Of a stretch of 64,000 nt of DNA, positions 1 through 64,000 are shown in pieces. The stretch covers positions 6,510,001 through 6,574,000 of the forward strand of contig NC_079878.1 in the NCBI RefSeq assembly GCF_029227915.1, given 5' to 3'. This stretch comes from Hydractinia symbiolongicarpus. Its lineage: Eukaryota > Cnidaria > Hydrozoa > Anthoathecata > Hydractiniidae. The notes below the pieces were generated by a model. That model ran no database searches, was not told where the DNA came from, and worked only from the letters and a program-made list of their open reading frames with translations. A program made the translations under genes and the position numbers. Numbering within the stretch: the first letter of the stretch is position 1; each line of letters starts with the position of its first letter.

Positions 1-450
1 TAGACATAAGTTTTATTGAAAGATGTTGTTCCATTTTATTTTACCTGCAGAAAGTGATATTTTCTTTCAAAATCCTTAAACGGGAGCATTGCTAATAAAC
101 AGGCCCCCCTATTTATTAGCAACGGTATTTTGTTGTAATTTGAAAAAACCTGCTAAATGGGAGGGGTGTTAATTCGGCGATTCATTTGACGTCATAACAA
201 TTTTTTTGGAGGTGAAAAGTTTCCGTATTTTAGGTAAAGAGAGTGCAGAGCTAGACACATTTTGGAGTTTTAAGAACAATGTTAGGAAGATTAGGCAAAG
301 ATAATTTTTTGGAGCAAAATCTAAGCATCATTTACAGACAGATTTTTATTGTGGTTACCTTTTGTTAGCTAATTATTCTTTCATTTCCACATTTTTTAGC
401 ATTCTTCCCCCTACGAACAAGAATTGTTTTCACCCTGCAAATTTTTAAAA
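1..450. other. Region upstream of ARMC8, no gene seen
   Basis: No coding segment is recognised here. It precedes the proposed ARMC8 start and so probably contains its promoter and 5' UTR. No clear TATA box or other core element was identified. Confidence 0.4.
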
Positions 451-3400
451 ATGGCGGATGTAGCACAAATGCTATTTGTCAATTAAGTAAAATGTCAATC
501 ATCACTGTAATGCCAGTCTGAGAGACAGAAAGAGTTCAGATGAGCTAAGAAGCAGGCTAAGTCTCTGTAGAATTAAAGATGTTATCCAGATAAGAAGATT
601 GAATTGGCTGGGGCACTTGGAAAGAATGGAGGAGGATAATTGGGTAAGAAAGTGTAGAGACTTGATAGTTCCTGGGGCAAAGCCCAGAGGCAGACCGAGA
701 AAGACTTGGCAGGAGGTTATAAGAACAGACTTGATAGAGAGGAAGTTGAGTTTAGATCTAACACAGTCTAGATCAGATTGGAAGAGGGTCATTAATATAC
801 CCCGTCCAACCCATGCTAGCATGGAAAACGGACGTTAAGCCGAGAATGATGATGATGATGATGATGATCACTATGGCAACAAAGCTAAACCGAATCGCCA
901 AATAAATCGAAATAGGTGGTAATTTTTTTCAAAAACGCCCCCTCCCACTCCCCCTACAATTGGCTACCGAAGAGTAACTATATATCTCTGCTTTGTATTC
1001 ATAGATATAATAACATACTTCTGGTAAATAATGGACTGTTAAAAATTCTTTCACTTTTGCATCCGTATAGCGAAAAGAGACAAATGGAACTGTGAGTCAG
1101 GTTGATAATGAACAACAAAAATTATGTAGAAGAGAAGTCTATTAACATCGACAGAAAAGTATAAAAATTCATTCGCTGGAAAAATAAATAAAAATCAACT
1201 TACTTATGTTACTAACCAATACAATACAAAAACCAATGTGTAGTTCAGATATAAATTTTTTTGCAGAAATAAACTTAGGCATACAATATTCTTAATTTAC
1301 TTGCTGCTTTTCGAATATTTTAGACTGAAGAACCAATGCAAATTGAAGATGGTAATTATATGGAATTGCTAGGTTCAGAGGATAATGATGAGAGATATCA
1401 GGCAATTAGGTGAAATGTTTTTTTGATTTTATAATATAATCGTACCTGCATGGGGTAGATTTTAGTGTATTAAATTTGGCAACCACAAATTCTTGTTGAT
1501 TTGAAAGATTTCACTTATAAATAATGTGTATTTCACTATTATTGCAGTAACAACTGCATGCATGATATATAGGCATCTGCAGTCATTGACATCAAAAAAT
1601 TGTGTGTAAGCCCAAAGTTTTCTTTACCGATTTTTCAGACCTATGGAGAGGTCCAGCCATGTATATCCCAACAACTTTTAAAAGGCCCTTTTGTAAGGAA
1701 TATAGGGAAAAATTGTATGTAGGTGCACAATGCTTCTCTCCAGTTATCATTGCACGTAATTATAGTATTTACCATTTCTTCAACATCTGGTACAATATTT
1801 AAGTTCTGGCACATGCCCTATGATTTATTGTTTACTTAAAAAAATAAAAAAGGAAAAAGGTTTCTTTAACCCTTCAAGTAAGTCACTACTTTATGCTAAG
1901 GATGCACACTACCAATTTCTGCTTTATGCTAAAGATGTACAAAATAAGGATGTCTGAAGTCTGTACAATGCCTTAGAAAATTGGTAAGCAAACAGTTGCA
2001 TAATTGTTCCTTGCAAGTTGTTTTTAAGTTGTCTTTGAGATTGTGTGTCGTGTTTTGTTTTAGGGATAAACATCCCAAGATCACTGCTTTCTACTGACAT
2101 AATTTTACTGTTCTTAATTCAAACTATAATAATTATGTATTGGAAGTTAAGGAGAACTTATTTATACAGAAATTGAGACCTCCACTCAATAGGAATATCA
2201 TGTCAGAACCATTATATTTGCTAAATTGAACAAATTATAGTATACTTATTATCATGGGAATTTCAATATTTTGTGTATTTCAATTTACTTGAAATTTGTA
2301 CATTTATTTGTAATCATGGCTTGTCTATGATCTGAAAGCTTAAAATTGCAAGTCATATTATGTTGTTAATATTTTTATTCGCCTCAGATATGTCATGAAA
2401 ATAATGTTCAAATAATTTCTTTATTGTTTTTAGGAACATTCGAAATTTGCTTATTGGCATGAAGTCAAGAAAAACTCGTTTTGTAGAAAATGGTTTAATT
2501 GAAAAGTAAGATTATTGGGCAACACAAATAAAGTTTATAGAAATACATTTTTTAACTGCAGGACCCACAATTTTACTAATTCAGCTAACGAGCTGAAGAA
2601 CTTCTGGTCTACTGGAACTTCTGGACTTTTGCAGAATTACTATTAAACACCATTAAACACACAATGTTTTATGGGTTTATGGTAATTAATTCATTTTCAT
2701 ATTAGGATTACTGTTTAAAATTAATTCACTTCCACCATGAAGTTAAAAAATACCACAGCAAAATTTCAGTGTTCAAATTTACTCCTTTATATGTTTCATC
2801 AAAATAGACAATGAATGAAATTACAACTTATCTATTAAAAACAAATTAAATTACTTTGTCTCCTCTCTTTCTTTTCTCCAAGAGGCTGCTAAGCCTCCAG
2901 TGTGTGGCATTTACTTTTTTAAACTTTGATTTTTTAATATTTTTAATGATTTCAAATGTAGATGTAAATGGAATGTAGATGTAAATAGTGCTGTTCTTGC
3001 AGCTGGAACATTTTTTCTTTTTTTGTAGTGCTGCTTATAATTTGGTAAATCCAATGTGCCTTCTGGCCGTGCTTGATATTGGTTAAATTTTTATGTTGGT
3101 GTGGGGAAAAAATAAATGATAAAATAATTTTTTAAAGCAATAAATTTTTTTAATTTAGTAAGGTATGCTTTTAAGTAAAAAAAAAGTTATGGCATACTTG
3201 CTTAATTTTTAATGGTTTAAAAAGTTTTTTTGCATAATCACATGTTTAATTTCTTTTTTTTTTGTTTTTAAAGGTTGTTAGAGCTTATGATTGAAGAAGA
3301 CACAACTGTTGAGTTTGCAGTTGAAGCTGCGGTTGTACTTGGAACAATAGCGCGAGGTTAAACTTTTTTTCTGTTTACTCATTTTAATCACAACCCTTTG

Positions 3401-6400
3401 TTTTTACAGCTTTGCTTATTTGAGTTATTGTGCTCATTTTTCTACTAAATATTATTGTCATTTCTTAAATATTTTTCTAGGAGGTCCAGATAACTTGATG
3501 CGTATTTTAGATTCACAAGCTTTGCCAATCCTTTGTAAAGGTAATAGCACAAGAATAACCTTTTTATTTAGTGACTTACGCGGTATAAGAAAATATAGAA
3601 ATATATAACACAACCAGCAGAGATAAAGGGTTCATGGCCAAGTCGTCAGGAAATTTGTTGCATGCTCATGAAATTAGAGTGCATTTTAAAGTCCAGTGTT
3701 CTCCATTTTGTTTTATATTATTATAAAGCTGTGTTGTTGTTTTCTTCACAAGGTTGTGAAACTCAGGTTAGCGAGAATAGCTTCTTGCACAGCCTAATTG
3801 TTAGAAAAATAATAGTATTTTAATACTAAGTTAGTAAAAGCCACTTTTTTTCTTATCTTTTGATAACTACTATGAACTTTTAGTTACAGTAAAGATCTAT
3901 TTTTATAGTTTCTCGTTTCTAATGACACTCCCCTTCTTTCAACACATTTTAAGTGTCTATTGTGCCTAAACTATATTTAGAAAAATTGAACGCTTATTTC
4001 CTATGCCATCCACTTTCGGTTCACTTTAGTTATTTCAATTTTGCCTTGTATACTTTTTTCAGTTACCTAAGGAATTATGCGCTTCTTATGATTTAATGTC
4101 AATATTTTTAAATTTGGGTGTCATAGTTTTTCCAATAAATTATCGGTACTGTCTTCTAACACAATAATTAGAATTGTGTTTACCATCTATGCCATGGATA
4201 AAACTTTATCTTGCAAGGCATGGTCGGGAAAAGGCTAGGAATTAAATTTTATTTGTTCAATATGTGATTTGTGTACGAATCTCTGTTTTTTTTTTAATTT
4301 ACCTTGTATTTATTAGGACTTCAATATTGTTATTGATTCATGTTAGGGATATGCCACAATGATGACCGTCTTGTTCAAGCCTGCTTACGTTCATTGCGCA
4401 TATGTTACATGTCAAATCATTTACCTTCTGATTTGATATTTGAAGATGCAAACATTATAACCAATCTTGTAGAACTTCTGTTGAAATCTTCACAAAGTGC
4501 TGAATATGTAGCCAACATTTTACAACGTTCTTGCAAGGTATCATAATATCTATTGCTGTATTAAAAATATCAATACAGAAACATCTGCTCAAGGTGTATC
4601 TCCTCTCTATCGATAATGAGAAATCTTTATATTTTACATTTTGTCATATAGCAAAACATTTGAGTTCCACTTTACACAAAACAAAGTTGTGAATGCATAT
4701 TTTTCAAATACACTGTCTGATATTTGTCGTGAATAGCAGCTTTTAATCCACTAGGGACTTAATTTCTCTACCAGAGAAACCTTTCTAAACCACTAAAGAA
4801 AATCACTTTTCTGATTAAATATTTTGAAAACTTATTAGCTTTCCGTTCTCTTTTATAGTGTGTGTATTCGGTGAACAATTCTAAAACAAAATCATTATTT
4901 TAACCAGTTTGTACAGTTTAAATATTGCATTTTGCTTAACAGACTGCAGCTGATCAGTCCATGCTGTACGATGCAAACATTATCCCTGCACTAGCACATT
5001 GGCTCACACACAAGAAGAATTTAGTACTAGTTCCAGTGCTCGGATGTTTATCAGCACTTGTACACTGCAACGAAGTTATAGCAAACAAGTTGGTACAATG
5101 TAGGTTTGATTTTCTAATCAGCAACCAAATATTGTGAAATACATATGTAAGATGTTGCTAAAACAATTTAGTCTTCAGTGAGGCTCTCCTAATGTACTTT
5201 TTTTTTCTAACTACAAAGTACTTGATTAATATTTTTAATGTTTTTATAAAAGACAACGGACAAATAAAGGTTATTATTATTATTATTCCGTGTATTTATA
5301 CAGGATAGTCACTTTAATTTTGGGAACACTGTTATCAATGGGGGTACTGTGTTCTGAATGTATACATTTAGTATACACCGATAATGGGTTTGGGTTGACC
5401 ATTGCTAAATATGCCTGCGCTGACGAGTGAACCACAGACCTTGTTACAAACAAAGCAAACTCAGTAATCACAAGGCTGCACACTGTATATTGCTTCTGTT
5501 TTGCTGCATCAGCTAAAGATTGGGAATTTTCTTTCTAAAAACGAGCTTATAGCCTTCCAGTTACTCAAGCCTAAACTGTTTGAAAGTTATTTCAACTGTT
5601 TTGTTAAAAGCTGTCATATTTTTAGCATGTGCAAAGTTTTCAAATTATAAAGCAACCTGTATTTTGAAAAAATAATCTACTTATGTTGAAAGCAAGGATA
5701 TAAATGAGTTTTTTTACATCCTGTAGTGTAGTCACTCCAAGTGTGCCTTTGTCAAGACACTAATGTTGTGAAATTATTTTAATTTTACAGGTCAATTTTC
5801 TGGATTAAATGTAAAAGAAGAGCTTGTCAGGTTGATATCACGTGACAAACCTGATGAGATCCAATTAGAAGCGGCTATATGGTAGGTTTTGGTTGCGCAG
5901 TAAAAGTTTGTATGTGGACCAATATTTTACAAAATATTCAAACTGAAGGTATCAATTTATATTATTTTGAGTATAGCAAATGAAAGAGTTTGGCTACATT
6001 TTGTTTTGGTAAAATTAATGAAAAGCGAAATTCTACTAGCTTTTTTTTCGTTGTGAGAAAGTGAATTATTTTTGTTCTTACCTATATGAAGGAAGTTTTA
6101 ATGGATGCGCCTAAAACTGATTTTATGTTATGGCAATAATATAACAAGTATAAACCTGCTACAATGTGTCAAACACCGTTCCTAGCAAAAATTTTAAAAT
6201 AAATAAAAAATAACAAATAAGCTAAGTAAGTTCTGCACTTTGACTCTATCACAAATGGTAACGTTAACTGCATGCATTGTAAAGTTTGAGCTAAAGCACT
6301 CTCAAAATTAAAAGGAAACAGGTATTCCGCAATCTCATTAACTAGGTTGTTCTTGTAGCTTATAATTGCAAGACATGCGTGCTTTTGGGTATAATTGATT

Positions 6401-9400
6401 AAGTGTATTTTAAGTAAGTACACTATTTGGAAGAAATAAGCAAACATAAAACTTTTCTAGTGAAATAATTTTTAACATTCAACATTGACTGCTAAAATCT
6501 TTTGTTAATAAAAAGTGAACTGTATTATTATTTTATCTGTGTGTAAAAATTTGCCTTGTAGAAATTTATTTCCCTTTTCTGTTGCAACTATAACTAACTT
6601 CATTATGTAACGTTTTAGTTTAACAAAGATTCTACGTGCTGTCTCCATTAAAAATGGGTTTGAACAGTTGGAACAAAAGGTGAATTATTTAAATGCTAAA
6701 GAATTTTTGGTTTTTCTTTAATTTTTGAACGTGGTGAGGGTCAACCAAATGTAATTTTGGCAGACAAATGTTCGATACTAGAAACTGTGAAGTCTTTCAC
6801 TGATATCAGTTGTTTTTCAATTTTATCTTATCTGTGATTTTTGCTTTTCTTTACTATTTTTATAGACTTTTATAACTTTCATAGTTTATTATTTGTTTGT
6901 TTTTCCATTGCTTTTATTGTCTTTCTATATTGTTGTTTTTTTTCCACATTTTGTCGCTTTTTTGTTATTTCTACATTATTTGTAGGTTTTCATGCTTGAT
7001 TACAGTTCTTGTACTTTAACTCCATTTTTTTACTAATTTTCTACTTTGCTAAATAAAGCATTCTCAATTCTTTATCAAAGAAGAGCAGAAAATCTCAAAA
7101 ACAAACCTTTTTATTTTTATTTCCATTCACAGGCGTAAAAGACGAGAGGTTTAAGGCTATATACAAAGTTGGTGGTACTAAAGTAACATAATTTTTGTAT
7201 AGATACTTACAGTGCTGGTTCGCATGTGTCATAAGGAAAAACCATTACGAATTCGAATTGCTGGTGCTAATGGACTAGGTATGTACGCATACAATACAAA
7301 GTGTTTTTGTTTGCTTTATTTCCCGTATTTGATTGCACAACATTAACAAGCAGTTGGTTATAGTTGGTTAAGTTGCTCTAACAACTTCCTAATTTATCGC
7401 TAGATGATTCTCTGAAGTTCTTCTTAATACTCTTTTATAGCTGTGAGTTTGTCAACATAATTGTTCGTCAGTATATTGAAATAACATTCTCCTTTGGAAT
7501 CCTTCTTTCCATTAATTTTTTTTATCTCACTTTAGCATGTTTAATCGAAGATGATAATGAACTTCAAGCAATCGCAGCCATATCTAATCACCTCATAAAA
7601 AATGTATCTCTATATTTCAAGCAGTTTGAGCATTTAGATAAAGAAAGCGCAGAGAAAATGAAAGAGGTATAATATTATCACTTTTAGCATGAACAGTACT
7701 TCATGTTCTTACGCGTATATTAAAATAATATAGAAATTTAAAAAGTTATGAAAAAGATTTTTTTCCACAGTCTTTTCCATTTATTTGAAAAATATTAATT
7801 AGGTTCAGCCTACTCTAAGTTTTTTTTACAAAAGACGCGTTTTCCATCTTACTGCAACCCAATAAAGCTAAGTGACTTGAAAATTTGAATTTCCAACATT
7901 TTATACAAAATAAAATACGTATGCATAATCTCATAATAACTCCTTGTGTTTGCAGTCTTTTAAATACTTTATATAGTTTACAATACAAATAAACATTTGC
8001 CAATGCTATTCTAGGTTCTTTCTTATTTATACCTAGGGAAAAAAAACCTTGAATGCTTTTGATGTGTTAACTATAAACCTGATGAATTGTTAAAATCTTT
8101 ATCTTAAGATTTCGTTTTTATGTGCTGCAGTTTCTTCGATGATTGTCATGAATATGTTTTTCTCATATAGAGTGGATTGAAATTATTTGCTGCTTTATCA
8201 GCTAATGATGAAAAAATCCGAAAACGGGTGAGTTCTTAGAATCACATACCTTAGCGTCGAAAAGTGACTAGTTAGGAGGGTTGGTGACTCAAGTTTTCCT
8301 CAGCTAAAAGTTACCTTCGACTAACTTAATCCCAACTGCTAATTTTTCTCCAAGTAACTTTGACTAAAAATCTATGGCTACCTTTACAACCAGGATATCT
8401 AGCACTGAAATGTTACTACATGCATGGGCTTATATACTTGTTTGTACTTACACGTACCATGTTCAATACACACATGCCATGTTTGACTTAGATATGTGTT
8501 ATTAAACTTATGTAGACCATGCCAGGATTTGCATATGCACATTTATTTATCCACATTAAAAAAATGAATTTTACACTTCGTGGTTGTCGGACAGGGGACG
8601 TTTGCACATTCCTCGGATATTTCCTTTCAGTGTTGTAAAGACTCCTAAAAAGTGCGATACGAAAAATTTTTGCTAGCGAGAGAGAAAAATTTCCATAATT
8701 TAAGAATAAATAGGAGCAGTTACCAGATGCAGTTTTTGTATTTAAAAGCATAATTCTTAATTTATCCCTTTTAAATAAATGTCCATGGGCATCATTTATT
8801 TTCGGCAGTATAGTCCTGGCTTTAATTAAGCTATGGTCTTAATAAATGTTTTTCCTTGACCATTTATTAAAGCACAGGAAATTAAGTGTTCTTGTAATCA
8901 GTCATATCATATTGGTACCTTTTTATGGCAGTTATGAGGTATCTATTTTATGACTAATATTTGCCAAATGCACACGCCCAACCTAACACCTAACCAGATT
9001 GGCAGTGCGTTGTAAAGGACTGGCCAGCTAGATTGCATATTGACGTGACTTAGTTGTATTGTGGAGTAGTTTTTGTAATGTTTGGCATATGATGTGGAAT
9101 ATTAAACGTCCATGATTCTCTGCTTGTCGCAAAGAGGGGTTTATACCTTGTTTTATTAGACACATTATTTAGTTCTTGTCTCAGTTAGTTATTCTCTTAT
9201 AATTGTGCATAGTTCTTCATTGTAGATTGTTGACAGTACTCCAGACTTGATCCCAAGTATTCACGAAGCAGTTAATCAACAGCTAAATATTTCACTACAA
9301 ATATCTGCATTGCAATGTTTATTAAGTTTATCACGTTCTGTGCATCAATTACGTACTACTTTTCAAGATGTCAAGTTGTGGGAGCCAGTCATCACAGCGT

Positions 9401-12400
9401 TGAAGTCAAGTATTTCAGATGATATTATAAGCGTTGCATCGTCGGTGTTGTGCAATCTGTTGCTGCATTTTTCACCTTGCAAAGAGGTATATTATTTGTG
9501 GATGAGATCTTTGTTTGTCAGGCCAATCTATTTGTATACTTTTTTCTATATGACAACTCCAGCCCGGCAAACTGAGCTGAAAAAATTTAATTTTTTATGA
9601 TTACAACGAAATATAATTGTTTCTGAGAACAACAAGTTATAACTGCTCGTGAAAAAAGACAAAATGGAATTATTTGCGAGAACAACAAAATATAATTGTT
9701 TGTGTGAACAACAGAATATAATTGTTTGTGTGAACAACAAAATATAATTGTTTGTGTGAACAACAAAATATAATTGTTTGTGTGAACAACAAAATATAAT
9801 TGTTTGCAAGAACGACAAAATATAATTGTTTGTGAGAACAACAAAATATAATTGTTTGCAAGAACGACAAAATATAATTGTTTGTGAGAACAACAAAATA
9901 TAATTGTTTGCAAGAACGACAAAATATAATTGTTTGTGAGAACAACAAAATATAGTTGTTTTTGAGAACAACAAAATATAGTTGTTTGTGAGAACAACAA
10001 AATATATTCGTTTTTGAGAACAACAAAATATAGTTGTTTGTGTGAACAACAAAATATAGTTGTTTGTGAGAACAACAAAATATAGTTGTTTGTGAGAACA
10101 ACAAAATATAGTTGTTTGTGAGAACAACAAAATATAGTTGTTTGTGAGAACAACAAAATATAATTGTTTGTGAGAACAACAAAATATAGTTGTTTGTGAG
10201 AACAACAAAATATAATTGTTTGCAAGAACGACAAAATATAATTGTTTGTGAGAACAACAAAATATAGTTGTTTTTGAGAACAACAAAATATAGTTGTTTG
10301 TGAGAACAACAAAATATATTCGTTTTTGAGAACAACAAAATATAGTTGTTTGTGTGAACAACAAAATATAGTTGTTTGTGAGAACAACAAAATATAGTTG
10401 TTTGTGAGAACAACAAAATATAGTTGTTTGTGAGAACAACAAAATATAGTTGTTTGTGAGAACAACAAAATATAATTGTTTGTGAGAACAACAAAATATA
10501 GTTGTTTGTGAGAACAACAAAATATAGTTGTTTGTGAGAACAACAAAATATAGTTGTTTTTTAGAACAACAAAATATAGTTGTTTGTGAGAACAACAAAA
10601 TATAGTTGTTTTTTAGAACAACAAAATATAGTTGTTTGTGAGAACAACAAAATAGAATTGTTTGTGAGAACAACAAAATATAGTTGTTTGTGAGAACAAC
10701 AAAATATAGTTGTTTGTGAGAACAACAAAATATAGTTGTTTGTGAGAACAACAAAATATAGTTGTTTTTGAGAACAAAAAAATATAGTTGTTTGTGAGAA
10801 CAACAAAATATATTCGTTTTTGAGAACAACAAAATATAGTTGTTTTTGAGAACAAAAAAATATAGTTGTTTGTGAGAACAACAAAATATAGTTGTTTTTT
10901 AGAACAACAAAATATAGTTGTTTGTGAGAACAACAAAATATAGTTGTTTTTTAGAACAACAAAATATAGTTGTTTGTGAGAACAACAAAATAGAATTGTT
11001 TGTGAGAACAACAAAATATAGTTGTTTGTGAGAACAACAAAATATAGTTGTTTGTGAGAACAACAAAATATAGTTGTTTGTGAGAACAACAAAATATAGT
11101 TGTTTGTGAGAACAACAAAATATGGTTGTTTGTGAGAACAACAAAATATAGTTGTTTTTTAGAACAACAAAATATAGTTGTTTGTGAGAACAACAAAATA
11201 TAGTTGTTTGGTTATTACAGGCTGTTGAGTGATTTTTTACTTACTACTATATTAATAACAAACTTGAAATGTATTTCCTTTTTATTCCTCTTGTTCGTTT
11301 GTTTATTTTGTTTAAAAATAAATTATAAATCTACATTCCATTTTTTAATTGTTCTATGCTAACTATAACGAGAAATGCAGGATATGCGTTTGAAAGTTAA
11401 AAAATAAAAACTCATAAAGCAAAGTAAATATTTGACTTTTTAGTAAATATTAAAATTTTAAACGAATCATCTATTTGTTTTTATACCTTCGCTACTTAGT
11501 ATTTTTAAAAAATATTTTTCATCCGTCACATTTACATGAAAAGTGATGTTAGGTTTGGTTTCTTTAAACACAGCTCTTATAATGTAAACAGACTTAAATA
11601 GTACATATTAAGAACAATAACTCCCGCTGAAAATTAATTTAAATGGTTCACGTCTTTTTCTTTCAGTTCTTCCCACGTGGGAACATGACAAGGGGTACAA
11701 CCCCTACATTCTTCGTAGGTGCCATATGGCTTTAGTGGCAGTGAAGTGTTAGTGAGTTTGGATGACGAGTTAATCGATTATTTCCACCCCCACGTTAAAT
11801 AAAATGGAATCATTGTCTTCCTAATGGAATAAAATTTACTTTTTGTCCGCATTTAAGTTTATTTTGTCTACTTTATAAAGAAATAATCTTCTTAGGAGGA
11901 ATAATGCACCTTTCCGTTCACGATTTGTCTATGTTTCATGTTTTGCAAGATATTGTTATTCTTATTTGACCACAAGTAGCCAAAAGCCCATAAAAGTTTT
12001 AAGTATGACATCCATTTTGTTTGTTTTGAAGGCGTTGGTTGATTATGGTGCTTTGGACGTCTTAGTTACGTTAATAAAGAGGAAAGAAGTTCCTTTCAGA
12101 GTGAACGGTGTATGGGGTTTGATGGTAAGTTAAAAACTGGCCTACAATCCCTAATTTTGTGTTAGAAAACAAGACGTTACAATGCCTAGTCTAAAGGCGA
12201 GCGTTAGGATTTTTTGTGCTGATCTTAAATTGTTTTTATTTTCCCGAAGACATTCTATAGCAAATTTTAAGCCGTTTATCGTAACAATTTCAAAAGTGGG
12301 CGTGTGTATAGTGCTCATTTAAGTTTATTAGCAATGTATTTTTTTTTTATTTAGAACCTAGCATATGACGCCAATGATTCTCTAAAAAATAAAATTATTG

Positions 12401-15400
12401 AAGTAGCTGGTATTCACCAAATATTAAGGTTGGTGTACATGTGTCACTTTTTACACGTCAACATTGTTAGGCCCAGTCTCTATATTGCGGTGTGGCTTTG
12501 TTAGTGTCAATTTTTTTTGTTTTGGAAGTTTTAAACAACATTCCTGATATAAGAGTATAAGAGCTTGTGCACCCACATGGATTTATTATAATAAAAAAAT
12601 ATATAACTGGTCAAAACCGCGCCAAAAACCAAAAAGGCTAGATTCCGATCGACCGCGTTTTCTGCTATAACGCAAAAGCTTACGATTTTTTTTGTTGGCG
12701 TATGCGATTGGAAACGATCCTTCATACTTTAATTAACTACTGTTTTTTAATTTTTGTAAACATTCCGTCTTATTTTACTTATCCTTTTTTTAATACGATT
12801 GCGGATTTAAAGTTTAATGTAATGTCGTTAGATCATCCAGCGATTCGTTTCAGCTGTGGAGAAGATTTAGCTATCTCCGTCGCAGAGCTTATGAGTTGTT
12901 TATTTTTTTAGTTTACTCAGCGATGCGCATGTTGATGTTGCTGTTAAAGCACTTGGAATATTACGAAACCTTGTTACTGAAAAAGAGGTAAGCTGCGTCA
13001 ATACAACACGCCATCACAACAATCTGGTACTTTTAAACGTTTTGCCAAACCTTCACAATGTTGGCACTCCTTCGTGTCGTTTTTCTTAGTCTTCCATGGT
13101 ACACTTCAAGCTTCTTGACCTGGCAAAATAGACATGTCTATTTTTTAATTTTCTTTTTGGCAATGCAGTTGAAAAAAATACATTCAACTACAAAACACAC
13201 GCCTTGTCTTAAGCGCCTCCTTTAAAAACTTTAATACTAAAATCTTTTGAGAAATCCGAAATGATTGGTTAAAGGCGGGACAAGGTTAATCATACGAACT
13301 TTTTTTTAATGATATCATTAAAGGGTGTCGTCTTTAAGAAGTTTTTTTTATACTCGTACTAAAATATGCTCGTTAGGAAAGTATTCGGAAAGTTAGTTCG
13401 AATGAGAACTTTCATAACAGCTGTACGTGGTGTATGCGCTCGTTGTACAGTCATGATTGTTTATACCAGATCGGTATCCTCCTGATATATTTCTATAAAC
13501 ATACCACGTTTGCAGATTTTTGCTGTTAGAAGAGCCAGTGTATATTTGACAGCTGTTAATGACACTGAAATAAGTATCTTATCTATTAATAAGGAATTCT
13601 TCTTTTGTTTACATTCTCACATAGATATTTTTATCCCAAAATTTTATGGTTTCGTTTTACAAGTTTAATCTGTTATAATCTAAGACTCTGTCAAAAGCAA
13701 AACAAAAAAAATTTGAGTTCAGTGGACGACAAATTTTTACTCACGTTAAATGCTATTCCACATTTTAACAAAACACAGAAATATAAGCTCCAAACTTTTG
13801 GTGTGTGTAATCAAGACGTATATATCTTGCCTCGTTTATTTTATTCCATCTCATTTGTGCAAAATATGTAAACCCATTCGGCCGAAGTAACATCGTTACA
13901 GAAAAGAAAACCGTAGAATTAAAATTATTTTTATTCAGGAAGTATTTTCACACATTTTAAGTGTAGATTATTGTTTCCCCATCCTTCAATAAAGAGCTGT
14001 GGATAGCCTATTCTCCATTTATTTTATGACGAACTCAGCCTTCCTATTACAGATGCCATTAAAAAATTTCAGAAGTCAGTTGGAAAGTTTTAGATTCCAT
14101 GATATTGTTCTGCAATTTACTCTCCGACACATTGTTCTGTAATTTTTTCAACGACTCATCTTGTTGTTTTTAGCACGATATTGATAACCTAATGAAGAAT
14201 TATGGTGAAAATATCATTAATTCGATAAAGCCTATTGTGTTGGACTACAACGCGAACGAAAAGTTAAAAGAGCAAGTAAGTCGGGTATCTTTCTGCTTTC
14301 CTTACTTAGGTAATCCTTATTTTCATTCGACCTTTAAAGTTTCTATTCCTATTACAAAATAATTTTTAGGTTAATTTTTGAGGTTAAGTATAAGGTTAAA
14401 TAGTCATCTCATTACGTTGATTCATCAGTGTGGAATTTTAAAATAATTAGCCTAATTTATGAGCAGGATTTCCGAGCATAGAAATATGTTTATTTTGTTT
14501 ATTGATTACAGTGGTCCCAGCCGACATAAAATCATAAAATTAGCATAAAATTAGCATAAAATTGATTTGTTGGCATGGAAAATCATAATTTTTGTACATG
14601 TGTTCTCCAAAATTTTGTTTACGCAGTGATAGTGATTGATTAAACACCGTCCAGAGTGGGGAAAAAGCTAACCTTGGCTCAGTTTTGTTAAAAAGGATAA
14701 ATTTTCAGCTTATTGTAAAATTTGTGTTAAAGCATTCAAAATTGACAACAGTGGGTTATCTCAAGTAAAATCACATGCAAAGTGTCATGCATCTGGGTCA
14801 AAAAAAGATCTTATCAACCAGAGGGCATTTACAATTAGTTCCGAAGATGGCAAGTTTAGTCTTAGTCAAGGCAGTTTTTTCCTAAGCCAAGAAAATTTAG
14901 TAACGAAGGCAGAAATGTTACAAGCTTTGCAGATAGTTGATAAAAACCAGAAACAAATTTAAGAGAGAAACCCTTAGACTTGATTGATTTAACCCATTGT
15001 TTAGCAATGAACCTTGGTGTATAGACTGTCAAAGCAAATTCAAAGCACTTTTTATGTGTTTACCCAGTTTTCAAAGGGTTATCCAGTTTTTGTAGGAGAT
15101 TTGTCAAATCTGTGAGAAATTAGTAAGGCCCATTGAATCATGCGGTTATTAAAATTAGGCATTGGCATAAAATTAGCTCAATTTTCATAAAAAAAGGCAT
15201 GAAATTAGAAGTGAAGGGCATAATATAGCATAAAATAGGGTGTAAATTGGCATAAAATCATAAATAAAATCTGTGGTTTTGCACTGGGACTGTGATTATT
15301 TTCGTGTCTTCACATCAAACCTGAATTTGTTTTTCAGGTATTATGTTTGCTGTCAAATATCTCGAACGGTACTTTTGCAAAAGATGTCATCATGGCTGAT

Positions 15401-16547
15401 AAGGAGCTCGTTAAAAACGTCATTGAATGTCTAGCAGATCAACGAGAGCAAATTCAGGTAGCGAGTGTATTTTGCATAACAAACCTAATGAGAGGTAGTG
15501 ACGGGGCCAGTATAGATCGGCAAAATACCCTACGTGAACTTGGCGCTGAGAAAAAATTGCAAACATTGCTCACCACAGCGAACAACAATCTCTTCGATAG
15601 GTACGTTTATCCTTATGGAAGATGGTAGTGTCTGCTATTAGATATTTTTTTCGGTTTTAATAAGAAAAATAAGAAAAATCTTGTTATTCATCTTTTTCCT
15701 TAGTTTTTCGCTGCATTTTAGATCTTAGCAAATTCTCTAAAGGTCACGCATGTTTTACTGGACAAGAACTTGTAGTAAAGAACAGTACAAAATTGCGATC
15801 GATGTTTTGGGGAATTTTGCCTAGTGGCATGACATATTATTATTATTATTGAACTAAAAGAGCAAGTTTTTGTGCTATTTCTAAGTTTTTTGAGTCTTAT
15901 GTTAAATACACATTTTTTATGATATGCACGATAACAGGTAACTCCAAAATATCGGAAAAGCAAATTGATAAATTGATAAAGGTCTTAGGCTAAACAAATT
16001 TTCTGAAAAGCTTATTTAATGTTAAGAAACATCGAAATTATCTCCGAGATCACCCGTCGTTGTCATCTTTTAAAAGTCCACCCTGTTAAGGCAGCTGCTG
16101 GTTAGGCTTGAGATTTCGAAAAATCTATGTTGTCCCCAGAGTTTTTATTTATTTTTGATAGTGGCGATGAGGCTGAGGAATAAGACAAGGAGCCTTGGGG
16201 CAAGGTTGCATATGTGGCAAAAGATATTTTTCTTGATGAATATAAAATTTTACCACCTTGCGTGAACCTCGAGGTGCTTCGATGGAAGTGTTTGCGATGT
16301 CTATATTTACCATAAGATTATCCTTTGATGATATTTATAATATATTTAGACCAATGTTTACTGATGAGCTTTTACGTTCAACAGGATTTTAAGCGCATTC
16401 ACTTCGTCCATGAGCAAAATTAACAACATTTATTTCCTTGTTTATAAAATAGTTTTCAATGGTTTTTTTAGTTAATTATTATAACGCTATATCCTGTTCC
16501 CTTATTATTGTTTTAGAGTAAAAGTTGCGTTACAACAATTTACTTGA
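451..16547 (+). CDS. ARMC8: ARMC8, armadillo subunit of the CTLH/GID E3 ligase
   Basis: Armadillo-repeat scaffold of the CTLH (GID) ubiquitin ligase, the metazoan counterpart of yeast Gid5/Vid28. Inferred coding exons: 451-459, 1324-1409, 2434-2505, 3274-3356, 3481-3540, 4347-4537, 4943-5099, 5791-5881, 6619-6679, 7203-7278, 7536-7666, 8171-8227, 9226-9486, 12032-12124, 12355-12428, 12912-12987, 14174-14275, 15338-15600, 16517-16547. All introns are GT-AG, phases match, and the total of 1974 nt gives 657 residues, close to the vertebrate length. Diagnostic matches are RSVHQLRTTFQD and ASSVLCNLLLHFSP in exon 13, RVNGVWGLM in exon 14, NISNGTFAKDVIM in exon 18, and the C-terminal VALQQF. The tiny first exon (Met-Ala-Asp, donor GAT/gtagca) is the weakest part: it keeps frame and gives a natural start, but translation could instead begin at the ATG at 1336. 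Intron 13 carries the 26-bp minisatellite, intron 17 a hAT relic and intron 1 a LINE tail. Confidence 0.93.
511..868 (+). mobile_element. 5'-truncated non-LTR retrotransposon tail (LINE copy 1)
   Basis: This closely matches 37,561-37,918, the 3' end of the reverse-transcriptase element, and the minus-strand copy at 35,620-35,857. It encodes the degraded C-terminal end of that ORF (for example [16 protein letters not shown]) and ends in a (GAT)n tail at about 846-868. Such 5' truncation with a simple-repeat tail is typical of target-primed insertion. It lies in sense orientation in the proposed first intron of ARMC8. Confidence 0.85.
9605..11207. repeat. 26-bp minisatellite with hairpin units, about 62 copies
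   Basis: Head-to-tail array of a 26-bp unit (consensus tagttgtttgtgagaacaac plus aaaata) in the ARMC8 intron between 9486 and 12032. Each unit has a 6-bp inverted repeat, gttgtt and aacaac, around a 6-base spacer. Variants include aattg for agttg, caagaacgac for gagaacaac, tttttgag, ttttttag and an attcg unit. The order of variants repeats exactly 312 bp apart (12 units; attcg at 10,009 and 10,321) and 338 bp apart (13 units; agaattg near 10,653 and 10,991), showing higher-order duplication. Left-hand units near 9600-9700 are the most degenerate. The long minus-strand open frames here are a by-product of the repeat. Confidence 0.98.
14509..15292 (+). mobile_element. hAT-like DNA transposon relic with BED-type zinc finger fragment
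   Basis: An approximately 784-bp insertion in the ARMC8 intron 14,276-15,337. Its ends are imperfect inverted repeats: cagtggtcccag on the left, and a right end whose complement begins cagtcccagtgc. Both are flanked by the direct repeat tgatta (14,503-14,508 and 15,293-15,298). One frame, from about 14,675 to 14,961, encodes a BED-like finger typical of hAT transposases: AYCKICVKAF, then GLSQVKSHAKCH. The frame then stops and the catalytic domain is absent. Short AT-rich subterminal repeats (cataaaat) sit near both ends. Confidence 0.75.
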
Positions 16548-17303
16548 TCTTTCTGTTATTCCGGATGATAATTACAATGGTATGGAAAGGTGGTGTTCAT
16601 TGATTGCTTGACAATAAGTAAACGAGACTCGTTACTGTAAATTACGTATATTTCGTTTGTTAATATTCTGTAAATATATTTTACGCGAAAAAACAATTGA
16701 AAAAATTTAATACAGTTTTTTTCCTCTGATAAACCCCAAACCGATGACTCAAACTCCCGGTTTCTCGTATCCTGAGTTGTCTGGTTTTCATAGGACGTTA
16801 CGAATAAAAAACGCCTATTTAATTCTCTTCCATGGGCCTGTATTTTGATATCTGAAAGTTGAGTGATCACGAGTTACGGTTAATGGATGTCATGTCAGTG
16901 TTTCAGCCTTGCTGCGACACAAATTGGCATGCGTAAATTGTGTTACACCTGTGCCATATTGTAGTCAATAAGGCAAGACTGAAAAAATCATGCGATAGAT
17001 TTCCATTTCCGTCGTGAGTTTTATTTACATTTAGGCTACCATCTTTTCTTAATAGTATTCTTTTATCGAGTCTGCATAAATTATGCAAATTATGCAGCGA
17101 GAAGTCAAAATTTAATTGTTTTTGAGGCGGCTTACTAATTATAACGCCTTATATGGATAACGTTCATTATTATCTTTTCTACGAGCTAAAAAACAAGTAG
17201 GTTGGGTTAGCACTTTGTTTTCGTTGAGCGAGTGGTAGAGCAGAAGGCTTCGTCTTGGTTTTTAGTAACATCTAAGAAAACTTGTTCACAATTTACTGAC
17301 AAT
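16548..17303. other. ARMC8 3' UTR and MRLC 5' flank
   Basis: No additional gene is seen. It should contain the ARMC8 3' UTR, with an AATAAA at 16,803-16,808, and the promoter and 5' UTR of the myosin light chain gene. The sequence ggtttttag just before 17,264 could be an acceptor for a 5' UTR intron, which is unproven. Confidence 0.4.
16803..16808 (+). terminator. Candidate polyadenylation signal of ARMC8
   Basis: AATAAA about 256 nt after the proposed ARMC8 stop codon. Assigned by position only. Confidence 0.4.
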
Positions 17304-19049
17304 ATGTCTGCTGCAAAGAAAACCAAGAAGGGAACTGGAAAGAAAAGAGCTCAAAGAGCAACCTCAAATGTGTTTGCTATGTTTGATCAGTCTCAAATCC
17401 AAGAATTTAAAGAAGCGTTTAATATGATTGACCAAAATCGTGATGGTTTCATCGACAAAGAAGATCTTCACGACATGTTAGCTTCCTTAGGAAAAGACCC
17501 TTCAGACGACTATTTAGAAGAGATGATGAAGGAAGCTCCTGGTCCAATTAATTTCACAATGTTCCTAACTTTATTTGGAGAGAAATTAAACGGGACAGAC
17601 CCTGAAGACGTCATCAAAAATGCATTCAGCTGCTTTGATGCTGACCAAACAGGCTTTATTAAGGAAGAATATATGAAGGAACTGTTAATGACTATGGGAG
17701 ATAGGTAAGTGTATTAATCAATATTGTTTCAATATTTAGCTAGCTGCTAATAACAACAAATGGGTTGCTCTGGAACTTTATGCTACAAAATGGTACAAGT
17801 GTGTCTACTCATTGAAAATGCCACAAAAGCCATTAGAGCTTTCAACGAAACTTCTGTTTCGAAGAATATCCACTTAATGAAACCCCATCAGGCTCGAAAC
17901 AACCGAAAACACAAGCAGCTGCACCCGTTGTGGAAGTATCTTAAGCCATATATACCAGCTGGTATGTAACTAGGGCAGGCATTCTCTGAGCGGTAGAGTG
18001 TATTCAGCCAGTTGTAACTGTAGTCGAAAGCTAACAAATTTGTAATGATTTCCCCTAAAAATGTAGCTACAACTTTTATGGCATGTCATTTTTGTTTTTT
18101 CTATCCCAATATACTGCAACAAAAATGAGATAGGCCATGTAGTTTACAAAAGTTAAATTTTTGGCGTGAATTTACGATATTCCTGAAATTTTTGTTGAAA
18201 AAATGTTGATATATACTGAAGAAAAAAAAGGTAGATGTCTGAAAATTGTCCAAAGTTTCTACTGAACAGACCAGGAGTTTTACCCTTCTCCCCCAAACAG
18301 GCAATTTTCTGCAATGATGGAGAAACTAATCTGGTTAGGTTGTGTACAAAAAACATTTCTGAATGTTTTAATATCAGTGCCTAATATAATGACATGTAGC
18401 TGGTACAATTTTCTAACTATTTTAATATACACACTATAGATGGTCAGCTGAAAAAATCTTTGTAGAAAAAATTTCTATGCAATTATATTTCAATGTATAT
18501 ATAATCTTGCTTCTAATCTGTTATTGCTATACAATAGGTTATTATTTTGCAGCTGTGATTTTATCAAGGAATTAGTTTCATTTGACGAAGTTATTACCCC
18601 AAGTGGATTTCACTCTGGTCTACAAGTGCATTAAAAATTCAAATTTTTCTAAAAGAGTTATTAGAACTAACTTCCCATGTCCTTGTAGTTTTTTTAATTG
18701 CTGCAATTCTCAACCCAGTTGTTTGCATTTACAAACAGATGAAACTCTGATCTTGGAATTGGCAACAGCTGTTCAACTCTTCCATGATCCTTTACCAGAT
18801 TATGTTTAATTAGTCTAATTCTGTTTTGTTCGTGCAAAAGATTTGCATTATAAACACAAAGAACAATGCTAACATTACTTTCATTTGAATATTGTTTTCC
18901 TGATAAGGTTAAGTAAGTGTTCTAATTTTTTTAGATTCACTGAAGCTGAGTGTGATGAAATGTTTCATGGAGCACCTGTTGATAGCAAAGGAAATTTCAA
19001 CTACATCGAATTTACTAGGATAATCAAACATGGTTCCAAAGAAGAATAG
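17304..19049 (+). CDS. Myosin regulatory light chain, non-muscle/smooth type
   Basis: Regulatory light chain of myosin II (MYL9/MYL12/spaghetti-squash family). It binds the neck of the heavy chain and switches the motor on when phosphorylated. Two exons, 17,304-17,704 and 18,935-19,049, join in phase to encode 171 residues, the family length. The basic N-terminus ends in [15 protein letters not shown]; Thr20/Ser21 correspond to the kinase sites Thr18/Ser19 of vertebrate chains. The first EF-hand loop, [12 protein letters not shown] (residues 43-54), keeps its metal ligands; the later EF-hands are degenerate, as is usual. [17 protein letters not shown] and [11 protein letters not shown] are family signatures. 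The ATG at 17,304 was chosen because the frame upstream lacks another ATG. The 1.23-kb intron holds no recognised gene. Confidence 0.97.
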
Positions 19050-19370
19050 AAACCGTAACTCTGTCCTCCATTCTTTTCATGAAACTTTTAACGTTCCTGC
19101 TATTGCATCTTTTGGTGTTCTTTATTTTTACTACAAATTAAAACAGCACTAGGAGATTTAATGCATGGAAGCAAAACTTATTTATAGAAGCGTCAATCCT
19201 TGAAGTAGCATATAAAGTTCGAATACAGAGTGGTTTGCACTAATTGGTATTGTTGACAGCAGTGGATTGCAATCAAACTTACCAAAAGAGAAAGAGTGAT
19301 GTAAAAGAATGGAGAAGACAATAGTTTTTATCATTACGTGTACCAGTTTTATTCTGTTATTACTTTATCC

Positions 19371-19376
19371 AATAAA
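19371..19376 (+). terminator. Polyadenylation signal of the myosin light chain gene
   Basis: AATAAA 322 nt after the stop, followed by a T-rich run (gtttttttgtgg), as expected for a cleavage region. Confidence 0.6.
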
Positions 19377-22300
19377 TGTTTTTTTGTGGCTTGCTAAAAA
19401 AATCGAATTTTTAAATGTCTTTTCACCACTTCTTCTGCATGCAAAGTATTCTGATTTTATTTTATTTATACTCTCCAGCTAGTATTTATTACACAATCAA
19501 ATATAAAACTTGTTTTTTGCCACCTACCCTTACCACTTATTTTAACTTTGAAGTGTAAATATTTAGTTATCAATGTCAAAGACTGTTTTTGTCATTTTTG
19601 TCACTTGGTAGCTTTACCGACAGAATAAAAAGGTGCTAAAAATCTGGTGCTTGTGTTGAGAGTTTTATTTTACCTGAACAGGCCATTCAACCTTGATTTT
19701 TAAATATTTTTGGAATGTTTTTTGTAGAAGTGTATAATATTTCCTGTAAATCAACGATTTTCGTATTATGTAATAAAAAAGAATTTTCGTACCACTGGCG
19801 ATTATTTGTGAAAAGTTTTTGTTATAATTTGCTTGAGCATGTGTCGGGATCATCAACAGTTAAATAAGATAATTTTCATGTGACCTGGTTTTTAGTCAAT
19901 TGTTTCCTGGCTTAATGCACGATTCGCAATTCGTACAGTGTGCGCTAAACGACAATCCTGGTTTTAGACTTTACCCTCTTCTCCCTGCCCGAAACATCAA
20001 AATCTAACAGTTTAAGATTGACTTCGTCTGTTCTGTCCTGAAAAAGCTCTCTGGCATACACTGCTTTTAATACCTAAAAACGCATGGAAGATGGTGCATA
20101 AATTATAGCGTTCAAACTTTTTAAACTAGTCAAAACTTATGGTCGTTGTTGAAGAAAACAACAGTAAAATTAGAACTAAAATTCTTTCTTGAAATATTTC
20201 GTTAGATTGGAAGTCTTGAGATTGCTTATTATTGCTTTCGCCAGCTTGTCATTTCTCTCATATTTTGCGGCCTTTGTGGGCATTGACGTGGATATAGTAT
20301 ATAGATGTATCTGTATCATGTCGTGTGTCTATTTTTAGAATGTTTCACCCTGATCGGACCTGATCATGAAGCAGAACTATTTTGCTCATCACTAACATAC
20401 TGCCTGGCAGCGAGCGTGATTTGAATCGCGGTCCCCAGATTATTATTTTCAAGAAAGATTTATTTACACCCCTTGTCCCCAGAGCCTCTTTCGCCCATAA
20501 CCTTACGAAGCAGCACTAATAACTTAAAAAGACAAGATGCCATGAGACGAGGTTTCTATTCATTCGAGAGGGGCGCTGATAATCATTCATCTGTCGGTTA
20601 CGGGTGTTGGGATTTTGGTAACACGGTGGACCGCTCACAACTAATATGTCATGTTTTCTATTATTTCTAAAAAATCTGTCACATCAATTTCGTTCCCAGA
20701 GCTTCTTTTTCGCTTTATATGCGTGCTGGGGCATATCTAGATATCAGAAAACGAAAACGAAGCCCGGGGACAAGATTGTCGTCACACGCGAGAAATAGTG
20801 CAGTACGTAAACTTACTTGTTAACCCTCGCTTGTGTCCCCGGGAGTCCTATGGTGCGAGTTAGTTCACGGTGGCTACAAAAAATGTCTACTCAAAATTTA
20901 AACTTTCGCGCTGTAAATTATAAGTGGCATGTCAAAAAAATGAAAAGTTCAACAACAACAAAAAACGTTTTAGATCTCTGGATTAAAAATTTACTCTCGA
21001 GCTGTAGGGGTGTGTAATTTCGGAAATAATAGTAGTAGCAGGGGGGGATGGACAATTTTCAAAATATTAATAGCCCCTTGCGGGGGTGTACTCGAAATAT
21101 TTTAAATCTTTAAAATCAGTGAAAACAAAATCTTGAATGGTTTAAACCATAGTCCATGACTATGTTTAAACATAATATAATATTCCTAATGCAATAGCAA
21201 GTAAGTGTTATCACACAAGATAAAAAGCATTCAGTACATCGATTTAAAACTTTTATATCAGAAAAACAAAATTAATATCAAGTAAACAATTTTCAAATAA
21301 ATGGATTATTCCTAGGTGGCAAAAAAATATTAATAGTAGGGGATGTGTGGAATAAGAATGTGCAGGGAAATTTTTTGCTCCAAAAATAAAAAAGGGCGGG
21401 TAAAAAACATGTTTGCAATAAAATATTTTATGTCGAATATTCTCCTGCTTAAAAAAGTGTTGCTAATAATATTTTAAAGCCCTCTACAAAGTAATACAAT
21501 TTTTGAAATTACAAACGCGAGTCTATAATAAAACGGCCCTACGGTCATATCCCAATAAAAAGAGACGAATGTTTATAAGAAATATATCGAAAGCAGCTTA
21601 CTTAAAGTTACGAGTTACCAGGGCATTTTTAAGTTTAAAACTTAAGGAATGCCCTGGTAAATCCAAGAAAAAACGTCGCTAAAATGTGTAGAAAATAAAA
21701 AGAAAGATTGTTGGACCTGGGTGTTGAAGCTAGCCTCACATAAATTATCGAAGTATTGGTAACAGTAAGGCAGGGTTTCGCGTACCTTTTTTACTTCTTT
21801 CAGGTGTTTACCTAAGTTTTTAAAAGTTGTATACGCATAAGGATCTTGGAAGAGTGAAAAAGCAGGACCATGTACATACAGGCGAAAATGTGTTATATAT
21901 ATTCTACTCTGCAAAATGCATGACCAGGCACTCAGTACGTAATATGTAGAATAATTTCGCCCAATAGTTGATGTTCTGGTCCATTTTTCATTTAGTAGAA
22001 TAAGTATTAATAATAAAGTTTTTAAGACCCACAGGGTTGAAAATGGCAGTTTTTTTGTTTGTTTTTAACTACGCTTAATAATGAAAAAAATGTTACGCCA
22101 AAGTTTGTTTTCTTGACTTTCTTAAAATTCTGTGGTTTAGTTTATATTCTCTACCAACCAGAATGCACGATTATGTCGTGATGGAAGCCAATTTTATACG
22201 CACTCAAAAATCCTGCAAAATAATTTTGCTGTACTTCACCAGAAGAATGTAAGAGAGATTGAGAGCAAAAAGACCATCCTGGCGTTAATCAATTTATCAA

Positions 22301-22766
22301 AGCTTCAAAGCAGCTTGGTAAATAGTAAATTTTACGCGATTTAGACTTTTACTTGTTCGCACATCCCTGTTAACGACTTTCTGAAGATTTTCTTCACGAG
22401 GACCAGCCATCTTAGTGATATTTAATTTCTTTCTCCAGAAATATATAAATAATGGTACAACAAGCAAAAGCATATTCTAAAAATAATCCTTAAAATAATT
22501 CATGTATGTACAAAATGAAAAAGTCCAAATGTATGTTGAGAAAATCCAATGCATAAAAGCTAACCTTTTTAACCGCAGAAAACTCTCGATACAACGAATC
22601 CTAACGAGGGAAGGAAATTCGTAAAACCAAGCGTTTGTAATAGGTCGTGATATCGAGAGTTTTCTAGGGATTCTTAAGAGACAGAATCTATTTTGTAGTA
22701 TTGAAATTCACCATGCAACAAACCTCGTTGTCATAAACCCTTTAAATATGTAGGTTGTTCGGTAGC
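19377..22766. other. Intergenic gap between two convergent genes
   Basis: No supported gene. Contents seen: a SINE fragment near 20,366-20,440, short G-runs near 21,040-21,080, a hairpin at 21,616-21,659 and a second inverted repeat at 22,578-22,664. Open frames here are short and show no family features. Confidence 0.5.
20366..20440 (-). mobile_element. Truncated copy of the tRNA-like SINE
   Basis: It shares its sequence with the fuller copies at 29,770-29,990 and 41,150-41,345, including catcactaacatactgc and gcggtcccc, but breaks off after the latter. The tRNA-like internal promoter reads on the minus strand in the fuller copies. Confidence 0.7.
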
Positions 22767-22772
22767 TTTATT
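22767..22772 (-). terminator. Polyadenylation signal of UBE4A
   Basis: AATAAA on the minus strand, about 160 nt beyond the UBE4A stop codon. No other gene nearby uses this strand. Confidence 0.55.
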
Positions 22773-22933
22773 ATCGAAGAGTGTTATAAGACCAACATGT
22801 GTCACGATGGAACACTCTGCAGAGTGATAACTAAAAAAAATCTTTAACAAAGTCATGCGCGAGAGTAGATGTTGTGGTTGAGATCTAGTGAAAACTCGGT
22901 TACAGCAGTTAGAATATTCTAATGTTAAGTGGT

Positions 22934-25900
22934 TTATCCACCGCAATCTTCGGCGGTATATGCCGGCGGCTGCACGTTATTATCAGTCATCCATTTCCGT
23001 ATTCGTTCTTGTAGTTCAGAGCAGGGTTCAACTTGATCCAATCGCAATGGACTTCGATTAAATGGGTCTTTTTCATCACTAAAACAAAATATAGAAACCA
23101 ATATCAAAGTCAGTATTATAATGATAAGATGTGCTATAGAATATCTGTTACACGTATGCCTCGTCTTACCCTGACCTTTTCATTAAACTAACTACTTTAG
23201 AAACGCCCTGTTGGGCAAAACCACCAGATTAGAATAAAATGTGATTTGGTTGCAAACACATGAAGAACTTGAGTAAGTAATCTCATCAATGAAGACAGCA
23301 TTTGGCAAACTTTGGCAAAATATCTACATGTAAATTTTTTTCATAGAAAGCTTACTTAATATCAGCTAAAAGACACGACCATATATATACCTCAATAAAT
23401 GTTTGGCGATCGTAGATTTGCACAAAATTTTTCCAGACGAAGGTAACTTCACGGGCTCGTACATCAACATGCAGGAGATGGGATCCAAAAATTCATCTGG
23501 AGGCTAGAACATGCAAGAATATAAGTAATGAAACATGTCAGCTTTCTCGCATCAAAGAAATGAGGTTTGATCAAACCTGAAGCTAGCCTATTAGTTTATC
23601 AAGTATATCAATAGTTGTTAGGGTGAGACAAACACACGGTTGTCTGATTATCGAATACACAAACTGTCTAGTTATTGTTTAAACTACTAGATTTCACGGA
23701 AATGCGGCAACGTTGCAATAACGCGAATTAAAAGAAAAACACGTTAATTTAAATCACGTTAATCTGTATTTCAATTACTTTTTCGTGACGTGACCGAAAA
23801 TAAACCAATCCGTGTTAACTAACGACGGGTTAAAAAAAATGTGCAATAACAGCGACATTATACATAAGATAATGTAAGCTAATGTTACCTCTGGCATTTC
23901 TTCTTCTGACTTTCGGAACACTTTATGTAAATGATGTAATTTTTTAGCGAGTTTACGAAGATCATTTTGCAAAAACTGACATCCTTCGAGGCGCCTGCAA
24001 GAAAACATTCACTCTATGTAAACGAAACAACTACTTACATTCTACACATTTTCACAAGTTCTCTCTATATTAAAAATACCCGTATTATGTCTGTGCGTGT
24101 GTCTGTGCGTGAAGAAAAGGTCGTGCTACGTACACAGGAAATAGGAAAGGTCAAACCCGTGTTTTTTTTCTGTATTAGCAATACGCGCATTTCCTGTTTA
24201 AATTTGTTGCACTGCAGCTTCATCTCTGACACCCAGTAGAGTAATCACGTGCTAAAGATGCACGAAATACAGGAGAAAAATTGAGAATCGCATTATTTAC
24301 GACGGGCGAATCCGTTGAATTTTTCATAACGGACGATTTCAAAGGACAAAAAGGTCTAAAAATATGTAATCCTCTGAATTGCTTGCTATGTTTCTTTCTA
24401 GTAATCCTTTTAAAGAGGAAGGGGAGAGAGTCTATTTAAATTTAAAATCTATGTTCAAAGACTTTATTTGATAATATTAGCTACTTCCAGTTTCTTAGTG
24501 ACAGACAGAACAACAAAATTTGAGTCATCATTTAAGTCAAACCATTAAACAGAAATAAACAACAACAAAAGAAAATAAAACCTACTCCACCAGATCTATA
24601 GCTCTTGAAAAAATCTCGTCGGAATACGAGCGAGTATCTTTGACGATAGCTCGTAGAAATTCTTCCTCCTTACCCAACGAGACATATATCAGTGTGATGT
24701 TTTTCACCAAACTTGCTGGATTGAAATTAAACTTCTTGAAGTTGTTGACCTGCGGAATAAAACATAAAATATTCGCTACGTTTCAGGAAAGAACATTCGG
24801 TGAATTATTATTATACACATATGCATTCCTAAGGACCAAAGTTTTAACACTAATAACATGAAAATACCTTTAAATCTTTCCGTTTTGGCCCAACTAAATG
24901 AACGTAGAAATAGTTGAGAAATGCAGCCATACTATCAGCCATGCAAGGACTTGCGAAAGGTCTAAAAAAATTGTGCAACATTCGTTCCGAGATTCGTTTA
25001 CATATCTTATCTTACGGTATTAACAAGGGAATTACTTAACGACCTTAAATTGGTAGCTATTAATCATATATAAAAAATAAAAGCTATAAAGCGTGGCCAC
25101 ACACACCAGAGGCTAATACTAAAAAAAACGGATTTTTTTTAATCTAAAGCTAGTCCAATTAAATAGTCCAAGGTCATACGTTCGATGTGCACATTTGAGA
25201 AGTTTAAAATGCTTGTGTGCTATCTACAAAAAACGGCTGATTACATGGACCGATGATAACGAAGAGCAACCCTTTTCCTTCCTTGTGCTTATAAATATTT
25301 TATGCAAAATAATCATAAATTGCAAACACCATAACCAGGTGACAGAGCGTCGAAACACTTGCAATGACAATGTTTAACAAGCGAAAAGAATATCATTGAA
25401 ACTTGTGCACAGAATATAACCTTTTGTGGTCCTGTAGTGCTACACCACAGTTTCTATGAGTTCTTTTAACTATGTTTTTGACTGCTTTTCGTGTTTTCTA
25501 CCTCCTTTTTTTCATCTTTCCACATTGCCACGTCTGGTATCAGGCATTGTTTTTAATGCCTGCTACCAGGATTTTCAGGCATTAATTTTACTTTTTTCAT
25601 GTTTAACAGGTCTTCTCCATTGATACCAGTTTCTTATATGTATCATATGTACTTCTCCATTGATACCAGTTTTTTATATGTATCATATGTATACCTTTTA
25701 ACTGAAGGAAAAAAATAACTTACTTTTGAATGTCGCTTGTGATGTAGCAAAGAACGTGAACTGTTTCGTTAGCCATCGTGTTGTACGCTCTTGCAAAATG
25801 ACCGAATTGCACCAAGTTTTGTTCCTTCTACAACAAAGAAAGAGGATTTTAAATGTTAAATCCAAAGTTCCTCACGTGCTTTAGAAATTGTAGCGGTTGT

Positions 25901-28900
25901 TTCACGAACAATATGTATTTTTTGGATATTAATATAGCAGACTTTAAAAAAGCGTGCGAACCTGTTTTTTGTCATCCTGTGATAAATTATTCCATTGTCC
26001 ACTTGCTTCTTCTTCTTGCAACGTTTTAATCATCACTAAATTCTACAAAAACACAAACTTAAATATCCAAATATTAATGTTGGAACAGCCAGCATACATT
26101 ACATAACATGTTAACATGAAAAATCTCTTTCAAAAACTCATCACATCCTATCCAACAATTTTAAAAATAGCATGCTGCCTTATTCTAGAAAACTAACCAG
26201 GCACAAAATTAACGCGAATTTTTTAAATTTTGCGTTAAAAAAACGTGAACATTCAGGACATTAAAAAAGCAAATTGCTAATTTTAAACCTGTAATTAAAG
26301 TGTAGATCTATATTTTTTAGTAGATGCAATACAAAGCTTAAACACTATAGGTATTCCTGTTAATTTCGTGAACGTTATTTTATGCTTGTTAATTGTTCAA
26401 AAATAAGGTATTTAAAAAACTTTGAACATTCCGGACTAAAGCAGAAGGTAGACTAAACATTTTGATGAAAAAATAACTGCCCAACCTATTTATTGGCTGA
26501 ACTGAAGTTCAACTTCTGAAAATATAAAACGATTAAGAGAAGACTACAACAGTTCATGTACAGCTGTGTAGTTTTGGCACAGAGAGTTTGGATCTCACAA
26601 GATAACAAGGGTCTCCCGTGTAAAACAGGATAGAGGTGGGCGAGACAAATCTCCAGAAATTGCACCACAAACTAACCTGCAAAGCTTCGTCTAACAAAAA
26701 CGTGCTATCATTCACCAACAGATTAATGAATCTTGGAAAAGCTGAGAAGTTCAAATCTCTTTTGTACACAACTTTACCCTACAAACAAAAAAAAGTCAAT
26801 GTCAATTTACTGAAGCGTCGTCTGAACAAGAATAACGACAATGAAGATAATCACTGAACAAAACTTTTAAACAGGTCTTTTTATGGTAATTTTATGTCTA
26901 AAACAAACTATATTAGAGTTCCCTCACAAGTTCTTCTTGCAACAAGCATAAACATTTTGTCAACTTTAATCTGGATATTACCTCTTCATATAACTTTCTA
27001 AACGTAGCATGGTAGGTTGGAATGTTCCATATATATTCCAAAATTTCATACATGTAGTGACGGTAAGCTAAATAAAAGTATATACCATATGCAGATGCAA
27101 AAGTGGATGATAGATGCAACGTTTTCTGAAGCTTACACAAAATATGGCATCGAACATCAGTAGAGGTCATCATCGACACTTACTAAACTTTTGATCGAAC
27201 TCCATGGCGTGTCCCGTGAATTCGATATCCACAAAAAGCTGCAATAAAGACTTCGGGAGTATCTTTGGAACGACAGAACTTTGTTCAAATGCTTTTTTTC
27301 TGAAACTCTAGAGAAAAAGAAAAAAACGTAATTGCATTTTATTTCAAGGGAACTTACATAACGTATTAAGGAATGGTTTCTATCTAGCTTCAGTGATAGT
27401 ATATTATGTTTTATGAGTCCTACAAATGGAATTCACATTTTAAAGCATCCCTCATGGAGTTGACAATTTCTTGTGCAACATTTACATATTTTTATGGCAA
27501 ATTTGGATAATTAGGACATTGAGAGAAGACATTGAGAGAAGACAATTGAGAGGAGACATTAAGGGGAGACATTGAGAGGAGACATTAAGACAAGACATTG
27601 AGAGAAGACATCGAAAGGAGACATTGAGAGAAGATATTGAGAGGAGACATTAAGGGGAGACTTGATGTAAGAGGTTAGCAGTGTTTTTTTGCATATTCTG
27701 AATGATAAACTAGCGAAACTTTAAACATTAAACCAAACAAACATCTGGCAATCAGGTTAATCACATGCCAGAAATAGACTGAAATGACTTAATAGTTAAC
27801 AAAATTACATGGGAAACTACACAACTTGCAAGTAAAAATATTTAAAAGTACGTACGAAAGAGAAGAGGTTGGATTGATTAGAACGATCTTTAGGTAGAAA
27901 CGCAGCTAAACATTCTGCAAGTTTCGCTCTCAAATGAGGATTCTTAACGCGACTGGAATCACTGAAAAGAATAAATTAAGTATAAATTAAACAGATGTAA
28001 TAAAAACATTTCTACTACGTGCACGGTGTTGCATTTAGAAAACTAAAATCAATATATGGCAAAACATTCAAAAAAGGACGTCTGGACTCGTTCCATTCAT
28101 ATAAATCCCGCATTTATTCTCTGATTTCGATCCAGTTATATTTGCTATATGTTATTTAATTAAATTTATTTTTATTGATTGTAAAGCTGATTGTGCAAGT
28201 CCTATCCACCTTATTCAGAGAGGGTAAGTTTGGCGGCGGCCATTACACAAAGACCTACCCTAAAAAAACAGCAAAAAATTCCATAATGTGATGCAAGTCT
28301 TCGCATCGTTCTAACGCATCTTCGTTAAAATATCTAAACAAAAAGTCAAATGTTATTAAAAGACAGTAACATGTATTGATCTGTGAGTGAATAATAATTT
28401 CATTCTATTCTTAACAGAGTAAATTTACATACCAAAACAATTTAAGAGTAGTGCACTCACCCCAACATACGAACAGTATCCCCGATATTTTCGGGAATAA
28501 ATTCGGGAACGACTGTTAACGCAGCAGCAACCTGATAACAAGGAAGAAAGTACGATCCATCAAGCACTGAACATTCAACAAATCAACCTTATAAAATTTA
28601 GTACAAAATTTGTATGTTCGCCTATGAGATTCCTAAACAAATAACGCACCTCGTTTGTTAGATATTTCGCCTTTAATTCCCTATGTTTGCTTATTGAGTA
28701 GTCCTTTCCTGCTAATGTTTGTTGTGTTAACCAGTAAGACGAAGCGACACAAAACTTGGTCGACAGATCAGACAGATTTGGGCTGATCAGATGTGCCTAA
28801 AATACAACAGCTAAACCGTGCTCATGTCATATATTACCAGCTACAGTAGCGTCAAATTAAAAGGGGTTTTACAAACACAAGAATATTTGAATACATTGAT

Positions 28901-31900
28901 GTTGACCTTCTAATGCACAATGGTTGTTGTATGAAACAGGAAAAGTATCCAAATGAGAGAAGAGCTTTGTTATACACAACAAATAAAAGAAAAGTGAGAG
29001 GACTTTCAACAAAAGGTTACTTATTTTCTTAAAACGTCTTGCTGGAAGTAAATTCTATAAAACTTTTGTAGAATTTTTCATAATCGCTATGCAGCGAAGG
29101 GTAAACAGGATTATGGCAAATTTTGAATGTGACTGGGTAAAATAAACAGTGATAATGCTGAAATGCTTGGGATTCTTTGCTGCACTTTGTCTTTTGCAAA
29201 ATTCAAGCAGACGCTAAATGTCTATGGAAAAAAATTGCGACCAAAAAAAAAAAGAGTTTTTTAATTTTCACGATGCAAAAATGTAAAAGCAAGTGACTAA
29301 AAGCGCCAAACAAACCAAAACAGTACTGCTACCTTTATTGCCAGCTGGCGTCTAATACCATTTTCAAAGTCGTTTTTCATGCTTTCCACCATGCTGTCTT
29401 CACCACCTTGCATACGTGTTTCTTGGAACAGGTTGCTTAGCTAAAACAAAGTATATTATATCAATAAAAAACCACAAACAATTCTATATATTTATTTCAG
29501 TGCAGTTTTTATTTCCAAACACTTTATTGCTTGTGTTGCAATGAAATGTTCAAGCATGAAACACATTATAAACTTAACGCAAACATCTTTAAAAATCTTT
29601 AAACTTTGATCAGTCATTTAAATATAACTAAAGACAAATAACAGTGCAAGTGTTATGTCATGTAAATTCGATTTTTGCATAGTTTACAATAAAATAAATA
29701 AATAAAATGTTACATTATTTTTGATAATCACATTTGTGTGCTTCTCACTCAGCATACCTAACTACAAGGGTTATGCTGAAAAAGAACTACTTTGTTCATC
29801 ACTAACATACTGCCTGGCAGTGAGCGAGATTCGATCCGCGGTCCCCATAACTGGGAGCCGCAGACGAACCCACTACACTACGTGCGGCAATATGGTAGTG
29901 ATGAACTCAGATAGTTTATCCGGATGGTGTGTATACATAGGTGAATATTTAATATATAAATGTGCTATGATAAATATTCACCTATGTACAAGGGTTATAT
30001 TGCCAAACTAAAGTTATTGCGATTTTGAATGGTGTGAAATGAGAGGTGGGAAAAAACGTTATTGAAAAAATAGACAGTTTCCTGATTTTATTTTTTTTTA
30101 TCTTATTTTATTCACTATACTGGTATTCAAGAAAAATGTTTGCGAAATTTTAAATCACTTTTGCAGAAAAATCACAATTTAAAGAATCAAGTTAAAACGG
30201 ATTAACTGCAAAACCGTGCTCCCTGAAGAAGCCTGTAATATTTACTACTACTTTTTTCAACTAGAAATAATAGTGAATAAGCAATATAAAAAATTACTAA
30301 TAGCTATACAAACTTGAATATAAATTCATAGCTGAAAAAACTATGTAGAGTACACATGTAAAATGAAAAGATTAATAATAGAAGACATATTTAGAAAGGT
30401 CAAAAACTTACTTCATTTGAAAATAATAACCACCTAAAAATCATAACGTCAAAAAAAATATGGACACGAGAATTTTGAACATAAATAAAAAAGATGAAGA
30501 AAACAATGAAATGGATGGTTAACATTTATATTTGTTGTTTTACATTGAGTATACATCTATCTGAGCAAAATCAAATTGAATCAGTGAGAGTGATTACATG
30601 GACAACAAATCCACCATATTATCTGCAAGCCAGCTTTCGTAAAGATGAACACCACACAGGAATCATCATGACTCTTTTACAAACTTCAAAAAATATATGC
30701 TTGCAAAAGAATGAATTCACTAAAATAGTACATGATGACGTCAATCTTATAAAAACACATGAAGAACTTGTAGGATTAATTTTACAGAATGACACAGAAC
30801 GTATGCTTCGAAATTTAAATATTACTAGAGACGAAAAACAACTGATTGTCATTGGAGCTTCCTCATTCGCCCATTTAGACGAGGTCAACAAAAATTTTAG
30901 CATCAAGACATTAGTTAACTCTGAACGAGCAGCTGTTATAGTCCACAGCAACGACAACTTGTTACTTGTCAAATTTTTCAGTGCTATAAGTCAATGTTAT
31001 GTTGTAATATATTTTGCAGCTATTGTGGCCATTATTGTTGCAACAGCAGTGTGGCTGCTGGAACATCAAATTAATGAAAACATCCCAAAGACGTTTAGCG
31101 AAGGCCTATGGACCTGCTTTTGGTTCTGTTTTGTCACAATGACAACAGTAGGATATGGTGATATCGTTGTTAAGCATTTCGTGACAAAGACAATAATAAT
31201 TATATGGATGGTGTTTGGCCTAATGATGACTTCCATGATTACAGCCACTGTTCTCGAGGAGCTTCAACAGGCAGTGGATACGAAAGGCCACCATGTGTCA
31301 GTCTTATCAAAATCTACCGAAACAGAATTGGTTACACAACAATTACATGCAAAACCAATAGAACTTGAGACGTATGAAGAAGTTTTAAATGCTGTAAAAG
31401 AAAGAAAGGTGAAAGCTGCATTAATAGATGCAAATGTTGCAGCAGTTTTGTTCAACCAAAAACAATCTGATGAGTTAATTGTAGAGAGAATTCTTACTGT
31501 TTTGATGCCCATAAACATTTTTATCCTGTCAAAGAACTGTTCGACAAATGCACTGGTAAATGCAGATCAACGCAAAAGTATAGAAGCTATATACATTCCA
31601 CCATTAACTACAAAACTTTACCACATTAGGGCATTCACAAAGATTTTTGAGAAAACAGATAGTGGTGAGATATTATATACTACAATTGTTGCAGGCTTTC
31701 TTGTCTCAGTAGCAATTTTGACAGAGTGTATTAAATTCATGAAAACTAAACTCAATAGCAGGAGAGTGGAAAGCAAAAATTGCAAATCTGTTGATTTAGA
31801 AAACAGACGGTTGAAATTAATTGCAGATTTAAAGAAACTGATTAATGATCTAGAAAGTAGAGAGATTCAAAAACTCGAGCTATCAAACATGGTGTGTAGT

Positions 31901-34900
31901 TAATAATATCTGGTATATATAAATATATGTGTATTAAGACGTTTTTACATGAAATATCAATTATATGTGGATGTAGCATACATGATTTAAGAGTCACCTT
32001 TTTAGAACTATAATTTCTGCTTTTTTTGAAAAACATCTCTCTAAAATCAGTTTAATTTTGACCTTTTTATTGAAGCCAGCAATGCATCACAATTAGCTGT
32101 TAACAATTGTTTTTATTGAAGGAATGTGCCTACACTCAACAAATATAGCAAATATGGCTATACAGCAAGAATTATTTTTGTGCTGTTTTGAAAGTTTTAC
32201 AGAACATACTTGAGTTGTTTCAAAATTTATACAGCAAGTTATTCTTCTCCAACTTAAAATAATGAAAAAACAAAATTTATTTTGATACAAAAGTTTAGTG
32301 TTTTTTTAATGTTTTTTGCGCAGTATTATAAGAAAAACTAATTTAAGTGCAAAATCTTTTTACAGACTATAGTTTAGTTGACAAAATTTTACGAAAGTTG
32401 AGAAGAGTCAACCAAAAAATATATTTCAAATCCATAAATATATTTCAAATCAGTAACAGAATTTTTTTGAGATCCGAAAATATAATTCAAATCCACAAAT
32501 AATTTCAAATCCGAAAATATATTTCAAATCAACATATATATTTCAAATCCGAAAACATATTTTAAATCCACAAATTATTTCGATCAGCGAAGCCTTGTGG
32601 CTATAATGGCATATTAACGGCTGCAAGTGCATGCTTTTGCTTTCGTTGTGGAAGAAAATTCTACTTAAAGGAGTTGTTCTGTTCTAATTGTAGAATGGAA
32701 AGACGTGAAATAAAAACTGAAACTGCAACACACAACAAATGTGTGGAAGATGTTATTAAATATTACTTTAATAAGGCAAATGAGTACAAAAAGATAGTTA
32801 TGTATTTAAAAAATTACCACAAGATTGATATCAGTGTCAGCACTTTAAAACAGCGTCAAAGACTGAGGGGATTGAAAAGGAATGAAAAACCTGATGTGGA
32901 TTCTTCAATTCGTCAAATTATCAAAACCAAAATTTTAATTACAAATAGAGTCAAGAGTTATCGTAGCATTTGGAACAAGCTACGTGTGATACACGACATT
33001 TCAATAAAATGTGATGATGTTAAGAAAGTTGTTAGGGAAATCGATCCTATAGGCTCTCATAACAGAAGCGCGGTAACTTATACGTAGAGTTTACAATTCA
33101 CCTGGCCCAAATGCTCTATGGCATGCCGATGGCTATGACAAGTTGAAGCCTTCGTACCAATAATAATCCTGTAATACCTGCTCACTTTTTCCCAAACGCT
33201 CTTGACAAATTTAAAATTTGTCCAGATATAGTGAGGATACTGATTGTGGTACTGAAAATGGTATAATGGCAAGTAAACAGTCACTTATTTATAACAATGT
33301 TAATGCACATTAATATGGAACTTCACAGTCTAATCAAAGGATTGGAAATTAATGGTCTTATTTTAAGCGAACGTACACAACTTGGGTAATTGACTATTTC
33401 AAAGATATGGTGGAAAGTGACGCACTTTGTGTAAGTGATCATTTTCAAATGGAATGCGCTTTGGTTTTGCTATTCATGGTTAATACAATCAGAGTTAGAC
33501 AAAACGAGAGACGAGTGGAATTCACACACTATAAGAAATACAAGGAATGCTAAAATATGCGAAATACTTGATGAAATGTTTTATCTTCCAGAAAGTTTTG
33601 GCCTTCTTCAACAAAGAAACGTACATGAGGAAACTGAACATGTTCTTAATGACTGCGACAAAGAACTAGTTGAATATTTCAACAATGTCTTTGGACAGTT
33701 TGGCTACACTATGCTCCTCATGATTAGTAAAAAGCAAGACAAATATACGATAATATTATTTCTGCAGGAACATAGTTTCTTTTTGTTATATACATACTTC
33801 TTCTGTAAGCTAATGTAAATACATTAAAAATGACTCTATTGTTCTTATACTTCAAACACTATCTGCATGTGCTTCAATTACTGAGAATCTTTTATTGCAT
33901 ATGGGGAAGAAACCATATTTCACACTGCCAGTACCACTACCGCTGGCTTGTTCTTCATGAATAGGATCGGCACTATATTCATTTATGAATACATCGGGGT
34001 TAAAATTTTTATTGTCCTCACTTTCGCTCAAAGTATCATCCAAAGTAATATCAATTGGACTTTTTGAGGCATCAAGAAGTTTCCGAGTTGTTGCAGATTG
34101 TAAATTGCATCCTTTGCATAAATAAAGGTCTACTTTTGAAAATGGTTTAGCTAGCTCCTTTTTGTATTTGTCAACAGCAAAAGCTGTTTTTATCATTTCG
34201 ACCACCTTCATGTCGGGGTATAGCAAGACATATTCTTCTAGACCACAGAAAAATTGGTCATGGTCTGCATGATTTTTGTTTGGCATCCCTATGGAGCAAT
34301 CCTTGTTCATTCTCTCTTATAATTTCAACATTAATAACAACACTTTCCGTAGATGTTTTACTATGTAAAGATACAATCTTTGCTTTCTTGCTTTTAAAAA
34401 CCATGTTACTACTATTTCTTCCTAGATCATCACCAGTACTTTCTTCTTTGTTGACTGTATTGGCCTCTTTCTTTCAGAATCGTGATGTTCTTTCATTTGA
34501 CTTAATTCGTTGATAGTCTATCAATGTCAATTTTCTGCTTTCTTTCTTATTTCCTTTCCACAATACAAGCAGAAATAATCACCACAAAATTTGATTTTCT
34601 TTCCACATGACGAACAAAAACGGTCCTCCATGTTTGTTTACAAATCATGTCGAGCACACATGACTATATGCAGGGCCTTAGATCCAGGGGCAGGGCCCTG
34701 GGATAATTGGATTTATAAATTATTTTTGTGGATTTGAAATTATTTTGCATATTTGAAAAACATCTGCGGATTTGAAATTTATTTGTGGATTTAAAACATA
34801 TTTGTGGATTTAAAATTCAAATTCGAATATATATTTGTGGATTTGAAATGTATTTGTAGATTTGAAATATATTTGTAGATTTGAAATATATTTGTGGATT

Positions 34901-37900
34901 GACCCTTCTCGGCTTCGAGAATATTTAGTCTTTCGCAGCATTAAATTATTTAAAATTCCTAACAGAATATTCTACCTTGTTTTTATTGTTTTTCCTAAAT
35001 AGTATTGACTAAAAGTCTTGAATATTAGATATTTTAGTTAGCGTAATTTAAACTTTAAACATATATAATAATCATAACGAAGGAGGGTGTTACAGCAATA
35101 ATAAACTTTTTTACGAGATGGGATTTTTGTTTGTTTTCCTTTTTTTAAAAAAAACTTTTTTGCTTGATATTATGTTTTTTTCTCCATAGAACAACTAATT
35201 AAGTTGGAGTCGTTAAAACAAGAAAGAAGCTTATGACGAAGAAAATATTTTTGATTTAAAAAAACAACAACAACAAAAAATATTATTAATATTAAAGGAT
35301 ACGGTAACCCCCTGACACACATACTCAGTATATTTAAAATATCCCCTCTGCTCGCTATATTAACCCTAGCAAATATATATATTCTGAAAGTCGAATAAAT
35401 TATCTCTAGAATGATGATAAAATATTTTTATAAAAAAATACAAAAAGTTGAAAAAAAAATTATATACAAAAATTCACCCTTCCAGTTCATTTTGTCGAAC
35501 ACTCCCCTCAGTTAAATTTTTGTTCGTTGAAAAAAATATCATTGCAAAACTCTTATTCAACTCTAAAAAAAAATGCTTTCTTTACTCAAAACAGCATGTG
35601 GTTCCAAATCATCTCCATTCATCATTCTCGGCTTAACGTCTGTTTTCCATGCTAGCATGGGTTGGACGGGGTATATTAATGACCCTCTTCCAATCTGATC
35701 TAGACTGTGTTGGATCTAAACTCAACTTCCTCTGTATTAAGTCTGTCCTTATAACCTCCTGCCAAGTCTTTCATGGTCTGGCTCTGGGCTTTGCGCCAGG
35801 AACTATCAAGTCTCTACACTTTCTTACCCAATTATCCCCCTCCATTCTTTCCAAGTGCAAAAATATAGCATAATTTGTGTTACAATAGCTGTTTTATCTA
35901 TTTTTAAGCAAGATAGATCAATAACTCATTTTTCCTCACTTTCTGCGTTGGAAAAAACAAAGTTTTGTAGCCAAAGATATAATTGTCTCAACAACTTTTT
36001 TTCGTACAATTTCAACAAGATGGAGGGAAGTGTTTGACAAGATGGAGGGAAGTGTTTGACAAGATGGAGGGGAGAGTTCGACAAAAATATATACCGTTAC
36101 GACTGAAAATTTTAATTCAAGAAAAAGCAAATCAAAGACCTTTGCTTTTACCTGCAAGAATCATGGTTACACCAACTTAAACGTTATGAATAATTATTTA
36201 TATAAAATTAAAAGTAAAGTGTTTTCGCAGAACTTTGGGTCTAGTTCTTGTTAAACAGACAACAGGATAAAATAACATAACAAAAACAGAAAAAAATAAA
36301 GAAATAAATTATAAAGGTATAGATGATAAATAATAATGTATTTTATTTGTATAGATTATTAAAGTGTGAATGTTTCCCTTGTTACGTGTTGAGATGCAAC
36401 TCTCTTTAATTATTATACAGATTAATTATATGATGCATTAGAATGGAGTAACTATAGAGGTTTGATGTTGGTTGATCAAGTAATGAAAGTTATTGAAAGA
36501 GTGATTGTTAAGTTACTTAGAGAAAGAATTGATATAGATAAGATGCAATTTGGTTTTGTTCCAGGGCATGGCACTACAGATGCAATATTTTTACTCAGAC
36601 GGCTTCAGGAAAAGTATTTAGGAAAGAGAAAGAATCTCCATTTTGCCTTTGTAGATTTAGAGAAAGCTTTTGATAGAGTGCCACGTAAAGTTATTTGGTG
36701 GGCTATGAGAAAATTAGGTGTGGATGAGTGGCTAGTTACGATGGTACAGTCTATGTACAGCAATGCTACAAGTCGTGTCAGGATTAACGATTCACTTAGT
36801 GATGAATCTAGTGTAAATGTTGGTGTACATCAGGGTTTTGTACTTAGTCCTTTGTTGTTTATTCTAGTCTTAGAAGCACTGTCGATGGAGTTCAGAACAG
36901 GTTGTCCATGGGAGTTATTGTATGCAGATGATTTGGTTCTCATAGCAGAGTCGATGGAAGAATTAGTTGAAAAGTTTGAGAAGTGGAAGAAAGGACTAGA
37001 AGAGAAACGGCTAAAGGTAAACACAGCAAAGTCCAAAGTCATGATTAGTAGCATTGCAGCCAAGTGTGACCTTGTAGTTCGAAAGTGGCCTTGTGGAGTT
37101 TGCAGGAAAAGGGTTGATGGTAACTCAATTTTTTGTCAGACTTGCAAGCATTGGGTACATAAGAAGTGCAGTAGTATTAGTGGAAAGTTAAGGGCTGACA
37201 TTCAGTTTGTATGCAAGCGTTGCAAAGGTGAGATTATAGAGAATGAACTATTTCCAGCTTTAATGATGTACAACAGTGGCTCGTTAGAGATAGTTGAGAA
37301 CTTCTGTTACTTAGGTGATATGTTGGGCAGTAAAGGGGGTGTTGGAAGAAGTGTTACTTGCAGGATAGGTTCTGCTTGGAAAAAGTTCAGAGAGTTACTT
37401 CCTTTGTTGACTAGCAGAGCCCTGTCAATTGAGGTAAAAGGTAGGTTGTATGAGGCCTGTGTAAGAAGTGTTATGTTGTACGGTAGTGAGACATGGGCAG
37501 TGAAGCAGGATGATCTTGACCGTTTAGAAAGGAATGATATGAGAATGGTTAGGTGGATGTGCCAGTCTGAGAGACAGAAAGAGTTTAGATGAGCTATAAA
37601 GCAGGCTAAGTCTCCGTAGAATTAAAGATGTTATCCAGATAAGAAGATGGAATTGGCTGGGGCACTTGGAAAGAATGGAGGAGGATAATTGGGTAAGAAA
37701 GTGTAGAGACTTGATAGTTCCTGGGGCAAAGCCCAGAGGCATACCGAGAAAGACTTGGCAGGAGGTTATAAAGACAGACTTGATACAGAGGAAGTAGAGT
37801 TTAGATCTAACACAGTCTAGATCAGATTGGAAGAGGGTCATTAATATGGGGTATATTAATGACCCCATGCTAGCATGGAAAACGGACGTTAAGCTAAGAA

Positions 37901-40900
37901 TGATGATGATGATGATGAATTATATTTGAGGAATTTTAAACTTTGAGCACACTATTGAAAACACTGAAAGATAAAGAAGATTTTTCTTCATTTTATCCCT
38001 CTTAACAATAAATATTTTTGATTCTTTTTTTAAAAATATCAGGAAATAATGCCAAAGAATCAAAATTACAAAAAATATTTCTTTTAAAAAAAATGACCCT
38101 AAAGGGGGTGACAGTATCCTTAATGCTGTTCCCTCATGACATTAAATAATTATTATAATGTTTAAAGATGTATCATGACGGTCGCGATGTGGATCGCGAA
38201 AAACACGATGCATTGTGAAAGCCAACCCCATGACAGATTGCGACTTCCACGATGCTAAAAAATTATACTATCGCGACAGTACCGCGTATCTGCGCCCTAA
38301 TTCCAGTACTGTATGATAACTCTAAATAACATTCTTAAAAATTTGCTCATTTTCTGTTATATCATTTGATAGAAATGTTTTTAGCGAAAAATCTGAATAA
38401 ACTTGACTTGAAATAGCTAGAAATCATTTTGGAAAGATGACAGGATAGATCACAGCACGCTGAATTAGCAAAAATGTTTAATGACAAGACTTTGCCATCC
38501 TCAAGGACAGCTTTAATAGCAAAACAAAAATCGTGAAAGCAAAAATTTTGTTGCTGTAAAAGATTTTAATGATGCAAAAAATAAATATTTTAATTTTAGA
38601 ATTTTAACTTTCTGTCTATAATATGTATGTAAAAACTGTGCTGTGTAAAACCCACTACCGGGAAGTTCTGTTGTCAAGGTCATTCTCATTCATGAGGGCA
38701 AAAGATAAATAACGTCATGGATTCAAAGGGCTGAGACTGTCTCCTTAAACCAGTTGAAGGATTTTGCATACCTTTTGCAATCTTTTCATTACGTCTTGGT
38801 ATTTTTCATATGTTTTCATATAGCCTATAAAACATTTCAAGTGATTTTTAACAAAATAAGTACATATGTAAAACAAAATACATATGTAAAACAAAATATA
38901 TTGCTTTCATTATTCAATGATTATTCAATGATTAAAATTCTGTGTGTCCTTTACCACGACTACAGTTTCACATACAGAGGGATAGGTGAACAGACATAAT
39001 TTTTGTAAAAAAATATTAAAAGTCTTAAAAATATAGCCGAAAATACCATACCAAGTTTATAGCATAACTGTGTTAAAAAGAACATCTCGGATACAAATTT
39101 GAATTTGATGTTATTAGCAAGTATTGGTGGAACTAAAACAGAAAAAAAAAGGTCTACATATGCAAGAAGTCAAAGGGAAACAGCTGTTTAAATTTCAGAA
39201 CGAATACAATATTTTTTCTTGTGCTTGAAAATATTTTATCATCGTGATCAGTAGAAATTCAAAATAACTTGTCGTGTCTACCATTTTAAAACAATTTGAT
39301 TTACCCAGTAACCACTTAGTTAGCACTCCACTATATGATTATTATACTTGCATTAGCAGGAAATAAAAGTTTTATATATTTATGCAGTACATAATAGCAG
39401 TGATAGCATTTTGTTGTTGATATATCAAAGTTCAGTTGTCAATGATTGCTAATTTACTTACCGGTTTGCATTATCAATTACTTATTTTTTAGTCTACAAT
39501 TGTAGCACAACATTAACAAAATTATTTTTAACTGGTATAGAATTGAAAAAATAGAGCCCTATATATTTACAACAAAAAGCTAATTTTTCCTTCAATATCT
39601 AAAAGTTTAATTATAAAATAGCATGGTTCTTTTCAGCTAAGACTCAGATTAAAACTTACTGTGATCTGGTTTCGGGATCATTGGTGTCAGTTTGTCCAAT
39701 CCAACAGAGTGTAAAGGTGTGTCTAATTTTGATATAGATTCACGTGTAGCAGAAGCAGCACCATAACGACAGTCCACTTTTAATAGTAATTTTGAAGAAG
39801 GTGAGAGAAATGGTTGACAAAATTTTAGCAGCAAATGAGTGAGATTTAAGAAGAAACCACAGTTACAATTGGTAGTCGGATCATACATCATCTAGCAAAA
39901 ACACAACAAAAAAATTAACTATGCAAAAATACATTTCCTATACAACACAACAGAAAAAATTTTGCGTAAAAATATCAAAATTAACCCTCAGAATACACAC
40001 ACATCTTTAAAAAGACCTTGTTTTGACTAAAAAATAATTAGTTTTCTAAAATTTGAGTTGCAATTAGTGGCAAAAGAAAGACCTAGTTGGTACATGTATG
40101 GTACCGTTGGGTAGTCCAATTCACCAACTTTCTATAAAATGGTGATCACTTTATAACAACATAGCCCTCTGGAATTATGGCACTCCAACTGTGGGGCTGT
40201 TCCCTAGTCTAAAGGTTAATACAGAATTTTTTGAGTCACAAACCTGAAACCTTGCTGTATTGGTGCTGAGACAAATTCCAAACCAATACAAAACTTCATG
40301 TTGAGCTTCCGGTTTTTGCACAAGATTGTAAACAAGTTCGTGTACTTTGTTTACAATTATATCAATTTGACGACGTATATTTTCAGTAATTGCATTCATT
40401 TCAGCTTCACTTTGTCGAGAGGGCTCTAAAAAGTGCTCCTAAAAGGAAGAGCACTTTTAAAATGGCATCAAATAATTAGAACTTCACATTCTTTAAGTTA
40501 ACACTGATGTTATAAGTGTGAAACTCTTTCCAGTTAATATTATATACAATCAAACTTACCGGAACAGATGCATTAAAATCTTTTGGTAGAGATGACAATC
40601 TTAAAAACCATCCCAATATAGTCTCTTGTTCGAATGAGGAACCTTTTATATATCGGACGTTCCCACCTGGTTGAAGAGCAGGCGGTAACCAATACTTGCT
40701 TTTAAGAACCATCTAAAAATATAAATCTTTTTTGAAAAAAATATTTTTATTTTACTTTGTCAATAAATTTAGCAGAAATGTTTTTATTTCCAATGATCAT
40801 CAGGTGCTGGTGACCTACATTTGGTTTTTGCTGACCTAGTGAACACTAGTTTTTTAGACATCACTCACAATTTAAGAGGGCCAGAACAAGAAAAATAGCT

Positions 40901-43900
40901 CTTTCCTGGCATATTGTTATGCTGGTCAATTCCACTCCATAATATCTAGTGTGAATGCATTGACAGGTTTTTGATACTAAAGTAAGGCACCATAATTTCT
41001 ATGATGTGAAGATCTTAAGGACGAAAAAAAACTACTTTTAAAATCAAATACAGATTCAACATCACCCTTTAACTCATAAAGATGACAATGTAAGAAAGAA
41101 CTAGTGTCAATTTTAAAGGAAAATATCAATTTTAAACCTGGTCAAGGTATATTGAAGAAGAACTACTTTGTTCATCACTAACATACTGCAAAGCAGTATG
41201 TTAGTGATTCGATCTGCGGTCCCCAGAACTGGGAGCCGCAGACGAAACCACTACACTATGTGCAGCAATATATTAGTGATGAACTCAGACAGTTTATCCG
41301 GATGGTGTGTATACATATAGGTAAATATTTATCATAGCACATCCGTACCTGGTCAAGGTAAACGTAAAAAAAGGACAAAAAAACTTTTTGTTTAATTTTG
41401 TAGCCATTTATCAAATATTTTTAACATGATTTTTAAGTTATTATTTATTATCAATAATTTTTAGAAATATGCACCTGTAAAGTTTTGTATGTATATTTTA
41501 GTATCTTTTTGTAGATTTGATATAGTTTAATAATTATAATAGTTATTATAATTTGAAATAAGCATAAACGTTATTATATAAAGATTTAAATTTTGAACCA
41601 TTGGGTTAAATTTTATATCCAAAAGAAACTGCACTTAATATAAACTTTTTCGTGACATTTATAACATTATCCTAAAGATACTACAAACTTGCTGTTATTG
41701 CAAATTGTTCTGATACTAAGGCTTATGGCTTATCAATAAAATTACTTACCCAAGTTAGTGTGACATCCTTTGAGAAAAAAATCAGTGCATCCAGAAGTGC
41801 TATGACCTCTGGGTTAAATAGAACAAGCTGATTCGCCTTTTGTGCAATAAGGTTTAGTACTGGAGCAAACATTGTTCTCTATAGAAAATTAACATGGTTT
41901 AAGTACATAAAACTTAGATATGAATTAAAATTTGATATTTTTGAACATACCAAATCATCCGGGTCTGTGTATGATTCAACTAGTTTTTGCACATATTCAA
42001 GTAAAAATGGTTCAGCTGAAACAAGATAAACATATTGGTTAAGGTTTAATGTTTATGATTCTTACTGTATTAACAGGACCAACAGTTTACAGCAATGTGG
42101 TATGTTTCAAAAGTAAAAGAATAAAAGGAGAATATTTAAAAATCTTCATCCAGTTGTTTCAGAAAATAATGAATCACAGAAATAACATTATGATACAACA
42201 TAAACAATTTTTCGAAAATTCACCTTTGACTCGACATTGTATTATTAGTTTTTATATTAAAAACAATGATTTTATTAGAAGCAAATTAAACTTACAGGAA
42301 CTGGAAGTAAGCACACTGAAAAGTTGATGATGTGGATTGTTTGTAGGGAAAATTTCTGGTTGTAATAAAATGCTCCTAGAAAACAATGATAAAAAATAAT
42401 CCTGGCAAGCTGGATACACTCAAAGTAATCAAGGGTAAAATTAGAAACATATAACGACGTAAATTTGACAAATATAAAACATCATACTCACCCAGTGAAA
42501 GATAAGATCAACTTTCTGCATTTATTGCTGATATCTGTTATTTCTTCCAAAAATGATTTATCCTATGTTAAACAAAGTATCAAAGCTATCCAAAGGTGTT
42601 CTAGGTGACACTGTTATACAGAAACATTATTCAAGCATAGCTGAAAAACACACGGAAAAAGCTAACGAATACCAACACAAATTGTAGTTTGAAATACTTC
42701 ATCCATGGAATAAATATTCTTGAAATTACACAGAAGACCAACATAAATTAGTTGAAAAGTGGGAGAATTTAACAGAACTGAATTTAACAGGTTTATTATA
42801 TCCAGGTCTTGTCAGATGCATTGAATGATTAAAAAGCCCAACTACGCCATTCTAAACTAAGGGTCGATTTTTAGTCCTGCATATTAAATCTTAATCTTGG
42901 CAACCATTAACCATACACACACACAAAGAAGTGAATAATATATATTTATGTACAAAAAATATAAATTTTGTGTTAAAAAGTCAAATATAAATATCAAAAT
43001 AACATATTAACAAGACATGTTTAGTCACCTTAGCAATCTTCCTTGTCAGGTGATTTTCTTCTGTATTAAGTCGAGCATAACAAGCTGATAAATAATTTAC
43101 AAGAAGCTCTTCACGTGCATCCATTACAGCGTCTAACGCTTTCTCTCGTGAACCAGACTGTATGCACAGGTGAATTACAGTGTCTGTCATTTGTAATCGT
43201 TCCAACAATGCCTAATTAATACACAACAGAAGCATAAAACTTGTAAAAGAAAAAAAAAACTATATCTATCACTTTTGTGCAAGTACTTTAGCAAATCAGT
43301 ACCTGGTTTAAGTTTTCAACAGTAAGAAATAGTGGAGCCTTAGCATCTGACAATTCTTTAGACAGTTCATCTAATTTTAAACATCTTGCAGGTAATCCAC
43401 CAAGGTGTGTTGCACCTTTATTTTCTTCATCTAAGAAATATTAATTCAGTAATCTCTACTGCTCTCTAGAACTATATCCGTTATAGATTTGCTGTATTAG
43501 AATTGGACAAACAACATACATCTCAAAAAATGGAAAGATTAAGCCTTAGGTGGCAGAGGGCTTTTAGGTATGGTGTTCAGCCAGTGGGAATTTTACATTT
43601 AACAATCAGAAAATGCAGGAGACAACAAGCTGGAAAAGGCACTTTATAGATTTTCATTGAAGCAGAGGAATGGTTATGCTACATGCAAACAAAACAACTT
43701 TGTAATTTTTAGATCCTAGCAACAAGTATTTTCTGTGTAAAACTATTTGTATGCTGCAAAAAGTTTAATATTATTGATGTAAAGAAACCCGATACACACT
43801 TTTCAATATTTCAGTGCCACGAGGTTGATCCTCACACGCAGGAATATCATTATCAGTGCGAAGATATTAAAAATCTTTGTCAAACTATTCATACTTTTTT

Positions 43901-44292
43901 ATCACTTATTTTTTACATATATATAGTACCATAATAAACATTTGATTTTTGTTAAACAACATAAAGCTTTCGTTATTACTTAAAAAATATTGTATGTTAA
44001 AGTAAGTCTTACCACAATTGACAGTGACTAAAAATATTCTTTGCAGGTAATCATTAATGATCATATCTTTTGCTTGCAATATTGATTTCTTGATATGTTT
44101 GGAAGAAACACTATCCTCCCTTTTTGTTTTTTTATCTTCAGTTGTTTCGACAGGCACTTGTGGAATTAACTTTTTACTTTGTTCCAAACCAACACGAGTT
44201 GCTTCGACATATTGTTTTGCGTGTTCAATGTTTGGAAACAACGCAACAAAAGGATTATTTACTAAATCATCATCTTTTTTACGAACACTCAT
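22934..44292 (-). CDS. UBE4A: UBE4A, U-box ubiquitin chain-elongation (E4) ligase
   Basis: Ufd2-family E3/E4 ligase that extends ubiquitin chains through a C-terminal U-box. Inferred exons in transcript order (high-low): 44292-44013, 43430-43303, 43211-43029, 42562-42492, 42375-42296, 42015-41951, 41878-41750, 40712-40560, 40438-40244, 39891-39660, 39132-39052, 38824-38772, 29440-29333, 28796-28650, 28531-28461, 28333-28259, 27961-27856, 27307-27184, 27067-26982, 26778-26677, 26042-25962, 25827-25724, 24961-24868, 24749-24586, 23994-23889, 23503-23391, 23078-22934. The total of 3276 nt gives 1091 residues (human about 1066), with all phases consistent. The N-terminus has [17 protein letters not shown]. 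The Ufd2 core shows [29 protein letters not shown] and [18 protein letters not shown]. The U-box (about 1009-1080) has [23 protein letters not shown] and DPFNRSPL; the last two favour UBE4A over UBE4B. Intron 12 (29,441-38,771) contains an opposite-strand channel gene and several transposons. Confidence 0.95.
25611..25690. repeat. 40-bp tandem duplication
   Basis: Two nearly identical 40-bp units, each beginning cttctccattgataccag, in UBE4A intron 22. They differ at about two positions. Confidence 0.85.
27515..27662. repeat. Purine-rich 15-bp minisatellite
   Basis: About ten degenerate copies of a unit like gacattgagagaaga in a UBE4A intron. The plus strand is almost pure purine through the array, apart from the cattg/cattaag steps. 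Confidence 0.9.
29770..29990 (-). mobile_element. tRNA-like SINE with terminal inverted arms
   Basis: A dispersed repeat also seen near 20.4 and 41.2 kb. On the minus strand it has a box-A-like tagtgtagtggg (29,868-29,880) and a box-B-like ggatcgaatctc (29,826-29,837). They are about 43 nt apart, which suits a tRNA-type polymerase III promoter. The core is bracketed by inverted arms (gttcatcacta at the left, tagtgatgaac at the right). The plus-strand right end runs into a near-perfect hairpin at 29,934-29,988. It lies in UBE4A intron 12, about 500 bp upstream of the nested channel gene. tRNA-derived is an inference from the box motifs. Confidence 0.65.
30494..31903 (+). CDS. Glutamate-receptor-like channel with a potassium selectivity filter, intronless
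   Basis: An uninterrupted 469-residue frame in UBE4A intron 12, opposite strand. Order of parts: hydrophobic N-terminus (about 8-21, probable signal peptide); ectodomain lobe 1 (about 30-155), beginning [13 protein letters not shown] like periplasmic-binding-protein and iGluR lobes; membrane helix 1 (about 169-189); pore helix and filter TTVGYGD ending at 223; membrane helix 2 (about 232-253, [16 protein letters not shown]); lobe 2 (about 262-380), with [19 protein letters not shown], where Asp312 lies where binding-protein lobes carry an acidic ligand residue; membrane helix 3 (about 393-411); and a short charged C-terminus (about 413-465) that may form a coiled coil. This is the iGluR topology with an inward re-entrant loop, but with the TVGYGD filter of potassium channels and no SYTANLAAF motif. 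GluR0 of Synechocystis and AvGluR1 of the rotifer Adineta are known channels of this design. There is no amino-terminal domain. The ligand is unknown: I cannot place the conserved ligand-binding Arg of lobe 1 with certainty (ITRDEK, 110-115, is the nearest site). Confidence 0.88.
   Translation: MKKTMKWMVNIYICCFTLSIHLSEQNQIESVRVITWTTNPPYYLQASFRKDEHHTGIIMTLLQTSKNICLQKNEFTKIVHDDVNLIKTHEELVGLILQNDTERMLRNLNITRDEKQLIVIGASSFAHLDEVNKNFSIKTLVNSERAAVIVHSNDNLLLVKFFSAISQCYVVIYFAAIVAIIVATAVWLLEHQINENIPKTFSEGLWTCFWFCFVTMTTVGYGDIVVKHFVTKTIIIIWMVFGLMMTSMITATVLEELQQAVDTKGHHVSVLSKSTETELVTQQLHAKPIELETYEEVLNAVKERKVKAALIDANVAAVLFNQKQSDELIVERILTVLMPINIFILSKNCSTNALVNADQRKSIEAIYIPPLTTKLYHIRAFTKIFEKTDSGEILYTTIVAGFLVSVAILTECIKFMKTKLNSRRVESKNCKSVDLENRRLKLIADLKKLINDLESREIQKLELSNMVCS
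32620..33810 (+). pseudogene. Decayed integrase-type (DDE) transposase
   Basis: The N-terminal part starts with two CxxC pairs ([18 protein letters not shown]). A helix-turn-helix region typical of this transposase group follows (ISVSTLKQ). After a stop at 33,085 the same frame continues with [17 protein letters not shown], whose first Asp is the expected first catalytic acid. Frameshifts then lead into PVIPAHFF and CPDIVR, with remnants of the second Asp motif, and into a C-terminal part with [17 protein letters not shown]. At the third catalytic position the expected Glu is Gly, and a stop replaces a conserved Trp. The copy is therefore inactive. Family naming rests on motif recognition, not a search. 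Confidence 0.75.
33852..34631 (-). pseudogene. Second transposon gene, zinc-ribbon N-terminus, decayed
   Basis: From the ATG at 34,631 the minus strand reads [19 protein letters not shown] followed by a second CxxC pair (FCLYCGKE), then stops at about 34,531. A longer frame (34,310-33,852, 152 residues) follows after frame breaks and has an acidic linker, [11 protein letters not shown] do not recognise the function. Convergence with the integrase relic inside the same inverted ends suggests an accessory protein of the element. Confidence 0.55.
35620..35857 (-). mobile_element. 5'-truncated LINE tail (copy 3)
   Basis: Minus-strand copy of the same 3' region as 511-868 and 37,600-37,918. It begins with the complement of cgttaagccgagaatgatga and breaks off at cttggaaagaatgg. 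It lies about 600 bp upstream of the longer copy, in the opposite orientation. Confidence 0.85.
36016..36081. repeat. 22-bp tandem repeat, three units
   Basis: Three consecutive units of caagatggagggaagtgttt plus ga; the third has diverged (ggggagagttcga). Confidence 0.9.
36429..37920 (+). mobile_element. Non-LTR retrotransposon fragment, reverse transcriptase and PHD-like finger
   Basis: A 376-residue frame (36,462-37,592) plus a few upstream in-frame codons covers the reverse transcriptase from about motif 1 to the C-terminus. Seen in order: [49 protein letters not shown], and the catalytic [11 protein letters not shown]. Next is a cysteine-rich PHD-like finger ([28 protein letters not shown]), then [12 protein letters not shown] and [11 protein letters not shown]. 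The endonuclease and RT N-terminus are missing (5' truncation). A stop at 37,592 and frame breaks follow, and the copy ends in (ATG)n at about 37,900-37,918. The catalytic YADD is intact, but the copy cannot be autonomous. Confidence 0.92.
41150..41345 (-). mobile_element. tRNA-like SINE copy with rearranged left arm
   Basis: Same repeat as 29,770-29,990, in a UBE4A intron and in the same orientation. The segment next to the left arm has been replaced by an inverted copy of that arm, giving a 16-bp perfect hairpin at 41,174-41,208. It keeps cgatctgcggtcccc and ggttttgtc-type core sequence, so the box B region is damaged. Confidence 0.7.
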
Positions 44293-44723
44293 TCTTCCAT
44301 TTGTTTTTTACCTGTTGTTGATTATTTTTTTATAACTAAATATATAATACATATTATACAAATTCTAATTATATAACAAGAAGCAAAGTAATTTACCTAT
44401 TTCTACACTTGCTGCCCAAAAAATTCCTACATTGATTTTGTGACCTTTTTTCCAAAAATCTAATTGATACAGAAAACAACAAAAACATTTATAATGTTTT
44501 CATTTAAAGGAGAATGGAAGTCAAAACTAACTTTTTGATACTTCTTCATAGTTAATTTCATTTTGTTTAAAAATGTGTCACAAGGGCAAGAACAATTCAA
44601 GTGTGTAAAGCACGAAAGTCAAGTTTATATTGAAACAGCGTAGTACAAGAGAATGCTTGGAATAAAAATATAAAAAATTATACAAAGGCTGACTAAATAA
44701 TATAAGCTCATCACGAATTTCGT
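44293..44723. other. UBE4A 5' flank
   Basis: Between the UBE4A start codon and the hAT element. No coding segment is seen; it should contain the UBE4A promoter or 5' UTR. No core element was identified. Confidence 0.4.
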
Positions 44724-44980
44724 TTTGGGGGGGCCAGCCTAGTTTAAGTGTCTAAGGAGGCCCCACCATGGTTGGGGCCGATGGCCCAAGAAAATTTTTG
44801 AATTTTGAGTGCGCTAGATTGGCTAAAACAGCCTTTTTGAGAGTACTTTTTAAAGAAATTTAATCACTAGAAATCACGAAAATAAAGGAAAATACAGACA
44901 ATTGCTCCAGTTTTCTGAGTTTTTTTTTAAATCAGGGAATAAACGTTTACATAAATTTCATGAACAAAAGACTAAAAATG

Positions 44981-46253
44981 TTATCTATTGTAATAGCAAA
45001 AAGTGTCTATTCTGCTTTGGTGTTTATCGATAAATTCATCTCCTATTTGAGTTAAATCCATTTTGTCAACGGAATCAGTATGAATATGGAGGACCATCAA
45101 ATTGTTCGAACGTAAATTCGTGGTTGTTGATCTAAGGTACGTTTTGACTCGTTTCAAAGCAGAAAACGATCTTTCGCTGATGGCGTTTGTGGACGGCATT
45201 ACCAACAACAATTTCGCAATTTTGACAACTTCACTTAGAAGAGTTCTTTGAGATTGATCAAAACTTTGTAACATGAAAATGATATGTTTCAGGAGGGCCA
45301 TCTGATACTTTGTTAAAATAATCTGGCATCTTTCTTTTTCGTGGGAGTTTAGGATCAGATACCCCAAGTTGTGATTTCCAGACAAGAACTCGCTCCCAAA
45401 ATAGCTCAAACAATTCGTTGCTTCTGATCTTCTCTAACACAGCTAAGACTCCCGACACCCGTTGCTGTCCCTCTGCTGCCGAAATATCTCCTTGGAGAGA
45501 CCTGCTAAGATTATCTGTATGTTTCAATAGGGTTTCACCAAGACAACAGCAGAAGACAAAATTAAAACTAGACATAACAGTCATTACTCCGTTGATTCTC
45601 GCTCTCATATCTGGAAGCTTAACATTCCATAATGACCATGTCCAAAGCTCCATTAATTCCTTATGGTTTTCAAGAAAGGATTCAAGAACCTCACCTCGCA
45701 CAGTCCATCGTGTAGGAGAAAACTCATGGACCGACTTGGATTCATTTCCTGTTGCTTCTCTGATATTCTTTAATTGTGTGTTTCTCTTTGGCGATTTTTT
45801 GACAAGTTTACATATTTCATAGGCAGTTCCAAACGCTTCTTTAAGTTCAGGGATTTCTTTTATCACATCGCCAACAGCTAAATTCAAAGCATGTCCGTAA
45901 CAGTGTGTGTACAAACATTTTTCATTCAACCATTTGATTTGGGTAGCAACTCCAGATCTCAAAGAACGAGGTTGGTTCGGTTTAGATGGATCACTCGTTG
46001 TTTCCTTAAAATTATTCTCCGGGTTTGTTGGTGCTGTTGTTGTAGGTGTCGTCGTTGTAGGTGTTGTTGTTGCTTCTTCGTTTGTTCGTCTGAAAAGCAA
46101 AACAAGTGTAAAGGTTGCTTGGATAACAGTTATGGGATGAATTAAAAAGCAGTGGTGGGGTTAACAAAGTAATTAAATATTTATTTATTAATAAGTCACT
46201 TACTTTTCAGGTCTAATGAGCCATTTTGATAAATCACTTGTTTTCTTCGGCAT
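44981..46253 (-). pseudogene. hAT-family transposase (ZMYM1-like), decayed
   Basis: A short first exon (46,253-46,204, MPKKTSDLSKWLIRPE) joins in phase through a GT-AG intron to a long block from 46,089. That block has a Thr/Pro low-complexity run, then RSGVATQIKWLNEKCLYTHC and YGHALNLAVGD, and the conserved FSPTRWTVRGEVLESF. The central DUF4371 portion expected before the first of these is missing, so the gene has an internal deletion. A frameshift in the 45,258-45,409 overlap separates the C-terminal dimerisation domain (SEVVKIAKLLLVMPSTNA, SERSFSALKRVKTYLRST). The mobile element would need an outside transposase. Confidence 0.82.
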
Positions 46254-46308
46254 TTTCACTCTTTTTCAAATTAGTCTGTTACTTTGTTAATTCTATATTC
46301 TTACACGT

Positions 46309-46332
46309 TTTTTTTTTTTTTTTTTTTTTTTG
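46309..46332. repeat. Poly(T) run
   Basis: About 23 consecutive T residues directly upstream of the transposase first exon and within the hAT boundaries. No associated retroelement body was identified. Confidence 0.9.
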
Positions 46333-46364
46333 AAGTCAGTCCAACTCGTTCTCGTCTTCTCACA

Positions 46365-46476
46365 AACACTATTTTTAGAATGTAGTTTCCATCCAATTTC
46401 ATCATCATTTCCATGCAGCAAACACTATAAGAATGTAGTTTCCATCCAATTTCATCATCATTTCCATGCAGCAAGT
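46365..46476. repeat. 53-bp tandem duplication
   Basis: Two adjacent near-identical copies, each containing gaatgtagtttccatccaat and ending tccatgcagcaa, offset by 53 bp. They lie inside the hAT element near its right end. Confidence 0.9.
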
Positions 46477-46681
46477 ATAACAGTCACGCGTTTTAAATAA
46501 ATAAAAGAGTGGAAATCGGTTATAAATCATTCTCAATAAGTGTTTAGTTTGTTTATATATAACAAATGGTCTTTAGACATAAGACAAAACGTTTTTCTTA
46601 ACTTGTCATAACCATCTTTGAAAAAATTATTGGGGGGGCCCGGGCCCCCCTGCCCCCCCCCCCCTGGTGGTTATGGCACTG

Positions 46682-47287
46682 CTCCCTCATAATAACTATT
46701 TCATTGCGAGATTGACCTTTATTGCTGTTGAATACAATGTTTGTTTCACATCGCTGTTTTCGTGTCTTTTTGACCCAGTTTCTGTTGGAACTTGTAAATT
46801 CTTGTCTTATGATTTCTAATAATTTTTTAACCATTTTAAGCTAATTAATTCAGTAATGCAAAACACTTGTTTTTAATTAAGGCTTCTTTTTGTTATACCA
46901 TTCTCCTATAAACAATGGCAATCACATCATTTCTTTTGGTTTTCTCTCAAACACAAATAAGAATAGTCAAATGTTGCAAAGACAAATGACAAGACCATGA
47001 CATTGAAGGGTGGTTACAACCTTACAAATCAAATGATTGATTTTAAAATCCTAAAACAATTGTTTACATATCGTAAGAGCAGGCATGTTACTGCATACAG
47101 TCGGACAATAAACTTGGCAGGTATAAAAAATAACTCCTTTCTTGACAACGTTTCTCTCAAACAGCATGTTTTTCTTAAGTTTAAGGTATTACCATGTCTG
47201 ATCAAACCACATACATAGAAAATAATAACAGTTTGTTTTGTTTTTTGTCTATTTATATATTTTATGGCTAAACAAAACAACATTGAA
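46682..47287. other. Gap between hAT element and EIF3K 3' end
   Basis: No gene recognised. It should contain the EIF3K 3' UTR; no canonical AATAAA was found close to the stop on the minus strand. Confidence 0.4.
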
Positions 47288-50200
47288 CTACTTTGCAGCA
47301 GATCTGATAATGGGTGCCACATCTAAAAATAAGAAGAAAAAAATTTATTAGCAGATTTGCAAAGCAAGAAACAATGGCTTAGGCAAGGATTATTGAATAG
47401 ATACTTTAACAGCAAAAAATTCATCAATATTACCCGTGAAAGTGATTTTTTTGGGTGGTAATGGAATTTTTTTTGCTAGCAATATATTTAACTAATCAAA
47501 TTTATCATCAACAAACTTTTACCAATCAGGTCGACAAATTAATGGTACACATTTAGTGTTTAAAATTATCTCCACTTACTATCAAATGTAATTTTTTCGC
47601 TTATGTTTTTAGACTTAATGTGTTCTTCTTGATTTGATAAAAATATATTTTCATCTTCTATCTTCCAGTCGTTATCATTGCAGTATGATTTAAGATCCTC
47701 TTCTAAATAAACACAGAAAAATATTACCATTAAAGAGATTGAACTTTAAGCATGTGGAGCACACTCAGATCACAAATTAAAACCATCTTCAATACTTTCT
47801 GAGTTTCTGGTTTATATTATGTCAAGCTTCTAGTATATATCAAGTTCTTATGTAATAAGAAAACGTTTTAGAACAAGATAAATACCTGTGATGTCACCTC
47901 CAAGAATTTCTAGTAGAAGACTTTTACTGATGCTTTGGTATGTGATGGACAAGACTGACGCAATAACTAAACATGAGTTTTTTGTTACGGCTACTGAAAA
48001 CACTCACAAGAATGAAAAGGCAATGTTACATACACTTTTTTATGGATTCTTTAAAGCCTTTTATTCCTTCAATTAGCTCTTGGCATTCCTTTTGTTTTAA
48101 TTCTTGCTAAAAAAGGAAAAATTATTTTATTAAAATTTTAATTCATTTAAATTAGTTATTATGTCAAAATTCTGACTATAATTTGTAAAAATGTGCCATC
48201 TTCAAAAAATATAGATATAAACTTAGGTTGTGGTTAATAGTGTAGTAATAAACAAATGTGTTCCCAAAAAAATTCCTGATTCGAAACTTTTTGCTGACAC
48301 AATTTTTGTCAATTGGATGTAATTTGCTTCTTCTTTGCTTATGTATGAGAGTATGTCATTGCAAAACAAACTATATATTACTAACATAAAATACAAGTTT
48401 GTCAAAGTAAAATAAAAGTTTGCTGAAGTGAAGTTGGCAAATGGCATTTCATGTCAGCAATTTTTTGCTAATGACAAGTAAATTTTTAATGCTTAATGAA
48501 ATAATCAATTATTAGTCAAAGCCCTTTTGCTTTCTTTTACTTGTTTTGTCAGCCTAAATTTTGTAATGCACATAACACAACCTATTTTTTTCTGAGAGTG
48601 TTTTAATAAAACTGTAAAAATTATTGTTAACAATGATTAAAAACTTTTTCATGCAGGGCTAAATTAAGCTTCACAGGATCACCTTCTGATGATATATAGC
48701 AGACCATGTTTAATTTTTCAGGCAAATAATTACTTATTTGAATCATGACCACACTATTAAGTTTTTTGTAGGTTTAAATAAGCTAAGCTTATCACAGTTT
48801 TAACGACATAAGAATGTTTACATACAGTTTTGAAGCTAACATTCACATACCCAGAATTGTTGGAATTCGCAGGTCTCTAGTAAATTTGACAACGAAATCA
48901 CTTTGTTTACACTTTCGAACGATTGCTAGGGAATAAAATGTCAAGGAAACATCTGCAAACAAACAAACAAAATATGCACTTACTCTATCTGTGTGTTGCG
49001 TATATTCTGTCTGGATTGCACTGACTTAACACAAAGCAATGCATCTTAGTGAAAAACAAAGTTAGTAAACATAGTGAGCTAGTCTTAGTGGAAACAAACG
49101 GAACAAAAAATACAATGATAAAAATAAATCATAAATATTAAAAAATATGTGCAAACCATAGCAAAAATTTGATATTGCAAAAAATACTTTATTTGAGTGA
49201 AATTAAAATTTCATATAGTGATATGAAATTTTACTTTATTAAATCTCCATGAAAAGATACATGTTGCTCTATGATAAGACATTTACAAAGAATGAAATCT
49301 GTATTTGGTAGGTTCATCAAAGCTTTTAATAATATTTGACATGTAACTGTTTCTTTGAACATGCTGGGGTTAAATTGATATCTGTAATAAAAAGGGAAGT
49401 ACACAAATGATTAATTGTGTAATTTCATGACCTTAATTACTTCAGGAAAGTAGAAATATTTCCTCAACTATGTTGTTTAGACCTGACACTAGATGGCAGT
49501 GAATTAAAAACAATTTAGGCTGGAGGTAAATGTTGTAAAATCAACATTGTACAATTGTTTCTTATTTAAAGAATTCTCAGTAGTTATTTCAATGGTTCCC
49601 TGTAATTTTGCAACTAATTTTTTGAGAAATTAGGAGGATAGTTGTTTTGTTAGAAGACTTTTTCAAATAGCAATGTATAATATAAATATTTTGAACCTAT
49701 ATTCCACACAAAAAAATACATTATAAAAATTTGTTTGACAAATGAATGTTTTCTAAAAATCTTATCGGATTTTTATGAAATTTAAAATTATATTTCGGGG
49801 GGTTTTTTGATGCTGTTTTGTTTTAGTTGTTGCATGTTAAGAATACTGAAAGAGAAGATAAGCATGATTTTTTAAATCACAATATCTTCTTTAAATAACT
49901 TAAAACATGTAAGAAGTATGAATGCTTGGAGAGAGAGAACTGGACATTTTCTATAGGTCGGTCCACTAAAATTAAAAATATTTAGATATTAGGTAGGTAT
50001 AGAAAATTTGGCCCTCTTGTTCAAGTTTGAAGTTCTATTTACAAAAGTGTTGATTTTTTGTTGACTTTTTATCCTATTATCCTAACGAGAAAAGATGTAT
50101 AATGGTATAATGGCTATTTTACTTATATTATTAAGCTTGATTGTAAATCACCTTTTCTACCCAGAAGTATTTTGTTTTGCAAAAGGAAAACTTTAAGTAT

Positions 50201-53200
50201 AGGCACTACTTCACGAAAAAAAGAACACAGAGAAAAATATTTTTACATATTCAAACATTAGTAATTTATTTTTGTAAAATGTTAGAGCATTAAATTTAAC
50301 AAAATTCTGTTGCACATGGACTAACAAATTAACCATGTTTTCAAGGTGTCATTTGCCAGAAAATTTTCACCTACAAACTCAAATTTAGACCTTTAAATTC
50401 AGTCAAGTTTACAAAGGAGCAAATAGCATCTGTGGTAATCTTGCTAATGTTAACAAAGAATATTTGTTATGATGCTTACAATTTTAAAACTGCGAGGTTT
50501 GCATCTAAGTTGTATGTTTGTTCGAAGGCCTAAAAGAAAAAAAAACCTAAAATAAATTTTTAGTCACTTCACTTTTTATAATGACAATGATTAATATCGA
50601 TAAAATATGTATTAAGATCAAGTTATTTTATTGGATGTAATGCTTATATTTCTTTATTTACAAAAAGTTTCAATAAAATTTAAAAAATAATATGTAAATA
50701 GTTGATATTATTGTAAGAAGAAATAAATTCACCTGCATCTGAACATAATGTTCCAATGTTTGTAAGTTATCAGGATTGTACCTAAAGTGAATTAAAAATT
50801 TTTACTCTCAATCTTGAGGATGCAATAAACATTGAAGCATATAAACCATCACTTCAGTTATCTCATCACAATTTTTTAGTATAGTTTTATTCCAAATTTT
50901 AAAATGTAGTTTAGGTATTGTAAAACATTGATTCAAAATTTTGTCACCTAGTGATAAATAGAATAGAAAAAGAGGATATGATATATATGGAGCAATCACC
51001 AATCACACATTTTAAAGACAGTGCAACAAACTAGCTGGAGACTAAATCATTACGAATAATTTATACTATTCTTGTTTCACTGTACACATCTTAATAGCAA
51101 TAGTTTGCATACACTTGAATATGTGTCCCACCACAACAATCAACAATTATGACATTGGGATTCTTACATATGCAGCATCAACAATTTATCATTAGTAGTA
51201 AAAGCTTAACTTTGTCTTTTTCTTTACTGTGTCAATGTTTCTTCAATTTCAGCTGTAAACAAACTTTCAAAATAACTATTACTGAATAATTTCATCAATT
51301 TGTCAGAGAAAGTTTGACTTGAATTTCATAGCAAAACTTGTTTAATGTGTGTCAGAAAATAATTATTATTAGAATAAGGCATTTCAATAAAAAGAAAAAC
51401 AGGTGACTGGTGGTTCACACACTATATTCAGTCCAAAAACGACGTTTTTGTTTTTGGTAGTTTTGGTAGTAACAAAAAAGACAAAAAATCATGACAATTT
51501 AGAACTTTAAAAAAATTCAAATTTTTAGATGTATAATTTCTTGTTTTTCGGATCGGTTGTGAACAAAATGTCAAAATGTGGGTAAGTGTAAGGTGAGTCT
51601 TATTGATATATGGTACAAATTGATGGCAATCTATCCATGATGTTATACACTCAGATTTTTTCCCAGGATGTTCTGATGGGCAAAACTAAATTCGTTTTTC
51701 AGTACAATAAAACAATCAAGGGATTTTCTATGCTTATTATATGCTGATACAGACATCAATTCAACATATCATAGACATAAAAGAGACTGAAAAAGATTTC
51801 AGGTGCCACTGAAAATTGATTAGCAGAAAACAAAATGAAGTAACAGAAGGTTGTGATTGGACAGATCTAGAAAGATTACCATTGTATTGAAAACAAAGAA
51901 AAATTTGTATCAAGATTGGGTTTGAGTTTCAATATGACACTTTCTATTTTTTCTGGGTTTTTTTTAACTCTGGTCTTTAATACCAAGAGAGGCTCTATTG
52001 AAGGATGTAAAAATAACATATTTTCAATGGTGGTCCAGTTTCATAACGACAATAGAACCTTGGAAGAAACATAATGCTCTTTTTATTACCTTATTACCAT
52101 AATTTAGTGCTGATTTAAATATGTGCTTAGCTTCACTTTAATTATGTGAAGTTAAGCTAATTTTTAAATCTCCTATTTGAGTTATAGAAATCTATGAATG
52201 CAAATATGTGTGAATTAAACCTAAATGAAATGACAACTCACAGTACACACTACTTCAATCGAAGTGACCTTTGTTTAATCTAATAACAAATCATCTTTGC
52301 ATTAACAGACAGTCCTATGCTCATAGTACTTTCTGCATTGTTATATTGACTTTTTGTACTTTGTACATGTTTTAAATGCAACTATAATGCAAGATCACTA
52401 TGAAGTAGTGACAAGATCAAACAGCTGCTTGAGAAAAACAACAAAGATTTGCAATTCTTGTTGATTGGCAAAATTTGAGGAGTTCTAAATGCTAACATTT
52501 AAGAAACTGCCACTGTTGACATTTGCACTGTAAAGAGTGCACATGTTTTCAGGGTGAGTTAGGGGTTTTGAAAAATTCAAATGCAAAAGCCTGCAACTAG
52601 GTAAAAAATTTGAACTTTGTAACAAAACATTTTTTTATAAAAAAAGGCAACTGTATGTGGAAACCAGTTTTTACTTCTTCTTTTTGTTGAACAATCAAAA
52701 TAAAGCAATATATCTCTAAAAGGAGATTTCTACGCACAATTAAACTTTCCTTTAAAAAATGTGTCAAAATTTAAACAATTAATGTACGTGATTTGATTTG
52801 CTAAAGGCGGCAACTCGTTGTTACCTTAATAATGATCTAATCAAAAGTCAACGCATTGGAACAAAGGCCCTCGAAATTTAAATTAACACATTACATTACA
52901 TTTGAAAACATTCAAAAAAAGAACACTTTCGATCGATTGCGACATCAATCGAAATTACGCAACAGCTTTTTCGAAATAAGATGCATTGAGTATATTTCAT
53001 TTCTTTCTTTGTGGAAATGATGAATATGTTCATCATTTATGTATATTGAATATTTAATTATTTTTAATTTATTTATTTTATTATTATGTTTTACTATACC
53101 GGTTCAGTAATTTTTTCATGCAGGGTTAAAGAATGTGGCTCAGGGGCAACTTAAAATCGGAGGGTCAGGAAATAGAGCATGACGAAATGCGTTGTGATTC

Positions 53201-53913
53201 GAGTTGTTGTTGGAAATTCTCAGTGATGGTGTGGTGATGTGCGAAGCATGTCAGAGGGGTTTATTAAGATATTCTTTAAGTCTTTAATTCATATTTTCAT
53301 TCTCTGGAGGAAAACTGAAGACAATAATGAATTTTCTTTAAATAATGAAATTTTCCATGCAGTGGTAAATACACATGCGGGCGGCCAATGGTAAACTGAG
53401 GTACGACTTCCTTTGGCCTAATAATAAAAATTTCTTTGTTCAATGTATGTAATGTTTTTAGGCTTTTTTGAGAAATTAAAGTTTTTAATGCTTTAATTGC
53501 TTAAGTGTTCTTTTGAATTAATAAAATTTAAGTCAAGTGGAGTTTTTTTTTTACTGTTATAGACAGTTCTAAAAAGCGCTTGGGTTATGGTGCGTTTTTA
53601 AGTGCATATGAAATGAGATTTTGTTGCATAAAACCAACTTGTTGTCATATAGAAAATACCTGTGTAGAAAGGGAATTTTCCCTCTGTAGACACTGCGACA
53701 AGAATTGACATTAGAATTTAATGAACAAAGTAGAATCCTTTTAGCAGTCTTTTTGGTAGTCTGCTTTTTGATTATTCCTTAAAATATATAAAAATTGACT
53801 TCGTTTGCTGAATGGTGAATCAGTAAATGTATAAAATGTGCATTTAAAAGAACGAACCTATCAATGCCTTTTAGCAACGCAGCAACACTTTCTTCTTTCA
53901 TTGAGTCGGCCAT
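47288..53913 (-). CDS. EIF3K: Eukaryotic translation initiation factor 3 subunit K
   Basis: Small PCI-fold subunit at the edge of the eIF3 complex, which acts in translation initiation in the cytoplasm. Inferred exons (high-low): 53913-53858, 50781-50733, 50529-50480, 49381-49261, 48925-48851, 48106-48034, 47966-47886, 47702-47580, 47322-47288. The sum of 663 nt gives 220 residues (human 218) and every junction keeps phase. Signatures: [84 protein letters not shown] and [19 protein letters not shown]. The first intron is about 3.1 kb with nothing recognised in it. It is head to head with the acylphosphatase gene. Confidence 0.95.
50782..53857. other. EIF3K intron 1, no nested gene seen
   Basis: AT-rich sequence with only very short open frames on both strands. 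No repeat family shared with the rest of the window was recognised. Confidence 0.4.
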
Positions 53914-54250
53914 GTTTTTTGTTCGAAGGAAAGAATCGTGTGTAGGCATATTTCAATTCATGGATTTTAGATTGTTGAGCACCGTGCTGGTTCTTCATAC
54001 TATAATTAAGTTTCTCCTGTAGCAGCATAACGTTTTAAAATCTAAAAAACTCAAAATTTGCCTTTTTATTAATTGAATTAATTAAAAATGACAGAAAACA
54101 CGTGATTTAGACTGCATACGTTCAGACATATTACAATAACAACGCATCATGTATTGCAATAATTGAAAAAGGTTTCTAGCAAGTTGTTAATGAAATAGTT
54201 TAGTGTAAAGTTCTACTTAAACTAGTACCAAATCAAAACAAATAACAAAC
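53914..54250. promoter_or_regulatory. Shared divergent promoter region of EIF3K and acylphosphatase
   Basis: Only 337 bp separate the two start codons on opposite strands, so both promoters and 5' UTRs must lie here, or upstream introns exist. No TATA box is obvious. A bidirectional housekeeping promoter is an inference from spacing. Confidence 0.55.
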
Positions 54251-54951
54251 ATGGCGGGAAAGCTGATATCTGTAGCTTTCGAAGTGTTCGGCAGGGTTCA
54301 AGGTATTTCATTTTTAGTTTTACGTTTTTCGGTCTCCTTATCTAATATATTTTCATGTATCTAGCTTATTGCAATAATTGATCTTTTTTTTAGGTGTTTG
54401 GTTTCGTAAAGTAAGTCCAACATCACATCTACTGGTCTAATTTATACTTTATAGCAAATTGAAAATAACCAATTGTCAATTGATACTGAACATATACGGT
54501 TATTTCTATATCGAAAATATACTTTTAGTAGTTTGGTCTAGTCACGGTAGGCATACTTATTAAAAAAACAAGATGATTGTGATATGTGTTAAAATAAAGA
54601 ACTTACTTTATAATGTACTTGGAGTTATATATAGCTATATATGTGTGTGTTTTAGTACACAAAGAATGCTGCTCAAGCGTTAAAGCTTGTTGGATGGGTA
54701 ATGAATACAAAACATAGTACAGTGGTAGGATGCATACAGGGAGAAAAGAAAAATGTTACTAAAATGTGAGCGTTTCATTTATAAATTAATAGCTATACTT
54801 TTTTATACTGATATTGAGTGAGTTATTTAATTATAGGAAAGAATGGCTACAGCACCAAGGAAGTCCAAAATCGAAAATTGAGAAATGTGAATTCAGAGAT
54901 GAAAAAAATATCGATTCTTTGCAATTTACTAATTTTGAAGTGAGGAGGTGA
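54251..54951 (+). CDS. Acylphosphatase
   Basis: Small cytosolic enzyme that hydrolyses acyl phosphates (ACYP1/ACYP2 family). Exons 54,251-54,302, 54,394-54,410, 54,656-54,765 and 54,837-54,951 total 294 nt, encoding 97 residues, the normal family length. The phosphate-binding loop FGRVQGVWFRKYT contains the catalytic Arg (residue 22), and GWVMNT holds the catalytic Asn (residue 40). GSPKSKIEKCEF matches the conserved C-terminal region. The second exon is only 17 nt and encodes the heart of the active-site loop. The start ATGG is in good context. The sequence does not tell apart the common (muscle) and erythrocyte isoforms. Confidence 0.96.
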
Positions 54952-56114
54952 AAACAACCTAAGGGATAACTTTCCTATTACAATGGTTGGTTGTTATGGT
55001 TGTTGACATTGTCATTTTTCTTTGTATACATTTTATATTTATTATATTTTAAATGGATACATGTGTTATTTTATATAAACAATTTTATAAACACAAGTTT
55101 CAAATTTTGCACAAAATAAGTACAACCAGATGCCCAAATCACTGTTTTTAAAAACTAGGATTTGCCTTGGTCTGATTTTTTTTATAGAAAGTGAATTATC
55201 CAGGGTGCAAGATATCCTGAAAAAACAAATCAGGTTAAAAAAATATGAACAACTAGTCTTATGTGGGAAACTAGGGGTCACCTGGGACCAAATTGAGTAA
55301 CTTCTCTAAAGCTGGGTCAACTCACCCGCTTCGGAACATACGAATTGATAACGGCATTAAAAAACCTTTAAACCCTAATTTCTAAAGCACATGTTTCGTC
55401 GAAAGCACATTTGTCTATTATACATCATTTGATCAGCATTTCGAGCTCTGCACAATAGAAACAACGAGTACGTAAATTTCTGGAAAATATTTCAGTGTAT
55501 TAACCTTGTTCTTCTGCCTTAGTGGATTTTTCCGACTAGTTGCTATTTATACTGATAGAAAGTTTCGTGGAAATTTCCTTTGTACGGGAGGGAATTACAC
55601 GAAGTTGGTTTTCATATATTCTGGTATGCAAAATTCCACCAGGCCACTTAGGCTGAAAACCGTATGAATTCATAACAATCCAAAGAAAACAAAATTTTAC
55701 GAGATTTTCGTTGAATTTTTTTAAGTTAAGTTGCAACTTAATTAAGTTGTTTCCCTCGCATTTATTCTTTATACTACTATTTTTCACTCAGAGAAAATAT
55801 CTGGAAAAAATTCCCCTGGAAATTTTTTTTAGCAGTTCAAAATTAAATGCAGTTCAAGACGCAGAATAATGCAAATCTCAACAATCTTTAAATATTTTCA
55901 AGAATTTTTGATAGCTCCCGAATAAAACACTAAAATTAATTAATTTCCTAGTTTTCTGTTCTAAAACATTTACAACGGATTACGTCACCTGACTGTTTTG
56001 TATCTTACATACAAACAATGTCAACTTTCCTTCATTTTCGGAAGTAATCTTATTGCAGTAAACCCCATATTTTCATCAACTGGTGATAAACTCTTTAAGC
56101 ATAAACCGCAGATG
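54952..56114. other. 3' flanks of acylphosphatase and the claudin-like gene
   Basis: Convergent 3' ends meet here. A minus-strand AATAAA at 55,761-55,766 could serve the claudin-like gene. No clear AATAAA was seen for acylphosphatase. No other gene is recognised. Confidence 0.4.
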
Positions 56115-59100
56115 TTATCGAATATGGTAACCAGTGTTATCGTAACTTGGATGGCGCTCGTTACGAGATTTAGGACGATAAGCGTATTGTTGTTGTATTT
56201 TCTGATTTCGTTCTTCCTGCTGCCTCTGTTGCCGATCATATGCTTGTTGTCTCTGGGCTTCCCTCTCTTGATTTCGATAATTATTATAACCCAAGTACTG
56301 TTCCCGTGAAGAAGGCTCGTTTCCTTGGTAACCTTTATTTTCGTAATTCGGCCTTGTTTCAGTCATATTGTATTCTCTGTTAACATAATTTGTTGAGTTG
56401 TTGTGACTGTACACGACATGTCCTTGGTTACTAAAATCTGGTCTCGGCTTTATACAGATAAGAATAAAAGCCAATATGGCGCCAAAAAGCTGTGCAACAG
56501 CTCCTACCCAACCAATAATAGGAGACCAGCCATGTTTGTATTGGGCTAATTCTCGTCGATCAAACAAACTTTCCGAATAACCAAGACCACCGAAAGCGAT
56601 ACAAACTAAATAAAAAATACTTATTTAAGATGCAGAAGAAACTGTTGATGTGTGATTTGAGATGATTTTGTACGAGTCACATTCCATCCAATTCGATTAA
56701 TACCGACACAAACTTGATTTTATTGTTTTTTTAAATGATCGAACAGTTTATTTTAATATTACAAGCGTTAGATAATGAAAATTCGAAACCTGAAAAAGCT
56801 AATAGAAGGGGATGGGGTTGGTATAAACGGATGTTTGAAAGATTCTTAGAGATAGCTTTGGAAATTTAAGTCGACCACTTCAAGAATTAATAGGTAAGGG
56901 TTAGGAAAAAAATTGAAAATTCTTTAGCAGAAGGGGAGGGGGGCTATTAGGCATCCGAGAGTATTTAGTCTGCAAAAACACTTCCTAACTCATCCCAGGA
57001 TTTTTTAGGTTTTATATATCTTGATTTATATATTGAGATCAAATCGATATGAAAAAAACGTGAGGCCTGAGAACAAGGTTGGGGAATACTTTGAGTCAGA
57101 TTAAATATTGATAATATAAATTAAGATAGATCAGAAGTAAGATCATCTAAGAATGTCTTTATACCTCCAATTGATGTGAGAATGCCAGTTAATATCGCAC
57201 CAATTCTCCATGAATTTGATCCATTTGAGCAAAACATGGTATATGATGGTATCAATCCAAATAATGAAAACCCAACGGATAAAATCAACGACAACAATAT
57301 CGTGTCGTACACTAAAAAAGAATGTTAAAATTATTTTTAGTATGTCTGTTTAACTGAAATTATTATATACATTGGTTTGTCCATAAAGTTTCAACTCAAT
57401 CTCTCAGGTCAAAATCTTATTGTTGACTTGTACTACTTTAAGGGAAGAAATCTTCACGGGAAGAAGCTTTTCAGATATTAAAATCAGCGTTACATTTTAA
57501 TTAAGTCCTTTCCAAAATTCAAAATTTTTATATGCTATGCGGCAATAAACTTTTGCGGTTTTAATTTCAACAACAAAATTGTCAGACAATGTTTACATTA
57601 AAACTTTGTGACATGTGTTGTATCCACAAAGGAAGATACCGAAAATAACTCAAAGAACACGTAAAAATTTCAATTCGTCTGCTAATTTAAATCCCCCAAT
57701 AAGCATTTAGATCGAGTGTTCAATCTTATAGCATCAAAGATACATACAGCTCTTTATCCACTAAGATAATTTCTTTTACGTAGCTTATAAGCTTTGCAAG
57801 AGAACTAATTTATAAAGAACGTATAAAAGATATATTTATGGGTTACTTATTAAATCGTGCAGTCCAGGTTCTTTCTGGTCATTACGTTTTAACTGTCACC
57901 AACGAAAGTGAGAAAGAACATTGGCGAAAAGATTTCTGGCAAACAATTCATGTTTGTTTTTTTTTAAGTAAAGAACAATCTTAAAACAAAACAGTTTTAG
58001 AGCAACGATACTAAAGTAAACTTTCGCGTTTTTAAAAAAGTTAAAAAAATCGACGAATAACGTTTCGCGGTTAACCAAGTTTAGCGTGTTTTATGGAAGA
58101 CTTTCTTCCTTTAAACTAATACACCTCGTTTTTAAGAAGAGGCCATTTAGTATTAAATTGCTATTTGTATCGAAAACATACCATTTTTTAAGTTTCAGAT
58201 CAATTTCTATAAAAAATCAGCGGTATACATAAAATAAAATTAATGGGACAAGAAGTACAAAGAGATTTGTGGTCGCAATCTACACGCGTTAAAAAATGAT
58301 TTCCACGAGGTGGCTAAGGTGATTAGAAAAAATCAAGGCTAATTTTCTCTGTGACAAAACTTTCCGCTAGGAAATTAAGATCTATCGATGTTCCAATAAA
58401 AAAACATTTGGTCACATTAAAAATAACTATGCCAGAGCCCTTGCTGATACAAGGTTTTAGGCTAGCAGAACCTGTGTGTAACATTGTACCAAAGTATAGT
58501 TTTTACGTGCTTTTGTTGTTTGTATTTGAGAAACTTGAGAAAATATTTGAGAAAAATTTTAAAAAATAGAATTAACTCTTCAATTCCCTGTCGTAAAATT
58601 GAGTATTATGTTTCCATTTTTCAGTATTTTGGCCAATCACCATTTCAAAGGTTTGCTTCTCTGACAAGTCCCCCCTCCAGGGCCGGCGAATCCAGGGGGG
58701 CGGGGGACCATTCTCCCCCCCCCCCCACACTTTTTTGCTATGAAAAAATTTTTTTTTGGAGGCTTTAATTATTAAATTGCTTTGCTACAAATTTATTTGT
58801 ACGATTCTGTTAACACTTTTCATCTGCATAAAATTTACTTTATGATTTTAAATGGTTGCATTTTTTTAAAACAGAAATTAAGTATAAATTTTGCATGAAT
58901 TAAGGGTTTTTTTGATTAGTATCCGATAAAAAAAATTCGAAAATTGGAGCACATTTTAGGCTATTTCAGAGACTTTAATTCAAAAAGAATTTTGGCCCGT
59001 CGACCCAACCATGGTGGGGCCTCCTTAGATAATACATACATTTGCCCCCTCCCCCCACTTTCAATTCCGATTCGCCGGCCTGCCCACTGGAGGGAAATCT

Positions 59101-59469
59101 TCCTGTAAAAAAAAAAAAGATTTCTCCTCGCAGAACTGCTGCTTTAAGGTAAAATTAAAAAGATCATTAAAAAGTATTTTTTTAATATTTACCTTTACCA
59201 TCAAATAATCGGAATGATGATCGTTGAACATTTCTGCTATCGGTTTCTCCTTCAAACTTGAGAATGCTATCTCTTTTTGTACAGGTTGTTCCGAATGGTG
59301 TGATGAAACATTCTTTAAGCAAGCCCTGGTAGTACTCAGTGCCTGTTACTGTTGTCTCTTTTAATACAAACCATTTATCACTAACTGCACCAGCAATCAA
59401 CAAACCAATCGAGACTTTTATTACTACACATGTTGCTAACAACAACAATTTTGGTCCTCCAATTCCCAT
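56115..59469 (-). CDS. Claudin/PMP22-like four-pass membrane protein
   Basis: Exons (high-low) 59469-59199, 57311-57165 and 56605-56115 join in phase to encode 302 residues. Membrane segments: about 8-29, about 92-112, a third beginning WRIGAILTGILTSIGVCIAF, and a fourth within WVGAVAQLFGAILAFILICI. The first extracellular loop carries the claudin-superfamily pattern: Trp33, Gly49-Leu50 and the Cys54/Cys63 pair (GLLKEC...TTC). The C-terminal tail of about 110 residues is cytosolic by this topology and rich in Gln, Arg, Tyr and Asn (RQQAYDRQQRQQEERNQ), longer than in most claudins. Which member it is (claudin, EMP/PMP22 or a related septate-junction protein) cannot be decided by eye. Intron 1 contains a small hAT-related element. 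Confidence 0.8.
58673..59094. mobile_element. Small non-autonomous hAT-related element (MITE)
   Basis: A 422-bp element with inverted ends ccctccagggccggcgaatc (left) and, complemented, ccctccag-tgggca-ggccggcgaatc (right). No coding capacity. Its subterminal block, complement of 59,008-59,027, is identical to 44,753-44,772 in the larger hAT element, and similarity continues inward for about 80 bp. It lies in intron 1 of the claudin-like gene. The target duplication was not clear because the flanks are themselves inverted. Confidence 0.7.
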
Positions 59470-62400
59470 TTTCTATAAAAAGAATAGAGAAATTATGACT
59501 TTGGTCTTAACTTCAATTAAAATGTACCGTAAATTGCTAAATTTGACGCTAGGCCTTATTACTTGGGCAAGGACGATTTCGAATGCGTCGTTTGTTTCAC
59601 AAGATGTATGTTCCGGATTATTACATTTTTTTTAGCTTTATATTAAATCCTATAATTTCAATATATTATAATTTTCCTGTATAAACCTGTTAAATTAACC
59701 AGCTTAAATTTTAGGTGAAAAAAATACCATTTTAATGTTATCACTATTTGCAGCATGATTTTTGTGTTCACTGTGCACTCCAGTGTCAGATAATCAGATT
59801 GATAGATCGTCCGGGGTTATTTCAAGGAATCTCCGTGCGTGTAAACGAGACACATGGATTGTAAGCGAGGCGATAAAAGTAATATGGAAGTGATTTAACA
59901 AATTAATACATTCCTAATAATCACATTCTCCTCTTTTGAGCTTGTAAAAGCATTGTTATTATATACGTCTGTCGTAATTACCAGAAAGTTGCTAGTTCAC
60001 TAGACTTGTTAAAAGCACTTTTTAGAATATTGATACCCTTCTACTTGAGATTAACTGACCAAACTTCAAAATATCACCAATCTTTTAATCTTCTCCTAAA
60101 TGAACTCTGAAATTGTCAAAGTCAAAATTTATAAATATTTCGAGAACATAATATTCGCAGAAAATTGGGCTGTTTTTGAGGGTTGCACTGGGTGGTACAA
60201 AGGGATAAGGTATACCCTCAAAGGGTCAGGGTGAATGTCTAAAGAATATATGTCAGGCAGTATACTATTAATATTATTATTCACGACTATTTCTACAGGA
60301 TTGTCCGTCGTAGCTCTACATTACATACTAACACGGTCTATAAAAGCAGAAGTTTTTTTTTTCAATTAAACTTTTTTCCCTTTTGAATCCAGTTAACTTA
60401 TTTTGTAAGAGAATGTTATGTAATACAGTATTTTTTAGACGTTTGGTCTTCCTTGTATGAAAAAATGACGTGTACGTAAGACATGTGAAAATAGACAAAA
60501 AGAAATTTAAAAAAACAAGCAGAAAATATAAAAACGAGATTACCTTTGTTGTACTTTTATTTTACAAATATAGTTTTACGTTGCATGTAAACTGATTCAA
60601 ACCTTTAATAGCTTTCATTTTTACAGTTATACCTAAGCGCGTTACAACGTCATATAAGGCCCAGTACACACGATCATGCTATATTTATTGAAGTATGACT
60701 AATTTTAAAACTGTTAGAACGATCCAAAAAAATGTTTTCTTCCTCTCCCTTTGTAATTTCTAGCTATAAAAAAGAAATCGAATTTACATTTGTTTAAGCA
60801 AACACTTTTTTATTATTACTTTCATTCTGTGCAAATATAAAAACATATGCACACAGAAACATAACAGACCAACCAAGTAATTTGAGAATTTGTTCTCTTA
60901 AACTCGCCCAGTTTCTCTCTAAACTTAACAGTTTTTTAAATCAGATATTAAAACTACGAAACGAAGTTAAATGGCGATTTGGAATAACAAGAAATCTCTA
61001 TTCACTGCTGTTTTGACAAAATATAAACCTTTGTCAAACTTTATGACTCTTTTATGGCTCAGTTACACTCTAGTAAAATATTACAGCCTATTGAAATTGT
61101 ATACATTTAAAGCTCTCTTTTCTAACTCTTTTTTGTTTAAATAGATAATCTTTGGGAAGGGTCTAATTATCGAACTTAAAGAACGTGCCGATGCATCTGT
61201 TGCACGGATTAATGGATAGAACTATTCTCCACCCCAGAGCTCTTTGAGATAAACCTCGAAAATACTCTGTGGACGAGAATGAGGCAGAACGCCAGCGGAA
61301 ACAATACAGACAGTTTGTTTAACTGCTGCATCACTTCATGGCAGTTAAAATCTTTCGTCAATAAATACATTTGTAAAGCGGATAGAATTACAGCTATTAA
61401 GTCTTTCATTCTCAGTATCAAATTGTTAAAATAAAAACGTGTAAGCAGAGCTTTATTTGCGCCTACAAGAATGTTAATCACCCACGTGCATTGTTTGATG
61501 GCATTTAGAGTTAATCACCTTAAGTCAAAACATACAATAACCTACTATTCAAACGAATTCTTCTGCTTCTCCCACAGCGTGCATGGATATTTAAAGATAT
61601 GACGTCACGCGGGAATAATTAGTAGTTGTCATAATTAAGAAATGCGTGATGTTGAAAAAATCTGTACCGGCTTGTTGGTTATGTAAGAAGGGAAATTGCT
61701 TAAATTTGCTACGTGCATGAAAATTTATCGTTTTATTATGCAGACTATTCTATAACAAAGGTAACCCTAGGGCAATAAGTTGATTTTATGAGCGACACTT
61801 GCGTATAAAGTCGGGAAAATTGCTAAAACGTGTTTTATCAAACATATGTTTGCGTGTCCGTCTTTGTCTTCAAAGAACCTTTTAAACTGGGATATCTCAT
61901 TAATTGTTTCTTGAAGAAGTCTGATCCTGTGTATGACAAAATATTTGCATTTTCATGAACTGTTGATGACGTCATTAGAAGTTGAAGATAACCACCAAAC
62001 AAATTTTAGAAACGTTTTTTTTTATAACGACATGTTAAGAACCAGGCGATATCAATAGTAAAGCCTGACTCTCAGTTCGACTACCTCTAAAGTGTTTTTT
62101 TTTTCAACAAGACTAAAGCTAGTCGGCACGCTGGGTCGGTGAGCTAGTCGGTTTATTGTCGTAAATTTTAAAAGATATAACTTATAAAGCTTGTCAGCAT
62201 AATCATGTTTATCCTGAAGGGAAGCAATTTCAAATGTGGTGTAGCTAGTAATGACGTGTACGTTCTCATGAAAACCACGCACAATATCAGAATTATTCAC
62301 ACAATGCATTTTTTTTCAATATTTACATCATCCATTGTTATGGCTTGCTTTTTTTTTGTTTTTGCGTTGCTACAAACTTTCCTTGAAACTCGACATTTTG

Positions 62401-62682
62401 TATACCTTTTAACGAAAAAAAACTTGAAGACCCTAGCTTTTCGATGATTTATTTATTTATTTTTCTATCAATATTTTTTATTAGGGGTACTCTTTTTACT
62501 CTCATCTCATCAACAAGATTCTTTTTTGTTAGGATGGTTTCGGAATTGTTTCACTACTTTTTGTTTAAGCTTTATTACTTCTGATGACAATGCATAAAAA
62601 ATGCTAACGTAGACAAAAATGTAATTATACAAATTAATGCTTTATCTTATACACTGCAATTATGTCAAGTTATATTATATAT
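59470..62682. other. Region upstream of the claudin-like gene, no gene recognised
   Basis: Presumably includes the claudin-like promoter. The longest frame (61,209-61,481, minus) lacks an ATG at its start and resembles no family I know, although it contains two hydrophobic stretches. I see no exon chain or recognised repeat here. Confidence 0.4.
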
Positions 62683-62683
62683 T

Positions 62684-62799
62684 ACTAGTCGTTAGCCCGT
62701 GGAAAAATCAACGGTTTCGCTCGTCCTTTTATACTTGCGCAGCTAAGCTACCATTTTGCGTGACAGACCCACAGACGTATACGGGTATTATAATATAGA
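62684..62799 (-). mobile_element. Helitron-like terminal repeat, copy 1
   Basis: Read on the minus strand, an imperfect hairpin (ccgttgatttttccacggg) is followed by ctaacgactag and T. That is the hairpin-plus-CTRR arrangement of Helitron 3' ends. The other end is near attataatacccgtatacg. The classification is an inference. Confidence 0.45.
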
Positions 62800-62976
62800 C
62801 TAGTCGTTAACCCGTGGAAAAATCCACGGGTTTGCCCGTCCTTTAAATTTACCCTTGGAAACAAAGCGGATAAAAATATATTGCATTTGATATTCGTGTT
62901 TCCGTAGCACGATTTTCTAACTCAGCGGGGGTGCGCGCAGAGACAGACAAAATAGGGCTATTATAAAAGAGATATC
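62799..62976 (-). mobile_element. Helitron-like terminal repeat, copy 2
   Basis: The minus-strand 3' end has a perfect 8-bp-arm hairpin (cccgtgga/tccacggg, 62,811-62,830), then ttaacgactag and T. It lies end to end with copy 1. The body differs from copy 1, while the terminal 35 bp or so is nearly the same, as expected for non-autonomous Helitrons sharing ends. Confidence 0.5.
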
Positions 62977-63357
62977 ACAACTTTAAAAAAAAAAATGGGG
63001 AATTTTATTAAAATAAACACAATTGTTATTATTTTTGACGCCACTTTCTTTTTTGCCTCATCTCTCTTCAGGTAACAGCAAATGAAACTACCGGCACCTA
63101 CATATTTACGAAGGTTGAAGGTATCACTCTATTAGATGTCTTAAAAAGGGGATATGTCTTTAAAGCCCATGTTCAATAACTACATTGGAGTCAATTCTTA
63201 ATTTCCATTATTACAATATGGAGAATAATGTGGTTGGACAGAGGGACAAACTTTAAAGATCGTCCCATAATTTGCTATGTACGTTGATTTACTTCAAATT
63301 TGTTGAAGTAAAAGTTCAATATCAAAATCGGATGTCCTTAGTCACTCAGTATGTGCC

Positions 63358-63658
63358 CCAATATCAAAAACATAGTTACGCACTGTACAATATCGAAACA
63401 AGGTTACGCATTGTTACAATATCGAAACATGGTTACGCGCTCTTATAACATCGAAACATGGTTATGCGCTGTTACAAAACCAAAAATGGTTACGTGCTGT
63501 TAGAACATCAGAACATGGTTATGCGCTGTTACAATACGAAGCATGGTTACGTGCTGTTAGAAGATCAAAACATGGTTACGCACCGTTACAATATCGAAAC
63601 ATGGTTACGTGTTGTTAGAATATCGAAACATGGTTACGTACTGTTACAATATCAATGC
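63358..63658. repeat. 29-bp minisatellite
   Basis: About ten diverged units resembling aacatggttacgcgctgtta followed by caatatcg, with drift between cgcgctg, cgtgctg and cgcaccg and between acaatat and agaacat. The plus-strand open frame across it is a by-product of the repeat. Confidence 0.92.
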
Positions 63659-64000
63659 TATAATTTACCGAATTTTCCGAGCTTAAAATGTTTTGTAAAG
63701 CACGCGTGTCATAGAGGATGGATTTTAAAAGATTGACGTCCTGGGCAAAGTTGTTCCATAAATTATTTACTTGTTTGTAGGTTACTTTTCAAACCTTGTT
63801 TCCAAACTGCAGTGGTCAATAGAGCAGAATGAACTGTTCAGATTTTTATTTGCAGTTATTTATAACATTTTAGATTCCAACATTGTAGTAATATTACCTA
63901 ACGAATATTTGTTCCATGCTTATCTAGTCAAAAAGTCAAGTTGTGCTACACTGTCTCTGATAACTAAATGTGTAAAGTTGATAACGAGAAGTCGAGTGTA

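Follow-up and report, generated by a model that had tools for sequence, protein, structure and literature searches.

The window analysed here, a stretch of 64,000 nucleotides from the genome of the hydrozoan Hydractinia symbiolongicarpus (contig NC_079878.1, positions 6,510,001 to 6,574,000), contains at 30494-31903 of its forward strand an intact single-exon gene encoding a protein of 469 residues, hereafter P0001. As the original prediction had claimed, translation from the ATG at 30494 to the stop codon at 31901-31903 meets no internal stop, and the stop-free run in which the frame lies (30485-31903, 472 codons) has a chance expectation of about 3e-13 at the base composition of the window. 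The length of the frame, together with 20 intact paralogues in the same genome, rules out both a chance frame and a pseudogene. The gene product displays, in order, a signal-like N-terminus, S1, M1, P-loop, M3, S2, M4 and a tail (Table 1). An additional hydropathy peak at residues 328-346, within S2, would by alignment belong to the lobe, and the tail would be cytoplasmic under the inferred topology.

Table 1. Parts of the P0001 gene, in window positions
Feature	Residues	Position	Strand	Basis or marks
Signal-peptide-like N-terminus	1-24	30494..30565	+	hydrophobic start of frame
S1, binding lobe first half	25-157	30566..30964	+	W..(K/P)P(Y/F)....G early, conserved Cys69
M1 helix	165-191	30986..31066	+	hydropathy (peak 170-188); aligned with bacterial M1 'IIWLVER'
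Selectivity filter TTVGYGD of pore loop	217-223	31142..31162	+	TVGYGD begins at residue 218
M3 (gate) helix	228-258	31175..31267	+	hydropathy (peak 233-251); 'MITATV' at SYTANLAAF position
S2, binding lobe second half	261-392	31274..31669	+	S274-x-E276, D312
M4 helix	393-419	31670..31750	+	hydropathy peak 398-416
Tail and stop codon	420-469	31751..31903	+	charged by translation

Pore and second lobe

Among the Pfam profiles, Ion_trans_2 ranked first for P0001 (1.3e-12), together with Ion_trans (5.3e-8) and Lig_chan (3e-7), the last at 30.8 bits, exactly on its cut-off of 30.8; Lig_chan was also matched by 20 of the 21 intact family members at E <= 0.01. SBP_bac_3 and Lig_chan-Glu_bd were not matched by P0001 at E <= 1, by its joined lobes at E <= 10, or by any of the 21 members at E <= 0.01. 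Of the profiles proposed in the original prediction, Ion_trans_2 and, on its cut-off, Lig_chan were recovered, and SBP_bac_3 was not. When the lobes were compared by sequence with the PDB, four chance-like chains appeared at E <= 10, none of them a receptor or SBP. Since no curated LBD profile was matched, the binding-protein-like character is unreadable from curated profiles, and bacterial relatives and the 20 paralogues were required.

BLASTP aligned P0001 from M1 through S2 with L001, a TTVGYGD-bearing protein from a Chloroflexota (Anaerolineales) MAG, at 79 bits and 32% identity over 158 aa. A profile derived from 15 bacterial S1-pore-S2 proteins gave P0001 61.9 bits, compared with a mean of 37.5 and a maximum of 44.0 bits for 200 controls with shuffled S2. 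S2 alone scored 23.0 bits (maximum of 2000 shuffles, 10.9), and the family S2 scored 46.2 (maximum among 100 shuffles, 15.8). With hhalign, the family and three bacterial proteins were aligned at a probability of 99.6 over 299 columns that begin in S1 and end late in S2, with pore and S2 carrying most of the alignment. By these sequence comparisons, the pore and second lobe of P0001 are homologous, in order, to those of bacterial GluR0-type receptors. The domain order, the filter and this homology bear out the glutamate-receptor topology with a potassium-channel filter that had been proposed for the locus, TTVGYGD standing where a Q/R/N-type filter was said to be absent. The bacterial frames stop after S2, i.e. 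without M4, and L001 matches SBP_bac_3 and Lig_chan-Glu_bd strongly.

Searches with P0001 itself found no relative in prokaryote genomes or in viral sequences (phages and viral contigs), and gave pore-centred matches in 38 plasmid records. L001 or its alignments matched no viral contigs and two phage records, the latter in the pore alone.

The likeness to iGluRs might reflect only a common pore, P0001 being an ordinary two-helix or voltage-gated potassium channel with unrelated extracellular parts. Ion_trans_2 is indeed its top Pfam profile, and K channels match its pore well: in a pore-only BLAST, L001 came first (63.2 bits), and slowpoke and a Kv channel of the same genome (43.5 each) ranked above the GluR0-type proteins L046 (32.0 bits) and L048 (26.6). 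The deep branches of a pore tree (92 columns) were unresolved, the family not being separated from K channels, and the evidence for S1 is weak. Nevertheless, the homology of S2 to bacterial receptors in the correct order, and a frame in which no voltage-sensor (S1-S4) or T1 region was seen, whereas the Kv-type genes found in this genome show both by eye, make such a channel very improbable.

The first lobe and the structure models

The score of the P0001 S1 alone was equalled by 25 of 2000 shuffles, and in a test of the full-length HMM, S1 made no contribution, the score being reached with 188 of 200 shuffles of it. Aligned with bacterial S1 (hhalign), the family S1 reached 21.5, above the maximum of 15.6 among 100 column shuffles, at a probability of only 8.9%; the mismatched pairing of family S2 with bacterial S1 gave 33.2, which is higher than the S1-S1 score. 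At the column where the Arg that canonically binds amino acids would stand (the Arg column), P0001 has E114 in two alignments, with S1 aligned across gaps.

The single-sequence fold of P0001 (mean pLDDT 36.1) was useless. An alignment-based model reached a mean pLDDT of 47.9 and a pTM of 0.33, with S1 not confidently folded, and its fold is biased by the five bacterial-type receptors that its alignment contained. Among the Foldseek matches listed for this model, 50 of 50 were AMPA or NMDA receptors (224 matches at E <= 0.001), at whole-chain TM-scores of about 0.2, and modelled lobe 2 matched GluR0. The two-lobe clamshell of the original prediction is thus only partly shown: sequence and model both back the second lobe, and the first has weak profile statistics and no confident fold.

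Paralogues and selection

The search for paralogues covered the 480.9-Mb assembly (76 contigs). Besides P0001, the genome carries 20 more intact single-exon copies, hence at least 21 in total, and five broken or partial ones, so that the gene does not encode a single compact subunit standing alone, as had been supposed; these counts are also the outcome of the proposed broken-frame check, which was made among paralogues of one genome instead of among individuals. The nearest paralogues of P0001 share 30-40% identity with it. The family profile scored 306-560 bits at 24 loci, which are members by construction, and 44-70 bits against Kv-type channels of the same genome, in the pore region alone.

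Twelve matches of the search lay outside the assigned loci, and nine of these were examined. L049-L053, L055 and L057 were Kv-type by eye and were not counted in the family; L049-L053 displayed an S1-S4 sensor and T1 by eye and matched the family profile in the pore alone. L054 was a Kv-like piece by eye, and L056 had no frame with the filter. L043 and L044 were likewise set aside as Kv-type by eye.

All 21 intact members carry a K-type filter ([ATS][TS]VG[YF]G[DE]), which is exactly TTVGYGD in 16. W187 and E190 in M1, T250 in M3, and P41 and G56 in S1 are conserved in 21/21, and Cys69 in 19/21. The SYTA motif occurs in none of the 21 members, confirming the predicted lack of a SYTANLAAF-type gate. 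All 21 members in the alignment have a hydrophobic stretch near the N-terminus, that of L036 being the weakest, and 21/21 have another at the M4 position; tail length varies between paralogues.

Omega was 0.12-0.48 in the 11 of 12 close paralogue pairs for which it could be estimated, pairs which leave out P0001 and in which several dS values are saturated. The dN of the pore was lower than that of S1 in 12/12 pairs and lower than that of S2 in 10/12. A further alternative is that the lobes are vestigial: P0001 would then be a potassium channel, either leak or gated in some other way, and its lobes, no longer binding a small ligand, would help in folding, assembly or adhesion. We consider this unlikely, as S1 evolves at an omega of 0.20-0.54 (11/12 pairs) and S2 at 0.08-0.56 (10/12), and P41, G56, S274 and E276 are retained in 19-21 of the 21 members, against which have to be set E114 at the Arg column, the lack of an LBD profile match and an acid position in S2 that is D in 6/21 members and N in 14/21.

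Proposed function and known systems

P0001 probably forms one of the four subunits of a ligand-gated potassium channel like GluR0 or AvGluR1, within an expanded family resembling the ionotropic receptors (IRs) of protostomes. An IR-like family is the most likely reading because the filter is present in all members, the lobes evolve faster than the pore and the Arg column does not seem to be retained. As the SYTA motif is absent and the Arg column apparently not retained, glutamate is unlikely to be the ligand, in agreement with the earlier suspicion that the lobes have diverged too far for it. Ligand binding would close the extracellular clamshell and pull on the M3 helices, opening a K+ pathway, and the K+ flow would hyperpolarise or shunt the cell. 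The family would then provide many tuned sensors on one pore, as in IRs, except that their output would inhibit the cell where that of IRs excites it, and with at least 21 intact paralogues, mixed-subunit channels could be formed.

AvGluR1 is called Na+-permeable despite its TXVGYG motif in the accessible part of one review (PMC3483616), and P0001 might similarly be an excitatory or non-selective receptor in which Na+ or Ca2+ passes the open channel despite the canonical filter. However, the accessible parts of other reviews call GluR0 and AvGluR1 K+-selective (PMC11479355, PMC12226733), and given a K-type filter in 21/21 members, we see little chance of this.

A more tentative proposal, though a real possibility, is that a chemoreceptor repertoire like that of the IRs arose independently in an animal lineage on a K-selective glutamate-receptor pore, with about two dozen single-exon genes that would signal a range of extracellular compounds by silencing cells, and with multi-exon K-filter iGluR genes still in the genome as their source. 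Such an inhibitory set, if true, would be a new answer to chemical sensing in simple nervous systems. If the family has been kept and expanded, the K-filter pore in animals is more than a relic, and native eukaryotic proteins would allow testing of the iGluR shift from K+ to cation conduction.

Many IRs have lost the glutamate-binding Arg, and we know of no IR with TVGYGD. The accessible parts of PMC2924276 and PMC7882480 portray protostome IRs as large, divergent families derived from iGluRs. By description, the P0001 family is similarly large and divergent, but it keeps TVGYGD and is single-exon. To our knowledge, a Q/R/N-type loop and a SYTANLAAF-like gate occur in all AKDF, NMDA, Epsilon and Lambda classes. 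Such a loop and gate are ascribed to metazoan iGluRs in the available portion of PMC11479355; P0001 shares the superfamily topology of these four classes, as far as they are covered in the consulted portions of PMC6307864 and PMC12226733, and differs in filter and gate. In the main text of PMC6307864, as far as accessible, 'potassium' does not occur. In the accessible parts of the articles consulted, AvGluR1 is the one K-filter animal glutamate receptor to be named, and a literature search at the level of titles and abstract openings found no other such receptor and no such cnidarian family.

The parallels drawn in the original prediction with GluR0 and AvGluR1 are supported by the pore/S2 homology to the GluR0 type, the filter and M4. 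Synechocystis GluR0 and GluR0-type proteins (1ii5, 2pyy; L001, L046, L048) share with P0001 the S1-M1-P-M3-S2 order, TTVGYGD and pore/S2 homology, L001 being the best match. They differ in lacking M4 (stated for GluR0 in the accessible part of PMC11479355), which P0001 has, and the L001 lobes match curated LBD profiles whereas those of P0001 do not. AvGluR1 of the rotifer Adineta vaga, compared by description and not by alignment, has a TXVGYG filter and a eukaryotic topology with M4, according to the accessible parts of PMC11479355, PMC12332018, PMC12226733 and PMC3483616, and thus has both K-type filter and M4 in common with P0001. It is gated by amino acids, several of which activate it (PMC12226733, in the part available), whereas the P0001 family does not seem to have kept the Arg column and comprises at least 21 single-exon copies.

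The single-exon family

The frame at 30494–31903 (+) is unbroken, as originally noted, and far longer than expected by chance, and hydropathy and alignment divide its 469-residue product, P0001, into the parts tabulated below together with the clusters of related genes. A tRNA-like, SINE-looking stretch was noted by eye at 29810–29895 of the window, some 600 bases 5' of the gene; ARAGORN found no tRNA genes in the window.

Layout of P0001 (binding-lobe halves S1 and S2; membrane helices M1, M3 and M4) and clusters of family genes
Feature	Position	Strand	Basis
Signal-like N-terminus	upstream of S1	+	hydropathy + alignment
S1	residues 25–157	+	hydropathy + alignment
M1	residues 165–191	+	hydropathy + alignment
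Pore-loop filter TTVGYGD	residues 217–223	+	hydropathy + alignment
M3	residues 228–258	+	hydropathy + alignment
S2	residues 261–392	+	hydropathy + alignment
M4	residues 393–419	+	hydropathy + alignment
Charged tail	after M4	+	hydropathy + alignment
Family gene cluster	C13:7.74–7.85 Mb		
Family gene cluster	C5:21.36 Mb		
Family gene cluster	C4:24.85 Mb		
Family gene cluster	C7:7.88 Mb		

Against its own genome (480.9 Mb, 76 contigs), P0001 gave 42 matches, itself included; 30 had loci, and of the 12 that came with none, nine were also taken. A profile built from family members, whose high scores are thus by construction, divides the loci, with 24 at 306–560 bits and the next at 94 bits or lower. 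Intact full-length single-exon frames of 419–516 aa account for 21 of the 24, P0001 included. The other three are L022, which is missing S1, the truncated L038, and L032, whose match contains three stops though a 458-codon open run spans most of it; with L042 (three stops) and L045 (a short piece), non-intact copies total five. The filter is exactly TTVGYGD in 16 of the 21 intact members and a near variant in the remaining five, and an M4-like hydrophobic stretch occurs in all 21. SYTA, the gate-helix core expected in eukaryotic iGluRs, was found in none (0/21), in line with its absence from P0001 as first noted.

Selection was estimated from 12 family pairs more than 50% identical (11 estimable, P0001 in none), several with saturated dS: omega was 0.12–0.48 overall, 0.13–0.29 in the pore and 0.20–0.54 in S1 (11 pairs each), and 0.08–0.56 in S2 (10 pairs). 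The pore had the lower dN in 12/12 pairs when set against S1 and in 10/12 against S2.

The same genome encodes Kv-type channels in single frames of 402–484 codons (L049–L053), L049 and L050 being near-identical and on one contig. Elsewhere in the window lie a tandem array (9579–11210; self-matches offset in ~26-base steps, long minus-strand frames staying open), an open frame that encodes both reverse transcriptase and a PHD finger (36426–37592), and minus-strand frames at 44981–46160, with a hAT dimerisation region in 44981–45433; the adjoining frame, extending to 46160, matched no Pfam family.

Pore and second lobe

In Pfam, P0001 matches pore families only (Ion_trans_2, 1.3e-12; Ion_trans, 5.3e-8; Lig_chan, 3e-7, exactly on the cut-off); the joined lobes matched no family at E <= 10 and, by sequence, no receptor chain in the PDB. 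Since the bacterial GluR0-type control L001 scores well (84.7 bits to SBP_bac_3, 46.4 to Lig_chan-Glu_bd), the lobes are strongly diverged, in agreement with the view that they differ from classical iGluR lobes. Profile searches thus recovered the pore and not the lobes, and the binding-protein-like claim had to rest on other evidence.

By BLAST, the P0001 pore is closest to L001 (63.2 bits), followed by slowpoke and an own-genome Kv (43.5 each), Lmo2059 (41.6), a second own Kv (40.0) and TOK (37.4), with the GluR0-type L046 (32.0) and L048 (26.6) below all of these. The family pore profile gave L001 101.2, the own Kv L044 69.5, L048 68.4, L046 66.9, Lmo2059 56.2 and slowpoke 48.9, and a pore tree on 92 columns did not separate GluR0-type proteins from K channels. 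The pore alone thus favours L001 yet does not by itself divide the two groups; the receptor case depends on S2.

A partly constructed query yielded three prokaryotic S1-pore-S2 genes, one with TTVGYGD: L001, from an Anaerolineales MAG. L001 matched 109 plasmid records by tblastn, 29 covering >= 80% of the query; 12 of the plasmid proteins, retrieved and joined to the first three, made a 15-protein set in which L001 alone keeps the K filter (1/15). All 12 plasmid-borne proteins have the receptor layout but no GYGD filter. A filter pattern search added two distinct GluR0-type proteins with TTVGYGD from viral contigs (IMG/VR): L046, which has a partial twin in L047, and L048.

P0001 and L001 share 32% identity (79 bits) across M1-P-M3-S2. 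Against the 15-protein profile P0001 scored 61.9 bits, falling to a mean of 37.5 when S2 was shuffled (0/200 matching the real score) and not changing when S1 was (188/200 reaching it). S2 alone scored 23.0, the best of 2000 shuffles 10.9. At a probability of 99.6, the whole family profile aligned with three bacterial proteins over a span that starts in S1 and ends late in S2, most of the signal coming from pore and S2. Overall, P0001 is a genuine gene with an unbroken frame and belongs to a single-exon family of GluR0/AvGluR1-type receptors that has expanded, its lobe 1 being a candidate; we infer its mechanism from anatomy.

First lobe and putative ligand site

Of the predicted split binding-protein-like lobe, S2 is supported, and the evidence for S1 is weak. 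S1 alone scored 3.9, equalled or exceeded in 25/2000 shuffles, its single aligned stretch falling in the expected place. By hhalign, family and bacterial S1 scored 21.5, their first 36 columns lying in register, at a probability of only 8.9%; 100 column shuffles gave a mean of 10.3 and a maximum of 15.6, and aligning family S2 to bacterial S1, a mismatch, gave 33.2, above the correct pairing. P41 and G56 are invariant among 21 members, and Cys69 is conserved in 19/21. The A353 column is Cys in 20 members, P0001 having Cys349 nearby instead; should the assumed fold be correct, both cysteine positions would belong to lobe 1, where a disulfide might link them.

In two alignments, which cross gaps in S1, the carboxylate-binding Arg column appears to hold E114 in P0001, and the S2 acid position, D312 in P0001, is Asn in 14/21 members; S274 is kept in 19/21 and E276 in 20/21. 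These residues are in keeping with the earlier doubt that the ligand is glutamate, and suggest that it is something other than a simple alpha-amino acid held by the standard mode of binding.

Multi-exon relatives and known receptors

Two loci of the same genome, L040 and L041, have K-filter iGluR-type exons interrupted by introns, as seen by eye; both carry a CCGxC motif in S1. Against the family profile L041 scored 93.8 bits, its match beginning at the filter, taking in S2 and reaching M4, and L040 68.4 from its one exon, not above the best Kv piece. They pair together within the family at support 77 in a short, weakly resolved pore tree. The single-exon family may possibly have arisen by retrocopying from L040/L041-like genes.

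Excerpts of two surveys (PMC6307864, PMC12226733) name no cnidarian class of K-filter receptor, and a passage of a review on Hydractinia single-cell data (PMC12464821) mentions iGluR terms for a single neuron type and gives no details of sequence. The K-filter receptors named in the portions of reviews consulted are GluR0 and AvGluR1 (PMC12332018, PMC12226733, PMC11479355, PMC3483616), which share the K filter with the P0001 family.
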